Part shown: positions 1 to 53,072 of the stretch, piece after piece
How the letters are laid out: every line of letters starts with the position of its first letter
Numbering within the stretch: the first letter of the stretch is position 1
Source of the DNA: a virus
DNA: 53,072 bases
Virus record (IMG/VR): IMGVR_UViG_3300007535_000007
Span: 1 to 53,072 of that record
Strand: one strand, 5' to 3'
Notes under the pieces: model-generated
Seen by the model: the letters and a program-made list of their open reading frames with translations, nothing else
Databases searched by the model: none
What the model was told of the DNA's origin: nothing
Position numbers and translations under genes: made by a program

Positions 1-152
1 CTATTAGCGTTTCGAAGATCCGAAAGTTCGGCTGCCTGCTCCTGCATTTTTTCCTGGGTGTGATTATAATAAAGATAAAACAAGCCGCCCATTGCAAGAA
101 TAATTACACTGGCGCCGGCGGCAACCTTACCAGTCAAACCAAAACTAAGCAT
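1..152 (-). CDS. small membrane protein, partial (C-terminus outside window)
   Basis: Fifty codons are visible. The start ATG overlaps the stop of the upstream gene (TAATG), so the two are translationally coupled. Residues about 8-28 form one hydrophobic helix (VAAGASVIILAMGGLFYLYY), followed by a Gln/Glu-rich stretch (about 31-50) typical of the start of a coiled coil. This suggests a short N-in membrane anchor with a helical tail. The rest lies beyond the left edge. I do not recognise the family. Confidence 0.7.
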   Translation of the reverse strand, partial: MLSFGLTGKVAAGASVIILAMGGLFYLYYNHTQEKMQEQAAELSDLRNAN

Positions 153-877
153 TACTTTCTCCCTACGACAACCGACCTATTGTCGTCATTGTGTGTGATG
201 AAATAGTATCTGTCAATAGCAGAAACATCCCATCCTTCACCGAGCATAGAACGAAGAATAGTCAAGGCGGATGACGTAGCCATCACATCAAGGTACGATT
301 CTGTAAGCTGCAATTTTTCAGTAAGCTCTTCAGCATCTCCGAAATCTATAAAATCGAGAATAACCTTTTGCCCAGATCGTTCGAACGTAATCACACCTTC
401 TTCAATTGTTAGCCCGGACAGGTCGCTATTTTGAAAATATTCTTCGGTGGTGAGACTAAATTCGGACCGCGGAACATAATTTTCTTGTCTTGTAATAACA
501 AGCTCTTGAACTTCTTTAGATTTGAGAGGATATTTCTTATCAGACAGATATGGCTTAACACGCCAATCCATCTCACCGGTGACTCTTTCAACATCGTCGA
601 CCAGCTTATAAAGTCTTGTCCAGAAATTAGGTTGGCGCTTAAACTCTACAAAAACAACATAGTTGCCATGACGATCGGGATTAGGGCTTACTTCACTATC
701 TAAAAACTCGACAACGCCTTTATCGATAAAATCGTCGAGATCATAAGCAGGAAGTTCGTCGCGACAATAAAAAGCCACAACAATTACTTCTTCCACAGTA
801 CCAATCTTAGGTTCAAACTCATCAATACTGATAAGCGGAAGTACCAAGTTCTTCAGATCTTTATTTTTAATGCCCAT
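152..877 (-). CDS. conserved-looking phage protein, unknown function
   Basis: 241 residues, no signal peptide, membrane segment or motif that I recognise. It is acidic, with mixed alpha/beta character. It starts 3 bases after the preceding acidic-tailed gene and its stop overlaps the next start, so it sits inside one operon transcribed from the late promoter near 1480. That position suggests a late (virion or assembly) role, but this is inference only. Confidence 0.8.
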   Translation of the reverse strand: MGIKNKDLKNLVLPLISIDEFEPKIGTVEEVIVVAFYCRDELPAYDLDDFIDKGVVEFLDSEVSPNPDRHGNYVVFVEFKRQPNFWTRLYKLVDDVERVTGEMDWRVKPYLSDKKYPLKSKEVQELVITRQENYVPRSEFSLTTEEYFQNSDLSGLTIEEGVITFERSGQKVILDFIDFGDAEELTEKLQLTESYLDVMATSSALTILRSMLGEGWDVSAIDRYYFITHNDDNRSVVVGRK

Positions 878-880
878 AGT

Positions 881-1456
881 TTATAGCATTCCTTCATTAT
901 TTTCTTCGTCGTCGGTACCAAGATCTTCGCCGCCGGCGTCCTCATCTTCAGTTTCTTCTACTCCGGTCATTTCCGAATCCCAAGCCGCAGTAATATCCTC
1001 GATATCAACTTCTTCATCTTCAAATTCTAGAATGCCATCATAGGCATCGTCGATGAATTTACGTGGCATGTTGATTGTTACCAACCAGACTGGTATACGC
1101 TTATGCTTTGCTTTCTTTGGTTGTGAAGTCTCATCGCCCTCAGTCTGAGATGGGTCGAGAACACGCTGGGTCTCAATGAACACATCTTCTCCAAAGTATA
1201 CCTTACAGCCGTATTTGACAAGACGAAGAGCACCTTGAGGGTCTGGCATGTTCTTTTTCGGATACATCCACGTTGTCTTGAACCAATATCTATCAATATC
1301 TGGACCTTCGACCAATTCTCCAGTTATCCAATTTTCGTAGGCATAAAGACTAACATGGTCCAGAATTTTTTCAAACTCTAATAGCATATCAAGAGCAGTG
1401 GTTTTTCCACTGATTCTGCGTATCAAAGCAAGGACATCATTTACACGTTTTGGCAT
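881..1456 (-). CDS. unknown phage protein with very acidic C-terminus
   Basis: 191 residues. The N-terminal two thirds are mixed; the last about 50 residues are almost entirely Glu/Asp with Gly/Thr. The start is supported by TGGAG eight to twelve bases upstream, inside a short leader that follows a GATAAATA late promoter. It is the first gene of a late operon running to the left edge. Acidic tails of this kind occur on phage assembly and scaffolding-type proteins and on nucleic-acid mimics; no specific role can be assigned. Confidence 0.8.
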   Translation of the reverse strand: MPKRVNDVLALIRRISGKTTALDMLLEFEKILDHVSLYAYENWITGELVEGPDIDRYWFKTTWMYPKKNMPDPQGALRLVKYGCKVYFGEDVFIETQRVLDPSQTEGDETSQPKKAKHKRIPVWLVTINMPRKFIDDAYDGILEFEDEEVDIEDITAAWDSEMTGVEETEDEDAGGEDLGTDDEENNEGML

Positions 1457-1476
1457 GGGTTACTCCATCTTTATAC

Positions 1477-1484
1477 TATTTATC
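1477..1484 (-). promoter_or_regulatory. late promoter GATAAATA
   Basis: Perfect octamer on the minus strand, one base from the T4 late consensus TATAAATA. Predicted start lies about 6 bases downstream, giving a leader of about 16 bases with a Shine-Dalgarno before the 1456 start. About 25 bases upstream of it (1485-1508) are nearly identical to those upstream of the octamer at 3094-3101. Confidence 0.65.
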
Positions 1485-1521
1485 TAAGATGATGTAATTT
1501 ATAGATTATCTTCTTTCGGTA

Positions 1522-3069
1522 CTACTTGGTACCGCGGATTACGGCGCCCGCGCCGGGGTAATCGTCCGTAACGTCGGAAACTTCATCAGCCCAACCTGGG
1601 GCCGTACCTACAGTAATATCACCTATTTGATTCATTGCGACCGACCAACCAAATGTTCGACCACTGTCATACTCAAATACATAAGTTGCTCCGTCTCGTG
1701 CTTCGATAGGATTAGGAATTACCTCTGTTTCCGTCCATGTACCACCTATATTCTTAATAATATATAACACCCCTCGAACAGATCCCGATACTCCGGGTTG
1801 CGGATCAACAGGGTCGGTTTTGTTTGCATAGGCGATGACTTCACCAGATCCACATATGGCGCAACCATGGTATTCGCCATTGGTCTCACTAGCTATTGTG
1901 GTCCTTGTAAATGTGCCATTGTCATTATCTTCCCATACATAAACTGCTGGAGTTCCCGCAGCCCATTTAGTTCCGACAATTGTTCTTCCATCGTCGCTAA
2001 TAGCAACATCAACATATTGCCAATATCCACCAGGAAATGGAAGTTGCGCATATCTTTCCATTTTTTCTGTCCCCGCATTCCAACGATAAACAATAAACGT
2101 GGTCTGATTACTAATCTCATCTGTGTCAATAAACCAGAGAGCCGTTACCAGTGTGTCACCATCACGAGATATTGCCATCGTATGACCTTCACCGAACGCA
2201 TCAGTCTGGGTGGGTAGGGCAGTATTATTTAATACCTGTACATGCGTCCAGGTTCCTGCAACATTTTTAAATGAGTGAACGAATCCCTGTGTCACAACCG
2301 ATGCTTGATACGGTTCATTAGGTGAGCCTATAAATAGGAATGATCCTGGGCCGCCATCTCCACGAAGTGCTACCGAATGTCCGAATCCTTCATTATTTGA
2401 GCCGGCATCTGCCCAACCAACGCCGCCGTTAACCGGTTCCGTGGCGGCGGTTGTAATCTTGCCAACCTGCACATAGTTATCCCCCACCTTTTCAAAAAGG
2501 AAAACGGCACCGCTGGTAATTCCGGTTTCTACGAAATCCGGAGCACCAACCGCAATAAATGTCCCATTAGAGTTGGGTGCGAGCAGACGTGTGTGATACT
2601 GAACGAAATTGGAGCCTCCTCCATACCGCACACCGCCAAAGTTTGCGTCTTTTGTTCCTTGGGTAACGTCTACATGCGAGAATGTTGTAAGAAGTGTATA
2701 TTCATCGTTGGCTCGTTGCCATACGGTAACGTGCCCGTCGTAATTGGTCCCGGGAGCCGGTGTTGGGTCATTATCCACAGCACTACCATCTGGCACACCG
2801 ACGAACAACAAACTACCGTCGTCTGTCATTGCGGTTGTCCACCCTGATGAATTTCCAAAATTAGCATCCAGAGGATGTTGTTCAAAGTATATACTACTCT
2901 CTGCGTCCCATGTGGTAAGGTCACCGCACCCAATGCTTTCTTCTGGTGTTTTAATACCTAATATAGGTTGTCGGAATGGTTCTGGCTCTATTGCGCCTGT
3001 ACTTGTTGTTATTTTTCCAGTACGATCATCAATAATGATTCGAACCCCAGGGGAGTTTAATTTTTTCAT
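1522..3069 (-). CDS. FG-GAP/integrin-type beta-propeller virion or receptor-binding protein
   Basis: 515 residues with about six to seven recurring blades of the type NFG..S-W/VA-dDG-LFVG-P......G-V-V/F, for example ANFGNSSGWTTAMTDDGSLL near residue 69 and GFGHSVALRGDGGPGSFLFIG near 228; this is the FG-GAP repeat pattern of integrin alpha-like propellers. The first about 55 residues form a separate N-terminal part that may attach it to the particle. Such propellers usually bind ligands or surface glycans, so a tail-fibre tip or adhesin is the likely role. An AGGA site precedes the ATG, downstream of a late promoter. Alternative: a secreted protein, but no signal peptide is present. Confidence 0.7.
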   Translation of the reverse strand: MKKLNSPGVRIIIDDRTGKITTSTGAIEPEPFRQPILGIKTPEESIGCGDLTTWDAESSIYFEQHPLDANFGNSSGWTTAMTDDGSLLFVGVPDGSAVDNDPTPAPGTNYDGHVTVWQRANDEYTLLTTFSHVDVTQGTKDANFGGVRYGGGSNFVQYHTRLLAPNSNGTFIAVGAPDFVETGITSGAVFLFEKVGDNYVQVGKITTAATEPVNGGVGWADAGSNNEGFGHSVALRGDGGPGSFLFIGSPNEPYQASVVTQGFVHSFKNVAGTWTHVQVLNNTALPTQTDAFGEGHTMAISRDGDTLVTALWFIDTDEISNQTTFIVYRWNAGTEKMERYAQLPFPGGYWQYVDVAISDDGRTIVGTKWAAGTPAVYVWEDNDNGTFTRTTIASETNGEYHGCAICGSGEVIAYANKTDPVDPQPGVSGSVRGVLYIIKNIGGTWTETEVIPNPIEARDGATYVFEYDSGRTFGWSVAMNQIGDITVGTAPGWADEVSDVTDDYPGAGAVIRGTK

Positions 3070-3093
3070 TTCTAGTCTTTCCTATCTCTCTCT

Positions 3094-3101
3094 TATTTAT
3101 C
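3094..3101 (-). promoter_or_regulatory. late promoter GATAAATA
   Basis: Perfect octamer upstream of the propeller gene, followed by a leader of about 20 bases with AGGA. The flank at 3102-3125 matches the flank at 1485-1508 with only a few differences. Confidence 0.65.
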
Positions 3102-3138
3102 TTAGATAATGAAATTTATAGACTACTCCAAAGAAGAG

Positions 3139-3146
3139 GATAAATA
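3139..3146 (+). promoter_or_regulatory. late promoter GATAAATA (plus strand), leaderless
   Basis: One of two plus-strand octamers found in front of plus-strand genes. Exactly five bases separate it from the ATG at 3152. By T4 late-promoter geometry the first transcribed base would be the A of the ATG. No Shine-Dalgarno is present. Confidence 0.65.
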
Positions 3147-3151
3147 ATGTT

Positions 3152-3844
3152 ATGCTTAAATCCTATGTTACAACAGATTGGACTAAGGAAGTTTTGAAAG
3201 AAATGTCCGACAAAAACACCCTTCCAATTGACCATGTAAATTATCTAGCATATTTGGCCAACAATAATATAAAACCTAATGTAATTTATGACATAGGATC
3301 AGCGGTCAAACATTGGACTAATGTCGCTCGACAAATATGGCCAACGGCTCAATATTACTTATTCGAAGGCACACGGGCAATGGAATGTCTTTATGAGAAC
3401 GAGAATTATAATATAGATGTGTTGTCTAATGAAGAAAAAATTGTTGACTTTTACGAACACCCATATAATCCTGGAGGTAATTCTTTATATAAAGAAAATG
3501 TCGAGTATTGTATCATTACCAATGAAATTTATACACCGGCTTATACCTTTCAAAGGCATACAAAAAGACTAGATCGAGTAGTTGCAGAGCGCATGTTTCC
3601 TACTCCCGACTTTATGAAGATTGATGTGCAAGGCGCAGAACTGGAGATACTAAGGGGAGCAGGTGACCTTTTAAAGACCCTAGATCATCTTATCGTTGAG
3701 ATATCGAAAGTGGAATATAATTTAGGTTCTCCGAAACCTGAAACAGTAATAGCAGGTTTAGAAGAATTGGGATTTGTTCCGAAAAAAATGTTCTTCGCCG
3801 AGAATGAGATTGATGGCGATTGCCACTTCGTTCGAAAGACCTAG
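3152..3844 (+). CDS. FkbM-family SAM-dependent methyltransferase
   Basis: 230 residues. The SAM-binding first strand reads VIYDIGSAVKHWT (about 44-56), and the family signature FMKIDVQGAELEILRGA lies near residues 148-165, followed by a VEISKVEY strand. FkbM enzymes O-methylate sugars and other small or surface molecules; the phage substrate is unknown (host or virion glycan is a guess). The gene is one of only three plus-strand genes here, has its own GATAAATA promoter, and its 3' end overlaps the convergent gene by four bases. The isolated orientation suggests a separately acquired cargo gene. Confidence 0.8.
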   Translation: MLKSYVTTDWTKEVLKEMSDKNTLPIDHVNYLAYLANNNIKPNVIYDIGSAVKHWTNVARQIWPTAQYYLFEGTRAMECLYENENYNIDVLSNEEKIVDFYEHPYNPGGNSLYKENVEYCIITNEIYTPAYTFQRHTKRLDRVVAERMFPTPDFMKIDVQGAELEILRGAGDLLKTLDHLIVEISKVEYNLGSPKPETVIAGLEELGFVPKKMFFAENEIDGDCHFVRKT

Positions 3845-4701
3845 CCCTTATCAGTCCATTTGTCTTTAAGATAGGAAACGAACTCTTCAATATGCTTTAG
3901 CTTCTCTTTGCGCATGATCTTAATAATGTGGGCTACGCCTGTCTCGGGCTGTGTTTTATTATTATGAATATCGTTAGCAAGTCGTTTCCAAGAATCGCCA
4001 CGGTAGTCTTGATGCACAATCAAATCTCTAGTCTGTTTGGCCTCCTTACTGAGCTGTGATAGATCATCCTTGTAATACAGCTCTAGCCACGGTCGCAGCC
4101 ATCTTTTCCTATCCGTCAGATACGGTCGAGAAACCGCCGTAGATTTTGCCTGCATCGTATACGCCGAGAGCGGTTCCGCCTTCTTCTTATTCTGTAGCAG
4201 CCACGCCTTATAGTCAGTGTAGAAATAGAACGGTATCCCGCGTGCCTTACATGCCAATGCTAGTTTACGATAACGGACCGCTCGCGGCCCTTCTGGATTA
4301 GATTGAGAGAAGCGGTCCGTGTGAAAAGTGTGGACCTCTTTGATATAACGGCTCGCTGGCTCGATATATGGCGTCTCAGAATAGATGCGGTCCTCAGCCT
4401 CGTAGGAATCATGCCCCCACTGCCAGTAATCTACCGCCTTGCCAGAATAGGTGTGGGAAAGCGCCTGACCATCGAGGACGAAGACCGTGCCTTCCATCGT
4501 CATCTTCTCCGTATATTTTCCCACCTTGCTTCTCGTCACCGAAAAGAAATAGGGCTTGGTCTGCATCGTGCGCTCATGATCTGTGCCGACAGAGGTTGCG
4601 AGCTTGAAGCGGTTCTGCTTCACTATCTCCAGCGCCGCGAAGGTGCTCGTGGCATGATACACCTCGCTAGTAATGCCTTCAAATAATTCATTTGCTTTCA
4701 C
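3841..4701 (-). CDS. ADP-ribosyltransferase-like protein, probably packaged in the head
   Basis: 286 residues from a GTG at 4701 (ATG at 4716 would add five residues but lies inside the promoter octamer). The region 14-125 has the order expected of an ART fold: YHATS, then YFFSVTR, then VFVLDGQAL, then a YEAEDRIYSE block with acidic residues. The N-terminus VKANELFEG resembles a T4 capsid-targeting peptide with an L-F-E cleavage site, like that of the T4 head-packaged ADP-ribosyltransferase Alt. The C-terminal half is basic and helical. Late promoter, no Shine-Dalgarno. ART assignment is from motif order only; a different role for this fold is possible. Confidence 0.5.
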   Translation of the reverse strand: MKANELFEGITSEVYHATSTFAALEIVKQNRFKLATSVGTDHERTMQTKPYFFSVTRSKVGKYTEKMTMEGTVFVLDGQALSHTYSGKAVDYWQWGHDSYEAEDRIYSETPYIEPASRYIKEVHTFHTDRFSQSNPEGPRAVRYRKLALACKARGIPFYFYTDYKAWLLQNKKKAEPLSAYTMQAKSTAVSRPYLTDRKRWLRPWLELYYKDDLSQLSKEAKQTRDLIVHQDYRGDSWKRLANDIHNNKTQPETGVAHIIKIMRKEKLKHIEEFVSYLKDKWTDKG

Positions 4702-4706
4702 AATAG

Positions 4707-4714
4707 TATTTATC
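4707..4714 (-). promoter_or_regulatory. late promoter GATAAATA, leaderless
   Basis: Octamer followed by CTATT and then GTG at 4701, the same octamer-CTATT-start arrangement as on the plus strand at 25864. The upstream ATG (4716) overlaps the octamer and would not be in the mRNA. Confidence 0.6.
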
Positions 4715-4887
4715 ATGGAGAGTTATCAATGCTGTTATCTATATTTCTTGAATATACTAAATATCTTTGTATATGGAAAAAGAATTTCTCGCTCATATAC
4801 GAAGGGTAACTGTAATCCTTATGCGACTGCATAGTTCGGGTTCAGTAATACATTTATCTAAAAACCACAACCTTAAAGGGAATATAA

Positions 4888-5613
4888 ATGGCACGAGTAA
4901 ATAAGAAGCGTGGTGCTTCACCACGAATTGTTCATATTCAAGAGTCCACACCTCAAACAGATAGAAAAACAAAGGTGGAACTTATTCCAAGAAATGTATC
5001 TCAAGAAGAGTATGTTACTAATCTATATAATTTTAATAAAAGGATTGTCTTTGCAATAGGCCCAGCTGGAACAGGTAAGACCTACCTTGCAGTCCAAAAA
5101 GCAATTCAAGATTATAAGAATAAACGAATCAATAAGATTGTGATTACTCGTCCGGCGGTTTCAAATGGAGAAAGCCACGGTTACTTACCTGGAGACTTGA
5201 ACCAGAAAATGGAACCCTGGACCCGCCCAGTGTTCGATGTCTTTGAAGAATACTACAGCCCTAAAGAAGTAAAACAGATGCTAGACGAGGGCATTATTGA
5301 GATTGCCCCGCTTGCGTATATGCGTGGTAGAACCTTCAAAAATTGTATGGTAATCTTAGACGAAAGCCAAAATACAACACCTGCTCAAATGAAAATGGTG
5401 CTAACAAGAATAGGCGAAGGTAGTCGTCTGCTTGTCACTGGCGACCTTCGCCAGTCCGACTACAAGGATAGCAAGAACGGACTATATGATTTCTTTATGC
5501 GAATGGAACAATCGACCTCTGATATGATTGCTGTTACAAGGTTTAGCACCAATGACATTGAGCGAGATGAGATTGTGACCGAAGTGTTGCGGTTGTATGG
5601 TGAGGATGATTAG
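4888..5613 (+). CDS. phoH: PhoH-like ATPase
   Basis: 241 residues. Walker A GPAGTGKT at 58-65, VITRPAVSNGE at about 85-95, Walker B VILDES at 155-160, and TGDLRQSD at 179-186 give a complete PhoH/RhlB-type P-loop domain. PhoH-like proteins are widespread in marine and T4-like phages; they are RNA-linked ATPases of unclear role in infection. AAAGGG lies about 7 bases before the ATG. It is divergent from the ART-like gene, across a 170-base AT-rich gap with only a weak sigma70-like match (TTGAAT-16-TATATG around 4750-4780), and ends four bases into the convergent gene. Confidence 0.93.
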   Translation: MARVNKKRGASPRIVHIQESTPQTDRKTKVELIPRNVSQEEYVTNLYNFNKRIVFAIGPAGTGKTYLAVQKAIQDYKNKRINKIVITRPAVSNGESHGYLPGDLNQKMEPWTRPVFDVFEEYYSPKEVKQMLDEGIIEIAPLAYMRGRTFKNCMVILDESQNTTPAQMKMVLTRIGEGSRLLVTGDLRQSDYKDSKNGLYDFFMRMEQSTSDMIAVTRFSTNDIERDEIVTEVLRLYGEDD

Positions 5614-5942
5614 AAGTTAGAAGGATAACGCCAACTTTTGTTCCAATCAAACTGAATTGTTTCTCCACATAGTTGGCAAGGCATTGTGTTAGGTGGGAAT
5701 ACGAGTCTGCGTGTGTTCATTTCGACTTCGTGTAGGCCATGATGCGATTTTTCGCATCTCCCGTCGAGAATGACAAAGATATTCTCATTGAGCCCTATAC
5801 GATAGTCGTCATCACCGTGCTTCACTATCCAGGCGATGTCTTCATTGGCTTCATCACCAAGATCGGCGTGTTCAAGAATATACCTAGCACGAGCATGTGG
5901 CCCAGCCAACTCAAAGAGAAATTTTTGTTTATCATTCGGCAT
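5610..5942 (-). CDS. small unknown protein
   Basis: 110 residues with a lone CQLC pair near the C-terminus (about 93-96) and a CEKSHH segment in the middle, which could make a zinc site but is not a family I recognise. Follows guaC by two bases and converges with phoH. Confidence 0.75.
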   Translation of the reverse strand: MPNDKQKFLFELAGPHARARYILEHADLGDEANEDIAWIVKHGDDDYRIGLNENIFVILDGRCEKSHHGLHEVEMNTRRLVFPPNTMPCQLCGETIQFDWNKSWRYPSNF

Positions 5943-5944
5943 AG

Positions 5945-7063
5945 TTATTGGTTAGTTTCATAAACTGACAAAGATTCATTTGTCTGGCGGTGTGTCATTA
6001 TAAAAGTTGTGCGCCTTGATAGCTCTTTCAGCTTGCGACTCCCAGTATAGGTGCATGCCGACCTTACGCCGCCGAGAATATCCTGCAGGGTACCGGCGAC
6101 TGGACCACGATAAGGAACAAGAACTCGCTTACCTTCACTGGCACGATACTCTGCGAGCTCGCCGCTGTGTTTTTCCTGGGCGATCTTCGATGACATGCCG
6201 TAGAATTCCATATACTTCCGCTCCGCGTCTAGTGTGTCGAGAGCAACCCCGTTATTACGAATAACCTCAGATGTCTTATGCCACTCGCTAATAATCTCAC
6301 CACCGCACTCGTCATGTCCAGCCAACATGCCACCGAGCATGACGAAGTCGGCACCAGCACCAAACGCTTTCGCAACGTCGCCGGGGTTGGTGCAACCACC
6401 ATCAGCGATGATGTGACCGCCCAGCCCGTGTGCTGCATCCGCACATTCGATCACCGCCGATAGCTGCGGGTAACCCACACCAGCCTTCTTGCGGGTAGTA
6501 CAAACGCTTCCAGGACCAATCCCAATCTTAATCATATCTGCACCAGCTAGTATCAGCGCCTCGGTCATGTCTGCTGTCACTACGTTGCCTGCAATAAGGA
6601 CTCGATCCACTCCAATTATTTCTCGAAGCTTTTTTACAGATTCTACGAAATTTTCTGTATAACCGTTCGCCACATCGAGACATACATAAGAGACGATCGG
6701 GACGCGATCTAGAATCTTCTGAAGGTTTTCAAAGTCAGATTTAGAGGATCCAGTTGATACGGCAACATCTCCAATCCAATCCGTTGCCGTAAATCCGTTT
6801 GTTGCATTTCCCCATTCCTCTACTGAATAATGTTTATGTATGCAGGTAAACATGCGGTTCTTATGTAATGCCTTTGCCATTTCAAACGTGCCGACGGTGT
6901 CCATGTTTGCTGCCATGATAGGGATTCCGTTGTAGACGGTTGTTGAATGTCGAAATCGAAATTCGCGAAACAGATCAACTTCCTTACGAGATACTAATGT
7001 GCTGCGCTTTGGACGAATGAGCACATCAGTATAATCTAGTTTTGGGTCGTTGTCAATTCGCAT
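5945..7063 (-). CDS. guaC: GMP reductase
   Basis: 372 residues, close to the 347 of E. coli GuaC and similar along its whole length. The catalytic loop [12 protein letters not shown] contains Cys188; [26 protein letters not shown] and FYGMSS follow in the family order. GuaC converts GMP to IMP with NADPH, recycling guanine nucleotides. The start at 7063 is chosen because AGGAGGA lies seven bases upstream and [10 protein letters not shown] matches the known N-terminus; a longer start at 7099 would add 12 residues. It overlaps the previous gene by 28 bases. It lacks the CBS domains of IMP dehydrogenase. Confidence 0.95.
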
Positions 7064-7449
7064 TGTTCCTCCTGAATCTTCTGCCAAAATTCCTGCCATG
7101 ATGATATGTAATAGCTATTTCCTACCAACAACGAAGTGTATAGGCTTTGACCATAATATGTCAATGGGGTAGGTAGCGTATATTGTATTTTAGAAAGGTC
7201 ATTGCTGATTGCATCGTCATGTTCGATGAGTCGAGAATGAATATAAATAGATCTGCCGCCGTCGGCATAAATCGCTTGAGCATTATAGACGAGCGTCTTA
7301 CCAATGGCTTCGAATAGGTTATCGAAATCGAGTTGTGTAATCAAATAATAACTTGCGTGTTTAGACCATCCACACATCCAATCATAGAATTTTTGATTCA
7401 TTTGACCATTTGTAATAAGAGCAACATCAGCATCAATCAGATAGTTCAT
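7036..7449 (-). CDS. unknown protein
   Basis: 137 residues, strong GGAGG before the ATG. Starts LIDADVALI, which recalls the first strand of HAD-type phosphatases, and the upstream neighbour is a HAD enzyme, but the remaining HAD motifs are not evident. The end carries the Shine-Dalgarno of guaC, so translation may be coupled. Confidence 0.75.
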
Positions 7450-8047
7450 ATGCCTCCATTATCAATTCATAAATTTCTTCCCACGGAGATTCTTCGCTCA
7501 CTCGCGCATAAATCTCTTCTTCAATAGTAGGACCCACATGCGTATTATGTGCCGCGGTCACGAGAACTGATCGAAGACCGAGATTAGCACCATCCAACGC
7601 ATTGCGCACATGGTCTTCGATCCAGAAGAGATCGCTGCCTTCCCATCGCTTTAATGTTTTCGCTTTTGATGCCCCTGTATCAAGACAGATTAGCTCCTCA
7701 ATGGCGTCGCCAAAAAGATTTTCAAGATTCTTTTTGCGGAATTCATAGGCATCGGGGTGATCACTAAGACTAGTGATAGCAATAAATCGAAATCCCTGAG
7801 ATTGTAGCTTAGAGACATATTTTCGAGAATCGGCCAAAGGCTTTAAACGAGCAATGGCATCGGAACTGTTGAACTCTTTGGCAACTCGATAAACTTCGAG
7901 TTGATCAATATGATGTCTTAGAGCAAGTTCATACATGTGACCATTGTCTGGGTCAGCATAGTAACCGGCTTTAGACATAAACGTATCGAAGCCGGTGAGC
8001 CAATCTAAGAGCACACCATCGCAATCAGTTAGAATCAGTTTCTGCAT
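7433..8047 (-). CDS. HAD-superfamily phosphatase, possibly 5'-nucleotidase
   Basis: 204 residues from the ATG at 8047 (a TTG at 8068 is upstream). Motif I DCDGVLLDW (about 8-16), motif II AITSLSDHP (about 89-97), and motif IV region LFWIEDHVRNA (about 138-148) match a HAD hydrolase. Motif I resembles the class that includes deoxyribonucleotidases. In this nucleotide-metabolism neighbourhood a dNMP/NMP phosphatase is plausible. Confidence 0.75.
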   Translation of the reverse strand: MQKLILTDCDGVLLDWLTGFDTFMSKAGYYADPDNGHMYELALRHHIDQLEVYRVAKEFNSSDAIARLKPLADSRKYVSKLQSQGFRFIAITSLSDHPDAYEFRKKNLENLFGDAIEELICLDTGASKAKTLKRWEGSDLFWIEDHVRNALDGANLGLRSVLVTAAHNTHVGPTIEEEIYARVSEESPWEEIYELIMEAYELSD

Positions 8048-8387
8048 CTTCTTCGCTGCTCTCCTCAACTGTCTCTTCTTCTTTCTTTTTGCTAATCATT
8101 TTCTCAGGAACCTCAGCCCCAACTAGATCAAGAAACTGTCTATACTTTAGGCTATACCCTTTGATAATATGATCTTCTAAATTATCAAATGTTGCGCCAC
8201 TATCCTTCACACGATTCTTCAGAAGCTTGCGTGACTTGACATCCATGATGGCAGTAGAATTACTGTAGTGTTTGTTCTTCAAAGAGTTTACAAACTCTAC
8301 CATCTCATGCACCTGAAACTTTCCTTTATGTTGGCCCTCATTCACCATAACGTGCGTGTGTGATATGACCACAAATGCTCCTCTCAT
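8025..8387 (-). CDS. unknown protein with acidic Lys/Glu tail
   Basis: 120 residues. N-terminal two thirds folded and slightly basic; the last 25 are a Lys run followed by Glu/Ser/Asp. The start overlaps the stop of the next gene upstream (ATGA). Unrecognised family. Confidence 0.8.
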   Translation of the reverse strand: MRGAFVVISHTHVMVNEGQHKGKFQVHEMVEFVNSLKNKHYSNSTAIMDVKSRKLLKNRVKDSGATFDNLEDHIIKGYSLKYRQFLDLVGAEVPEKMISKKKEEETVEESSEEDAETDSN

Positions 8388-8608
8388 TCTTTTTCTCCTT
8401 TTTCGTCTAATACGATTGTGATTTGTATTCCGTCGTTACAGGTTACTTCTAGCCTGTCTGTAATCTTTTTAAGCTTCTCAAGACCGTCAAATGTTTCACA
8501 CTTTTCTTCTGCCTTGACAATCTCTTCCTTGTAGAGAGTAGGGTGAGGTGTTGTGAAAATTAGAAACAGAATAATCATCCACATCACTAATAATAAAAAT
8601 ATATTCAT
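8384..8608 (-). CDS. small single-pass membrane protein
   Basis: 74 residues starting at MNIFLLLVMWMI; residues 2-19 form one membrane helix or uncleaved signal anchor, then a short soluble domain with two Cys (in KCETF and VTCNDG) that could be disulphide-bonded outside the membrane. The ATG overlaps the previous stop region (TAGAATG), which favours 8608 over upstream starts. Function unknown. Confidence 0.75.
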   Translation of the reverse strand: MNIFLLLVMWMIILFLIFTTPHPTLYKEEIVKAEEKCETFDGLEKLKKITDRLEVTCNDGIQITIVLDEKGEKE

Positions 8609-8609
8609 T

Positions 8610-8852
8610 CTACACCCGCTCGTATGTTGATTCAAAAATGTCCGGCTTGCAAGGATGTAATTCACCTTGCATACCAGCAATAATATAGTCGTCTTTGTCT
8701 GCTCTCATAACGCCGTCTAGTGTGCGAATATAGATTGCACCATTGAGAATTTCAATGTCACCATTTCGTCCCTTGCAGAACAGAATAATCTCCGTAGGGT
8801 TGTTACCTGTCCACCGAACAGCTTCTACCACACCCTTTTTCCTATACTTCAT
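8610..8852 (-). CDS. small conserved phage protein (PGDYI-type)
   Basis: 80 residues from MKYRKKGVVEAVRW. The pattern YRKK..VEAVRWTG...E.........DGVM.A...DYIIAG..GE..PCKPDIFE.TYE is a common small phage protein whose function is not known. GGAGGTGT precedes this ATG, and a sigma70-like promoter sits just upstream inside the end of ung, so this start (not 8966) is right. Confidence 0.85.
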   Translation of the reverse strand: MKYRKKGVVEAVRWTGNNPTEIILFCKGRNGDIEILNGAIYIRTLDGVMRADKDDYIIAGMQGELHPCKPDIFESTYERV

Positions 8853-8868
8853 ACACACCTCCAAGAAT

Positions 8869-8897
8869 ACTATAACATCATTTCTCGCCCCAGTCAA
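8869..8897 (-). promoter_or_regulatory. sigma70-like promoter
   Basis: TTGACT (8897-8892), 17-base spacer, TATAGT (8874-8869) on the minus strand, inside the last codons of ung. Drives the 8852 gene after a short leader with GGAGG. Confidence 0.55.
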
Positions 8898-9528
8898 TGG
8901 GCGTTTCATTTTTCTGACGTAAAAAATCGTTCGTCTTGCTGAATGGACGACTACCGAAGAATCCACGGTAGGCGGAGAGTGGTGATGGGTGCGCAGCCTT
9001 TAAGACACAGTGGCGGGCGCTGTCTATCATCGTCTCATACCGCTGCGCCTTCTTGCCCCATAGGATGAAGACGATGCCGTCGCGGTCGTTTAGAGTTTCA
9101 ATCACCTCCTTCGTTAGCTCGTCCCACCCTAGATCAAGATGCGATCCAGATCTGCCTTCTATGACGGTAAGACAGGTGTTGAGGAGGAGGACGCCTTGTT
9201 CCGCCCAGTCAGTAAGGTCGCCGTTACTTCTAGTTACTCCGACGTCTGTTTCAAGTTCTATGAAAATGTTTTGTAGAGACTTAGGTAACGGCGACACGTT
9301 CTTTTCAACTGAGAAGGCTAATCCGTTCGCGTGTCCTTTTGTTGGATAAGGGTCTTGTCCTAAAATACAAACCTTTACATTGTTCAACGGCGTTTTATCA
9401 AAAGCGGACATAATATTACTTACCGCTGGTAAGATACTTTCACCATTATTCATGTCTTTCACGAGATGTTCGACGATATCCTTTTTATAGATATCACTCT
9501 TAAAGAATGGCAAGTCAGTCCAGTTCAA
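8878..9528 (-). CDS. ung: uracil-DNA glycosylase, family 1
   Basis: 216 residues, usual length. Water-activating loop GQDPYP at 57-62 (Asp59), LLLNTCLTV near 114-122, and the minor-groove loop HPSPLSAYRGF near 179-189 are intact. It removes uracil from DNA, so this phage's genome presumably contains thymine rather than uracil, consistent with its own thymidylate synthase. Confidence 0.96.
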   Translation of the reverse strand: MNWTDLPFFKSDIYKKDIVEHLVKDMNNGESILPAVSNIMSAFDKTPLNNVKVCILGQDPYPTKGHANGLAFSVEKNVSPLPKSLQNIFIELETDVGVTRSNGDLTDWAEQGVLLLNTCLTVIEGRSGSHLDLGWDELTKEVIETLNDRDGIVFILWGKKAQRYETMIDSARHCVLKAAHPSPLSAYRGFFGSRPFSKTNDFLRQKNETPIDWGEK

Positions 9529-9532
9529 AAGA

Positions 9533-9925
9533 TTAGTCCATTGACCATGCGCAATCTATCACTCGAAGATCATCTGGGTCAACTTCATAGTGATTATAAA
9601 ACACGGTGCTATAGTCTCGAAATTTCCACCCGTTTTCTTCTGTATAGCCCTCTGATATCAAATGTTGATAAACATCATCGGGCGTGACGTATGTTCTTCC
9701 TCCAAGAGATTGAATAAACGTCATCTTGTTTTTTAGATATTTACATGCCAATTCTTCTTGGAAAATCTGACAGAGCAAAGATAGTTTTTCATCTGATGAT
9801 AAACTGTCGACCTTGTCAAAAAGATCCGTTCTATCTTGAAACCCGGCTTTTTTCCAAGCTAGTTGAGTTCCGATAGCTTTCAGTTGACTGTCAGGAATAA
9901 AGCATTTCTTCTTGGTATTACTCAT
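9533..9925 (-). CDS. unknown protein; possible small clamp-loader subunit by position
   Basis: 130 residues from MSNTKKK; the ATG overlaps the end of the clamp-loader ATPase gene by eight bases (ATGAGTAA), so the two are coupled. In T4 the large subunit gene 44 is followed directly by gene 62, the small subunit. The sequence, mainly helical, shows no obvious similarity to gp62, so this is a suggestion from gene order only. Confidence 0.7.
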   Translation of the reverse strand: MSNTKKKCFIPDSQLKAIGTQLAWKKAGFQDRTDLFDKVDSLSSDEKLSLLCQIFQEELACKYLKNKMTFIQSLGGRTYVTPDDVYQHLISEGYTEENGWKFRDYSTVFYNHYEVDPDDLRVIDCAWSMD

Positions 9926-10844
9926 TTGACAGCAATTCCAACTCACATAGACATGCAGACAGATTAATCTCTGGGTCGGCAACCATTGTATGATTGACTA
10001 GTGCATTTCGAATAATGAGAATAGATTTCATCTGCTTCTCGTCACTATCGCCCCAGTATTCGAGGTGCTCGTAGAAGTGGCGATATACATCCTCATATTC
10101 TTCCATCGGCACCTGTTTGCATATCAGCTGCCTTGCTTCTTTAATTTTTCCTTCACGAAAGAGCGCAACCATTTGTAGTTTATATTCGCTGTCGCCCAAT
10201 TCTTCCGTATGAGGTTTCTCTAAATGCCCTGTCTGAGAATTTTGTTGGCTAAGACCGATGCATTTTCTCATATCAGGATAAGTAGACTCTACATATAAAT
10301 CAAGCGTATCGAGATCAAACTCTACACCTTCCTCAATGAGGATGTTGGCAACTCTTGCTGTGAATTCGGTACGGTCAAGCTTCTCGATATGAAAACCTTG
10401 GCACCTGCTATGAATAGCTGGGATAATCTTATGAGGATAATTGCAAGTTAGAATAAAGCGGCAACTATTGCTGAACCGTTCCATAACACCGCGTAAAGCA
10501 GCCTGAGCATTAGGACTGAGATAATCGGCCTCATCTAATAGCACATACCGAAAGTCACTAAATGCCATTAATGATGCGAAGTTGGTAATACGATTACGAA
10601 CTTCTTCCACACCGTTTTCTGTCGAGCCGTTGATGAACATAATATCACCGGGATCAACACCCAATTCATTCAGTAGCACTTTGGCGAGTGTGGTCTTACC
10701 TGTTCCGGCGGCACCGCTAAATAGAAGATGCGGAATGGCACCTGATTGTAACCAACTTCCAACTTGGTTCTTTTGTTCGTCATCTCTAAAGACATAGTCT
10801 CCCATCTTTTGTGGTCTATGCTTCTCTACCCAAAGTTCTCTCAT
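9918..10844 (-). CDS. sliding-clamp loader large subunit (gp44/RFC-type AAA+ ATPase)
   Basis: 308 residues. Starts LWVEKHRPQKMGDYV, typical for RFC/gp44. Walker A SGAAGTGKT at about 43-51, Walker B LLDEAD at 102-107, sensor 1 LTCNYP at about 132-137, and the arginine-finger SRC motif at 146-148 are all present, with a C-terminal helical collar. It opens the sliding clamp and loads it at primer ends during replication. GGAG precedes the ATG. Best single indicator of a T4-like replication system in the window. Confidence 0.93.
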   Translation of the reverse strand: MRELWVEKHRPQKMGDYVFRDDEQKNQVGSWLQSGAIPHLLFSGAAGTGKTTLAKVLLNELGVDPGDIMFINGSTENGVEEVRNRITNFASLMAFSDFRYVLLDEADYLSPNAQAALRGVMERFSNSCRFILTCNYPHKIIPAIHSRCQGFHIEKLDRTEFTARVANILIEEGVEFDLDTLDLYVESTYPDMRKCIGLSQQNSQTGHLEKPHTEELGDSEYKLQMVALFREGKIKEARQLICKQVPMEEYEDVYRHFYEHLEYWGDSDEKQMKSILIIRNALVNHTMVADPEINLSACLCELELLSNE

Positions 10845-10856
10845 TGTGCGCTCCGC

Positions 10857-11201
10857 TTAAAGTTTAACATTAAATTTTGTTTCTTGGTTGATGATCATTT
10901 TGCCAAATGCATGCCATAATGGCTCGGTGTCTTCAGAAGAACAGTACCCAACATCTATATAATCTCCACAAATCTGCAAATCTATATATACTCGATTTTC
11001 TGCTTTATCAATCGGTATACTAACCGACACAGGGTATCGAGGGCGAAGGTTCTTGAGCGCTTCTATTTCTTCTTCGGTATATCGAAGTCGAACTAAAAAT
11101 TCTAATTTTTGAAGATGCTTCTGAAGTTCTTCGTCCTCCTTTGCAGATAATAAGGAGATAAGTTCTTCAATTGATAGATTGTCTTCTGTGTCGTTACTCA
11201 T
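10857..11201 (-). CDS. unknown protein under a palindromic promoter
   Basis: 114 residues, acidic helical N-terminal half (EELISLLSAKEDEELQ) and beta-rich C-terminal half. No family recognised. First gene of the unit leading into the clamp loader. The bases before the ATG form one arm of a 12-bp perfect inverted repeat and there is no Shine-Dalgarno, so its translation and transcription are probably specially controlled. Confidence 0.75.
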   Translation of the reverse strand: MSNDTEDNLSIEELISLLSAKEDEELQKHLQKLEFLVRLRYTEEEIEALKNLRPRYPVSVSIPIDKAENRVYIDLQICGDYIDVGYCSSEDTEPLWHAFGKMIINQETKFNVKL

Positions 11202-11204
11202 GAA

Positions 11205-11231
11205 ATATGGTTATAGTTACTATAACCATAT
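11205..11231. promoter_or_regulatory. perfect 12-bp inverted repeat, operator-like
   Basis: Arms ATATGGTTATAG and CTATAACCATAT with a 3-base centre, ending three bases before the ATG at 11201 and spanning the predicted transcription start of the promoter at 11230-11258. As RNA it would form a hairpin hiding the start. Confidence 0.6.
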
Positions 11232-11258
11232 ATTATTGGATTTGAGGCTAAATGTCAA
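11230..11258 (-). promoter_or_regulatory. sigma70-like promoter
   Basis: TTGACA (11258-11253), 17-base spacer, TAATAT (11235-11230) on the minus strand. The -35 is consensus, the -10 is weak. It overlaps the palindrome by two bases and drives the 11201 gene. Confidence 0.5.
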
Positions 11259-11259
11259 A

Positions 11260-11787
11260 TCAAGAGTAACGCGCAGCAAACTCTACTGGGCATTCGTCTG
11301 CAACCATAATGAAAGGGTCTGGCCACTCAACTCCCCATAGGGTTACTTCTTCACCGTCAGAATTTAAAATTGTCATACCACGAGTCCAACGCCCGTGTTC
11401 TACCAAAACCCACTTACCCGGTGCTAGCTCATCGTCATGTACATCAGGACCAATGGCATAAATTTGTGCCCATCGAGGACGAACGCCCTCGCTCTTTCTG
11501 TTGTCGTCTGTCAGAACAATACCGCCTTTAGTGAGCCGCTCGCCCTTCTCCATATTCCAAATCAAAATCTTATTGTTTATTGCTTTCGCTTTCATCTGTG
11601 CGTGTTCCTCTAGTAAGTATGATAATAGTTCGGGATTAATTTCAGGATCTTTAAGGATCGCATGACACATTGTCGCTTCCCGTTTTTCGGGCGGTAATGA
11701 TTGAAGATCTTTACATAACTGAGTAGTCTTTTCTTTAGATCTATTTTGGGTCTCTAATAGACTGACTATGTATTCTAGACTATTCAT
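11260..11787 (-). CDS. GroES-like co-chaperonin with extra N-terminal helical domain
   Basis: 175 residues from the ATG at 11787, which overlaps the previous stop by eight bases. Residues about 1-75 are helical. The C-terminal about 95 residues read like a GroES/T4 gp31 barrel: LTKGGIVLTDDNRK with a mobile-loop-like segment, QIYAIGPDV, GKWVLVEHG, and a final EEVTLWGVEWPDPFIMVADE strand pair. T4 gp31 replaces GroES to fold its capsid protein in GroEL; a similar role is likely. The helical N-terminal extension is unusual. No GroEL is seen in the window. Confidence 0.6.
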   Translation of the reverse strand: MNSLEYIVSLLETQNRSKEKTTQLCKDLQSLPPEKREATMCHAILKDPEINPELLSYLLEEHAQMKAKAINNKILIWNMEKGERLTKGGIVLTDDNRKSEGVRPRWAQIYAIGPDVHDDELAPGKWVLVEHGRWTRGMTILNSDGEEVTLWGVEWPDPFIMVADECPVEFAARYS

Positions 11788-12025
11788 TAAAATATCGACG
11801 TGGTATATCTTGTAACCCATCCAAAACCTGTGCAATCGTCTTTTTAGGTAGCTTGGTGCTGTTATGCAACAAAACGACAATTGCTTCGTATTGCAGCCCC
11901 GATGCCATTAACCCTTCCAGCACGGCCTGCATCTTCTTCACATCATCGTGCAAGCGGACAATCGACTCATATTTTTCAAATGTGCCGTCTAGACGCTTTA
12001 CGAATTCTGTCTTCGGTTCAATCAT
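11780..12025 (-). CDS. unknown small protein
   Basis: 81 residues, mostly helical with a heptad-like middle (VRLHDDVKKMQAVLEGLM). Its stop overlaps the GroES-like start and its ATG abuts the previous stop, placing it in the operon 12.0-11.3 kb. Function unknown. Confidence 0.75.
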   Translation of the reverse strand: MIEPKTEFVKRLDGTFEKYESIVRLHDDVKKMQAVLEGLMASGLQYEAIVVLLHNSTKLPKKTIAQVLDGLQDIPRRYFNE

Positions 12026-12384
12026 TAATCGCTCTTCTTCTTTCTTGATGAGGTTTTCTTGACCTCGATAGAACCGTCTTCCATCGTAACTTCTTCATAG
12101 CTCGTTCCATCTTCACGAGTTTTGATTTTGCCTTCAACCTTGCCAGCAGGCTCTTCTCGGTCTACAGTTGGCTTTGGACGGACCGAGCCTTTTGTTACCT
12201 GCTTGGTGGCTTTATGATAAGGCGCCACACGCTCGGAAACCGGTTGAACAATGCGACCGCCGCGGACCTTATCTCCACGAGCATTGACACCCATGTTACC
12301 AGATGCAATAGTCTTATCATTTTCCATTCGTATCTCGTCCATGTTAACGAGTTGCCCTTTGGCTGTTCTATATGTTTTTCCCAT
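12025..12384 (-). CDS. conserved-looking basic phage protein
   Basis: 119 residues. The first 50 (GKTYRTAKGQLVNMDEIRM, then NARGDKVRGGRIVQP) look like a small protein I associate with T4-like phages but cannot name; the rest is Lys/Glu-rich, ending in a basic RKKK tail, and is probably disordered. Starts within the end of the YdcH-like gene. Confidence 0.75.
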   Translation of the reverse strand: MGKTYRTAKGQLVNMDEIRMENDKTIASGNMGVNARGDKVRGGRIVQPVSERVAPYHKATKQVTKGSVRPKPTVDREEPAGKVEGKIKTREDGTSYEEVTMEDGSIEVKKTSSRKKKSD

Positions 12385-12547
12385 TTCTATTCTCCAATTC
12401 CTTTATCTCATCTTTTAGTAAAAGACGTTTATGCTTCATCGTATTTAGTTCATCATCAGATGCGTAGTTATTATAAGCTTCGGATATTTCTTTATCTAAC
12501 TCTGCATGTTGCCTCTTTAATTCTCCCAAATACTCGACGGTATGCAT
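12368..12547 (-). CDS. YdcH/DUF465-like helical hairpin protein
   Basis: 59 residues, reading ...LGELKRQHAELDKEI... then NTMKHKRLLLKDEIKELE. This is the DUF465 (YdcH) pattern: an antiparallel helical hairpin with H-x-x-L-D-x-x-I and a conserved LK-x-x-x-L-x-LKDEI block. Function of the family is unknown. The gene overlaps the next one by 17 bases in another frame. GGAG is present upstream. Confidence 0.7.
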   Translation of the reverse strand: MHTVEYLGELKRQHAELDKEISEAYNNYASDDELNTMKHKRLLLKDEIKELENRNGKNI

Positions 12548-12556
12548 AATGTTCTC

Positions 12557-13087
12557 CTATTTTAAAAATTCCTCAATCGGAAGTTCGTATTTTAAACTAT
12601 TGATTTTATGTACGCCCAACAGATATAGCGTATACGATGCAACGCTGGACCCACGCCCAACGCCCCATATAATATCTTTCTCCCTCATATAATCGACCAG
12701 GTAGGCCAGAAACTGAAGGACTGGAATGAGCTGTCGTTCTTCGAAAAGCAACATTTCAGCCTCCACTCGTTGCCTCTCATCGTCTGTCTTGCAGCGACTA
12801 AGAACCAGGTCACGAATGTCCATCGCCTTATATCTTTCTGGGATCCGCCAATCACCAGCCCGGTCTGCATGGTAGGTCTCGGCGTCCAGGCCATCCTCGA
12901 CCGGTGACCGCACCCTGGTGTCACGACCGAGCACCTTCTCCGACCATCTGTTGAATCTCGCCCTTTCATCTTCATCTACCACAACACAACCATCAAGGCG
13001 ATGCCCTCGGAGACAGGCGTCAACACCCTCCGCGACCCCAATCAGAGCATTCCCATACTGATCGATTTTTACTTTTCGGGCTTCCAT
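12557..13087 (-). CDS. DNA polymerase III alpha-subunit (DnaE) fragment-like protein
   Basis: 176 residues. The last 70 match the part of the C-family polymerase palm that precedes the active site: helical FLAYLVDYMREKDIIWGVG, then GRGSSVASYTLYLLGV, then LKYELPIEEFL. In DnaE the next motif holds the catalytic Asp pair (DFDIDF), and here the protein ends just before it. There is no PHP domain. It therefore cannot polymerise; it may bind nucleotide or primer, or interact with the host polymerase. The reading frame is intact and embedded in an operon, so it is not an obvious decaying pseudogene. Confidence 0.65.
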   Translation of the reverse strand: MEARKVKIDQYGNALIGVAEGVDACLRGHRLDGCVVVDEDERARFNRWSEKVLGRDTRVRSPVEDGLDAETYHADRAGDWRIPERYKAMDIRDLVLSRCKTDDERQRVEAEMLLFEERQLIPVLQFLAYLVDYMREKDIIWGVGRGSSVASYTLYLLGVHKINSLKYELPIEEFLK

Positions 13088-13722
13088 GTATCCATTGTAA
13101 TGATGTCTGCTTCATTTGTCAAGAACGCCTTTTCAATCTCTTTCAAAGGGTCGCCTGCGACTAACTCAGCAAAATATTCATCCTTGCTATCTTCTTTTGT
13201 GAAGTCAACCGTTTCAATCGTCTCTCGTTCCCACCAGGGCTTTTTATAGGCTGCTTCTACACCCAGATATTCAATGCCAGGGAGCAATCCATCTAAATCA
13301 CCGGCGACCATCCGCTTGATGTTTCCTGTATCGCTGCTCCAAAGGGTGACATTTACAATTAGCAGATTGTTTCCGACAATTGCTCGTATTTTTGAAAGAA
13401 TTAATGATGCTACTAGAACATCGTCTGGCTCCCCTGGAGACTTAAAGAGGACGTTGTCTACTTCTTCTTCAAGAAGGTGAACAATGTCTGAATCATTATT
13501 AATGAGGATGGTATCATTTAATGCAATTTCCATCCATGCCTTAATCTTGCCAAAACCAAGAGCCGCAGATTCTACAGATTTTTCCGTATGCGGCTTAGGT
13601 GCCACAACAACCTCAAGATTAAATTCACATGGTGTAATATGAGTATTGATAATACGAGTAGCAGGAAATGTGTGTGGCAAAGTTACAATTGTATGAAACG
13701 GTCCAAGATCATGACTCGTCAT
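13069..13722 (-). CDS. unknown protein
   Basis: 217 residues, mixed alpha/beta, beta-rich first half. I recognise no motif. Overlaps its neighbours on both sides (14 and 19 bases), so it belongs to the operon carrying the DnaE-like fragment. Confidence 0.75.
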   Translation of the reverse strand: MTSHDLGPFHTIVTLPHTFPATRIINTHITPCEFNLEVVVAPKPHTEKSVESAALGFGKIKAWMEIALNDTILINNDSDIVHLLEEEVDNVLFKSPGEPDDVLVASLILSKIRAIVGNNLLIVNVTLWSSDTGNIKRMVAGDLDGLLPGIEYLGVEAAYKKPWWERETIETVDFTKEDSKDEYFAELVAGDPLKEIEKAFLTNEADIITMDTWKPEK

Positions 13723-13987
13723 CGGGCTTCCTTAGATTCGAGATATCTCTGACTTCCCCGATTTCAATGGCTCCGTCGGGACTCTTTTCTAAATATTCTT
13801 CATGTTTATGTTTTGCAATTCGAGTTTGGTACTCGTCTTGATATGTCTCATACTGAAGCATTGCGCTTTCGTACATGGTTGTCTGCCCTACACCTAGAGC
13901 GTAGGCAGCAACTTCGTGACATCTATTCATTTTTTTCAACAGGTCTTCGTCCGTCAATGACGAAGCATTGATAAAAGGATGATCCAT
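13709..13987 (-). CDS. small conserved-looking phage protein
   Basis: 92 residues: HPFINASSLTDEDLLKKMN start, a helical middle with a YETYQDEYQTR segment. This resembles short helical proteins common in T4-like phages whose role is unknown. It is the first gene after an intrinsic terminator. Confidence 0.75.
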   Translation of the reverse strand: MDHPFINASSLTDEDLLKKMNRCHEVAAYALGVGQTTMYESAMLQYETYQDEYQTRIAKHKHEEYLEKSPDGAIEIGEVRDISNLRKPDDES

Positions 13988-14012
13988 ATATATGTGTCCT
14001 ATGTGTAAAGCA

Positions 14013-14030
14013 GGGGGTCCGAAGACCCCC
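14013..14030 (-). terminator. hairpin terminator with UUCG loop
   Basis: Seven-base-pair GC stem GGGGGTC/GACCCCC closing a TTCG loop on the minus strand, six bases after the stop of the small membrane-protein gene. UUCG tetraloops are exceptionally stable. The following T-run is short (CTGCTTT), so termination may be partial. Confidence 0.6.
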
Positions 14031-14035
14031 GCTCA

Positions 14036-14179
14036 TTAACGCTCTTGTTGATTGTCGTCGTTGCCAGGAAGCCCACCGCCGTTTCCGCCGGTGCTATCCT
14101 TTTTGGCCGTTACCTTCTTATACATAAAGTAAACGATGCCTAGAGCAACAATAATTCCTAATACTGCTTGAATTTCCAT
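14036..14179 (-). CDS. 47-residue membrane protein
   Basis: Begins MEIQAVLGIIVALGIVYFMY: one membrane helix followed by a Lys-rich patch (positive-inside) and a Gly/Asn/Asp/Gln-rich tail. GGAGG lies seven bases before the ATG, in a leader following a late promoter, and a UUCG hairpin closes the gene, so it is a monocistronic late transcript. A small late membrane protein could serve in lysis (holin-like), but that is a guess. Confidence 0.75.
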   Translation of the reverse strand: MEIQAVLGIIVALGIVYFMYKKVTAKKDSTGGNGGGLPGNDDNQQER

Positions 14180-14202
14180 AGTATTCCTCCATTGTTGTTA
14201 GT

Positions 14203-14210
14203 TATTTATC
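14203..14210 (-). promoter_or_regulatory. late promoter GATAAATA
   Basis: Perfect octamer 23 bases before the 14179 ATG, overlapping the stop of the previous gene. Leader carries GGAGG. Confidence 0.65.
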
Positions 14211-14616
14211 AGAGTTTGTAATCTGTGCCCCATCGTTGTTTTAGCTTTTTCAGATTTTCTTCTTGTTCCATCAGGTCCATATATGTACCAGAATCGATCG
14301 TGTAGGTGCCAACTTCCGGAGTTGTAGAAGGTCCTGTCGTAGTCCACTGTGGGCCCGTTTGCCTTTGATATTTATCAAAGGTGCCAAGAGTGCTGATAAT
14401 CTCTTCTAAGAGGTTAATTCGTCTGTGAAGAGCCTCTTGACTTGCTGCTGCTTTTGCTGTTTTTCTAAAAGGCCCATCACAACAATCATCTGATGTCTCA
14501 GTCATCGAGACCACAAAGAGAAATTTCTTTAATGCTTTCTTTATTCTAGGATCGTCCGACATTAGAGCACGATCCAATGTATCTATTAGCTGTTCATATA
14601 GCTCTTCTTCTTCCAT
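14209..14616 (-). CDS. unknown protein
   Basis: 135 residues; acidic helical N-terminus, a DDCCDG segment in the middle, and a Gly/Thr-rich stretch (QRQTGPQWTTTGPSTT) before a helical end. No family recognised. Confidence 0.75.
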   Translation of the reverse strand: MEEEELYEQLIDTLDRALMSDDPRIKKALKKFLFVVSMTETSDDCCDGPFRKTAKAAASQEALHRRINLLEEIISTLGTFDKYQRQTGPQWTTTGPSTTPEVGTYTIDSGTYMDLMEQEENLKKLKQRWGTDYKL

Positions 14617-14618
14617 TA

Positions 14619-14849
14619 TTAATATTCCTCGGTCAAGTCTTCGTCATCATCTATATCTTCGTTGTGAATATCATACCTATCACAAATATTCTTCACTTCG
14701 TCAGCCAGTTCGAGATCACCTTTATAAGTACCAGTGACATAGAACATTGGAGCAAGCCCTGCATCAACATCGTCCGGGTCCATTGCTGGAACAAAAGAAA
14801 GAAGAAATCGGATGTCTTTCTGAATCTGTTTTGGTAAACTGTCTTTCAT
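14619..14849 (-). CDS. small acidic protein
   Basis: 76 residues with an acidic tail (EDIDDDEDLTEEY). Two bases before the next gene. Function unknown. Confidence 0.75.
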   Translation of the reverse strand: MKDSLPKQIQKDIRFLLSFVPAMDPDDVDAGLAPMFYVTGTYKGDLELADEVKNICDRYDIHNEDIDDDEDLTEEY

Positions 14850-14880
14850 ATCATTGCCTTAATGATTATTAATACTAAGT

Positions 14881-15252
14881 TTAACGCATTATGGTCGAGA
14901 TGTCAAGAAGTTCTTCGGCTTCATCAAATAGGTAACGATAGAACATTGAACCGGACAGCGATTCTCGAATCGAGCGGCGCAGTAAGAGTAACTTTGTACC
15001 ATCTTCTTGAAAAGCTGCCACCATAATTTCTCCAGGTTCTAAATAGTGTCTGATGTCATCACCTTTGAGCGAAAAAGATTTTTCTACACCGTATATAATT
15101 GCTTGAGTAAAAAATTCCTTCTCAAAAGTACCGGAAAGAACAGGACTAGGAAAAATATATTCTAAAAGACTTAACGCACGAACAATTTTAAATGTTTTTA
15201 ATGGAATCGGTTGTCCTAGCTCCACGCAAAAGACAATTTTCGACATATCCAT
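14881..15252 (-). CDS. unknown protein
   Basis: 123 residues, beta-rich with two helical segments; ATG at 15252 or 15246. Follows the next gene by four bases. No motif recognised. Confidence 0.75.
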   Translation of the reverse strand: MDMSKIVFCVELGQPIPLKTFKIVRALSLLEYIFPSPVLSGTFEKEFFTQAIIYGVEKSFSLKGDDIRHYLEPGEIMVAAFQEDGTKLLLLRRSIRESLSGSMFYRYLFDEAEELLDISTIMR

Positions 15253-15256
15253 CGAA

Positions 15257-15583
15257 CTATACGAGCCCGTCCGAATCTAGCCAGCGAACGAATTCCGTCC
15301 TACCTGCTTCGGTTAGCGACAAACGAACAACTTCTCCAGATTTGATTTCTAATATCTCGTCAATAACAAACATGCGAAAATTCTTTTTCGGTCGAAGAAA
15401 GAACATTTTTTCTTTATGTCCTAGATAGGTAAATAAACCTACTTCTACAAGCTCACGAAGAGTATAGTGATCGTCGTAAATACTTTCATCAGAATATTGA
15501 CTGCCCGATCTCTCCGAAACAACTGGAAGAGGTACATCAGTGCGTAACAAATAATGTAATTCCTCAATTCGTTCTTGATTCAT
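15257..15583 (-). CDS. unknown protein, possibly winged-helix-like
   Basis: 108 residues. The order helix, YTLRELVEVGLFTYLG, strands, then VVRLSLTEAGRTEFVRWLD is compatible with a winged-helix fold, but no DNA-binding evidence exists. An AATAAATA late-promoter variant lies 23 bases upstream. Confidence 0.7.
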   Translation of the reverse strand: MNQERIEELHYLLRTDVPLPVVSERSGSQYSDESIYDDHYTLRELVEVGLFTYLGHKEKMFFLRPKKNFRMFVIDEILEIKSGEVVRLSLTEAGRTEFVRWLDSDGLV

Positions 15584-15605
15584 AACGTACCCCTTGTTGG
15601 TCTTC

Positions 15606-15613
15606 TATTTATT
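15606..15613 (-). promoter_or_regulatory. late-promoter variant AATAAATA
   Basis: One-base variant of the octamer, upstream of the 15583 gene, with a leader of about 16 bases (AAGGGG before ATG). Confidence 0.4.
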
Positions 15614-15631
15614 TAGTACGAAAGACAGATT

Positions 15632-15922
15632 TTACTGTATTTGCTTTGCGATTTCTTTCTGTGTTGCTCGACGCTGTTTATTGAGGAAAATTCGAGTCTC
15701 TCGATTTATACTTTCTCGCATATACCAACCAGCATCGATTGATTGAGAGACAGTTCCGCCAAAGATTGCAGCTCCTACTACCGTGCCGATTGCATTAGGA
15801 ATGGAAGAAACGATATCTGAGCCCGTGTCTCCCACATGCTGCGCCCCATGTCTAGCATCATTTGAAACGGTAGCGCAACCGGACATTGCGATGATCGCTA
15901 TTAATAACAGTTTATTTCTCAT
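15632..15922 (-). CDS. lipoprotein with glycine-zipper segment
   Basis: 96 residues from MRNKLLLIAIIAMSGC. A short signal peptide ends in a lipobox (AMSGC, Cys at about 16), so it should be lipidated and placed in a membrane facing the periplasm. The middle (IGTVVGAAIFGGTVSQSIDAG) is a glycine-zipper-like hydrophobic stretch; the end is basic. Might act on the host envelope or in lysis/superinfection exclusion; not an identifiable spanin. The start overlaps the macro-domain gene. Confidence 0.75.
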   Translation of the reverse strand: MRNKLLLIAIIAMSGCATVSNDARHGAQHVGDTGSDIVSSIPNAIGTVVGAAIFGGTVSQSIDAGWYMRESINRETRIFLNKQRRATQKEIAKQIQ

Positions 15923-16379
15923 CATATAACCATAGCGTGACATTGATGTTTGCATCGGAGAAGCTGTTTTTCATCATGTTTATAATCGTGTCTCGATTGC
16001 CGCCACCGAGTCCGCCGCCAACGAGCGGCATATGAAGATCGGCACAAGATACGATGCCTGATTGTGCTATCGCGGCGCTCTCGTTGAACACCTTCTGAAG
16101 TGCGTTGTAGTCCACATAGATATTATCGTCTCTGCCAAATAGGTGTTGCGTGATCCCGTTCAATATGACCAGATTATCAGTTACTGGTGCTACTACCACT
16201 TCGCCAAGATTCAAACCGTGTCGATTGTGCTGGTTGCGGTAGATGGCATACGCCTCTGGGTATTGCATGGCGATAATACGAGCAACGCCGCTACCCATGA
16301 CACCTTGCGCATTACAGCCATGTAGAATATATCCTTCCTTTGCTGTGAACAGATCGCCATTCTGTATTTGAAAACTCAC
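15912..16379 (-). CDS. macro-domain protein (ADP-ribose binding/hydrolase)
   Basis: 155 residues, one complete macro domain. HGCNAQGVMGSGVA at about 20-33 is the adenine/ribose-binding loop with Asn, and PLVGGGLGGGN near 118-128 is the phosphate loop. Macro domains bind ADP-ribose and often remove it from proteins or from ADP-ribose-1''-phosphate. The same window has an ART-like protein, so it may reverse, read or protect from ADP-ribosylation, or counter an ADP-ribose-based defence. Confidence 0.9.
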   Translation of the reverse strand: MSFQIQNGDLFTAKEGYILHGCNAQGVMGSGVARIIAMQYPEAYAIYRNQHNRHGLNLGEVVVAPVTDNLVILNGITQHLFGRDDNIYVDYNALQKVFNESAAIAQSGIVSCADLHMPLVGGGLGGGNRDTIINMMKNSFSDANINVTLWLYDEK

Positions 16380-16573
16380 GAGTCAAACACCATTCTAAAG
16401 TTAAAACATGTTGGGCACATGTACATCAGTGTCGCTCTTTGATGCATTGGTGTTCCAGATTCCCAGGCTTCCATGACACTACCGCATACATTACAAGGCC
16501 CGCCCATTTCCTCAATTCGACGTTCGTGTTCTTTTTGCTTCCTTTTTTCTTCAAAATCTATAATATTACTCAT
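16376..16573 (-). CDS. small zinc-ribbon protein
   Basis: 65 residues: basic helical N-terminus (FEEKRKQKEHERRIEEMG) then CNVC and CPTC separated by about 26 residues, a four-Cys zinc ribbon. It probably binds nucleic acid or protein. A GGTAAATA promoter variant is only six bases from the ATG and no Shine-Dalgarno is present. Confidence 0.75.
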   Translation of the reverse strand: MSNIIDFEEKRKQKEHERRIEEMGGPCNVCGSVMEAWESGTPMHQRATLMYMCPTCFNFRMVFDS

Positions 16574-16579
16574 AATTAC

Positions 16580-16587
16580 TATTTACC
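16580..16587 (-). promoter_or_regulatory. late-promoter variant GGTAAATA
   Basis: Six bases upstream of the ATG at 16573; transcription would begin about one base before the start codon. Confidence 0.4.
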
Positions 16588-16590
16588 GTA

Positions 16591-17016
16591 TTACGAAACG
16601 CCTTTTGGATCTTCATATAGATCTTTGTTCGGATAAAAGGGTATTGGGTCTTTTTTAAAAATACATACTGTGAACTTTTGAAAACTATCGAAGATTCTAA
16701 CACGGCCTCCTAGTGGAAACTTTAAGCTAAATTTAAAAGCATCCTTTGGGTCTCGGTAACCGAGATAGAAACAATTATATGCAAAAGAACCTACAGCAGT
16801 GGATACCATGTAATGTCTTATTAAAGCTTGCCAATCATATCTAAGATGCGAGTCTTGCGCAATGCCGTAGTGGTCGGCTATTGTTTCGGTAAGCTCTATG
16901 CTGTTGTTGATATGATATAGATAAAAACCATCTTGGGCATAGATCGTTGTATCTAGATAGACTTTGGCGGGCCTATAAGACAAGATCGGCAATCGCCTAT
17001 TGCTATAGTCCATCAC
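16591..17016 (-). CDS. unknown protein
   Basis: 141 residues, Tyr/Phe-rich; no motif recognised. Overlaps the previous gene by four bases (ATGA type). Confidence 0.75.
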   Translation of the reverse strand: MMDYSNRRLPILSYRPAKVYLDTTIYAQDGFYLYHINNSIELTETIADHYGIAQDSHLRYDWQALIRHYMVSTAVGSFAYNCFYLGYRDPKDAFKFSLKFPLGGRVRIFDSFQKFTVCIFKKDPIPFYPNKDLYEDPKGVS

Positions 17017-17738
17017 ACCTTTTCCCTAAGGGCTAGTTTAAAATATTCTTTTTTCATTCTGTTGTCAGATATATTGTCTGTAATATAGAAGGTTATAACT
17101 GCGCCGCCCTGCTTGAGCATGTTCTTTTTAGACTTAGGGCTCATCTTAAAATCTCTATACATGAGGATAAAAAAAGAAGACGTTGAAAAAACGCGCGGCA
17201 TAATACGCGACCCGGCAGGTTTCTCGAGGATTGCTTGGCGATAATATCTTACTTTTTTTCTGGCGTTTTTTTCGACGGCCCAACTGTCATTCCCAAAAAG
17301 TGTATCCATCCTTGCACAGAACCTCTGAAAGGTTTTTTCATTCACGAAGCATAGATCTACCGATTTGGAAAATTTCTTTGGTGAATCTTCTTTATGAACC
17401 GGAATATGAACAACCGTGTTACAATGCTTCTCAAGCTCACTAACGATGTCAACTCCTAGATCTGAAAATCGAAGCCGGCGGCGAAACTCCTTGCTATATG
17501 CAAGCTTGATAGAAAATTGAATAGACTGATCGCATCCGTTTTTTGCCGTTACCGTGTTGTAATCTTGCAATCCTTTAATAGATTGAATGATTGGCGGGCC
17601 AGTCTTTCTGCCCGCCCATTTCTTAACGTACCTAGGACTCATGGTTCCAAGGAACTGGTTCAATGCGCGGAGTTCTGCCAGATTCCCATTAAAAGTAAAA
17701 ACTAAACTACTGCGATTGAGTAATTGATCCCTGTCCAT
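17013..17738 (-). CDS. unknown basic protein
   Basis: 241 residues, Lys/Arg-rich with a mixed fold; no motif recognised. Two bases downstream of the exonuclease gene, with the 16591 gene following, making a three-gene unit. Confidence 0.75.
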   Translation of the reverse strand: MDRDQLLNRSSLVFTFNGNLAELRALNQFLGTMSPRYVKKWAGRKTGPPIIQSIKGLQDYNTVTAKNGCDQSIQFSIKLAYSKEFRRRLRFSDLGVDIVSELEKHCNTVVHIPVHKEDSPKKFSKSVDLCFVNEKTFQRFCARMDTLFGNDSWAVEKNARKKVRYYRQAILEKPAGSRIMPRVFSTSSFFILMYRDFKMSPKSKKNMLKQGGAVITFYITDNISDNRMKKEYFKLALREKV

Positions 17739-17739
17739 T

Positions 17740-18249
17740 TTAGATTCGTAGCCCCATACCTTTCATTGCCAATAGGACTTCTGCGTTACCTTTTGCATCA
17801 TTTACTGGGTGATGATCATGTTTTGTCTTACGAAGATGCTTGAAACTCGAATACATGTCTTTTTGCATGCCTTTCCAAATATCGTTGATATTTCTGCTGC
17901 TCCAACCGAACGGGTTTTTGCCAAGATACCGATGAAAATAATAGTTGATAAAACTCCAATCATAGCCGTTATTATCGGAGAAGAATATCAATCGACCTTT
18001 TCGATTCTCTTCTAACCAGTCTGCGAATCTCTGCATGGTCACCGCAGGGTCATCGAAGGCAAGGTGCTCTTCTCGACTAAACCCACTAACTGCCAATGCC
18101 TGCGGTACCCATTCTGTACTAATTGGTGCGGTCGTACCATAGAAGGTGCGCACAATTGGGTCTTCCACAATGACCGCACCAAAACATACCATACTATATA
18201 GCCCGGGGACTTGCCCATCGCTTTCAACATCTACTACTATACCAGTCAT
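17740..18249 (-). CDS. DEDD-type 3'-5' exonuclease
   Basis: 169 residues. ExoI VVDVESDGQVPG at about 5-16 (Asp/Glu pair), ExoII FSDNNGYDWSFINYYF near 89-104, ExoIII HDHHPVNDAKGNAEVLL near 142-160 with the DEDDh His. It is a stand-alone DnaQ-like exonuclease for single-stranded DNA or RNA; T4-like phages encode similar ones. Substrate unknown. Confidence 0.85.
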   Translation of the reverse strand: MTGIVVDVESDGQVPGLYSMVCFGAVIVEDPIVRTFYGTTAPISTEWVPQALAVSGFSREEHLAFDDPAVTMQRFADWLEENRKGRLIFFSDNNGYDWSFINYYFHRYLGKNPFGWSSRNINDIWKGMQKDMYSSFKHLRKTKHDHHPVNDAKGNAEVLLAMKGMGLRI

Positions 18250-18255
18250 ATTTCT

Positions 18256-18630
18256 TTACCTTTTAATTGTTCCTTTTAATTGTTGTATAAAAAGAACTCT
18301 TTGTCTTTGTCTACGAACAGGGATTGCTATTATTCCAACAACGATGGCAAGGGTTGCTACTAGTGGCCACAGGAGCAAGAAAAGTGCCGGAATAAACATG
18401 CCAAATGGTATTACCACTATAACTTCAAGAACATGGGGTTTGGCTATTGCACTAAAAAATCCATCTGAGTCAGAAATTGAATCTAGTATTTTGCCTGTCT
18501 CAATATAGGTTTTGATTATATTCCTAATTGCCAATATACCATAAAAAAAGCCGAATATAGCACTGGCAATGATTATCGGACCAACCCAAAAATCTACCAC
18601 AGATGTATATATTTCATTCATCAGTTCCAT
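18256..18630 (-). CDS. membrane protein
   Basis: 124 residues with two to three hydrophobic segments (about 15-37, 69-101), the last two close together, and a basic C-terminus RRQRQR. Unknown function; its ATG shares a base with the previous stop. Confidence 0.75.
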   Translation of the reverse strand: MELMNEIYTSVVDFWVGPIIIASAIFGFFYGILAIRNIIKTYIETGKILDSISDSDGFFSAIAKPHVLEVIVVIPFGMFIPALFLLLWPLVATLAIVVGIIAIPVRRQRQRVLFIQQLKGTIKR

Positions 18631-19049
18631 TACTTCTTCCTTCCGGCATCTTGGGCCTGGTCAATTGAACCTACATATTGAACTGCGCCCTTATTGTAAG
18701 CAGGCGCAAGGCATTTGCCTTTGCGAATAATCTCCGATGCTACATCTGGTGCTTCTTTACCTGATAACGCAACCTCCATCATGCTTGATCTGGCTGTTGC
18801 ATCTTTTCCGCTGCCCGTATCCAATGATGGGATATCTCGGGTCCGGTCCATCTTTGTGCGCCATGTATAGTCAGGTAATTTATTTGTTGTCGAAGAGGTC
18901 GTTCTCTTTGGTGTCGCCAAGGTGTCAACAGGCGGCAGGCCTTGACTAGCCCTTTGACGATTATACTCCCTCAATCTCGCCTGTTGAACCTTTGTCATCT
19001 TTTTCTTACGTCGAATCGACGGCGTCGAATTTAGATATATCGTTGTCAT
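18630..19049 (-). CDS. conserved-looking phage protein
   Basis: 139 residues. Basic N-terminus (RRKKKMTKVQQARLREYNRQ), an IPSLDTGSG segment near 93, and a C-terminal CLAPAYNKGAVQYVGS. I associate this layout with short proteins in large T4-like phages but know no function. An internal ATG at 18998 is an alternative start. Confidence 0.7.
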   Translation of the reverse strand: MTTIYLNSTPSIRRKKKMTKVQQARLREYNRQRASQGLPPVDTLATPKRTTSSTTNKLPDYTWRTKMDRTRDIPSLDTGSGKDATARSSMMEVALSGKEAPDVASEIIRKGKCLAPAYNKGAVQYVGSIDQAQDAGRKK

Positions 19050-19845
19050 GCTCTAATTCTACACTCTTATTGCTGCTGTTGTCAACAGAAGAAGTTCTGA
19101 GTCCAATCTCAAAATCCTTAAACGCCTTCATGTTACGACCCTTTTTCAATTTAGTCTTAAAGATGCCTTTCCACAGCCAAGGGCCAGTATCAACCGGAAA
19201 ATAGATTCGTTCGGGAGGGCGTATGCTAGTAATAATTCGTGCCCATGTTGGCGGATCTATTGGCGATTCATCCATCATGCTGAGAGTTTGTTTCTGCATT
19301 ATCCATGGAAAACGAACTATTAGAGCTCGAAGATGCGACTGATTTCTGACTTTTGAGCAATCGAGAAGACGTATGAATCGGCGAGCAACGAGAGAACTGC
19401 GCTTAACTCTAAACGAAGCAAGTTTATTACTTATCACAAGCGGATATCTATGAAGCAAAATAGCAAGATTATTATCATCGATCATATCAAGAAATATGTC
19501 GAACATTTCTTTCTTGTGAATATCTTCAAGGACACCCTTGTTATCGATTGGTGTGGTCTTATTAGGTTCGTATGAGTTCTTGAAAAATTCTTTATTGTGA
19601 GTAATAAGATAGGCTCTAGCTCTAGACGATAGTTGATCGACATTAAGATATTTTCGAATGCCGGGAATGTTCTTCCAAAGGAAGACCGTATCGTTATCGT
19701 GAAGAACTTTCCCCGGGCTCGCTTTTATCGCCTCCATCACTAAGCGTTTGGTTTCTTTCGAACCAAGCAAAGCTGCGAGGACCTCGCCGCCACGCTCTGA
19801 ATCCCAGTCTTTCCAAGCTTTCGTAGCTATAAACCAACCTGGCAT
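19006..19845 (-). CDS. unknown protein
   Basis: 279 residues, helical and basic, no motif recognised. The C-terminal tail is Ser/Asn-rich. Its 3' end overlaps the next gene by up to 44 bases. Four bases separate it from the PTH2-like gene. Confidence 0.75.
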   Translation of the reverse strand: MPGWFIATKAWKDWDSERGGEVLAALLGSKETKRLVMEAIKASPGKVLHDNDTVFLWKNIPGIRKYLNVDQLSSRARAYLITHNKEFFKNSYEPNKTTPIDNKGVLEDIHKKEMFDIFLDMIDDNNLAILLHRYPLVISNKLASFRVKRSSLVARRFIRLLDCSKVRNQSHLRALIVRFPWIMQKQTLSMMDESPIDPPTWARIITSIRPPERIYFPVDTGPWLWKGIFKTKLKKGRNMKAFKDFEIGLRTSSVDNSSNKSVELEHDNDISKFDAVDST

Positions 19846-19849
19846 CAGA

Positions 19850-20365
19850 TCACCTCGCCAATGCCGATGCGTTCATGCGCCGCATGAGCTCAAATTCCCA
19901 TTCGCTGAAGGTTTCAATCTCAGGAGGAACGATTCCGGGCGGTGTCATCTGAACTCGGTGGACGCCCATCATCGGGTCGTGCCTGACAACGGAGTCACGA
20001 ACCGAAGAGGACGAACGAATAACCCCAGCCGCCTCGTAGATACGAGCAGGAAGAACAATCGCTACGCTCGTCGTGATGCTCGCCAGGAAGTCCTCGTCCT
20101 CAACGAACGGTGCCCAAGGATACGGATTCTCATCCGAGTCCAGGAATTGGACCAGGTCGAGAACATCCGCCACCTGACCACCATTGAGGCAGACCATCGT
20201 CTTGTGGTTTCTAGCCCAGTCGCGCACCATCTCGCCGGGCAAGGTGCCAAGGTTATGCTTCGTACAGAGCTCAATCGCTGCGTGGCCAGCCTGAATGCCC
20301 TGTTGAATGGGCGACAGCTGGAAGATTGTGAAGGTGTAGCACCTCAGTTCACTCTTCTTCATCAT
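19850..20365 (-). CDS. peptidyl-tRNA hydrolase 2-like protein
   Basis: 171 residues. LSPIQQGIQAGHAAIEL at about 17-33 matches the PTH2 core (QGk..aQ..HA), followed by HKTMVCLNGG near 54-63 and a late strand SVAIVLPARIYE. PTH2 frees tRNA from dropped peptides. The domain is divergent and extended by about 50 residues at the end, so catalysis is uncertain. AGGAG directly precedes two ATGs (20365 and 20362). Confidence 0.5.
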   Translation of the reverse strand: MMKKSELRCYTFTIFQLSPIQQGIQAGHAAIELCTKHNLGTLPGEMVRDWARNHKTMVCLNGGQVADVLDLVQFLDSDENPYPWAPFVEDEDFLASITTSVAIVLPARIYEAAGVIRSSSSVRDSVVRHDPMMGVHRVQMTPPGIVPPEIETFSEWEFELMRRMNASALAR

Positions 20366-20370
20366 CTCTC

Positions 20371-20553
20371 CTAAAATTCCATTGCGTAAGCGAATGCGTA
20401 GGCCTTCAATAGCTCTTCGTCACTCATGTTTTTCAGATTTTCGTAATCGCCCAACTCTGCGACGAACTCTCGAAACTCTGGGTAGGATCGCAGTTTCGAT
20501 TCGCTCGCAGTTTCGATGACCTTCTTCAGTTCATCTATGACCAATTCGCGCAT
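20371..20553 (-). CDS. small helical protein
   Basis: 60 residues from MRELVIDELKK; helical throughout, ending MSDEELLKAYAFAYAMEF. Overlaps the upstream gene by 23 bases. Unknown. Confidence 0.65.
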   Translation of the reverse strand: MRELVIDELKKVIETASESKLRSYPEFREFVAELGDYENLKNMSDEELLKAYAFAYAMEF

Positions 20554-20725
20554 CATCGCTCTCCAAAATCTCCACATCGTCTAGGCAAACCCAGACCTTC
20601 GTAATACCTTCTTCGTATGCGACGCCTAGCTGGTCAAAATCACCACCCAAGCGCCGTACCGTGCCACGGCGAACCTTCCCATCATCGAGACGGAACTCCA
20701 CCTCGTCGCCGTGTCGGTAGTCCAC
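20531..20725 (-). CDS. small beta-rich protein, paralogue of the 21819 gene product
   Basis: 64 residues. Begins YRHGDEVEFRLDDGKVRRG, a Tudor/SH3-like beta pattern, and ends with AYEEGITKVWVCLDDVEIL. That last block is also found in the protein at 21819-22055. Function unknown. Confidence 0.7.
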   Translation of the reverse strand: MDYRHGDEVEFRLDDGKVRRGTVRRLGGDFDQLGVAYEEGITKVWVCLDDVEILESDDARIGHR

Positions 20726-20728
20726 CGT

Positions 20729-20932
20729 TTAGCTCTTGCTAACGCTCGTGTTATTGAACAGCAGAGCACAGAGCATGTAGAGTCCCCAGGACTGCCAAAA
20801 AGTCAGCGCCGAGAGCGCGAACACATCTACCATCACCCAGTTCCACAGTAGCATCACCAGGAATGCGAATGGGACCGAAAGTAATAGAATAACACCAAAA
20901 ATCAAAACAATCGCAGCCAAAATCTGCATCAC
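20729..20932 (-). CDS. small two-helix membrane protein
   Basis: 67 residues with hydrophobic helices at about 3-32 and 42-62. The first ATG pair (20932/20929) overlaps the preceding stop. Could be holin-like in shape; no further evidence. Confidence 0.7.
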   Translation of the reverse strand: MMQILAAIVLIFGVILLLSVPFAFLVMLLWNWVMVDVFALSALTFWQSWGLYMLCALLFNNTSVSKS

Positions 20933-21312
20933 ACCGTCTCCTTTGCGGCAGCATGCCGCTTCTGAATCTCACGAATCTTGCTCCAAGACAAACCCTGCTT
21001 CCAGAGGAAGTGCTCCATATCGGGCTCATCCTCCGCATCCATCAACCACCGAAGGGCGGTCACCCAGCTCACGCGGTGCTCGACCATCAGGTTGCGAAGC
21101 GTGGCGCGGAACTTGTCCAGGCTGATCTGTTCGACCATCAACCGTTCGGTCTCGGCCTCTTCCATCTCGTTGATGAGACCTTGCCAAATGACCTGCTTCA
21201 TCTCAGGAGACGAGGCGCTCCATGATTGCCAAAAACCTTCCCGCGGACGGAACCCACGCGCATCCTTGTGAAGGTCGCTAATGAGTTCGTCGGAGTATGT
21301 GTATTTGCTCAT
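20929..21312 (-). CDS. conserved-looking phage protein (YSDELISDLHKDA type)
   Basis: 127 residues from MSKYTYSDELIS, AAGGAT before the ATG. The opening SDLHKDARGFRPREGFWQSW is a recurring N-terminus in small proteins of large phages; function unknown. The last third has WSKIREIQKRHAAAK. It lies downstream of a strong sigma70-like promoter, so it is probably early expressed. Confidence 0.8.
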   Translation of the reverse strand: MSKYTYSDELISDLHKDARGFRPREGFWQSWSASSPEMKQVIWQGLINEMEEAETERLMVEQISLDKFRATLRNLMVEHRVSWVTALRWLMDAEDEPDMEHFLWKQGLSWSKIREIQKRHAAAKETV

Positions 21313-21340
21313 TGGGTTATCCTTTGCTCTCAGTATGTAT

Positions 21341-21369
21341 ATTATACGATAATGATGAAAAGAAGTCAA
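21341..21369 (-). promoter_or_regulatory. sigma70-like promoter
   Basis: TTGACT (21369-21364), 17-base spacer, perfect TATAAT (21346-21341). The -35 context ATTTAGATCTTGACTT is shared with the promoter at 22634-22662, suggesting duplication. Confidence 0.75.
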
Positions 21370-21402
21370 GATCTAAATTACCTTGAAAATCAAGAACTTA
21401 TG

Positions 21403-21849
21403 TTACTTATACCAGATAGCGAGACTGTAGCGGTCATCATTTCCTTTGATTACGCCGTGCATAACATGGTGAGGAACGTGATTTGGCACACCTACCTTCT
21501 CATTCGTGTTTTCGTCGTTGATGATGAAGCGAGGGTCGCCTTCGTTGAGACGCACGATAATGGTCTCAACGCCTTCGTAGACCGTGTCGATGTGAGAGTC
21601 CATCTGGTCTTCCGCCTTCATGAAATGCACCCGAGCCTTTTCGATGAGACGATGCGGCGGCATGATTGATTGAACAAGCGCGTTGAACCTTAGGTCTTGA
21701 TCTATCTCATCGCAGATCCAGACTCGATTGTTGCTGTGATTGTGTGCCACTCGCCAATGTAGCGTCTCGGCGGTCTCTATGATATAGGCACACTCGTTGG
21801 GAGACAATCTCATGATGTCTAAGGGAGAATCTCGATATCCTCGATGCAT
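21403..21849 (-). CDS. 2OG-Fe(II) oxygenase-like protein
   Basis: 148 residues (ATG 21849) or 136 (ATG 21813). The order SHIDTVYEG (H-x-D), IIVRLNEGD, VPHHVMHGV (distal His) and DRYSLAIWYK (Arg for 2-oxoglutarate) fits a minimal double-stranded beta-helix dioxygenase, common as prolyl-hydroxylase-like proteins in T4-like phages. Substrate unknown. The longer start overlaps the upstream gene by 31 bases; no clear Shine-Dalgarno for either. Confidence 0.55.
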   Translation of the reverse strand: MHRGYRDSPLDIMRLSPNECAYIIETAETLHWRVAHNHSNNRVWICDEIDQDLRFNALVQSIMPPHRLIEKARVHFMKAEDQMDSHIDTVYEGVETIIVRLNEGDPRFIINDENTNEKVGVPNHVPHHVMHGVIKGNDDRYSLAIWYK

Positions 21850-22055
21850 ATCCAGACCTTAGTGGGTCCTTCTTCATACGAAATGCCCGTTTGCTCCGAA
21901 CCATGATACAAAGGCTCAGTGAGACCGGTTCTTATCTTGTCACTACCGCGCTCACGGAACCGCACCATCGTCCAACCGCTTGCGCCCGCCGCGACCTCGT
22001 CGAGATCCTCGGGGTCGAACTTGCGGATCCAGTCCTCGTCAATCAGCAGCTTCAT
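21819..22055 (-). CDS. small protein, paralogue of the 20531 gene product
   Basis: 78 residues, ending SYEEGPTKVWICIEDIEIL, which matches the end of the 20531-20725 product almost residue for residue. The N-terminal part (DEDWIRKFDPEDLDEVA) differs. Function unknown. Confidence 0.7.
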   Translation of the reverse strand: MKLLIDEDWIRKFDPEDLDEVAAGASGWTMVRFRERGSDKIRTGLTEPLYHGSEQTGISYEEGPTKVWICIEDIEILP

Positions 22056-22204
22056 TCTTCGATGCCTTTGTTGCGGAACCGGTTGCGATCATACTTCTTA
22101 CGATCAGGCACGACACGCGGCTTGAGATCGCCATTTTGCCGCAGGGCCTTCGCGATTGGGTTGCGCTTCATCTTGCGCAGAAAACCAATATCTTCGTCTT
22201 TCAT
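22052..22204 (-). CDS. small basic phage protein (KPRVVPDRK type)
   Basis: 50 residues from MKDEDIGFLRKMKRNPIAKA, where the ATG overlaps the previous TAA (TAATG). The LKPRVVPDRKKYDR segment recurs in small phage proteins of unknown function. Strongly basic, perhaps nucleic-acid binding. Confidence 0.75.
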   Translation of the reverse strand: MKDEDIGFLRKMKRNPIAKALRQNGDLKPRVVPDRKKYDRNRFRNKGIEE

Positions 22205-22353
22205 TACTCTGCCACCATTCCGGCACCCCAACCTCGACGGCAAGCACGACCAATCGTCTTGTCACGGGCAGGGGAAGTCTCCGCCTCTGCCGCCCGCTTC
22301 TCCATGCGGCGAATGCGACGACGGTCCATCTGAAAATTCTTACGCTTGCTCAC
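22204..22353 (-). CDS. very basic 49-residue protein
   Basis: GTG start with GGAG nine bases upstream. SKRKNFQMDRRRIRRMEKRA then a Gly/Arg end; stop overlaps the next ATG (TAATG). Likely a nucleic-acid-binding peptide. Unknown family. Confidence 0.65.
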   Translation of the reverse strand: MSKRKNFQMDRRRIRRMEKRAAEAETSPARDKTIGRACRRGWGAGMVAE

Positions 22354-22356
22354 TTC

Positions 22357-22626
22357 TTACTCCGTAGGATTCCAAATCCACAACATGCGCTTCTTGCTCG
22401 CTTTCAGTTCAGTCCATCCTGTAGGAATAGGACCTGTTCGACCAGCGCGCCGAGCTTCTGAGGTTGACGGGAACACGCCCATCTCCTTCATGAGATTCGG
22501 TATGTCCTGCATCTCAGTGAAATGCACCTCTTCGACCTCACCGTCGAGCCCACCGAAATGTAGCTCAATATCACGGTCAGTCCAGGAAGAGGACTTCACT
22601 ATCACATTATTTATCTGCTTCCCCAT
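22357..22626 (-). CDS. small conserved-looking phage protein
   Basis: 89 residues from MGKQINNVIV, placed by a sigma70-like promoter whose -10 box ends seven bases before this ATG. The C-terminal GPIPTGWTELKASKKRMLWI resembles a motif of other small phage proteins. No Shine-Dalgarno: probably a leaderless early mRNA. Confidence 0.75.
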   Translation of the reverse strand: MGKQINNVIVKSSSWTDRDIELHFGGLDGEVEEVHFTEMQDIPNLMKEMGVFPSTSEARRAGRTGPIPTGWTELKASKKRMLWIWNPTE

Positions 22627-22633
22627 TATGTAT

Positions 22634-22662
22634 ATGATACAATCAAGATGGAGAAAAGTCAA
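22634..22662 (-). promoter_or_regulatory. sigma70-like promoter, leaderless
   Basis: TTGACT (22662-22657), 17-base spacer, TATCAT (22639-22634); the ATG begins eight bases after the last base of the -10 box, at about the transcription start. Shares its -35 flank (ATCTTGACTT) with the 21341 promoter. Confidence 0.6.
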
Positions 22663-22690
22663 GATCTAAATATAACTGATAATCAACAAC

Positions 22691-23020
22691 TTACATCACA
22701 TATGAAGGTTCGGCTATTTTTCCCGAGGCACTAAGCCAATATCTCTCTACCATCGAGACACCGTAGGTTTCACTTACATAATGGGTGAGACTTCGATTGA
22801 CGGCAAATGGTGTTAGTGACCGACCTTGTAACTTATATTTGAACACAGACTTATCCTCAATTGTGATAGAAATGAGTTCGGTATTTTTAACTTGTTGCTT
22901 GTCAATAATCTTTTCCGGTGTATATGTACCAAAGGTGATGCCGGGAAAGTTTGGCTCGACTTTCTCCTTCAAAAACTCGAGCCATTCGTCGGCCATATAA
23001 CCTGTTCTATATGTCGCCAT
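22691..23020 (-). CDS. tandem paralogue 3 of a small protein family
   Basis: 109 residues. WLEFLKEKVEPNFPGITFGT near the start and DKSVFKYKLQG in the middle are shared with the next two genes upstream. Longest of the three. Family unknown. Confidence 0.75.
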   Translation of the reverse strand: MATYRTGYMADEWLEFLKEKVEPNFPGITFGTYTPEKIIDKQQVKNTELISITIEDKSVFKYKLQGRSLTPFAVNRSLTHYVSETYGVSMVERYWLSASGKIAEPSYVM

Positions 23021-23078
23021 CTGCTCTATTCTCCGAACGGTTGATGCTGAACTTGCCGCATTTATCTGCTTTTTCTTG

Positions 23079-23107
23079 ACTCTTAGTGATTAATAATCAC
23101 TAAGAGT
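23079..23107. repeat. perfect 13-bp inverted repeat
   Basis: Arms ACTCTTAGTGATT and AATCACTAAGAGT with a 3-base centre, spanning the stop codon of the 23090 gene. No T-run follows on either strand, so it is more likely an RNA-stability or processing hairpin, or an operator, than a terminator. Confidence 0.6.
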
Positions 23108-23362
23108 AATCTTATGTATATTATAAGCATACGTCTTAAGACTACTTATGACATGCCAATTGGTCGTTGAAATGCCCTTAAGCTTGTACTTAAACACAGT
23201 CTTATCATCGATAATAATAAGGACACGGGCGGCATATCTTTTCACCGGGGTGTCAGGTCCTGGTTTATAAGTTTCAAACCGAATGCCAGGAAACTTCGGC
23301 TCCACCTTCTCTTTCAAAAATTCTAGACACTCTTCTGCAAGAAAGTTGGTCATGATTTCCAT
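23090..23362 (-). CDS. tandem paralogue 2 of a small protein family
   Basis: 90 residues. CLEFLKEKVEPKFPGIRFET and DKTVFKYKLKG align with the 22691 product. Starts in the stop codon of paralogue 1 and ends within a perfect inverted repeat. Confidence 0.75.
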   Translation of the reverse strand: MEIMTNFLAEECLEFLKEKVEPKFPGIRFETYKPGPDTPVKRYAARVLIIIDDKTVFKYKLKGISTTNWHVISSLKTYAYNIHKITLSDY

Positions 23363-23646
23363 TAGATTCTATGTCCTATTCTTCCTCGAACAAAATTCTT
23401 TAGCGATGTTTCGAGAACACCCCGTTTCAGAATATCTATACCCTGGAGGCGCGCCAGAAATTCTTTTTTAGGATCTAGGCATTCAAGGCAAATGAGAACA
23501 TACGGGACCATCTCATCAGAATTTGCGAATCGTTTTTCATAGTACGTGGAGAAGGTTATTCCTTCCAATAATGGCTCAACCTCTTCCGTTAAAGTATCTA
23601 GCCAAAAGCCAGGTATGCGTGATTGAATCTTATACGTCTCCGACAT
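23362..23646 (-). CDS. tandem paralogue 1 of a small protein family
   Basis: 94 residues, the most divergent of three: FWLDTLTEEVEPLLEGITFS and KKEFLARLQG occupy the positions of the shared blocks. Its start overlaps mazG. Confidence 0.7.
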   Translation of the reverse strand: MSETYKIQSRIPGFWLDTLTEEVEPLLEGITFSTYYEKRFANSDEMVPYVLICLECLDPKKEFLARLQGIDILKRGVLETSLKNFVRGRIGHRI

Positions 23647-24034
23647 CGCGAATCTCCGAGCGGTTGATGCTGAACTTGCCGCCAGGGTAACGACTCTCTA
23701 GCTTGCTGATGTTCTTCTCAATCACATCAATAGGATCGACACCGAGCGCGATACAGCCCTGCATCCAGTACCAGAGAACATCTCCTAGCTCACTCTTCAG
23801 ATGGTCTGTGTTTGCTTCGTCATATGGTTTGCCGTGAAACATGATCTTTTTCACTAGCCCGGCGAATTCTCCTGCCTCGTCGGCCATGCCAATCGCCGCG
23901 GTGAGCAACCTCGAAACATCGCAGTCATCGCCTTGTAGCTGTCGAATACGGCATAGCCATGTTTCGGTATATTTGCTGTCGTCGGAAGTAACCCCGTCTA
24001 CAAACTTGCGATATTGATCTAATTCATTCTTCAT
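23630..24034 (-). CDS. MazG-like nucleotide pyrophosphohydrolase
   Basis: 134 residues from MKNELDQYRKF. MADEAGEFAGLVKK (Glu53, Glu56) and SELGDVLWY (Glu82, Asp85) form the all-alpha NTP pyrophosphatase metal site. MazG-like phage enzymes hydrolyse (d)NTPs to monophosphates and are widespread in marine phages. ATG overlaps the upstream gene by 11 bases. Confidence 0.85.
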   Translation of the reverse strand: MKNELDQYRKFVDGVTSDDSKYTETWLCRIRQLQGDDCDVSRLLTAAIGMADEAGEFAGLVKKIMFHGKPYDEANTDHLKSELGDVLWYWMQGCIALGVDPIDVIEKNISKLESRYPGGKFSINRSEIRDVGDV

Positions 24035-24194
24035 CTGTGTCTCCTGTTTGTTCACTACCAAATTCTTTTTGTAGAAGTTCTTTGATTTCGTCGAGAGCAT
24101 CTACGCCGTGTATCTCTTTCAGATCACGAATATGCGCTTCGTCGATTGTAACATCAACCTTCTCTTGCCACTTCATGTGTCGTTTTTCAGTCAT
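24024..24194 (-). CDS. small acidic helical protein
   Basis: 56 residues: VDVTIDEAHIRDLKEIHG, then a helix and an acidic tail ending DTDEE. Overlaps dCMP deaminase (ATGA) on one side and mazG on the other. Unknown. Confidence 0.65.
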   Translation of the reverse strand: MTEKRHMKWQEKVDVTIDEAHIRDLKEIHGVDALDEIKELLQKEFGSEQTGDTDEE

Positions 24195-24802
24195 CCATTC
24201 TCTCCTATATCTACGGTTCTGACACGCACGCCAGCCTCTTTCAGCATCTCCCTGCTGATTTCGCTAACGTGGTAGTGTGTGCCTGCGCCGTGACCGCCGA
24301 ATGGGATATTGGGCCCGACAATCTCGACAATGCCAGCCTGTATAAGAGCACGAGTACAATCCGAGCAAGGAATAGGCTCCCAGTTCAAGTAGGCAATTCC
24401 GCCTTCCAAACGAATGCCTTTGCGGGCCGCATTAAAGACGGCGTTTCGTTCGGCATGTTCCACCCACTGATATTTTTCTGGTCGCTTGTGCCAGCGGTCG
24501 GGGTCAATGTCATCGGTTAATTTCTTTCCCGTGGCGTTGCATACTAGACAGTCACGATATTCTTCACGAGGCGTGGTTGGGACGATGTCACATCCAAGAG
24601 ACCGCTTTCGACCGACGCCGTGACACCAGTTACACGTTTCAAATGTTGTCTCTCGAACGCCGCGAGGGAAACCGTTGTAACCCATACTTAAAACGGTGTG
24701 GTCCGGGGATACGATCACACAACCTACCTTTGTGCTGTCATCTTTAGATTTTGAAGCCACGAGCGTGGACATCTGGATAAAATAATTATCCCAGTTTTGC
24801 AT
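24191..24802 (-). CDS. dCMP deaminase with zinc-finger-like insert
   Basis: 203 residues. The catalytic zinc site is HAE at 116-118 with Cys146 and Cys149 (PCSDC). Between the first strands (about 57-90) there is an insert with CNWC and CLVC pairs and CHGVG/CNATG spacing that recalls a DnaJ-type zinc finger and probably binds a second zinc. It makes dUMP from dCMP, feeding the phage thymidylate synthase. Confidence 0.92.
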   Translation of the reverse strand: MQNWDNYFIQMSTLVASKSKDDSTKVGCVIVSPDHTVLSMGYNGFPRGVRETTFETCNWCHGVGRKRSLGCDIVPTTPREEYRDCLVCNATGKKLTDDIDPDRWHKRPEKYQWVEHAERNAVFNAARKGIRLEGGIAYLNWEPIPCSDCTRALIQAGIVEIVGPNIPFGGHGAGTHYHVSEISREMLKEAGVRVRTVDIGENG

Positions 24803-24811
24803 ACCAATCTC

Positions 24812-25063
24812 CTATTCTGTGTCTGTTTTGTTTTCGTTCAGCTCTTCTTCGATCAAATAATCTTCCATTGCTCGACCACACTTTCTTGAAAAGAAGCATA
24901 GTGAAGCGTTGAATAAAAGTAACAACCCAGCCAATAGTATGTATGCACACTTCTCCATCTCGATTGCGATAATCGTTAGAACAGTTATATATTCTATAAT
25001 CGTCACAATCGAAAAGAAGCCAATGCCTAATATGTTGCACTGGTTTTCTCGACTTTTGAACAC
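24812..25063 (-). CDS. two-helix membrane protein
   Basis: 83 residues from a GTG start with AAGGAG six bases upstream. Hydrophobic helices at about 11-33 and 39-58, acidic C-terminus. The other frame here (24786-25040) has no ribosome-binding site and is rejected. Function unknown. Confidence 0.7.
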   Translation of the reverse strand: MFKSRENQCNILGIGFFSIVTIIEYITVLTIIAIEMEKCAYILLAGLLLLFNASLCFFSRKCGRAMEDYLIEEELNENKTDTE

Positions 25064-25206
25064 GGTGTCTCCTTGAGTCGGCTGAGGAAGAATTCCAACT
25101 CTTTTCTTCTGTGTCCTAGTATCCTTCCCACGGTATTTATTAAATAATCAATAAAAAAATACAAACTTTTAATATGGTCCGGTGTTAGACTATGCGTAGC
25201 CTTCAT
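25027..25206 (-). CDS. possible 59-residue protein
   Basis: ATG overlaps the clpP stop (TAATG), the frame runs to TAG at 25027 and overlaps the next gene by 37 bases. Helical, basic, with a YFFIDYLINTVGRILG segment. Support is only the coupled start, so it may not be real. Confidence 0.35.
   Translation of the reverse strand: MKATHSLTPDHIKSLYFFIDYLINTVGRILGHRRKELEFFLSRLKETPCSKVEKTSATY
25134..25141 (-). promoter_or_regulatory. late-promoter variant AATAAATA
   Basis: One-base variant of the octamer in the gap between clpP and the 25063 membrane-protein gene, oriented towards the latter. Confidence 0.35.
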
Positions 25207-25847
25207 TATTTCTGTTCCATTTCCTTGCGAGTGGTGATAATCTTGTCGGCGAGTCCAAGGTCAACTGCTTCTTTGGCAGAAAGGAAAGTATCGTGTCGCA
25301 TCAGATCTAGTAGTTCGTCGTAGGTCTTTCCCTTGCTGTTATGCTTCTCATACAATCTCGTCAATCTCTCATTTACTCTCTTTCCTTCTTCCATGTGCCG
25401 ACGATTATCTTCGAACTCTAACTCCGTGACATACATGCTGCCGCGAGTGGGAGGGATACCGTGACTGATACGATGAATCATTGTGCGAGATTCAGCGAGG
25501 ACATAACGATGTCCTGGCTCACCCGCTTGGGCGATAAAGGAGCCCATGCTTGCGGCTTGCCCCATCGCCATCGTATGGACTGGACAAGAGATGAACTGCA
25601 TCGTGTCGTATACTGCCAACCCTGCTTCTACATGACCGCCTGGGCTGTGAACATAGAGACTGATTGGCTTTTCTGGATTTTCAGATTCTAGATAAAGAAG
25701 CTGCCCGCACACAACATCAGCCATCTCGCTTGTCACTTCGCCCCGAAAGAACACTACTCTCTCTTTTAGCAATCTACTAAAGAGATCATAAGACCGCTCG
25801 CCATTTGAGGACTTTTCGACAACCATCGGGATTAGGTAGTTCTGCAT
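25206..25847 (-). CDS. clpP: ClpP-type ATP-dependent protease subunit
   Basis: 213 residues, the normal ClpP length (E. coli 207). The triad is present: Ser100 in [10 protein letters not shown], His125 in SRTMIHR, Asp186 in MRHDTFLSA. The oxyanion loop [16 protein letters not shown] and the handle helix are also intact. It forms the proteolytic barrel that takes unfolded substrate from ClpX. This window also encodes ClpX and ClpS, so a phage-coded ClpXP is possible, alone or mixed with host subunits. Phage ClpP-like proteins often serve as head-maturation proteases; the full ClpP-like length and the accompanying ClpX argue for the cytoplasmic role here. Confidence 0.93.
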
Positions 25848-25863
25848 TCTTATCTCCTTTATT

Positions 25864-25871
25864 GATAAATA
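25864..25871 (+). promoter_or_regulatory. late promoter GATAAATA (plus strand), leaderless
   Basis: Octamer followed by CTATT and ATG at 25877, in the 29-base gap just upstream of the divergent clpP start. Confidence 0.65.
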
Positions 25872-25876
25872 CTATT

Positions 25877-26215
25877 ATGAAAATGCGTGATATTATTACT
25901 GAATCTGTTGATATGAGCTTCTGGCGAGAACTGGACGCAAAGTTCAATCCAGATGCTTTGAAATATATCAACAAGGAAGAAGAGCGCCAAAAAAAGATGC
26001 AGGAAGTTCCTGGCACCCCTGTCTATACGGACGCTACCAAAGAAAAGCCTTCCTTTAACACCAAACCGAGCAAGGATGATATTAAAAGTTCTGGCTATAG
26101 GGGTCTTGTTGATACTCATGTTAAATCCGGTCATATAAGTAGAAAGAAAGGCCGAAAACTAGCTGGCGCCCGCTCTCCTATTGATCCTCAAAAATCTTTT
26201 CTACCGCATAGATAA
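25877..26215 (+). CDS. candidate head-packaged internal protein
   Basis: 112 residues, basic, no fold recognised. The N-terminus MKMRDIITE-SVD is like T4 internal-protein targeting peptides (T4 IPs begin MKTYQEFIAE) and has an I-T-E site for a gp21-type prohead protease. It is a single plus-strand gene inserted between minus-strand clpP and an exonuclease gene, with its own late promoter and no Shine-Dalgarno. Isolated cargo-like setting fits an injected protein. Its 3' end overlaps the convergent gene by 38 bases. Confidence 0.65.
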   Translation: MKMRDIITESVDMSFWRELDAKFNPDALKYINKEEERQKKMQEVPGTPVYTDATKEKPSFNTKPSKDDIKSSGYRGLVDTHVKSGHISRKKGRKLAGARSPIDPQKSFLPHR

Positions 26216-26951
26216 CCGAAGCTGAAAAGTCTCGGTCAAACTCGGGCAGATCTTCCTGTAAGCTATTCATATTCTCTAATGCCCATTGCCAATAGCTTAA
26301 AGGCACGTCTTGCATTTTCTGTCCCTTGTGCTTACCGAAAGGCATTGTATGAATGATAATTGGCTCTTCTAACCAACCAATAATCTGTTCACCAATATTC
26401 TCGTCGGCCTTGACATGCCATTGTTCGATTGCATATTTTACAAGGTGTTCGAACAGAATGCTTGTTACATAAGCATCTTGATCGGCGCGATGAGCAATAA
26501 CATCGTCATCAATCGGCAAATCTAGTGCATAACGCAGATAGCTGAGATTATATGCTTTGATGTTCGGATCGCTCTCGTAAAGCTTCTTCGCCATTCGCAT
26601 CGTGCAGATAATGGGTGAATGATTTACACGGTGCTCCTTCAAAACCCTTTCGTCATAGAAAGCGTTATGAGCAACCAGAAACGGTTTTTCATTCAATAGC
26701 CGCTCGATAGTTTCAAAATCATCTTCAAAGGATGGTTTATTCGACACCATACGATTAGAGATGTAGGTGACTGCAGAAACCTCCGGCGGAATAGGTTGCG
26801 GAGGTCGATAGAGTTGATTGTATGAGACTTCCCATTTATTGTCGTAATCGCAGGTAGCAAACTGAATCATTTGCGCGTCGCGAAAATCTAACGAAGTAGT
26901 TTCGGTATCGAATACTCGAAAGTCTTTTAAGGTCTGTGTAAGTTGTTCCAT
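26178..26951 (-). CDS. ExoX-like DEDD exonuclease with C-terminal DUF3820-type domain
   Basis: 257 residues. ExoI FDTETTSLD (Asp15, Glu17), ExoII VAHNAFYDERVL near 93-104, ExoIII AHRADQDAYVTS near 152-163 define a DEDDh nuclease of the ExoX/DnaQ group. The C-terminal MPFGKHKGQKMQDVPLSYWQ near 204-223 is the small domain also found at the end of ExoX-type proteins. It is likely a 3'-5' DNA exonuclease in repair or host-DNA recycling. A perfect palindrome ends at the ATG. Confidence 0.88.
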   Translation of the reverse strand: MEQLTQTLKDFRVFDTETTSLDFRDAQMIQFATCDYDNKWEVSYNQLYRPPQPIPPEVSAVTYISNRMVSNKPSFEDDFETIERLLNEKPFLVAHNAFYDERVLKEHRVNHSPIICTMRMAKKLYESDPNIKAYNLSYLRYALDLPIDDDVIAHRADQDAYVTSILFEHLVKYAIEQWHVKADENIGEQIIGWLEEPIIIHTMPFGKHKGQKMQDVPLSYWQWALENMNSLQEDLPEFDRDFSASVIYAVEKIFEDQ

Positions 26952-26968
26952 GTCATAAGTTTATGACA
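26951..26968. promoter_or_regulatory. perfect 8-bp palindrome at the exonuclease start
   Basis: TGTCATAA-GT-TTATGACA, whose left arm overlaps the A of the start codon. No Shine-Dalgarno is present. A TTGATT -35-like box lies 17 bases upstream of the arm. Operator-like. Confidence 0.5.
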
Positions 26969-26997
26969 TTCTACAAAAGAAAGCAAATCAAGATGAA

Positions 26998-27180
26998 CTA
27001 GTATTGTCCACTAGTTTTGAACCAGCCTTCTCCTTTTAGAACAAAGTTGCCCGATGTTATTAGTCTTACAAGGTCATCCTTGCTACACGCTGGGCATGTT
27101 ATAAGAGGTTGCTCGGAAATTTTCTGATATTGATCGAAGCGATGATTACAGTGATTACACTTATATGTATAGCTAATCAT
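26998..27180 (-). CDS. FmdB-type zinc-ribbon protein
   Basis: 60 residues. YTYKCNHCNHRFDQYQKI then CPACSKDDLVRL: the CxxC...CxxC ribbon and the surrounding residues match the small FmdB family (putative regulatory proteins). GGAG before ATG. Function in phage unknown; may bind ribosomes or nucleic acid. Confidence 0.85.
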   Translation of the reverse strand: MISYTYKCNHCNHRFDQYQKISEQPLITCPACSKDDLVRLITSGNFVLKGEGWFKTSGQY

Positions 27181-27189
27181 TGTGTCTCC

Positions 27190-28299
27190 TTATTTACCAA
27201 CACCTACATATAAATCTTTGCCTTTCTTCTTTAGTCCCTTTGGAAGGTTATTTTCTGACACTAGGACGATGCGACGACCACCTTCGCCGCGAGCGTAAAA
27301 GATATTTGGGAATCCATACTGATCTACAGAACTGAAGTCTAAGACCTGTGATGCTCTGCGTCTACGAATGCGCAACCACAGGCTCCCTATATGATCTATA
27401 AAATCTGAGACCTTTATAAATTCGCCGCTGACTGTAATCGTATCTGTTCTGCCGCCGACGGCTTCCACTTCTACTTCCATAGGACCGACATACATGTAAT
27501 CAATAGGCCCGCCCATCTTCTTTGTTCCTCGAAGAATCTGATCTAAATACTTATCTGGTACCTTGACAAAAACCTCAATGGCCTTGGATGGTGGGAACTT
27601 CTTGCCTTCTTGGTCTCCGAAGTTATCCTTATAAAACTTATAGGCTCGCTTAATGGCATTGCCTACAATATTAGGATCAATATTGAACAACCCGGCAATG
27701 CCGCCGCCAGCGATGGACGGTGCGCTTTCGCCTTTAGCACTTATAAGGTGAGTTTTACCACCTTTGGTATGTATAGCAAGATCGGCGTATGGTTCTTTAC
27801 CTATCTCACTTACGCCTTCTACTTTGTTTGCTGAGATAATATTACGAAGATTTGCCTTACTGGTTTTAATGGTAACGGGTTGATGATTATTTTCAGCAAC
27901 GGCATTGTTGATGGCATCAACTAGTCCTGCTTCTTGTCTCTCGCTTTCGGCTTTTCCGCCGCGCCTACCAAACTCTTTCGTTTTCTGTAGCTGTGTGAGT
28001 TTTATAGAATCTCCATCAACGGTTGGTAAGATGACGCTTTTTCGTTCGTTGCGGAATTTATCTAAGACCGTACGCGGTTCACCGCCAGCTAACTTACGAA
28101 GAAATGCTCGATGTTCTTTTGGGTCTTCATAGCCTATAATGACTGTTTCTGATTCTGTGCCTTCCGGTGCTCGAGGATCTGGCACCAACTCAAACGGTTC
28201 TTGATTTTTGACTTTCTGAACGAATACTGACCAGTTGTCGCGTTTTGCTAACTGTTCAGGACTAAGAGCAACCTCTATTAGAAACTCTTGTAATCTCAT
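27190..28299 (-). CDS. candidate head-packaged protein with PD-(D/E)XK nuclease-like core
   Basis: 369 residues. N-terminus MRLQEFLIE-VAL fits a T4-type capsid-targeting peptide with an L-I-E cleavage site at position 9. A Gly-rich GRRGGKAESERQEAGLVDAI (about 111-130) precedes EPYADLAI and HLISAKGESAPS near 168-190, which has the P-x-D...SAK spacing of a PD-(D/E)XK nuclease. The C-terminus is basic (LRIRRRRASQ). If correct, this is an injected nuclease, perhaps against host or rival DNA. The catalytic assignment is tentative. Confidence 0.55.
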   Translation of the reverse strand: MRLQEFLIEVALSPEQLAKRDNWSVFVQKVKNQEPFELVPDPRAPEGTESETVIIGYEDPKEHRAFLRKLAGGEPRTVLDKFRNERKSVILPTVDGDSIKLTQLQKTKEFGRRGGKAESERQEAGLVDAINNAVAENNHQPVTIKTSKANLRNIISANKVEGVSEIGKEPYADLAIHTKGGKTHLISAKGESAPSIAGGGIAGLFNIDPNIVGNAIKRAYKFYKDNFGDQEGKKFPPSKAIEVFVKVPDKYLDQILRGTKKMGGPIDYMYVGPMEVEVEAVGGRTDTITVSGEFIKVSDFIDHIGSLWLRIRRRRASQVLDFSSVDQYGFPNIFYARGEGGRRIVLVSENNLPKGLKKKGKDLYVGVGK

Positions 28300-28301
28300 T
28301 C

Positions 28302-29780
28302 TTAGTAGTCCTCAAGATCAATATTAATGCCAAGCTCGTCAAAATCGAAGCTATCATCTTCATAGTCTTCGATATCTTCGATGTCTACCATCTTGTCTTC
28401 ATCGTCATCGTCGCTTTCAAAAATCTCGCCTTCCCCGTGACATTCTTCGCAACCCTCTCCCTCGCAAGATGGGCAGATGTTGCCAGCCGGTTCTTTCTCG
28501 TCATCGTCATCATCTAATCCCAGTCCGAAGCCGCCAAGAGGGTCGGTCTTTCGTAGATAATCTTCGTAGGCGCCTTCTCCTAGTAGCTCTTTGGTAACGT
28601 CATTGAGGGAGATGCTTTCCATTGGAATGCTGTCATACTCATCTACCAAATCATCCTCATCTTCGCGCATACGATCCATCTCTATCTCAGCGTCCCATTC
28701 ATTATCGAATGGTTCGGATACTTGATCATAATCTCTATTCAACCAATGAATGATGTCCTCACGGGACAGGTAGCTCATATATCGCTTACCGCCCATGCCG
28801 TATAGCTCGTCACCCATAACGGTAGATTCGTGCCAGTAGCTGCCGTCCTTCTCTAGACCAATGACAGCATATTCGTTGCCATTACCGATCGCTACGAAGA
28901 ACTGCTCGGGAGCATCGTCATCGGCTTCTGTAAGACCTTCTTCGTGCAAATCAAAAATCTCTGCCCAACTGGTTTCGCCGGCGTCAATAACGGATTCGAG
29001 TTCTTGCGCTAATGCTGCTGGATTGTGGGTATCAAATACAACGACAAGGTCACCGTCTTGAGATTCGAAACCAACATCTGTTCCACGAAAGCCGCCCTGG
29101 TTGAGATGACTACTAACAATTTCTCTCTCCTCGGGACTAATTACGGCTTTGAGGACTCGCGATTCAACATTCTCTCCGATTGGCTCGCCCTTCATGAGCT
29201 TCTTATGTTGTTCAGCAACATCTTTGCCCGGCTTAATGCCGTAGCGTCGTTTTAGCTCCTGCTTGATTAACCTCATTTGCAAACCACGCGCACTACCACG
29301 GGCGCCTTCTGGTTCGCCAGCGCCCTTGGCTAGGTTCTGAAGCTCTTGGTCGCTCATGTTTCTAACTCTTTTCTTCATCCCCTCAGGACCACCTGGACTC
29401 GAATCTTTATTCCAAGTCATAGCTTTATGAAACTTCTTTGCTACTTTGTCACCAAAATCTTCCGAGACCTGCTGTGCTTCGCCCTGAGAGTAAAGATTCT
29501 TATATGTTAGTGGATCGTGCTGCTTTAGCCAATCGATAACATAAGGGCGTGCATCGAGATTAGGGTTCTCGTCTTCAAGTTTTTCGAGCATATCAAAAAG
29601 ATCATCATCACCATAAATGTGATAAATGTTATCTTTCATGTCCGCAGGACTAAGCTTTTCACCTCGTCCGAATAACAGACTGGCGAGTGCCTTGTAATCG
29701 CTTTCTTGCTCTGGTAGTGCCCAGGTTCCTTCAGTGATCTGAATGAACTTCTTCATTTCATGTAGTGTTTCTTTCGACAT
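28302..29780 (-). CDS. large acidic virion-associated candidate with zinc-finger motif
   Basis: 492 residues. AGGAG supports the ATG at 29780. LHE at 6-8 and MKKFIQITE at 9-17 each give an [LI]-x-E site, so the first 8-17 residues may be a capsid-targeting peptide. A central part is mixed; near 440 there is CPSCEGEGCEECHGEGE, a DnaJ-type two-Cys-pair finger without a J domain; the last 60 residues are almost all Asp/Glu. It is downstream of a late promoter and two bases from the nuclease-like gene. Role unknown; a decoy or DNA-mimic tail is possible. Confidence 0.6.
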   Translation of the reverse strand: MSKETLHEMKKFIQITEGTWALPEQESDYKALASLLFGRGEKLSPADMKDNIYHIYGDDDLFDMLEKLEDENPNLDARPYVIDWLKQHDPLTYKNLYSQGEAQQVSEDFGDKVAKKFHKAMTWNKDSSPGGPEGMKKRVRNMSDQELQNLAKGAGEPEGARGSARGLQMRLIKQELKRRYGIKPGKDVAEQHKKLMKGEPIGENVESRVLKAVISPEEREIVSSHLNQGGFRGTDVGFESQDGDLVVVFDTHNPAALAQELESVIDAGETSWAEIFDLHEEGLTEADDDAPEQFFVAIGNGNEYAVIGLEKDGSYWHESTVMGDELYGMGGKRYMSYLSREDIIHWLNRDYDQVSEPFDNEWDAEIEMDRMREDEDDLVDEYDSIPMESISLNDVTKELLGEGAYEDYLRKTDPLGGFGLGLDDDDDEKEPAGNICPSCEGEGCEECHGEGEIFESDDDDEDKMVDIEDIEDYEDDSFDFDELGINIDLEDY

Positions 29781-29810
29781 CTGTAACTCCTACTGACAGT
29801 ATATTATCAG

Positions 29811-29818
29811 TATTTATC
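29811..29818 (-). promoter_or_regulatory. late promoter GATAAATA
   Basis: Perfect octamer about 30 bases before the 29780 ATG; the leader contains AGTAGGAG. Confidence 0.65.
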
Positions 29819-29828
29819 AAATGCCTAA

Positions 29829-30125
29829 CTAATGAACGGTTTTAGGTATATGGTACTTGATTGTAAGGTAGGAGGTATCGCCATCCATTGCTTTTTCGAT
29901 CAGCATTTGAAGACGTTGCTGGGTCTGCTCCGGAGAACCACTTGTCCATTCGGTCAAGTCAGCAGCCACTAAATAATGCGCCTCATCTTCGAAGGCCTCC
30001 ATCAGTTCATCTTTTGTAAAGGTTTCGTCGGGCTCGGTGACTAAAGCACCGCAGAAGTCATCGTTGTGATCATAAGCGAAAATAATACCTTGTTCTCTAA
30101 ACGAGTACTCGTTGCTTCCTCTCAT
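29829..30125 (-). CDS. unknown protein
   Basis: 98 residues, acidic, mixed fold; overlaps the GcrA-like gene by 29 bases. No motif recognised. Confidence 0.75.
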   Translation of the reverse strand: MRGSNEYSFREQGIIFAYDHNDDFCGALVTEPDETFTKDELMEAFEDEAHYLVAADLTEWTSGSPEQTQQRLQMLIEKAMDGDTSYLTIKYHIPKTVH

Positions 30126-30306
30126 TCTTCCTCCCCTTGGGCTTTTTAGTGGCTTTTTGATAGGCCTTTTGATGGCATTCCTTGCAGTAAGCGCGGCCCT
30201 CTACCACAGGTTTGCCACATTCAGGCGCCGTATTCGACCCTGGCGGATCTTTCCACTCGCAGGCACGAGCACGCCACAGTCCGAAAATTGCGTCGAAATC
30301 ATTCAT
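30097..30306 (-). CDS. small zinc protein resembling the GcrA C-terminus
   Basis: 69 residues. CEWKDPPGS...ECGKPVVEGRAYCKECHQKAY matches the spacing and many residues of the C-terminal module of GcrA, a cell-cycle transcription factor of alphaproteobacteria (C..P.G.P....CG.P...GR.YC..H...AY), but the DNA-binding N-terminus is absent. The C-terminus is very basic. A consensus sigma70-type promoter lies 34 bases upstream, so it is likely expressed early. It may bind host RNA polymerase or compete with GcrA. Confidence 0.6.
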   Translation of the reverse strand: MNDFDAIFGLWRARACEWKDPPGSNTAPECGKPVVEGRAYCKECHQKAYQKATKKPKGRKNERKQRVLV

Positions 30307-30339
30307 CTAGTTGACCTTCTTCATTGGGAGTGAGCACAT

Positions 30340-30368
30340 ATTATACTATCTTTTGTAGCCTGTGTCAA
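30340..30368 (-). promoter_or_regulatory. consensus sigma70-like promoter
   Basis: TTGACA (30368-30363), 17-base spacer, TATAAT (30345-30340): a perfect match, inside the 3' end of the previous gene and ahead of the GcrA-like gene. Confidence 0.8.
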
Positions 30369-30693
30369 GCTCTTCTGACGGATCTGGTAAAATTTCTACG
30401 ATAACGATGCTGTTACCCTCGGCATCCGCCTTGATTATAGCTTCAGACAGCTCAAATTTATCTTTTGTTGATGCATACCAGGTTATTTCATATGGACTTT
30501 GAATAAATCCTTGGAATCCTCTTAGAAGAACTTCTATATGCTTGGATAAATTGCTGTAATCTGTACCAACAAATTCACCAATAAGTGATTGAAGATCTGC
30601 ATAATCAATAATTCTTACCTGTGTTGTTTCTTTGGTTTGTCGATTTAGGACGGTATACTTGGTACCAATCTCTTTTAAATTAATTTTATTCAT
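30346..30693 (-). CDS. unknown protein, leaderless late gene
   Basis: 115 residues from MNKINLKEIG. The start at 30693 is set by a GATAAATA octamer exactly five bases upstream; the longer frame (30735) would place the octamer inside the gene. Mixed fold, no motif recognised. An L-K-E near residue 6-8 could be another cleavage site but this is weaker than in the other candidates. Confidence 0.75.
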   Translation of the reverse strand: MNKINLKEIGTKYTVLNRQTKETTQVRIIDYADLQSLIGEFVGTDYSNLSKHIEVLLRGFQGFIQSPYEITWYASTKDKFELSEAIIKADAEGNSIVIVEILPDPSEELDTGYKR

Positions 30694-30694
30694 C

Positions 30695-30988
30695 TTAATA
30701 TTTATCGTAAAAAGACACCGTGTACCCATTCTCAACTACATAATCGACGCCAAAAAACTCAGGACACAATGCTAGGTCGGTTGCCCAATCTTCAGGACCT
30801 TTCTCCCAAATGATTTGGGCGTCTGCTTTGCTGAATCCGTCTCTTACGATGCGTTTTTTATTCTTGATCACAATGTTTTTTTGATACCCTTTCTGTTTGG
30901 CAACCTCTTCTAGTTCAACAAATAATCTCTTGGCTGCGTGGTATGATGGTGAGAGAGAATATCTCTCTGAATGATTTTTAAAGCACAT
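30695..30988 (-). CDS. unknown basic protein
   Basis: 97 residues, AGGAG before the ATG. KNIVIKNKKRIVRDGFSKAD in the middle. Contains a late promoter in its last codons for the next gene. Confidence 0.75.
   Translation of the reverse strand: MCFKNHSERYSLSPSYHAAKRLFVELEEVAKQKGYQKNIVIKNKKRIVRDGFSKADAQIIWEKGPEDWATDLALCPEFFGVDYVVENGYTVSFYDKY
30699..30706 (-). promoter_or_regulatory. late promoter GATAAATA, leaderless
   Basis: Octamer, five bases (TTAAG), then ATG at 30693: same geometry as at 3139 and 25864. Confidence 0.65.
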
Positions 30989-31083
30989 GGCGACACTCCT
31001 GGCGTTAAGGTGAATTTTAGCATTTACCTAGGCTAGGAGTATGTGTATGAGTTGTTATTATAAGGTAAATGCGTCTACAACAA

Positions 31084-31091
31084 TATTTACC
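31084..31091 (-). promoter_or_regulatory. late-promoter variant GGTAAATA
   Basis: Variant octamer in the gap below clpS, about 95 bases upstream of the 30988 start. A TATAAT (31062-31057) also lies in this gap, within a spaced 9-bp inverted repeat GCATTTACC/GGTAAATGC at 31020-31072. Confidence 0.35.
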
Positions 31092-31106
31092 GTTTTTGAC
31101 AGAAAA

Positions 31107-31460
31107 TTAGGTATCTTCTTCAATTATTAGTCGAAGCGGAAAACCTTCAGCACGAGCAGTTCTAATACATGTATTCATCTTCTCTTCAGCAATCTCGAAT
31201 TGGTAGATACCAACCACGGCGCTGCCATCTGCATGAATCTTTAGCATAGTTTCAAATGCTTGGTCGTGATCCATATGAAAGACTAGGACTAATAGACCCA
31301 CAACGAAGTCCATCGTTGTCTTATCATCATTTAACATTATCACACGCCAAAGATTTGGCTCGGTTACTTCAACGTCTTCTAATTCTTCTACCGCAACGTC
31401 GCTATCTGGGGAGATGTCTTTCATCTCATTCATAATGTTTTCTAATTCTGCTTCATTCAT
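31107..31460 (-). CDS. clpS: ClpS adaptor protein
   Basis: 117 residues from MNEAELENIM, chosen because CGGAG precedes it and a sigma70 promoter lies just upstream. The N-degron pocket residues are present: LNDD (Asn44, Asp45, Asp46), MDFVV, and KIHADG (His76), followed by G-Y-x-x-E-I-A. In bacteria ClpS hands N-end-rule substrates to ClpA. No ClpA is seen in this window, only ClpX, so it either acts on host ClpA or has been rewired. The about 35-residue acidic N-terminal extension is longer than the E. coli one. Confidence 0.92.
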   Translation of the reverse strand: MNEAELENIMNEMKDISPDSDVAVEELEDVEVTEPNLWRVIMLNDDKTTMDFVVGLLVLVFHMDHDQAFETMLKIHADGSAVVGIYQFEIAEEKMNTCIRTARAEGFPLRLIIEEDT

Positions 31461-31474
31461 GGTCGCTCCGAAAA

Positions 31475-31510
31475 TGCTAGAGTGTGCTAACATTGTAGCA
31501 CACCCTAGCA
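31475..31510. promoter_or_regulatory. 15-bp inverted repeat over the clpS promoter, operator-like
   Basis: Arms TGCTAGAGTGTGCTA and TAGCACACCCTAGCA (one mismatched pair) with a 6-base centre. The repeat covers the -10 box and transcription start of the clpS promoter. No T-run follows, so a repressor site is the best reading. Confidence 0.65.
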
Positions 31511-31520
31511 CCTCTGTCAA
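31492..31520 (-). promoter_or_regulatory. sigma70-like promoter for clpS
   Basis: TTGACA (31520-31515), 17-base spacer, TACAAT (31497-31492), directly after the hsp20 stop. Leader of about 25 bases with CGGAG. Confidence 0.7.
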
Positions 31521-31524
31521 AGAA

Positions 31525-31959
31525 TCACGAAGATTTAATTTCGATCTTTCTTGGCAGATTCTCTTCTGGAACATAATGTTCTAGTGAGACAACCAAAAGA
31601 CCATCTCGAAACTTCGCATCCTTCACCTCCCAGTGTTCTGGCAGATAGAAAGACTTTGAAAAGCTTCGTGTAGAGATACCTCGATAGGTATATGTCTTCT
31701 CGTCTTCTTCAGTCTTGTCTGACATCTCTGCGGAAATGGTCAAATGACTTCCTTCTACAGTAATATCAATATCGTCAGGACTAAAGCCGGCAACGGCGAG
31801 CTCAATATCTGAGGAAGTCTCAGATCGCTTCACAATATTATGTGGTGGATAGTTAGTCGTTGCGCGAGAATATCCATCAAAGACTCGATCAAAGTCCACA
31901 AAGTGACGATCGATCCATTCGGCTAGATTGGATGTGGTTATCTTAGGTAGGTTAGTCAT
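31525..31959 (-). CDS. small heat-shock protein (Hsp20/IbpA family)
   Basis: 144 residues. Alpha-crystallin domain from about SDIELAVAGFSPDDIDITVE (51-70) through SKSFYLPEHWEV to GLLVVSLEHYVPEE; the C-terminal anchoring I-x-I motif is present as IEI near the end. It is an ATP-independent holdase. Hsp20 is common in cyanophages and marine T4-like phages. AAGGAG precedes the ATG. Sits directly upstream of clpS, so holding and degradation functions are side by side. Confidence 0.93.
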   Translation of the reverse strand: MTNLPKITTSNLAEWIDRHFVDFDRVFDGYSRATTNYPPHNIVKRSETSSDIELAVAGFSPDDIDITVEGSHLTISAEMSDKTEEDEKTYTYRGISTRSFSKSFYLPEHWEVKDAKFRDGLLVVSLEHYVPEENLPRKIEIKSS

Positions 31960-32002
31960 AATAGTTACTCCTTATTAAGCAAGTAAAGTGGGCACCATGC
32001 CC

Positions 32003-32034
32003 AATGTAGAGGGAGACCATTCTCCCTCTACATT
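32003..32034. repeat. 14-bp perfect stem-loop between the repeat-protein gene and hsp20
   Basis: Arms AATGTAGAGGGAGA and TCTCCCTCTACATT, 4-base loop. A T-run (ATTTTTATTT) follows on the plus strand, but both flanking genes are on the minus strand, where only A-rich sequence precedes it. It may still act as a terminator or as a 3' stability element for the long upstream mRNA. A second small hairpin GGGC/GCCC lies at 31990-32002. Confidence 0.55.
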
Positions 32035-32049
32035 TTTATTTAGCATCTA

Positions 32050-33513
32050 TTATAGGAATAGAAGCGCAAAAGCTTTAACAACCAAAAGCGGTGTCATAAC
32101 TTTTCGAGACTGTTCCGACAGATTCGATGTAAACGACTGGCTACGAACATACTCTTCAGCATCATTCACAAGCTGATATGCCTGATTCATTAGCTCAGTG
32201 CGCTGCATAGAAGCCTGATTATACGCCTCTACCAACACAGCGTACTCTTCCATAGCGGCCTGATTCTGACGGAAGCAAGAGATTGTTGCTTGCTTCTGTA
32301 GATCCGTATCAGCACGGGAGCCTTTTGTGTAATCAGGAACATTGCCTGTGCAATCAGAAACCACTGGAGGTTCTGGCGGAACCAACACGATGGTCTGAGA
32401 CTGTGCAAAACGAGCATCTGCCAACTGAAGAAGCTTGCAGTAATACTCCGCATCACCGACAGAAACACCTAGCTCTCTTGCCTGAAAGCTCATTCCACCT
32501 GAACATGCATTCGAGAAAACAGGCGCAACGCTGGCAACCGGCGCTCCACGGAAGTCTGTGCTAGCATCAACCTGAACATTTGTGGTTGAGCCTTCAACAA
32601 CCTGTGTCGAACCTTCAACATTCTGTGTTGAGAGGGCACCTGTGCCTTCTTCACCACCGAAGTTGTTATTGACAGTGACATCGCCTGTAGAAGCGGAAGA
32701 TGTATTATCTACAGCACCTTCTTCTACATTTAGAGAACCACCAGTTGCGGACGAATCACCACCGACCATGCTGTTTGTGTTTGCAACAGCACCTTCATCA
32801 ATAGATGCATTTCCACCCTGTGCAGTTACAGCACCTTCAGCGACATTTAGCGTATTGGTGCCAGTGTTGCTATTCTGTACTGCGCCTTCTGAAATAGTTG
32901 CATTGCCACCTGCTACCGTGTTGGTGTTGCTATTCTGTACTGCGCCTTCTGAAATAGTTGCATTGCCACCTGCGCCACCAGCTCCACCTTCCGCGGTGTT
33001 TGTATTCTGGACTGCACCCTCTGAGACAGAGAAGTTATTGGTGTTGGTGTTTGTGGCTGAATTTTGGACTGCACCCTCTGAGACGGTTAGCGTGTTGGTA
33101 CCTGTTACCGCTCCACTCTCCACGGTCACCGCACCACCCGTTGCAGATGATGTGCTTGGTCCTGTTGATAGTGTTGTATCACCAACATTTACCGAGCCTC
33201 CCGTAGCGTTGGCATTGCCGCCTGTTGCTGTTTGGGTTTGGTTCTGCTGCTGCTGTTGCTGGTTAGTTAGCGTGTTGGTATTGTCAACCGTTGCAGTGGC
33301 ATTTGCAGTTGCTTCGGCAATTCCAATTCCGACACCGTTGCCGCCGCCCTCGCCTTCGCCGCCGTTGCCATTTCCACCTGGTCCACAGGTGCTACCTTGA
33401 CAAACTTCAACTTTTTCGCCGTCAACAAATGTTGTACCGGCTGATACGATCTGAGATGATGTTACCGCAAGAACAACAAGAACTGCTGCTGCGACTTTAA
33501 TAAGAACCTTCAT
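32050..33513 (-). CDS. secreted Gly/Asn/Thr-rich repeat protein
   Basis: 487 residues. A Sec signal peptide (about 1-25, ending VSA-G), a Gly-rich linker (about 45-64), then about 200 residues of imperfect repeats built on NATISEGAVQNSNT (EGAV recurs more than ten times) which suggest a beta-solenoid or curli-like fibre. The C-terminal 150 residues are helical with a few Cys (NACSGG, EYYCKLL, SDCTG, ISCFRQ), ending in a hydrophobic stretch that may be a membrane anchor. It would be exported to the host periplasm or surface: a superinfection blocker, biofilm factor or envelope modifier are possibilities. It has both an early-type and a late-type promoter. Confidence 0.75.
   Translation of the reverse strand: MKVLIKVAAAVLVVLAVTSSQIVSAGTTFVDGEKVEVCQGSTCGPGGNGNGGEGEGGGNGVGIGIAEATANATATVDNTNTLTNQQQQQQNQTQTATGGNANATGGSVNVGDTTLSTGPSTSSATGGAVTVESGAVTGTNTLTVSEGAVQNSATNTNTNNFSVSEGAVQNTNTAEGGAGGAGGNATISEGAVQNSNTNTVAGGNATISEGAVQNSNTGTNTLNVAEGAVTAQGGNASIDEGAVANTNSMVGGDSSATGGSLNVEEGAVDNTSSASTGDVTVNNNFGGEEGTGALSTQNVEGSTQVVEGSTTNVQVDASTDFRGAPVASVAPVFSNACSGGMSFQARELGVSVGDAEYYCKLLQLADARFAQSQTIVLVPPEPPVVSDCTGNVPDYTKGSRADTDLQKQATISCFRQNQAAMEEYAVLVEAYNQASMQRTELMNQAYQLVNDAEEYVRSQSFTSNLSEQSRKVMTPLLVVKAFALLFL
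32864..32973. repeat. two copies of a 50-base direct repeat, 60-base period
   Basis: The 50 bases at 32864-32913 recur identically at 32924-32973 inside the repeat-protein gene; each encodes the NATISEGAVQNSNT unit. Identity at DNA level implies recent duplication. Confidence 0.85.
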
Positions 33514-33681
33514 ATATTTAACTCCTTATATGATAATAAGAAGTTACCAGGCAGAATTTACAACCATATGACATGCACTTAGGTTAATTCTTTGCGACCC
33601 TCATCTTTCGATAAAGTTAGCCGTTTAACAAGTATCTTCTATAGTTTCTCCAATAATAGACTACATAAAATAAAAAGACAA

Positions 33682-33729
33682 AGTAGTCCTTCTATTTATA
33701 CTTTATTGTATAATATAAAAAGGACTACT
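33682..33729. repeat. 10-bp inverted repeat bracketing two promoters
   Basis: Arms AGTAGTCCTT and AAGGACTACT, 28-base AT-rich loop. The loop contains TACAAT (-10) and TATAAATA (late consensus). On the minus strand a T-rich stretch follows, so it might also end the rpsU transcript. Confidence 0.5.
33693..33700 (-). promoter_or_regulatory. late promoter TATAAATA (exact T4 consensus)
   Basis: Exact T4 late consensus, the only one noticed in the window. It lies about 5 bases past the sigma70-type -10 box of the same gene, giving a leader of about 175 bases. Confidence 0.55.
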
Positions 33730-33734
33730 GTCAA
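33705..33734 (-). promoter_or_regulatory. sigma70-like promoter of the secreted repeat protein
   Basis: TTGACA (33734-33729), 18-base spacer, TACAAT (33710-33705). The 237-base gap 33514-33750 holds this, the late promoter and the leader; I see no gene in it. AAGGAG precedes the ATG at 33513. Confidence 0.65.
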
Positions 33735-33750
33735 GAGCTGTGTTTCGTCT

Positions 33751-34035
33751 TTAGTACAGGCGTTTACTTTTCTGTTGCTCTTCTAAAGTCTTAAGCCATC
33801 GCTTACGAGCAATCGCCTTCTCCTTCTTTCTGCGCACAGATGGCTTTTCATAAAACTCTCTTTCTCGCAGTTCACGAAGAATGCCAGAATCTTGGACCTT
33901 CTTGTTAAAAATCTTCATAGCCTTTTCAAAACCAAATGGGCGATCCTGAACTTCAACCTTAAGCCCTGGCACTAGATCACGAGGATTAAATTCATTCTTG
34001 CCTCGGTGTGTGTATCTTTCTTTTCTACTCATCAT
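33751..34035 (-). CDS. rpsU: ribosomal protein bS21
   Basis: 94 residues (typical 58-71). The diagnostic core [18 protein letters not shown] then [19 protein letters not shown] is intact; the N-terminal 30 residues are extra. bS21 sits beside the anti-Shine-Dalgarno end of 16S rRNA and exchanges readily, so a phage copy can enter host ribosomes and bias initiation. Overlaps clpX by 11 bases. bS21 genes are known in pelagiphages and other large phages. Confidence 0.93.
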
Positions 34036-35215
34036 TCATCCTTTTCTTTTCGTAATGGTAATCTAATCTTCCGTTCTCTCCAATAACAACTCTCTCTAAT
34101 CCTTCCTTACGAAGTCGAGGAAGCCGAAATTGAACATGCAACAATACCTTTTCAAGTATAGTCTGCAATCCTCTTGCTCCTGTCTTTTCTTTAGAAGACT
34201 GATGAGCAACGCCGCGCACAAATTCAGGTAAGAATTCGAGGTCCACATTGTCTAGTGAAAAGAGTCCTCGATACTGGTCAATTAAACAATTCTTAGGTGT
34301 AGTTAGTACCTTAACCAGCATATCCTCAGTAAGATCATGCGTAGCGACAACAATCGGAAAACGACCAACAAATTCTGGAATCAAACCAAAGCTCATTAAG
34401 TTCTCTGATGTCGCCTCTGATAATAACATAGCTTCGGATGATTTGTCAAGTACCGCCCCAAATCCGATTGTGGAATGTTCGCGCTTACTTTCCTTGATAA
34501 TGTCAGCCAATCCCACAAAAGCTCCGCCGGCGATAAACAAGATGTCTTTTGTTTCGAAATCTTCTCCGGACGAAAGTTTGATTTTTGTTCCTTCTACAAG
34601 TTTGAGTAATGCCTGTTGAACACCTTCTCCCGAAACATCTCGATTGACTGTTGCGCTCTCGCTCTTACGCGATTTCTTATCGATCTCATCAATGTATATA
34701 ATGCCTTTCTGCGCCAATTCGATGTCTCCATCGGCGGCGTGAACTAGTCTGTCAATCATATTTTCAACGTCTTCACCGACATAACCAGATTCAGTAAGAC
34801 TAGTGGCATCGGTTTGAACAAACGGAAGATTAAGAGTTTTCGCCACTGTGCTAACAAGTAGCGTCTTACCAGTTCCACTCGGTCCAATAAGAAGAACATT
34901 CGATTTCTTTAGTTCTGTATCTGAGACAACTGGATTGTTGATGCGCTTGTAATGATTATAGATTGCTACGGATAATGTCTCTTTTGCGAGTGATTGCTCG
35001 ATAATATACTGATCGAGATACTCTTTGATTTCTTCAGGGGTTGGCAGGTCATCAATTTTTTTGATGTTTTTCTTGTTATTATGAATAACATTATATCCGA
35101 GTTCAATGCATTCATCACAAATATATACCGTAGCCGGACCTTGATCTGGGCCTGCTAATACCTTTTTAACTTCTTTTCTGCCCTTGCTACAAAAATTGCA
35201 AGTGATATTATTCAT
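34025..35215 (-). CDS. clpX: ClpX AAA+ unfoldase
   Basis: 396 residues (E. coli 424). N-terminal zinc domain with Cys6, Cys9, Cys33, Cys36; Walker A GPSGTGKT at 111-118; pore-1 loop GYVG at 144-147; Walker B IIYIDEID at 172-179; [15 protein letters not shown] at 192-206; ClpP-binding IGF loop at 250-252; sensor/arginine region GLIPEFVGR; sensor 2 GARGL. All the ATPase and ClpP-docking parts are kept. The loop between EGT (208-210) and [10 protein letters not shown] (224-233) is about ten residues shorter than in E. coli and lacks the RKH motif that selects ssrA-type tags, so substrate choice is probably altered. Confidence 0.95.
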
Positions 35216-35225
35216 CTATCTCTCT

Positions 35226-36194
35226 TTATCCGCGATTGTCTGTTGCTGATAGTCGGTGCCGGTCAGGTGCCTTAGGTTTCGTAACTAACTCGGCAGTTGA
35301 GTTTGGATTAATTTTTACTTGTTTCATTGTAGCGGTTTCTGAAGGCATTTGCAAATCTTGAATAATTTCTTCATCCGTAGATTCGACATCAGTTGATGGA
35401 CCTTTCGATGAAGGAGGCGGATCGGTCTTCGTGGGAGGCGACTTTTTCTTAGAAGCCCTATTCATTAGAGAATAGTTTGCAGCCATGAGGAGGAGAATTG
35501 CCATCGGATCAAAAACGAATATAAATGCAATGATAGCCCATCGAACAGCATCTTCTAGATTATCTTCAGAATTTCCATAAACAATCTCAGCGATATATTT
35601 GATAGGACCAACTTCCATTTCAAGAGACCGAAGCTCGTTGCCGAGTTGAAGTTTCTCATCTTCATACTGGTCAATGCGATTCTGTGCCTCATCGATCGTC
35701 GTTGCCAACAGGTCTCTCTGCTCTTGTTGTCCTTCTCGTACTGCCCTAGCTCCGTCATCACCACTAATCTTGTCATATTCGATTAGCGTCTGAACCGTTT
35801 CATCGAGTTGAGCAATAACCGTTTCTGCATCTGCAATTCGAGCTTCTTCTCTATTAATTCTCTGATCTAGTCTTTCGATCTGTGCTGTGTTGTTTGTGAC
35901 CGGGGCTGTTTGTTCTATGTGTGCTTTTGATAGCAGTCCAAAGATACCCATACTGGTGAGCAGCATCGCAATCAATACCAGAGGCAGCATCGCATATTTG
36001 ATTTTCGTGGGCTCTGTCCAGTTGCGGTAGATCCAGCTTACGCCGACAACTTTACCGAGTTCGATAACAGAACCCATTACAAGAGCATGGATCGGCAATC
36101 CTGAGAAGATTGCCACAATACCAAAGATGGCAAAGACTGCGGCTGTTCCAGCCATAGCCAATGCGGTCAATAGAGTGATGATTCCAAATAGCAT
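35226..36194 (-). CDS. membrane protein with central coiled coil
   Basis: 322 residues from MLFGIITLL. Four hydrophobic segments: about 1-30, 30-50, 68-88 and 209-232. Between the third and fourth lies a roughly 95-residue coiled coil (IERLDQRINREEARIADAET...), probably extracytoplasmic. The C-terminal 85 residues are Pro/Ser/Lys-rich and cytoplasmic. A late promoter lies eight bases before this ATG; the longer TTG frame (36212) would begin upstream of the predicted transcription start. Role unknown; a tail-tip or infection-stage membrane protein are options. Confidence 0.75.
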   Translation of the reverse strand: MLFGIITLLTALAMAGTAAVFAIFGIVAIFSGLPIHALVMGSVIELGKVVGVSWIYRNWTEPTKIKYAMLPLVLIAMLLTSMGIFGLLSKAHIEQTAPVTNNTAQIERLDQRINREEARIADAETVIAQLDETVQTLIEYDKISGDDGARAVREGQQEQRDLLATTIDEAQNRIDQYEDEKLQLGNELRSLEMEVGPIKYIAEIVYGNSEDNLEDAVRWAIIAFIFVFDPMAILLLMAANYSLMNRASKKKSPPTKTDPPPSSKGPSTDVESTDEEIIQDLQMPSETATMKQVKINPNSTAELVTKPKAPDRHRLSATDNRG

Positions 36195-36201
36195 ATATAA
36201 G

Positions 36202-36498
36202 CTATTTATCAATAGTTGTGATGCAATGGTTCTGTCTTAATTCCGTGTAGAATGCTTGTTTAGGAGTAATATACGCGAATTGAAGATCTTGATTTCCGAT
36301 GATAATATAATGATTCGGTAGCTTCTCACGAAAGGCATCTCGAATTTTATTCAGGTAAGCCCTCTGAGATTCAGTTGTAAAATCCCGGTCCAGTTTACAG
36401 TTGATATATAGAACTGGCAGGTTTCCCTCTTGAGGGAATTCTGTAATCTCGATCGGTATCTCTTCTCTTTCTTCGTTATCAAATTTTTTCATCTTCAT
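36202..36498 (-). CDS. unknown protein
   Basis: 98 residues; ATG at 36498 (GTG at 36501 or ATG at 36492 also possible). NLPVLYINCKLDRDFTTE and HYIIIGNQDLQFAYITP are beta-rich blocks; no family recognised. Confidence 0.7.
   Translation of the reverse strand: MKMKKFDNEEREEIPIEITEFPQEGNLPVLYINCKLDRDFTTESQRAYLNKIRDAFREKLPNHYIIIGNQDLQFAYITPKQAFYTELRQNHCITTIDK
36203..36210 (-). promoter_or_regulatory. late promoter GATAAATA, near-leaderless
   Basis: Eight bases before the ATG at 36194; expected leader of three bases. Confidence 0.6.
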
Positions 36499-36631
36499 CA
36501 CTAAGATAGGTTATTTCTACGCTACTGGCAGAGAAGTTTAAATTCTCGTAGATAAACTCCTCGCAGGCTTCGATCATTTCTTCCTCATTATCGTAGCCGT
36601 CCAACCAAAGTTCTACTAGAAACTTAGCCAT
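36479..36631 (-). CDS. 50-residue acidic protein
   Basis: Frame from ATG 36631 to TGA 36479: AKFLVELWLDGYDNEEEMIE then CEEFIYENLNFSASSVEITY. Coherent small alpha/beta protein overlapping the next gene start by 20 bases. Fills the otherwise empty gap between queD and the 36202 gene. Confidence 0.65.
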   Translation of the reverse strand: MAKFLVELWLDGYDNEEEMIEACEEFIYENLNFSASSVEITYLSDEDEKI

Positions 36632-36638
36632 TAAAAGC

Positions 36639-37220
36639 TCATTCGCTCATCAATCGTATCGCACGATTCGGACGACTATAACGAGCGCAGCTCTTCTTCG
36701 TCTCCCACCATTCGACCTCGCCAACCTTCACACCGATGCGCGCCATCTTCGGAGTCACCAGGTCATACACCCACTTCGAGAGATTCTCGGAGGTGGGTAT
36801 AAAGTCAACAACGAAGAAGCTTTCGTAATACTCGTACTCTGGGGTACCTACTGGAATACCAGTTTCTTCCATATTAATCAGATAACCTGCGCAATGATCG
36901 GTTTCTGGAACAAAGACCGGTGTAAGACTTTTCGGCAGATGAACCAGTTTTTCAAATAGAGGATCATTCTGATCAAGAATGAACTTGTGGTCAACTGTCT
37001 CGTCGAAGAACTTTTTCAACCAGCTAAGATGCAGGAAATCTGTTACCATTCCTTGCGGATTAAGATTGTCACCTTGAAGGTGAATATGAACTTCTGCTTC
37101 GTGCCCGTGTAGGTGTCGGCATACGCATTGCCTTTCAAGAGCAAATTCCTTCTCTAACTGCTGCACCCAGACGCGATGGCCATATGCAAAGTTAAATTCT
37201 TTACTGATCTTCCAGCTCAT
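36639..37220 (-). CDS. queD: 6-carboxytetrahydropterin synthase (QueD)
   Basis: 193 residues from MSWKISKEFNFAYGHRV; AAGGAG lies just before this ATG, while an upstream ATG at 37244 lacks support. Zinc ligands His15, His38 and His40 and catalytic Cys34 in CRHLHGH are present, with the DHKFIL and E-near-C-terminus blocks. QueD makes 6-carboxy-tetrahydropterin from the FolE product on the route to preQ0/7-deazaguanines. The longer spacing between middle blocks (about 100-135) is unusual for a 120-residue family. Confidence 0.9.
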   Translation of the reverse strand: MSWKISKEFNFAYGHRVWVQQLEKEFALERQCVCRHLHGHEAEVHIHLQGDNLNPQGMVTDFLHLSWLKKFFDETVDHKFILDQNDPLFEKLVHLPKSLTPVFVPETDHCAGYLINMEETGIPVGTPEYEYYESFFVVDFIPTSENLSKWVYDLVTPKMARIGVKVGEVEWWETKKSCARYSRPNRAIRLMSE

Positions 37221-37437
37221 CTTCTTCTCCTTCTTCGTGCTCATCTAAGAAATCTTCCAGTAAATAACCGGCTGCAATTTCCTTAAGCGCAAGCACCGTG
37301 TTACCGCTACCTTCTCTAGGAACTAGAGGCACAGCCCCATTTTCCAACATTTTTGCTCGTTGTCCGGCAATCAGAATCATTGCGAACTGATTACTGTCAC
37401 AAGTCTTCAACGCGCCTTCGATAATACCTCTAGCCAT
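37201..37437 (-). CDS. rpoZ: RNA polymerase omega subunit
   Basis: 78 residues (E. coli 91). The conserved omega core is clear: NQFAMILIAGQRAKMLENGA (16-35), then PLVPREGSGNTVLALKEIAA (37-56). The extreme C-terminus is acidic. Omega wraps the beta-prime C-terminus, helps assembly and is part of the ppGpp site. A phage copy could exchange with the host subunit and change response to starvation or sigma use. It lies between folE and queD, overlapping queD by 20 bases, and should be co-transcribed with them from the promoter at 38529. Confidence 0.88.
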   Translation of the reverse strand: MARGIIEGALKTCDSNQFAMILIAGQRAKMLENGAVPLVPREGSGNTVLALKEIAAGYLLEDFLDEHEEGEEDELEDQ

Positions 37438-37441
37438 TTCC

Positions 37442-38125
37442 TTAACCTCTCTTTCTTGATAGTGCCATGAATTCTGCTCTTGTTGCGGGATCGTCTTTGA
37501 ACGCCCCGCCCATCTTGCTCGTTACCGTACTGGAATCCATATCTTCGATACCGCGAGCCTTGACGCAATGATGGTCGGCTTCTATCACCACCGCGACATT
37601 TTCTGTATTTAAGATATGTGATAGAGCATGATAAATCTGTGCGGTTAGCCTTTCCTGTACCTGCGGCCTTCGTGAGAAATAATTAACCACTCTATTCAGC
37701 TTACTGAGGCCGACTACCTTACCATTTGGAATATAGCCGACAGTTGCTTTGCCTACGATATTCTGAAAATGATGCTCGCAACAAGACATAACACTAATGT
37801 TCTTTTCTACCAACATCTCATCATAGTTGAACTTATTTTCAACAACAGTGATCTTAGGAAAGTTCTCAGGCTTCAACCCGTAGAAGGTTTCGTTAAGATA
37901 CATCTTTGCCACGCGACCCGGCGTATCATGTAGACTATCATCAGAAAGATCAAGACCGAGAACATTCATAATCTCTCGAAAATGAACCGCAACAGTTTCT
38001 AATTTTTCTTCTACTGCTCTATCGTTGTATTCGTTCCCTACCAACGGTGTTTCAACACCTAAATCTTTCAATTTCTCATGTACTTCTAGACCTAGCCTAG
38101 AATCCGTGTTTCCAATTTTTGCCAT
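37442..38125 (-). CDS. folE: GTP cyclohydrolase I
   Basis: 227 residues, normal length. Zinc/active site CCEHHF (Cys116, His118, His119) and HHCVKARGI (Cys187) are intact, as are LSKLNRVVNYFSRRPQVQERLT and DTPGRVAKMY. It opens GTP to 7,8-dihydroneopterin triphosphate. With queD next door, it is the first step toward 7-deazaguanine rather than folate. Confidence 0.95.
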   Translation of the reverse strand: MAKIGNTDSRLGLEVHEKLKDLGVETPLVGNEYNDRAVEEKLETVAVHFREIMNVLGLDLSDDSLHDTPGRVAKMYLNETFYGLKPENFPKITVVENKFNYDEMLVEKNISVMSCCEHHFQNIVGKATVGYIPNGKVVGLSKLNRVVNYFSRRPQVQERLTAQIYHALSHILNTENVAVVIEADHHCVKARGIEDMDSSTVTSKMGGAFKDDPATRAEFMALSRKRG

Positions 38126-38508
38126 TAGCCATATACTCCATATTTACTTAATGTTATCTGCATTTGATGCCAGTTATTCTGAATATAGATGGGTCTAGAG
38201 TTTATATCTTCTAGATATTTGTGCATCGCTGTTAGAGAAGTCAACACATTATGAAAATCTGATCGCAGGTCTTCTAATTCTGATGCTAACCTCGATGAAC
38301 GGTCCTTCTCATCTCTATATACACTATAAAGAGTGGAGATAACACCGTTTTGATTTATATCATCGCCTAGTTTCAGTTCTTCGTAAAAAAATTCCTTGTC
38401 GATCTTTTCTTTCATGCTCTCGTCATTCACCAGAATTGAAAGAGCTTTATCAAGACGAGCAAGAAGTTCTTCTATGTTTTGATCTACGGGAGAAGATGAA
38501 TTATTCAT
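38125..38508 (-). CDS. unknown helical protein, first gene of the folE operon
   Basis: 127 residues from MNNSSSPVDQ, with GAGGAAAC before the ATG, 20 bases downstream of a consensus sigma70 promoter (an upstream TTG at 38526 is rejected). Helical, coiled-coil-prone middle. Its stop overlaps the folE ATG. Confidence 0.8.
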   Translation of the reverse strand: MNNSSSPVDQNIEELLARLDKALSILVNDESMKEKIDKEFFYEELKLGDDINQNGVISTLYSVYRDEKDRSSRLASELEDLRSDFHNVLTSLTAMHKYLEDINSRPIYIQNNWHQMQITLSKYGVYG

Positions 38509-38528
38509 ATGTTTCCTCTTATTCAATT

Positions 38529-38557
38529 ATTATAACGCATCTAACGCAATGTGTCAA
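38529..38557 (-). promoter_or_regulatory. consensus sigma70-like promoter for the folE-rpoZ-queD operon
   Basis: TTGACA (38557-38552), 17-base spacer, TATAAT (38534-38529): perfect match. It lies immediately after the thyA stop. Confidence 0.85.
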
Positions 38558-38558
38558 G

Positions 38559-39470
38559 CTATACTGCCATGGGCGGTTTGTTCTTAAAGTCTGGATGAGC
38601 TTCGTACCCAATTAATTCTACATCACCATATTCAAGACTTAAAAGGTCTTCAAGTGTATTTAGACTCTTATTAAATTTTAAGGTTGGTAATTTGTATGGA
38701 ATACGCTTAATCTGTTCTTGGACCATAGGAATTTGATTATGATAAATGTGAACATCACCACCGAAGTAAACTAGCTCACCAGGCACAAGATCAAGTAGTT
38801 CGCATAATGCCATATTAATAAATGCATAGCCCATGATATTATAAGGCAGCCCAAACGGTATATCGTTGCTTCTCATTATGAATGATGAATTAAGTTTGCG
38901 ATCGGGCGTTATTTGGTATTGGTGCATAATATGACAAGGTGGAAGCGGGGTCTGATCTACCTGCTGCGGATTCCATGCAGTGACAAGGTGTCTCCGACTA
39001 AATGGATCCTTCTGTAATCCTTCGACTAGTCCCGCAATCTGGTCCACTCCCTCCACGGCTGGCTGAAGGAAGATCTCGCCTTGGAATGGTCCGGGCATCG
39101 GGTCTTCGATCGTCACAGCATCCTCCCCGCCAAAGTTTCTCCACTGGTGGCTGTAGCCGTATCCCATGTCGCCTTCTTCAAGATGTGTCAATCCTCGCTC
39201 GTCGAGAAACTCTCGGGTCGTGTTCCCTTTCCAGATGTTAATCCTTTTCTCTTCAAGCTTCTTGGTATCGCGATCACCGCGCAAGAAGAACATAGTTTCT
39301 TCAAACGCAATGCGGAAAGCAACCTTCCTTGTGGTTATAATTGGGAACCCTTCGGAAAGGTCCCATCGAAGTGATCTGCCAAAAACGGAACGGGAGCCTA
39401 CCCCTGTTCTATCTTCTTTATCGAAACCGTTCTCTAAGATATCAGTCAACAGTTGAATGTAATTTTGCAT
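38559..39470 (-). CDS. thyA: thymidylate synthase (ThyA type)
   Basis: 303 residues. Catalytic Cys179 in PPCHIMHQY, the phosphate-binding SRR (158-160), RSNDIPFGLPYNI (200-212) and the HIYHNQ block are present. Methylates dUMP to dTMP using methylene-tetrahydrofolate. Insertion of about 20 residues near 118-140 relative to the short E. coli form. A sigma70-type promoter places the transcription start at or next to the ATG; no Shine-Dalgarno. Confidence 0.95.
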   Translation of the reverse strand: MQNYIQLLTDILENGFDKEDRTGVGSRSVFGRSLRWDLSEGFPIITTRKVAFRIAFEETMFFLRGDRDTKKLEEKRINIWKGNTTREFLDERGLTHLEEGDMGYGYSHQWRNFGGEDAVTIEDPMPGPFQGEIFLQPAVEGVDQIAGLVEGLQKDPFSRRHLVTAWNPQQVDQTPLPPCHIMHQYQITPDRKLNSSFIMRSNDIPFGLPYNIMGYAFINMALCELLDLVPGELVYFGGDVHIYHNQIPMVQEQIKRIPYKLPTLKFNKSLNTLEDLLSLEYGDVELIGYEAHPDFKNKPPMAV

Positions 39471-39477
39471 ACCGTTT

Positions 39478-39506
39478 ATAATAACGGATTATTGTGTTCG
39501 TGTCAA
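39478..39506 (-). promoter_or_regulatory. sigma70-like promoter of thyA, leaderless
   Basis: TTGACA (39506-39501), 17-base spacer, TATTAT (39483-39478), seven bases, then ATG at 39470. The -10 box lies between CCGTT/AACGG inverted arms. Confidence 0.7.
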
Positions 39507-39911
39507 GAGCAATCTACGATGAAGCAATCGTCCTTCTATATACCCAACCGATACTTTGTCTTTGAAACCTTTCTCCGCCCAAATATATCGAGCATGGGCT
39601 AAAACCTGCTTTCGTAAATAAGTACCTTTATAAAGAAGAAGATGTTCGGCGTGTACTCGGATCTCCATTTTCAGTCGTCGCTTATCTGAGAATTTGGCGA
39701 GAATATTACCAATTATAAAACTGCGATAAAACTGTTCGGCGTATCGAAGTCCCAGAAGTTTCTTCTCACCACAAGAATTGTTTTCTCTTGTCATGACAAT
39801 CGGTCCGAAAACCTTGACACACTCATAGATATTTCTTTCAAAATATTTGTCGTTTACGATATGAAAAACAGGAAAGAATCTTTTAAACCGGTATATCTTT
39901 TTTATTCGCAT
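39489..39911 (-). CDS. unknown very basic protein
   Basis: 140 residues, Arg/Lys/Phe/Tyr-rich, helical. Overlaps the sulfotransferase-like gene by ten bases and carries the thyA promoter in its last codons. No family recognised. Confidence 0.7.
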   Translation of the reverse strand: MRIKKIYRFKRFFPVFHIVNDKYFERNIYECVKVFGPIVMTRENNSCGEKKLLGLRYAEQFYRSFIIGNILAKFSDKRRLKMEIRVHAEHLLLYKGTYLRKQVLAHARYIWAEKGFKDKVSVGYIEGRLLHRRLLLTRTQ

Positions 39912-40654
39912 GATGTGTCTGTATCTGTGTCCGTGGTTGTTTCTTTAGATGCAACGATTTCGTCAGTGACGACGATCGGCGGTATCAATATAACCTTATT
40001 TATTAATTCGTAGTCTAGTTGATAAAAATTTCGTATTCTTTCTAAAACAACATCAGTTAGTAATTCATCTACCCAAGGCTGAATCATTTTTTTAAAATTG
40101 TCATCTTTACCAACATTCTTTAATGGAAATATACCGACATCATTAAATTCGTGTAACACTTTTGATGATAATAGTTCATCACAATAATAAAATTTGATAT
40201 TATTCCAATCTAGATCAATAATATGATCTGCCTGTCTTACCAAATGTAGATCATAAAACACATCAAAGTTTGTGAATTCCCATTTACGACTTAAAAACCA
40301 TTTGCGAAGATTAGATGTTGGTCGATCAATTGCACATATTTCCGTAACGCATTTTCTCCACCGCTCGACAGGGTCTCGAAGTATAACATGTTTTTTAATC
40401 GTTGCTGCTCCAACAGGGTTTATGATATAATTAGAATCCCTCCAACCCTTATCAAACAAATATTTAGACATGCTGTTCGATGCATTCTTTGGAAGATTGA
40501 TCCAAAATTCTTTTTTATCTACGGATATTAATCCTCTACCTAAATAAATTCGACAGCCTGCACAAACGTCAAATTTTTTAAATGGTCTTGACGTTATGAT
40601 AGAATTTTTGCCCATGGAAACAAACGGGTAAAGATCCTTATAATAAGATTTCAT
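39902..40654 (-). CDS. sulfotransferase-like protein
   Basis: 250 residues. INLPKNASNSMSKYL at 52-66 fits the 5'-phosphosulfate loop (PKxAsxS/T) and VILRDPVERWRK at 90-101 fits the 3'-phosphate-binding strand-loop (R-D-P-x-x-R) of PAPS sulfotransferases. The C-terminal tail is Thr/Asp-rich. The remaining fold is divergent, so the acceptor is unknown; sulfation of host surface glycans or a small molecule is possible. Base composition is AT-richer than its neighbours, suggesting separate origin. Confidence 0.6.
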   Translation of the reverse strand: MKSYYKDLYPFVSMGKNSIITSRPFKKFDVCAGCRIYLGRGLISVDKKEFWINLPKNASNSMSKYLFDKGWRDSNYIINPVGAATIKKHVILRDPVERWRKCVTEICAIDRPTSNLRKWFLSRKWEFTNFDVFYDLHLVRQADHIIDLDWNNIKFYYCDELLSSKVLHEFNDVGIFPLKNVGKDDNFKKMIQPWVDELLTDVVLERIRNFYQLDYELINKVILIPPIVVTDEIVASKETTTDTDTDTSCE

Positions 40655-40763
40655 AGATTACTCTCCAATAAAACACATCAACGCGCTCAACCTCACTATC
40701 GTAATGAGAAGTATCATCGTGCGTCTGTGTGCTCTATCGTATAGAGTTGGGCAATGCGTACTT

Positions 40764-40771
40764 TATTTATC
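40764..40771 (-). promoter_or_regulatory. late promoter GATAAATA
   Basis: Perfect octamer in the 130-base gap upstream of the sulfotransferase-like gene; predicted leader about 100 bases, GGAG before the ATG. The rest of the gap holds no gene I can support. Confidence 0.55.
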
Positions 40772-40784
40772 TTCGTATCAAGTA

Positions 40785-41552
40785 TTATATGGCTTCGTGG
40801 CCATGAAGAGTAAGGCTTTCGCCGTCTTTCAACAAGACCGTAAGAGTGAGCGTTCCGTCATCGCTCTTACCACACCCGGTGTCAGTGAAAATGGCTCGCC
40901 CGCCAGTTTGATTGGTCTGTGTGAACGGTCCACGCTTCGACAATGACTCACCACCATATGGCTTGCGATCATGACCAACCACAACGGTGTGATCACCGGG
41001 GATCTCGTCCACCCAGTTGTAGATGCGGACAGGCATGCCATCTGCCTCGCGCTCGCCAGTGACCTCGCCATAGAGGGCGCGATGCTTCGCCTTTCGCGAA
41101 AGTTCGGCTGGTTGGTCCCATACCTCCGCATGTGTGGCTCCATGGGTAAACACCCAGTTCTTATAGCGATATAGATGTGCGCTGTTTCGATGATTTATAA
41201 GATCTATGATCGTAGAAAGAAAAAGCTGTTCCTTTCCTTGTGGCACATCTGTTAAGGTCTTGAGTTGTGCCTTTTTAAGCTCTACCTTATTTCCAATGGC
41301 ATGCCTATAAAATTTATCATCGTGATTTCCAATCACTAAAACGCCTCGGCCCTCATCCAACACCGCTTTCACAGCGATGACCGTCTCCAACGGCTTATCA
41401 TGCCCATCTACTAAATCACCTAGAAACACAATAAACAGGTCGTTCTTGATGGCATAACGAATGCCATCTTTCAGCTTGTCAGCATGAGCATGAACGTCGC
41501 TAAAGGTAACGACGCCCTTATACCCCTTATTGAGATACGGAGTTAAGTCCAT
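40785..41552 (-). CDS. PPP-type metallophosphoesterase
   Basis: 255 residues. Metal motifs in order: SDVHAHADKL (about 18-27), FLGDLVDGH (about 43-51), VIGNHDD (about 72-78), FTHGATH, VVVGHDR near 191-197. It resembles bacterial/phage protein phosphatases and diadenosine-tetraphosphate hydrolases (PrpE/ApaH type) more than nucleases. Substrate not predictable. GAGG precedes ATG in a leader from a late promoter. Confidence 0.85.
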   Translation of the reverse strand: MDLTPYLNKGYKGVVTFSDVHAHADKLKDGIRYAIKNDLFIVFLGDLVDGHDKPLETVIAVKAVLDEGRGVLVIGNHDDKFYRHAIGNKVELKKAQLKTLTDVPQGKEQLFLSTIIDLINHRNSAHLYRYKNWVFTHGATHAEVWDQPAELSRKAKHRALYGEVTGEREADGMPVRIYNWVDEIPGDHTVVVGHDRKPYGGESLSKRGPFTQTNQTGGRAIFTDTGCGKSDDGTLTLTVLLKDGESLTLHGHEAI

Positions 41553-41562
41553 TATGAATCCT

Positions 41563-41585
41563 CTTTAGCGTATTTATCGCTAAAG
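41563..41585. promoter_or_regulatory. late promoter GATAAATA (41571-41578) inside an 8-bp palindrome
   Basis: CTTTAGCG-TATTTAT-CGCTAAAG on the plus strand: the central seven bases belong to the octamer read on the minus strand towards the 41552 start. The palindrome overlaps the stop of the upstream gene and could be an operator or, as RNA, a 3' hairpin of that gene. Confidence 0.55.
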
Positions 41586-42362
41586 TTCAAAAGTGAAACG
41601 CGGATTGAACTCGTTATTGATAGCGTGAGGATGGTAGCCGCACGGATTACAAATAATGCGCGTACCATGAATATCAAAATCCACATTGTCGTGTGTATGG
41701 CCATGTACCCAAACGTCGATGTCATTATCGTAAATAAAGTTGTCGAGGTTGGTCATATAGGCTGCATTCAGCGGGCTGGTCCGAAACCTCTGAGGAACAC
41801 AAAGTGGATGCGGTAGGTGATGAGTCATCACAATCGTCTTACCGTCGAATGGCGTCTTCAATCGCTCTTCGATAAACCGCAGAGTCTTTTCATGCTCCCG
41901 TACTGTATCAAGCGGGTGCAGCCGTCTCTTACGATCGCCTTCGATAAACTGAACAATGTCGTAGTCGTTCATTCCTTGGCGGGCTTGGACAATTGCCCAG
42001 TAATCCTGCTTGTCAAAATCAGTCCACAGCGTGCCACCGAGGATGCGATAGCCTTCGTATACGAATTCCGTGTCATCAATCAATTTAAAGTTGTCGGGCA
42101 TGGTGTTGACAAGCTCAGCCCAATCATCGCGAACCTGATTGTAGGTGTGATTATAGAACTCGTGGTTGCCAAGGGTGTAGGCAACAAACAAGAATCGTTC
42201 ACAAAGATGCTCTATAAACTCTCGGGCATGAGTCCCAATGTGAATGTCGCCGGCGAGGAGTAGGATGGTCTTGGCATCGTCATTCATCGCTGGGATATTC
42301 ATGGGGATCGCGCAGTCCGCGCGGAACTCCAAATGTAGGTCGCTTAATACTCTAAATTTCAT
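41580..42362 (-). CDS. metallophosphoesterase (calcineurin-like)
   Basis: 260 residues. LSDLHLEF (6-13), LAGDIHIG (about 36-43), LGNHEFY (about 64-70), MTHHLPHPL (about 180-188), VHGHTHDNVD (about 219-228) form a full two-metal site. Different subfamily from the adjacent 40785 enzyme. Likely phosphodiesterase or phosphomonoesterase. Sigma70 promoter six bases from the ATG, no Shine-Dalgarno: leaderless early gene. Confidence 0.88.
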   Translation of the reverse strand: MKFRVLSDLHLEFRADCAIPMNIPAMNDDAKTILLLAGDIHIGTHAREFIEHLCERFLFVAYTLGNHEFYNHTYNQVRDDWAELVNTMPDNFKLIDDTEFVYEGYRILGGTLWTDFDKQDYWAIVQARQGMNDYDIVQFIEGDRKRRLHPLDTVREHEKTLRFIEERLKTPFDGKTIVMTHHLPHPLCVPQRFRTSPLNAAYMTNLDNFIYDNDIDVWVHGHTHDNVDFDIHGTRIICNPCGYHPHAINNEFNPRFTFEL

Positions 42363-42368
42363 ACTGTC

Positions 42369-42397
42369 ATTATACTAGAAACAGACCATTTTGTCAA
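42369..42397 (-). promoter_or_regulatory. consensus sigma70-like promoter, leaderless
   Basis: TTGACA (42397-42392), 17-base spacer, TATAAT (42374-42369), six bases, then ATG at 42362. Confidence 0.8.
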
Positions 42398-42451
42398 GAT
42401 AAAGAACCCTAACAAATTCAATGACTTACAAGATTTCCTAGAGGTGAACAA

Positions 42452-42476
42452 AAACCGCTCTCATTGAGAGCGGTTT
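42452..42476 (-). terminator. intrinsic terminator
   Basis: Eleven-bp stem AAACCGCTCTC/GAGAGCGGTTT with a 3-base loop, followed on the minus strand by a T-run (GGTTTTTG). Ends the transcript of the 42497 gene, and separates it from the metallophosphoesterase promoter. Confidence 0.85.
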
Positions 42477-42496
42477 CATTCCTTCAAAGTGGATAC

Positions 42497-42694
42497 TTAC
42501 CTTTCGCCCTTTGCAGAGACAAACTCATTCAGCTTTCTAGCTTCTGCTACAACGTCTTCAGTGGTCGGCGCTGTCTTTGCAATCTCCGAATCTTCTACTG
42601 CTGCTTTAGCGGCATGTTGAGAATGAAGAATGCTAAAAGCAAGTTCTAATAAATTTTGTCTAATTTCGTAAGGTGATTTGTGGTTGTGTGCCAT
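42497..42694 (-). CDS. small helical protein
   Basis: 65 residues, predicted all-helical (ENLLELAFSILHSQ-like first helix, VVAEARKLNEFV last helix). CGGAG before the ATG, late promoter upstream and terminator downstream: a single-gene late transcript. Unknown. Confidence 0.75.
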   Translation of the reverse strand: MAHNHKSPYEIRQNLLELAFSILHSQHAAKAAVEDSEIAKTAPTTEDVVAEARKLNEFVSAKGER

Positions 42695-42746
42695 TACTTA
42701 TGCTCCGTTAATACTTTTCTTTATAGGTGTTTATATTGCACTACAA

Positions 42747-42754
42747 TATTTATC
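42747..42754 (-). promoter_or_regulatory. late promoter GATAAATA
   Basis: Octamer about 50 bases before the ATG at 42694; leader has CGGAG. Confidence 0.6.
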
Positions 42755-42762
42755 TAATATTT

Positions 42763-43092
42763 TTATTTCTTGGGGATAACTAGCCCTTGCGGCGGAACTT
42801 CAAGCCCACCTGTCGCTGAGCGATAAGCAGATACCAGTTCATCATGCGGTTTCATTCTTGCTACAATATGTACTCGCATGTATGAAACCGGCTTATCCTG
42901 TGCGCACATCATTGATGCAGCCGTAAGACTTAGTCCTTGTTGCGTCATGACCAATGTGCATGGGCTATCAACGAGAATCTCTTCTCGAGTAACTGCATTA
43001 ACCTTACCAATAATCTCTTCTCCGGTTATAAGTTTAAATGCTACTATTTCGTCCTTTTTAAAGGCTGCTTCTGTTTCCTTATCAACAAACAT
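42763..43092 (-). CDS. Sm-like-domain protein
   Basis: 109 residues. IVAFKLITGEEIIGKVNAVT, then EILVDSPCTLV, follow the beta-barrel pattern of Sm/Lsm-like proteins known in T4-like marine phages. Possibly RNA-binding or structural; no direct evidence here. GGAG before ATG, 24 bases after nrdJ. Confidence 0.6.
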   Translation of the reverse strand: MFVDKETEAAFKKDEIVAFKLITGEEIIGKVNAVTREEILVDSPCTLVMTQQGLSLTAASMMCAQDKPVSYMRVHIVARMKPHDELVSAYRSATGGLEVPPQGLVIPKK

Positions 43093-43116
43093 CTGTGTCT
43101 CCTTTGTGTTATTAAT

Positions 43117-45747
43117 TTATCCGCACTTTGAACTACCACAAGATCTGCATACAGAGCAGCCTTCCTGGTACACGATTTGCGAACTTCCGCACTCTAAACA
43201 AGTTCCTTCTACCTTTTCTCCATCCTTGATAAAAGTGGATAACCACTTCTTTACCGCAAACAAGAATGTACCTACATACGCATTGTCTAGCTTATCTAAT
43301 GCATATACAATATTCTTGATCAATACGCCATGTCTTAGGCATAGACTAATCATACGAGAAATCTTCGTTGCGTTGTTATCGCTCGCAATCTTCTCCAACA
43401 CGCCTTCGATATGATGCTCTGGAATACCCTTAGTTCTCGCCAGTGTGGTTAGTGCCTCAACCGCACCTTCTGCAACGACGTTCTTTTCATGGTGGTTGGT
43501 GTGAACGAACAGAGCAAATGGCCTACTACCTGTCTCATTCCACACAACCGTCATATACCACTTCTTACCTTCTGCGCGAAGACGCTTCATCGTCGCAGGA
43601 GTGGATTCTGGCATGTCCACATCCTGTAGGATGATTTCCTCATCGTCTGGCTCGGCATCCTTCTCATCCTTGGCGGAGAGAACCGTTGTCATGGTGCCCG
43701 AACGGTAGGTGGTTACGCCCTTGACAAAGCCGCTGGAATAAGCATTGAGGTAAATGTCTTTAAAATTCTCAAAAGGATAATCGTTAGGAACATTTACAGT
43801 CTTGCTCATTGCACTATCGACCCATCGCGCAAACCCGATAAGATCACTGACATGGTCTTGTACATTCATATTCATTGCCGTGGCAGTCCATGTTCGACGA
43901 GCATCCCACTCTCCCTTCCTTCGCATATATCGAACACCATAATCTTCACAGAGCACTTCTTTTGTTAGGCCACGATTTTTGTCAATCTTATAGACTGTTC
44001 CATCAGGCCCTTTGCCGCGAAGGATTTCTTCGTCGCCTTCTTTGACAAACTTAAACATTTTCGTTTCCTTCCACTCGCCTTCGTACCACTTAGGGCAAAC
44101 GTCAGCAATATCATCGGGCATGTAATTGACGATAACTGTACGAATATAGTCATGCATAAACACTGGCTCTAAGCCTCCACTAACTACATTGGCTAAGATA
44201 GATGTATTCCCCGTTGGCTGAATGGACAGAAGCGAGCTATTGCGAACACCTGTGGTAGATAGCTTGTCCATATATTCCTGTGGTAGGTCGAGAGACTTGA
44301 CAAACGGTCCTTCCTTGTGCCACTTCGGATTACACTCGCTAAACATGCCCTTTTCTTCAGCAAGATCAATAGATGCCATGTATGCAGTTCTCGCAATGGT
44401 ACGCATTACATCGTCGCGAAGCTTGTTCGCTTCTTCGCTGGCAAAGCGCGTCTGTAGCATATATAGAGCAGACCCCCAACCGAGAATACCTACACCGATT
44501 CTGCGCTTGTTGCGAATGCTGTACTCGTATTCTGGCAGCGGTGCCTTGGTAAGGTCATTAATATTATCGAGAAAGCGAACTAGATAGCGAGTATACTTTT
44601 CGATGCGCTTGAGGTCAAATCCTGTGCGAGCCTTATTGACGAACTGTGTAAGGTTTAACGATGCAAGGTTACAAACGCCACCAGGTGCCAGCGTTTGCTC
44701 GCCACAAGGGTTAGTGGCAAACACCGTCTCAGCATAGTTCAGTGGCAGGAAATAATTCGCACGATCCAAAAAGAGCACACCAGGCTCCGCACGATTATAT
44801 GTGCTTTCCATAATCAGATTCCACAGCCATAGAGCAGAGATGGTTTGATATTCTTTAGTTGGGTAACCTTTTGCTTCCCATGCCTTCATGTTACCGTCCC
44901 ATTCGTTCTCATACTTAGCGAATGTTGTATCTGGAAAACGCAATGTCCACTTGTCAACTTCGGAGAGTTCTTCTTCACCAGCACCGCCATCCTTCATCTG
45001 CAAAAGCTTGGTGACTAGATCCATAAACTCATCTGTACAGTTGACTGAGACATTGAACTTAGTTAGGCGACCTGGCTGTTGCTTTGCTGTAATAAATTCA
45101 ACAATGTCAGGGTGCCAAACATCCAACACGCCCATCATTGCACCCTTGCGGATCTTGCCCTTTGCCTTCTTGTTGAGGCTCTTCTTACCGGAGCCAGATG
45201 TAATGATCTCGGAGCTCTTGTCGAATAGTTCCATATATTTTACCGCACCAGGTGTCTCCACACCGATGCCGTGGATGAAGGCGCCACGTGGACGAATGTA
45301 GGAAAAATTCTCACCCCAGCCGCCTTCAGATTTGAGCGTATGCGATTGAGCGCGAAGGTGAGCAAGAATGCCGTCGAGGGAGTCCACATCCTTCTTCACT
45401 CGCGGACCGACATAGCAGTTCATCAGTGTCGTACCTTTCCACTCAGTACCGGCATTGGCATAGATGCGGCCGCCTGCCGTTGCCTTGAAATTGGAGAGCA
45501 GATCGTAAAACTTTTCAGTCCACTCGTTGCGAAGGTCTGTTGTAATTTCCATTGATGCCGCTGCTTCAGCAACACGGTAAAGAGTATCGTCAATACTCTT
45601 ATCGTTATGATCTTTATATGTACTCTGCCAAACCTCTTCTGAAAAAACATCTTCAAACTTGGTCTTGTACTTCTTCTGTATCTCTGTTTTTAGTGCGTCC
45701 TTTACTGTGATCTCTGGTGTCTTTTCTGCGAGGGCGGTAGAGTTCAT
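43117..45747 (-). CDS. nrdJ: ribonucleoside-diphosphate reductase, class II (B12-dependent)
   Basis: 876 residues. First redox Cys in MNCYVGP (Cys111) after GGRIYANAGT; NPCGEQTLAPGGVCNLASLN near 345 holds the active-site Cys and Glu; a PTGNTSILANV block follows; the C-terminus CLECGSSQIVYQ...CSVCRSCGSSKCG is the Cys-rich zinc/thioredoxin-accessible tail typical of NrdJ. No NrdB-like small subunit is nearby, consistent with adenosylcobalamin as radical source. It implies that the host makes or imports B12. AAGGAG precedes the ATG. Confidence 0.92.
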   Translation of the reverse strand: MNSTALAEKTPEITVKDALKTEIQKKYKTKFEDVFSEEVWQSTYKDHNDKSIDDTLYRVAEAAASMEITTDLRNEWTEKFYDLLSNFKATAGGRIYANAGTEWKGTTLMNCYVGPRVKKDVDSLDGILAHLRAQSHTLKSEGGWGENFSYIRPRGAFIHGIGVETPGAVKYMELFDKSSEIITSGSGKKSLNKKAKGKIRKGAMMGVLDVWHPDIVEFITAKQQPGRLTKFNVSVNCTDEFMDLVTKLLQMKDGGAGEEELSEVDKWTLRFPDTTFAKYENEWDGNMKAWEAKGYPTKEYQTISALWLWNLIMESTYNRAEPGVLFLDRANYFLPLNYAETVFATNPCGEQTLAPGGVCNLASLNLTQFVNKARTGFDLKRIEKYTRYLVRFLDNINDLTKAPLPEYEYSIRNKRRIGVGILGWGSALYMLQTRFASEEANKLRDDVMRTIARTAYMASIDLAEEKGMFSECNPKWHKEGPFVKSLDLPQEYMDKLSTTGVRNSSLLSIQPTGNTSILANVVSGGLEPVFMHDYIRTVIVNYMPDDIADVCPKWYEGEWKETKMFKFVKEGDEEILRGKGPDGTVYKIDKNRGLTKEVLCEDYGVRYMRRKGEWDARRTWTATAMNMNVQDHVSDLIGFARWVDSAMSKTVNVPNDYPFENFKDIYLNAYSSGFVKGVTTYRSGTMTTVLSAKDEKDAEPDDEEIILQDVDMPESTPATMKRLRAEGKKWYMTVVWNETGSRPFALFVHTNHHEKNVVAEGAVEALTTLARTKGIPEHHIEGVLEKIASDNNATKISRMISLCLRHGVLIKNIVYALDKLDNAYVGTFLFAVKKWLSTFIKDGEKVEGTCLECGSSQIVYQEGCSVCRSCGSSKCG

Positions 45748-45775
45748 TCCTGTGTTCTCCTTCTTGTTTTATAAA

Positions 45776-46210
45776 TCATTGAATTGTTGGAATTGACTCG
45801 TCTTCAAAACGGTCAATTACTTTAAAAGAAACTTCGTGTATCTTACTTATCTGTCCGAGGATAATATTTAAAATATACTTATTGTTGATTATCGGTGCCA
45901 AATATCTATTCCTATCATCTTCGATCAAAACAATTTCAATCGCTGCTTCTTTTACCACCAACATAAGAGTGTGATACATAAGAAGACTTGCCGCGTTTTC
46001 ACAGAATAATCTATAATGTAAGATTTCCCAAGGAGACGGCCAGCTACTGGGCGTATAGTAATCAATGCAGCGGCTACCAATAGGTAATTCAGCGAAGAAT
46101 ATTGCTACTCTATTTAGCTGTTCTTCCAAAGATAAATCTTGTATCTCTTCGCGAAAGGATCGCCAGTTTGCAATCCTTTCCTCGGGATTTGAATTATTCC
46201 AAAATGACAT
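45776..46210 (-). CDS. unknown protein, leaderless early gene
   Basis: 144 residues, helical, no motif recognised. A sigma70 promoter stands six bases from its ATG and no Shine-Dalgarno is present. First gene of a unit with nrdJ (28-base gap). Confidence 0.75.
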   Translation of the reverse strand: MSFWNNSNPEERIANWRSFREEIQDLSLEEQLNRVAIFFAELPIGSRCIDYYTPSSWPSPWEILHYRLFCENAASLLMYHTLMLVVKEAAIEIVLIEDDRNRYLAPIINNKYILNIILGQISKIHEVSFKVIDRFEDESIPTIQ

Positions 46211-46216
46211 TATATT

Positions 46217-46244
46217 ATTATAGCAGGTTATTCTTGACTGTCAA
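46217..46244 (-). promoter_or_regulatory. sigma70-like promoter, leaderless
   Basis: TTGACA (46244-46239), 16-base spacer, TATAAT (46222-46217), six bases, then ATG at 46210. Probably drives nrdJ as well. Confidence 0.75.
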
Positions 46245-46254
46245 ATGTTTATGA

Positions 46255-46998
46255 TTATACATACCACAGGAAGGCACGAATCTTAATAAGGCGGATTAGC
46301 ATCTCCTCTTCTTCCTTGTGCCAAGATTCCTCAATTTCAAACCGTTCTTTTGAAATTTTACTCCATTCAATCGATGCCGGATGATCTTTGAAATCATCGT
46401 CCATCATCCACCCGAAGGTATTAGGAATATCGCTTGGTCGGTCAGGTAGCGGGTGTGTTTGGTTTAACCTTTCTGCTCGGTTGGGATATTCGTTGACCCA
46501 CCAATCATAAATAGCAGTCATTTCTTTATAGGCGTCAGAATGCAAGTCATCAGATTCCCATTCGATATTGTTAGCGCCTGTCTCATAAAACTTACGCAGC
46601 TCTTCCATCATACCATGTAAGATTCTGGTGTCTGGATCGTAGTATCCCGGAGATAATGTCTTCGGTCTAAGGACGTGATACTGATGCTTCTTCACGAATC
46701 TATGTAGGAACGCACACTTGGCATCTCGAGTACGCCAGGAGATTCTCTTTACCATATTCTGAAAAAACCGGACAAATTTATTATGAAACCAATTACGAAT
46801 TGGAAATTGCTCTTCCATAGCCTCATCCCATTTTCGCCACCCGGTTCTTGTCAATGCACTGGGTCGATATATTCGCCAACGAGATTGGCGAGTCTTTTCA
46901 ATGAAACGATTAAAATATTCATCATCATTGAAATCATTCTTTTCGTTTAATTCATCGAGTTCTGGTATCTGTATTTTTAAACTGTGTGGGACTTTCAT
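46255..46998 (-). CDS. conserved-looking large-phage protein
   Basis: 247 residues, Trp/Arg-rich, helical. The segment HVLRPKTLSPGYYDPDTRIL (about 108-127) followed by a helical acidic block recurs, as I recall, in proteins of large phages; no function known. Starts one base after the lipoprotein gene. Confidence 0.75.
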   Translation of the reverse strand: MKVPHSLKIQIPELDELNEKNDFNDDEYFNRFIEKTRQSRWRIYRPSALTRTGWRKWDEAMEEQFPIRNWFHNKFVRFFQNMVKRISWRTRDAKCAFLHRFVKKHQYHVLRPKTLSPGYYDPDTRILHGMMEELRKFYETGANNIEWESDDLHSDAYKEMTAIYDWWVNEYPNRAERLNQTHPLPDRPSDIPNTFGWMMDDDFKDHPASIEWSKISKERFEIEESWHKEEEEMLIRLIKIRAFLWYV

Positions 46999-47337
46999 TT
47001 ACTTCTCTTTCCGAATATATCTGCGACTACGATCGCGCTCTGTTCTATTCAACCTTTGTGAACGATCTCGATAATATGGCAAAGATCGAGGCGATGAAGG
47101 GTAATTATAGATGCGACCCCTATATCTATAGTACCTATGCGGTCTTTCGATATACCATCTTGGATACGTCTGATAATAGAAGCGTGTAAATCCATAATGA
47201 TTATGGTGCAGGTCAGAGCTGATTCGAACCTCAGTTCTTACGTGGTCGATATTATATGGGACTGTCGAACAACCGATAAGAATGGTACTAGCAATTATTC
47301 CTACAATAACGATTAATGTCTTTCTAATTGAAAACAT
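46999..47337 (-). CDS. Tyr/Arg-rich lipoprotein
   Basis: 112 residues. Signal peptide with lipobox ILIGC (Cys about 23). The mature part is Arg/Tyr/Pro-rich (RWYIERPHRYYRYRGR), basic and probably unstructured; such basic tails could interact with peptidoglycan or LPS. Possible role in lysis (o-spanin-like position not supported) or exclusion. AGGAG before ATG. Confidence 0.75.
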   Translation of the reverse strand: MFSIRKTLIVIVGIIASTILIGCSTVPYNIDHVRTEVRISSDLHHNHYGFTRFYYQTYPRWYIERPHRYYRYRGRIYNYPSSPRSLPYYRDRSQRLNRTERDRSRRYIRKEK

Positions 47338-47363
47338 ATGATCTCCTTTTATGTACTATAACA

Positions 47364-47371
47364 TATTTATG
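47364..47371 (-). promoter_or_regulatory. late-promoter variant CATAAATA
   Basis: One-base variant of the octamer, about 27 bases before the ATG at 47337, in the 58-base gap after the fibre gene. Confidence 0.4.
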
Positions 47372-47395
47372 GAGATTATGCAATTATCTTCAATA

Positions 47396-50300
47396 TTATT
47401 CCAGATTTAATTTCTTAAGTATTCGCCAATTACCAGTAATTGTCTTTCCTGCATCGGCATCATTGAACCAAAGTCTGCCAGAACATGGAAGGATGTTTAC
47501 TTCGCCAGGTCCTGGTGGGGTTACTGCGTCATTCAATAACACCGCCGGAACTCCGTCTAATAATACATTTAAATCTAGAGTAAGAATACGATGAGAGATC
47601 AACCTCGAAAAATTGATATCTTTGGCACCGGTGCTCACTCCATCACCAACCTCCACATATCTTCTATTGACGGCGTAATCAATTTCGCCATCATATAATG
47701 TCCATCCTCCCATATAGCCATTGGAGCTTGTCATGTTATGCCACATTGCAATACCTAGATCTTGCCCAGTCGCCGTCGGGAAGGTATATTCAACAACTCC
47801 GTTGATGAGGAACTCGATAGTTGTTCCTGTTCGCCTAAATGCAAAAATATCATTTTCAGCGCCGTCGGCTTTATTAATTGTTGCAGCCAACGATCCACCC
47901 AGAGCGCCAGTATATACAGTAACCGTATATTCTAGATCTTCAGTCACATTATTTACTCCGGTTCTTTGATATCTAACATGAAATTGATGACCTGCATCAC
48001 CCGTTGTTAGAGCTTTTGGATTAGCCTCAATCGATGCCCAATCTACGAGACCAAGTCGAGGAATGTATCCCGAACCATCCTGAACCATCTTAAAACGAAA
48101 TTCGAAGTCACCTTCTAGTTTGTTTTCCATATAGATTGAATTAGTTAATCCGCGCCCGGCAATAATTTTTCCAGGTTCTCCCCATGCAGGCGGCGTGGTC
48201 AAGCCTTCTTCTGTACTTGTCCAACCAGGAAATGCTAGTGCTAGTGGTTCCGCTACCCTCGCGCCTAGATCTACGGCAGGGACTGTGCCAGGCGTAAAGT
48301 CTGTGCCTGTGCCGGTGGCATGCATATAGTTATATGTTGTCTGAGCAAATGCAGTGGCATCATCTAGTAGAATACCATCATAGACATATACATCATAATA
48401 TTCACCCACTACCAACGGATCAGTGCCACCGTTGTCATCAAATCTGATTTGAAGAGTGTCTAATAGATCTTCGTCAGTGGCATGTGTGATTTTTGAGCCT
48501 GCATGATTTCTTTCCCATCCTGTTCCGTTCCAGCCCCATTGTTCAAACCAAGGGATTGCATTTTCAGATGAGACCGAGCTATTGCCATAGAATGTAAGGA
48601 AATAATAAGGTTGACTATTGCTGCCGGCACATAAGAAGATGCCGTTGCCGACGTGTCCGATCATTGTGTTAGATACGATGTTTCGACCTCTCAAAACTGT
48701 TGTGTGGCCGTGGGTTAGATTCACGCCGCTCGTGTTTTCATATACTTTCGGAACAGCACTATTAAATTGATCCCATGTTCGAATCGAAATCGGTGGCATG
48801 TGAGAACCGGTAGACTGGTTGGTTATACCGGTCAGAGCAGCTCCTGTATAACCAACCATATAGGTTGTATCTGTAGATTCGTCATGGTATGTTAAATTAC
48901 CAACAATACCTAAATTATTCTTTTCTGTATCGCCGGTGGTCACGTTCCCAGCGTTCTCAGAAGAAGCTCCAAATGAGATTCTTCCGTTTCCAAACCAATT
49001 GCTTGTTACCCAAACAAAAGCGGTGCTGGTATCATATATCCCCGAAATGAACCATTCAGTATTACTGAGTGGAGTCGCGCCGTTATGGAAATAATTTCGG
49101 AATTTTAGATGACCGCCAAGCCTAGAGCTAAGATTAATGCGTGTTTGATTTGACGCAGGACTTGCCCCTGCTTCGGACCACCAAAATGCTTGATTGTTGT
49201 TTGATTCAACATCAAACGCATCGGGCGCGACTATCATCAATTGACCATCAACACTATATGGATTAACAATTAGGCCTAATATATTCGAGGGACCTGGCGT
49301 CCCGCTTGTATAATCTGTTAGTAAGAATTGTGGGTCGGTCGTTTCATCATATAATGTCCAAGTAGTACCTTGGTCGGTAGACTTGCCTAAATATGCAACC
49401 GAATCTGTGACATCATGAAATATAGCCCACACATCGCCAGTGGCTCTATTTACAGTCACTCCTCGGCAGGAGTTTGGGTTAGTAATCCCGGCAGGTGTGA
49501 TTTGTGTGATTGCGGTTACGGGTCCTTGAGACGGCCTTTCAATCTTCCATAGGCCTGTATTTTCACACGCCGCAAAAATATCTCCGGTCCTTTCGCCTCC
49601 CGAATACGCAGGTCCTAGCTGAAGCAACCCCGTCGCGGGCAAAGGAATGGCACTGTCAGCGGTAATATTTTCAAATTCGCCATTCACATGCATCACCGTG
49701 ATGCCGTCATCTGCGTATGTTAGAAATTCAGGCCATAGATATTGTTGAAATCTGCGTTCAGCTTGTCCGAACCGTCGAGAATCAGTTCCTTCTGGACCAA
49801 CATAAGTTCCAAAACCCGGTGGTCGCATAGTATTAATCGTCATAGGCACAGGTTGATATTGAGCATAGTTCCATCCTGTCCCGCGTCGCCTCCGAATTTT
49901 ATACTCAGCAGCACCAACTAATCCGCCAGTAGTGATCTCAACTCGATAATGATGAACAAACGGTTCTCTATTTACGGTGTCTGCCCATGTTCCTGGGTCT
50001 GTCACAGTAAGGCTTGCCAGAGAACTTCCCTGATTATCAATATCTAGAAACGGTCTGCGGAAATTGCCTGTATCTGCTTGTCTATGAAATAGATTTTGTA
50101 CAGCCGAACCTGTTCCTTTCGATACGGGCTGCGATGTTATGAAGTTGACCGACCCTCTTTTGACACTAAATGCTCGAAAAGGTAACCCATGATAATTCGT
50201 GACATTTGCAGATGAAGCAGGAATGCCTACAGAATACCGATGCCCGAAGAGCATATTGATGTGTGACGAGTGTGCAGATTGTCTTACTGACCCGCCGCTA

Positions 50301-51043
50301 TAGATAGATGGTGCGTTAAATCGTCCTGACGAATCGCTCTTTGTTCCTTCACAATATAAATGTGTAGGATAATAACTCCAGTCCTCTGGTTCTGATATGG
50401 AACTAGCGGTTGACGGATAAATTGTGGCTTGCTGCCCAAAAGTGTTGGCCATGCTCCGAGACGCATCTACCTTTCCATCCGCGACAGGCGATATATCAAC
50501 AAAGATTCGATAAAAAACATCTAGTAACTCGTCGGTTTCCTGAATACATGGGGTTGTGAGGCTCACAGAAGCCAGGTGCCCTTGCCGCGCGCCTTGGAAG
50601 TCAGCTCCGCTCTGAGAAAGTCCTTCGCTGCTGACAACAACTGATCGTATATATCTTGTAGCCGACGGAACGCTGAATCTAGTTTGTGTGGTCCAAAAAC
50701 CGTTGCCAGGCGGGTCTGTATTAATATCGCCACCTGTCCAAAATGGCTGAGCTTCTTGGAGTCCAGAAACCCACGTCAACGTGCTCGTGCTATTCTCCCC
50801 ATGTATAGTTGTATTTAATATGTTTGAAGTGGGTATGTGACTTACCCACGCCGCAACTGCATAGGTCGCACCGGTAAGAGTTGATGTATTAAGATACCGT
50901 TGATTGAGCATGTGCTTATCATGATACTTGTATTGAATATTATTCTGCTCTTCTTGAACAGATACTATTTCACCCGGGACCCACTCGTTATTTTCATCGA
51001 GTATCGCCTTATATTTAACCAGTGTAAAAATACCTTTGACCAT
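47396..51043 (-). CDS. large tail-fibre/adhesin with sialidase-type and lectin-type regions
   Basis: 1215 residues. About 1-400: beta-rich, with GTYAVAAW-type repeats. Around 480-620 a propeller-like region with an Asp-box KSTDQGTTWTL (S-x-D-x-G-x-T-W), as in sialidases and photosynthesis-system propellers. About 1000-1150: a concanavalin-A/LamG-like domain (GDFEFRFKMVQDGSGYIPRLG, EFLINGVVEYTF, GIAMWHN). The last 60 residues are probably a trimerisation end. Likely binds or cleaves a host glycan. Asp boxes alone do not prove enzyme activity. Preceded by a CTAAATA-containing AT-rich gap. Confidence 0.8.
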   Translation of the reverse strand: MVKGIFTLVKYKAILDENNEWVPGEIVSVQEEQNNIQYKYHDKHMLNQRYLNTSTLTGATYAVAAWVSHIPTSNILNTTIHGENSTSTLTWVSGLQEAQPFWTGGDINTDPPGNGFWTTQTRFSVPSATRYIRSVVVSSEGLSQSGADFQGARQGHLASVSLTTPCIQETDELLDVFYRIFVDISPVADGKVDASRSMANTFGQQATIYPSTASSISEPEDWSYYPTHLYCEGTKSDSSGRFNAPSIYSGGSVRQSAHSSHINMLFGHRYSVGIPASSANVTNYHGLPFRAFSVKRGSVNFITSQPVSKGTGSAVQNLFHRQADTGNFRRPFLDIDNQGSSLASLTVTDPGTWADTVNREPFVHHYRVEITTGGLVGAAEYKIRRRRGTGWNYAQYQPVPMTINTMRPPGFGTYVGPEGTDSRRFGQAERRFQQYLWPEFLTYADDGITVMHVNGEFENITADSAIPLPATGLLQLGPAYSGGERTGDIFAACENTGLWKIERPSQGPVTAITQITPAGITNPNSCRGVTVNRATGDVWAIFHDVTDSVAYLGKSTDQGTTWTLYDETTDPQFLLTDYTSGTPGPSNILGLIVNPYSVDGQLMIVAPDAFDVESNNNQAFWWSEAGASPASNQTRINLSSRLGGHLKFRNYFHNGATPLSNTEWFISGIYDTSTAFVWVTSNWFGNGRISFGASSENAGNVTTGDTEKNNLGIVGNLTYHDESTDTTYMVGYTGAALTGITNQSTGSHMPPISIRTWDQFNSAVPKVYENTSGVNLTHGHTTVLRGRNIVSNTMIGHVGNGIFLCAGSNSQPYYFLTFYGNSSVSSENAIPWFEQWGWNGTGWERNHAGSKITHATDEDLLDTLQIRFDDNGGTDPLVVGEYYDVYVYDGILLDDATAFAQTTYNYMHATGTGTDFTPGTVPAVDLGARVAEPLALAFPGWTSTEEGLTTPPAWGEPGKIIAGRGLTNSIYMENKLEGDFEFRFKMVQDGSGYIPRLGLVDWASIEANPKALTTGDAGHQFHVRYQRTGVNNVTEDLEYTVTVYTGALGGSLAATINKADGAENDIFAFRRTGTTIEFLINGVVEYTFPTATGQDLGIAMWHNMTSSNGYMGGWTLYDGEIDYAVNRRYVEVGDGVSTGAKDINFSRLISHRILTLDLNVLLDGVPAVLLNDAVTPPGPGEVNILPCSGRLWFNDADAGKTITGNWRILKKLNLE

Positions 51044-51081
51044 GATACGTTATCCCTTTATAATACTATATTTAGTTAATC

Positions 51082-52107
51082 CTAAAGCTCGCCGATGCTA
51101 ATTCCACCCACGCGAGAGACGAAGATATTTGGATCGATTGTGCCAGACGAACTAGGGGCTGGAGTACAAAATGTTTCGTTGTCTGGGCAAGCCACAAGAC
51201 CCGGAACAAAGGTTGAGAAACTTGTTAATTCTGCGGCGCCGCCAATAGTAATGCCCGGAGTTGCGGTAGATTCAACCTCTTTTGAAATCAATGTTGTAAT
51301 GAAAATCGTAAAACTTGTTAGTTCAGAAGCGCCAGAAGAAGACATTCCTGTTGCGACAGATGTAAAGGCATTTCTTGTATACTTCGATTCTGGTGCTCGG
51401 TAGATCTCACCACTTGTTTCTCTGGAAACAACATTTCGTAAAAGATCATTCCATATTACAACCAGCCGATATGTAACGCCGTTTTCGATATTCCAGTACC
51501 TTCTTTCAGGAATTTGTATGCCCTCGGTCACCCAAACACCATTTACTAATTTCTGTACTTCTATACCTAATAGAATATTATATTTGGAAATTCCAGTAGG
51601 TTGAGTCCACATAATCGAATAAGGTCCGTTCTTACAAGTTCCCGGTGTATATGTCCCATTTTGGTCCGAGTATGATGTAGGAGCAACATCAACAGTCGCC
51701 GGCATACGAACTTCCGAACTATGACGACCAAGTTCGATGACCGTAGGCACATACGATTCGCCTGCTTCTGTGATGGTACTAGATGCTATAGACGTTATTT
51801 CTCTAAAGACATTTACATCACTGAACTTCTCAAAAGGCGTACCCCTATCTATCCAAAGTCGAAAAACTAAATCAGTGGTATTCGGATTTACAAACCACGG
51901 CGTTAACGTATTAGAATCTTCTAATGTGACCGGAGTACCTTCTATTTGTTCCCATTCAAATATGTGATCATTAATGTCACCTACTAAGATCTGTGCATCG
52001 AGTTCTACAATTGATGCACAAATAACATTCTGATCAGAACCTGCGCTAAATGAGATGAACTCCGGCGCTACCTCAGACTGAAGGACTTTAACACTGATAA
52101 ACGGCAT
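51082..52107 (-). CDS. virion protein with Ig/PKD-like domain
   Basis: 341 residues, beta-rich. FEWEQIEGTPVTLEDS then TDLVFRLWIDRG (about 63-103) resembles a PKD/REJ-type Ig-like module; a second fibronectin-like part (ISKYNILLGIEVQKLVNGVW) follows. The C-terminal 90 residues contain repeats of TS-F-x-x-FV/I. Overlaps the next gene by one base (ATG in TAATG), so co-translated with the fibre. Probably a fibre connector or decoration protein. Confidence 0.7.
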   Translation of the reverse strand: MPFISVKVLQSEVAPEFISFSAGSDQNVICASIVELDAQILVGDINDHIFEWEQIEGTPVTLEDSNTLTPWFVNPNTTDLVFRLWIDRGTPFEKFSDVNVFREITSIASSTITEAGESYVPTVIELGRHSSEVRMPATVDVAPTSYSDQNGTYTPGTCKNGPYSIMWTQPTGISKYNILLGIEVQKLVNGVWVTEGIQIPERRYWNIENGVTYRLVVIWNDLLRNVVSRETSGEIYRAPESKYTRNAFTSVATGMSSSGASELTSFTIFITTLISKEVESTATPGITIGGAAELTSFSTFVPGLVACPDNETFCTPAPSSSGTIDPNIFVSRVGGISIGEL

Positions 52108-53072
52108 TAGAAGGTTAGCTCCCCGCTTAATGTAATGGCGATGTTACCTATCACACCATCTGGAACACTGGGTCCAACAAGGGTGATGACATCGCCGGGT
52201 GCTACGATCACTTCCGATGGAATCGTGACCGTTCCTAAATTGTTACCTGTTGTGAATTGGATGGTACCAAACTCTACATCGTTCTTCTGTACGCTAAATG
52301 TTTGCGCAAGATTAGATGCCGTTGCAGCATAAGCTTGTGATGCATTACCATCTAAAAAGGTAAATGCATTTGCCACCACATAAGCACCATAAAGATAATC
52401 AGGTGTCGTGGTAGAACCACTAATAAAGAAACCTACTTCGTAAGGTACTGGACCACTAAATCCGCCTCCTGCCCCTGTGCCGATCTCAATATTGAGATTG
52501 GTTGTTACGATGCCTGTTGGCGAGCCGCTAAAAGATGGACTAACGGCGAAAACACGATTGACCAAATTGGCCAATGCTGCTGCCTGCCCCTGAGTGTCAA
52601 GATTTAGAAAACCGTCTTCATCAAAATCGCCACCAAACAGAACTAGATCGCCAACAAGATCTGTAGATATGTGATTAGCTCCTGCAGATGTAGATAGAAC
52701 AATTGATTCGATATTTGCCAGAGTATTATTTGCATCAACGCCTTGATCAGCAGCAACAAAAACAGAATAACCAGTAAATCCATTAGGCGGATTAGTTCTT
52801 AATGTAGAGTCCCAAATAATATCCTCATCTGCCAGAACAACGGTACCCGAGTTCACAAGCGCAGACTTAACATTATTAAATAGCGTACTATTAAAAGCAT
52901 CATCGAATCGTATTTCGAGAATGCTTGTGTCTATGATAGATTGTGCTGTCGCAATATCTTGATCGTTATAAACCAATATGCCTGCAATCATTAATGATGG
53001 ATCGCCACCAATCCAAACCTGCTTCGTGTCGGCTGTGAGTGCTATTTCACCTGGTCGCAATGGTTGTGGAAG
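52107..53072 (-). CDS. tail-fibre N-terminal protein, partial (start outside window)
   Basis: Open to the right edge; the codons upstream of the apparent TTG at 53060 (LPQP) are in frame, so the true start lies outside. LRPGEIALTADTKQVWIGGD at the visible N-terminus is typical of phage fibre proteins that begin with a particle-binding [RP]-x-GE-x-x-x...G motif. The rest is beta-rich with a DEDGFLNLDTQGQA segment. First visible member of the right-edge structural operon. Confidence 0.75.
   Translation of the reverse strand, partial: LPQPLRPGEIALTADTKQVWIGGDPSLMIAGILVYNDQDIATAQSIIDTSILEIRFDDAFNSTLFNNVKSALVNSGTVVLADEDIIWDSTLRTNPPNGFTGYSVFVAADQGVDANNTLANIESIVLSTSAGANHISTDLVGDLVLFGGDFDEDGFLNLDTQGQAAALANLVNRVFAVSPSFSGSPTGIVTTNLNIEIGTGAGGGFSGPVPYEVGFFISGSTTTPDYLYGAYVVANAFTFLDGNASQAYAATASNLAQTFSVQKNDVEFGTIQFTTGNNLGTVTIPSEVIVAPGDVITLVGPSVPDGVIGNIAITLSGELTF

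Follow-up and report, generated by a model that had tools for sequence, protein, structure and literature searches.

The short open reading frame (ORF) analyzed here very probably encodes the NTP-binding, N-terminal palm half of a minimal C-family polymerase that is split between two genes and rebuilt from their products. We refer to this protein as half A and to its catalytic partner as half B. In C-family polymerases, GxGRGS is the NTP-binding motif and the aspartates of DxDxD are catalytic. Half A carries R107, E111, GxGRGS, and an EF end, half B carries DxDxD, HxxG, KxD, RPxK, and KSHxxxY-type motifs, and at the level of motifs the two together make up the conserved core of the C-family palm and fingers. 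What looked like a puzzling "dead" fragment would thus become half of an enzyme, with a partner gene that can be named in 62 phage records.

The stretch of DNA in which half A was found (the window) is a virus record of 53,072 bases and is itself a fragment. A preliminary description of it had recognized part of a Pol III alpha (DnaE) palm, and family searches bear this out. PF07733 (DNA_pol3_alpha) matches half A residues 100–175 over positions 19–94 of its 260, far above chance (42 bits, with the cut-off at 23.9; E 1.1e-10), and phrog_11127 covers residues 6–176 (E 1.7e-48). The PF07733 match is the only one to that family in the whole window and the sole Pfam match in the ORF, where no PHP domain was found. 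A half A profile also matches residues 320–393 of E. coli DnaE (E 1.8e-6). Both GRGSSVASYTLYLLG and LKYELPIEEFL are present in the ORF, as is the GxGRGS palm region (GVGRGSS, residues 142–148). The last residues, ...YELPIEEFLK, fall just before the position of the DnaE catalytic aspartates, which are absent from the half A chain of the window; the ORF does stop where the preliminary description had placed its end. The C-terminal EFLK was considered as a clamp-binding tail and rejected, since it aligns to FERFL of DnaE itself.

The residues that half A retains are strongly conserved. G142, G144, R145, G146, and S147 do not vary among aligned relatives (11 of 11 and 71 of 71). E111 is just as constant in the set of 71, where R107, E173, and F174 are kept in at least 90% of the sequences. 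Nucleotide binding, which had been suggested earlier, is plausible from the sequence, with the NTP-binding GxGRGS region intact and conserved. Residues 1–80 (window 12848–13087, minus strand) are variable and lie outside the Pol III fold matches.

The short form is widespread among phages. Proteins of the same size occur in 121Q, MIJ3, Phosso, SCTP-2, Atu_ph07, Vibrio 2.275, XaC1, and RAS14, whose genomes range from 288 to 490 kb, and also in a smaller carrier, Alishewanella phage Slickus01 (141,644 bases). A pattern-based scan found at least 599 relatives among viral contigs, and a scan of genome contigs found eight. We compared 99 half A ORFs, the window's included, after excluding five DnaE-type ORFs of more than 320 aa (L011, L012, L014, L015, and L205). 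Counted from the first G of GxGRGS, the chain ends exactly 35 residues on in 88 of the 99 and 36–40 residues on in the other 11. The shared short form and end point agree with the earlier view that this is a selected fragment, and the sequences indicate that half A is not a recent truncation. No full-length DnaE, which the preliminary description had named as evidence of such a truncation, was found among the close relatives; longer DnaE-type proteins were seen solely as distant matches (L011, L012, L014, and L015). One of the 99, L019, is an ORF of 307 aa; its N-terminal 150 residues match only themselves among the ORFs of the 99 loci, and the extra length is probably an artifact of start-codon choice.

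Where, then, are the catalytic aspartates? PF07733 matches one piece per genome in eight of eight records, one of which has an additional sub-threshold match. The finger-domain family PF17657 was matched in six of ten records, above the cut-off once, and each match falls in an ORF encoding about 200 aa, which is half B. Half B proteins are about 190–210 aa long and start at the DIDID motif or up to about 15 residues before it. All six members examined belong to phrog_11778 "DNA polymerase," and all six have PF17657 finger matches. Among 107 half B ORFs, which include copies of one gene and whose starts were set by a first-ATG rule, DxDxD is kept in every one, and in 86 of them it starts no later than residue nine. 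The other motifs are nearly as constant (HxxG in 106, KxD in 103, RPxK in 104, and the KSHxxxY type in 106), and 13 of 65 non-redundant half B ORFs have MPDIDID as their N-terminus. In full-length DnaE, the order of motifs across the joint is FERFLNPERVTMPDIDIDF, and by that order half A ends about five linker residues before the Met of half B. The sequence match of half B to solved DnaE structures is weak, with a best E-value of 0.0053.

An alignment search found half B in 18 of 28 records in total: nine of nine named phage genomes (six of which supplied the alignment), eight of 17 IMG/VR contigs, and one of one assembled genome. It was not found in the 53-kb window fragment or in the other nine half A-bearing IMG/VR contigs, which are possibly incomplete, and a broader half B profile matched none of the ten records without a match. 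In the 288,815-base contig L048, half A is present and half B was undetected, reflecting either an incomplete contig or a real absence. The half B gene is often found in the company of replication genes: in 121Q and CBB it comes shortly ahead of those for the primase and gp41-like helicase, in MIJ3 it precedes dnaG, and in Slickus01 it is near the RFC small subunit and primase/helicase genes. Its product commonly carries no annotation beyond "hypothetical" or "membrane protein."

The two halves occur together almost without exception. Among 50,697 phage records, some of which are duplicate depositions, half A was found in 62 (E 1e-5) and half B in 63 (E 1e-3, a count obtained with two different queries). 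By accession comparison, 62 of 62 half A records are also half B records; two of the 62 are Alishewanella phages, and in OQ508957 and OP752703 half B was shown by an alignment search of those genomes. Half B without half A occurs only in PP728206 (109,507 bases), which is probably partial. The genes themselves are far apart, with spacings in relatives of 11–182 kb: 11 kb in Slickus01, 14 kb in RAS14, 31 kb in 121Q, about 43 kb in PA5oct, 116 kb in SCTP-2, and 182 kb in Atu_ph07. Neither fusion nor adjacency of short half A and half B was seen in 210 fetched stretches, none of which contained the two at once. The metagenomic contig L205 is unique among the 210: its half B (199–810) is followed 4.6 kb on by a larger DnaE-type polymerase (5384–6766) that runs for 461 aa up to where the stretch ends and has a DVDID motif of its own. 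Evolutionary distances of A and B are correlated (0.82), and this could be explained by shared ancestry alone because the value is no higher than those with the clamp loader gp44 (A/gp44 0.83, B/gp44 0.78).

Predicted folds place the two proteins side by side on DnaE. AlphaFold2 models, built for each half separately from the window and from IMG/VR or genome-contig sequences, have a mean pLDDT of 88.5 for half A (window protein) and 91.7 for half B (121Q protein). The top Foldseek matches in the PDB are Pol III alpha chains for both halves, at E-values above 0.001. With VIA-align, which also gives some unrelated chains at Z of about 2–3, half A residues 82–176 superpose on residues 280–393 of E. 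coli DnaE (2hnh; Z 10.4, rmsd 2.1, 93 aligned), and half B residues 13–212 superpose on residues 399–784 (Z 7.8, rmsd 5.2, 192 aligned). Structural matches of half B are moderate overall (Z about 6–9, rmsd 3.4–5.9). In these alignments of predicted folds, the DnaE regions covered by half A and half B adjoin without overlap.

Half A sits in a conserved gene neighborhood (Table 1). The operon overlap reported in the preliminary description is present, and the cluster of the overlapping gene, whose product has no Pfam family at E 0.01, lies directly upstream of half A in 53 of 99 loci. Downstream, a phrog_14844-type cluster is the next gene in 81 of 99 loci and a GroES-like cluster the second gene in 82, and a gp44-like clamp loader cluster is nearby in 82. 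In the window, the DUF465 gene sits between half A and the phrog_14844-like gene; its sequence cluster is found in the window only, among the 99 loci. A check for a frameshifted DnaE remainder in this downstream region, proposed earlier, found none, the interval being occupied by the DUF465 protein. The GroES-like domain is C-terminal (residues ~95–170) in an ORF of 206 aa, so the protein may be extended at its N-terminus or its true start may lie further in. Elsewhere, the window encodes a uracil-DNA glycosylase family protein (8878–9528, minus strand; PF03167, E 5.6e-18) and a Macro-domain-like protein (15912–16379, minus strand; phrog_335 "phosphatase," E 1.2e-33, with Pfam Macro below its cut-off).

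Table 1. Half A and selected neighboring features, in window coordinates.
Feature	Coordinates	Strand	Basis or remarks
T4 gp44-like clamp loader AAA+ ATPase	9918..10844	-	PHROG
GroES-like co-chaperonin gene	11260..11880	-	PHROG and Pfam
phrog_14844-like small protein	12025..12384	-	PHROG
Small DUF465 protein, 59 aa, directly downstream of half A	12368..12547	-	Pfam
Half A of putative split C-family polymerase	12557..13087	-	176 aa, ATG start; phrog_11127, N-terminal palm
GVGRGSSVAS motif of half A, residues 142–151	12635..12664	-	Alignment of relatives
Upstream gene, 3' end overlapping the half A start by 19 bases	13069..13722	-	ORF list
DnaQ-like 3'-5' exonuclease candidate	17740..18249	-	Weak: phrog_192, E 1.3e-5; PF16473 below cut-off

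These observations suggest a mechanism. Half A and half B would bind each other, and one active site would be rebuilt across the joint between the ...EFLK end of A and the start of B, often MPDIDIDF. The pair may then polymerize nucleotides, giving the phage a second polymerase in addition to its family B replicase, perhaps for one strand, for gap filling, or for repair. A family B DNA polymerase is encoded in nine of nine named genomes, and none was found in the 53-kb window fragment. Because the window is a fragment in which half B was not found, the pair is something that we infer for this virus, and we predict that it carries half B outside the 53 kb. Our fullest reading, put forward tentatively, is that A and B (about 370–390 aa together) form an active two-chain C-family polymerase, perhaps the smallest, with an active site to which one chain brings the triphosphate-binding motif and the other the catalytic aspartates. 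Such an enzyme would be a long-standing, regular second polymerase across a wide phage clade that includes genomes of about 141 kb, and it might depend on the phage co-chaperonin and clamp loader, whose genes neighbor that of A.

Alternatively, the two halves may assemble into something that is no longer a DNA polymerase, such as a nucleotidyltransferase, a primase-like enzyme, or a regulatory nucleotide-binding complex derived from an old palm. The small size of the pair, in which the PHP, clamp-binding, and C-terminal regions of DnaE are missing, would fit such a role, as would the family B polymerase already present in these phages, and a literature search with most subscription journals outside its scope returned no functional or activity test of a split polymerase. 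However, DxDxD, KxD, and the finger motifs are almost always kept, as expected for polymerase chemistry, and we regard the loss of that activity as rather unlikely.

The preliminary description had favored a dominant-negative inhibitor, and a half A acting on host Pol III in this way, or as a decoy, would indeed resemble host DnaE while being devoid of catalytic aspartates. This is not supported by the genomes, in which all of the half A phage records hold a complementary catalytic half. The contacts of DnaE with the clamp and tau lie in the C-terminal half of the protein, outside the region that half A resembles (residues 280–393), and a search of PADLOC gave no defense-system match. We consider an inhibitor very improbable. 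That half A is what is left of a DnaE that was once full-length and is decaying in this phage only, as a single DnaE-like piece without a neighboring remainder might suggest, is already refuted by the nearly identical end point of the short form in all 99 ORFs kept, by a neighborhood conserved in most of those loci, and by the hundreds of relatives in viral contigs.

The reading of half A and half B as parts of one polymerase can be set against several known systems. Bacterial DnaE (2hnh, 5lew) shares the palm fold and motifs of both halves but is one chain of about 1,160 aa (5fku), whereas the phage proteins are two short chains. Bacterial DnaE also has PHP, clamp-binding, and C-terminal domains. 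In Alicyclobacillus phage KKP_3916 (L011, 4119–6472), a DnaE ORF comprising PHP domain and palm ends near the same joint as half A, with a LAGLIDADG endonuclease gene after it. The break here is of another type, and this DnaE is probably interrupted by an endonuclease or intein.

Members of the half A family have been noted before. In Pectobacterium phage CBB, the 172-aa CBB_328 was reported as a truncated DNA polymerase III alpha (PMC5259590). It is a member of the half A family; the passages of that paper dealing with it name no partner, and half B in the CBB genome is FDG95_gp287. In Atu_ph07, gp316 was named a predicted Pol III alpha subunit (PMC6102473). Closest of all, Iyer et al. (2021) described, in "group 2.2" jumbo phages, a class with genomes over 200 kb, a minimal Pol III alpha split into an NTP-binding N-terminal half and a Mg2+/DNA-binding C-terminal half, encoded by distant genes and accompanying a family B polymerase (PMC7824862). 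Judging from the genes which that paper assigns to the group, the named phages used here probably belong to group 2.2. The 2021 prediction can now be put to a direct test in an E. coli phage with 121Q genes 56 (A) and 16 (B), and the present results prompt the question of what use a second, split polymerase is to a phage that already has a family B replicase. In the scheme of Iyer et al., the window ORF is the counterpart of the N-terminal half and sits on a 53,072-base fragment with half A only. The split itself was thus already published in 2021, and the window adds one member; beyond the parts of that paper concerned with the split, the present work supplies the exact joint, the near-complete co-occurrence of the halves, their presence in genomes of about 141 kb, and the GroES/gp44 neighborhood.
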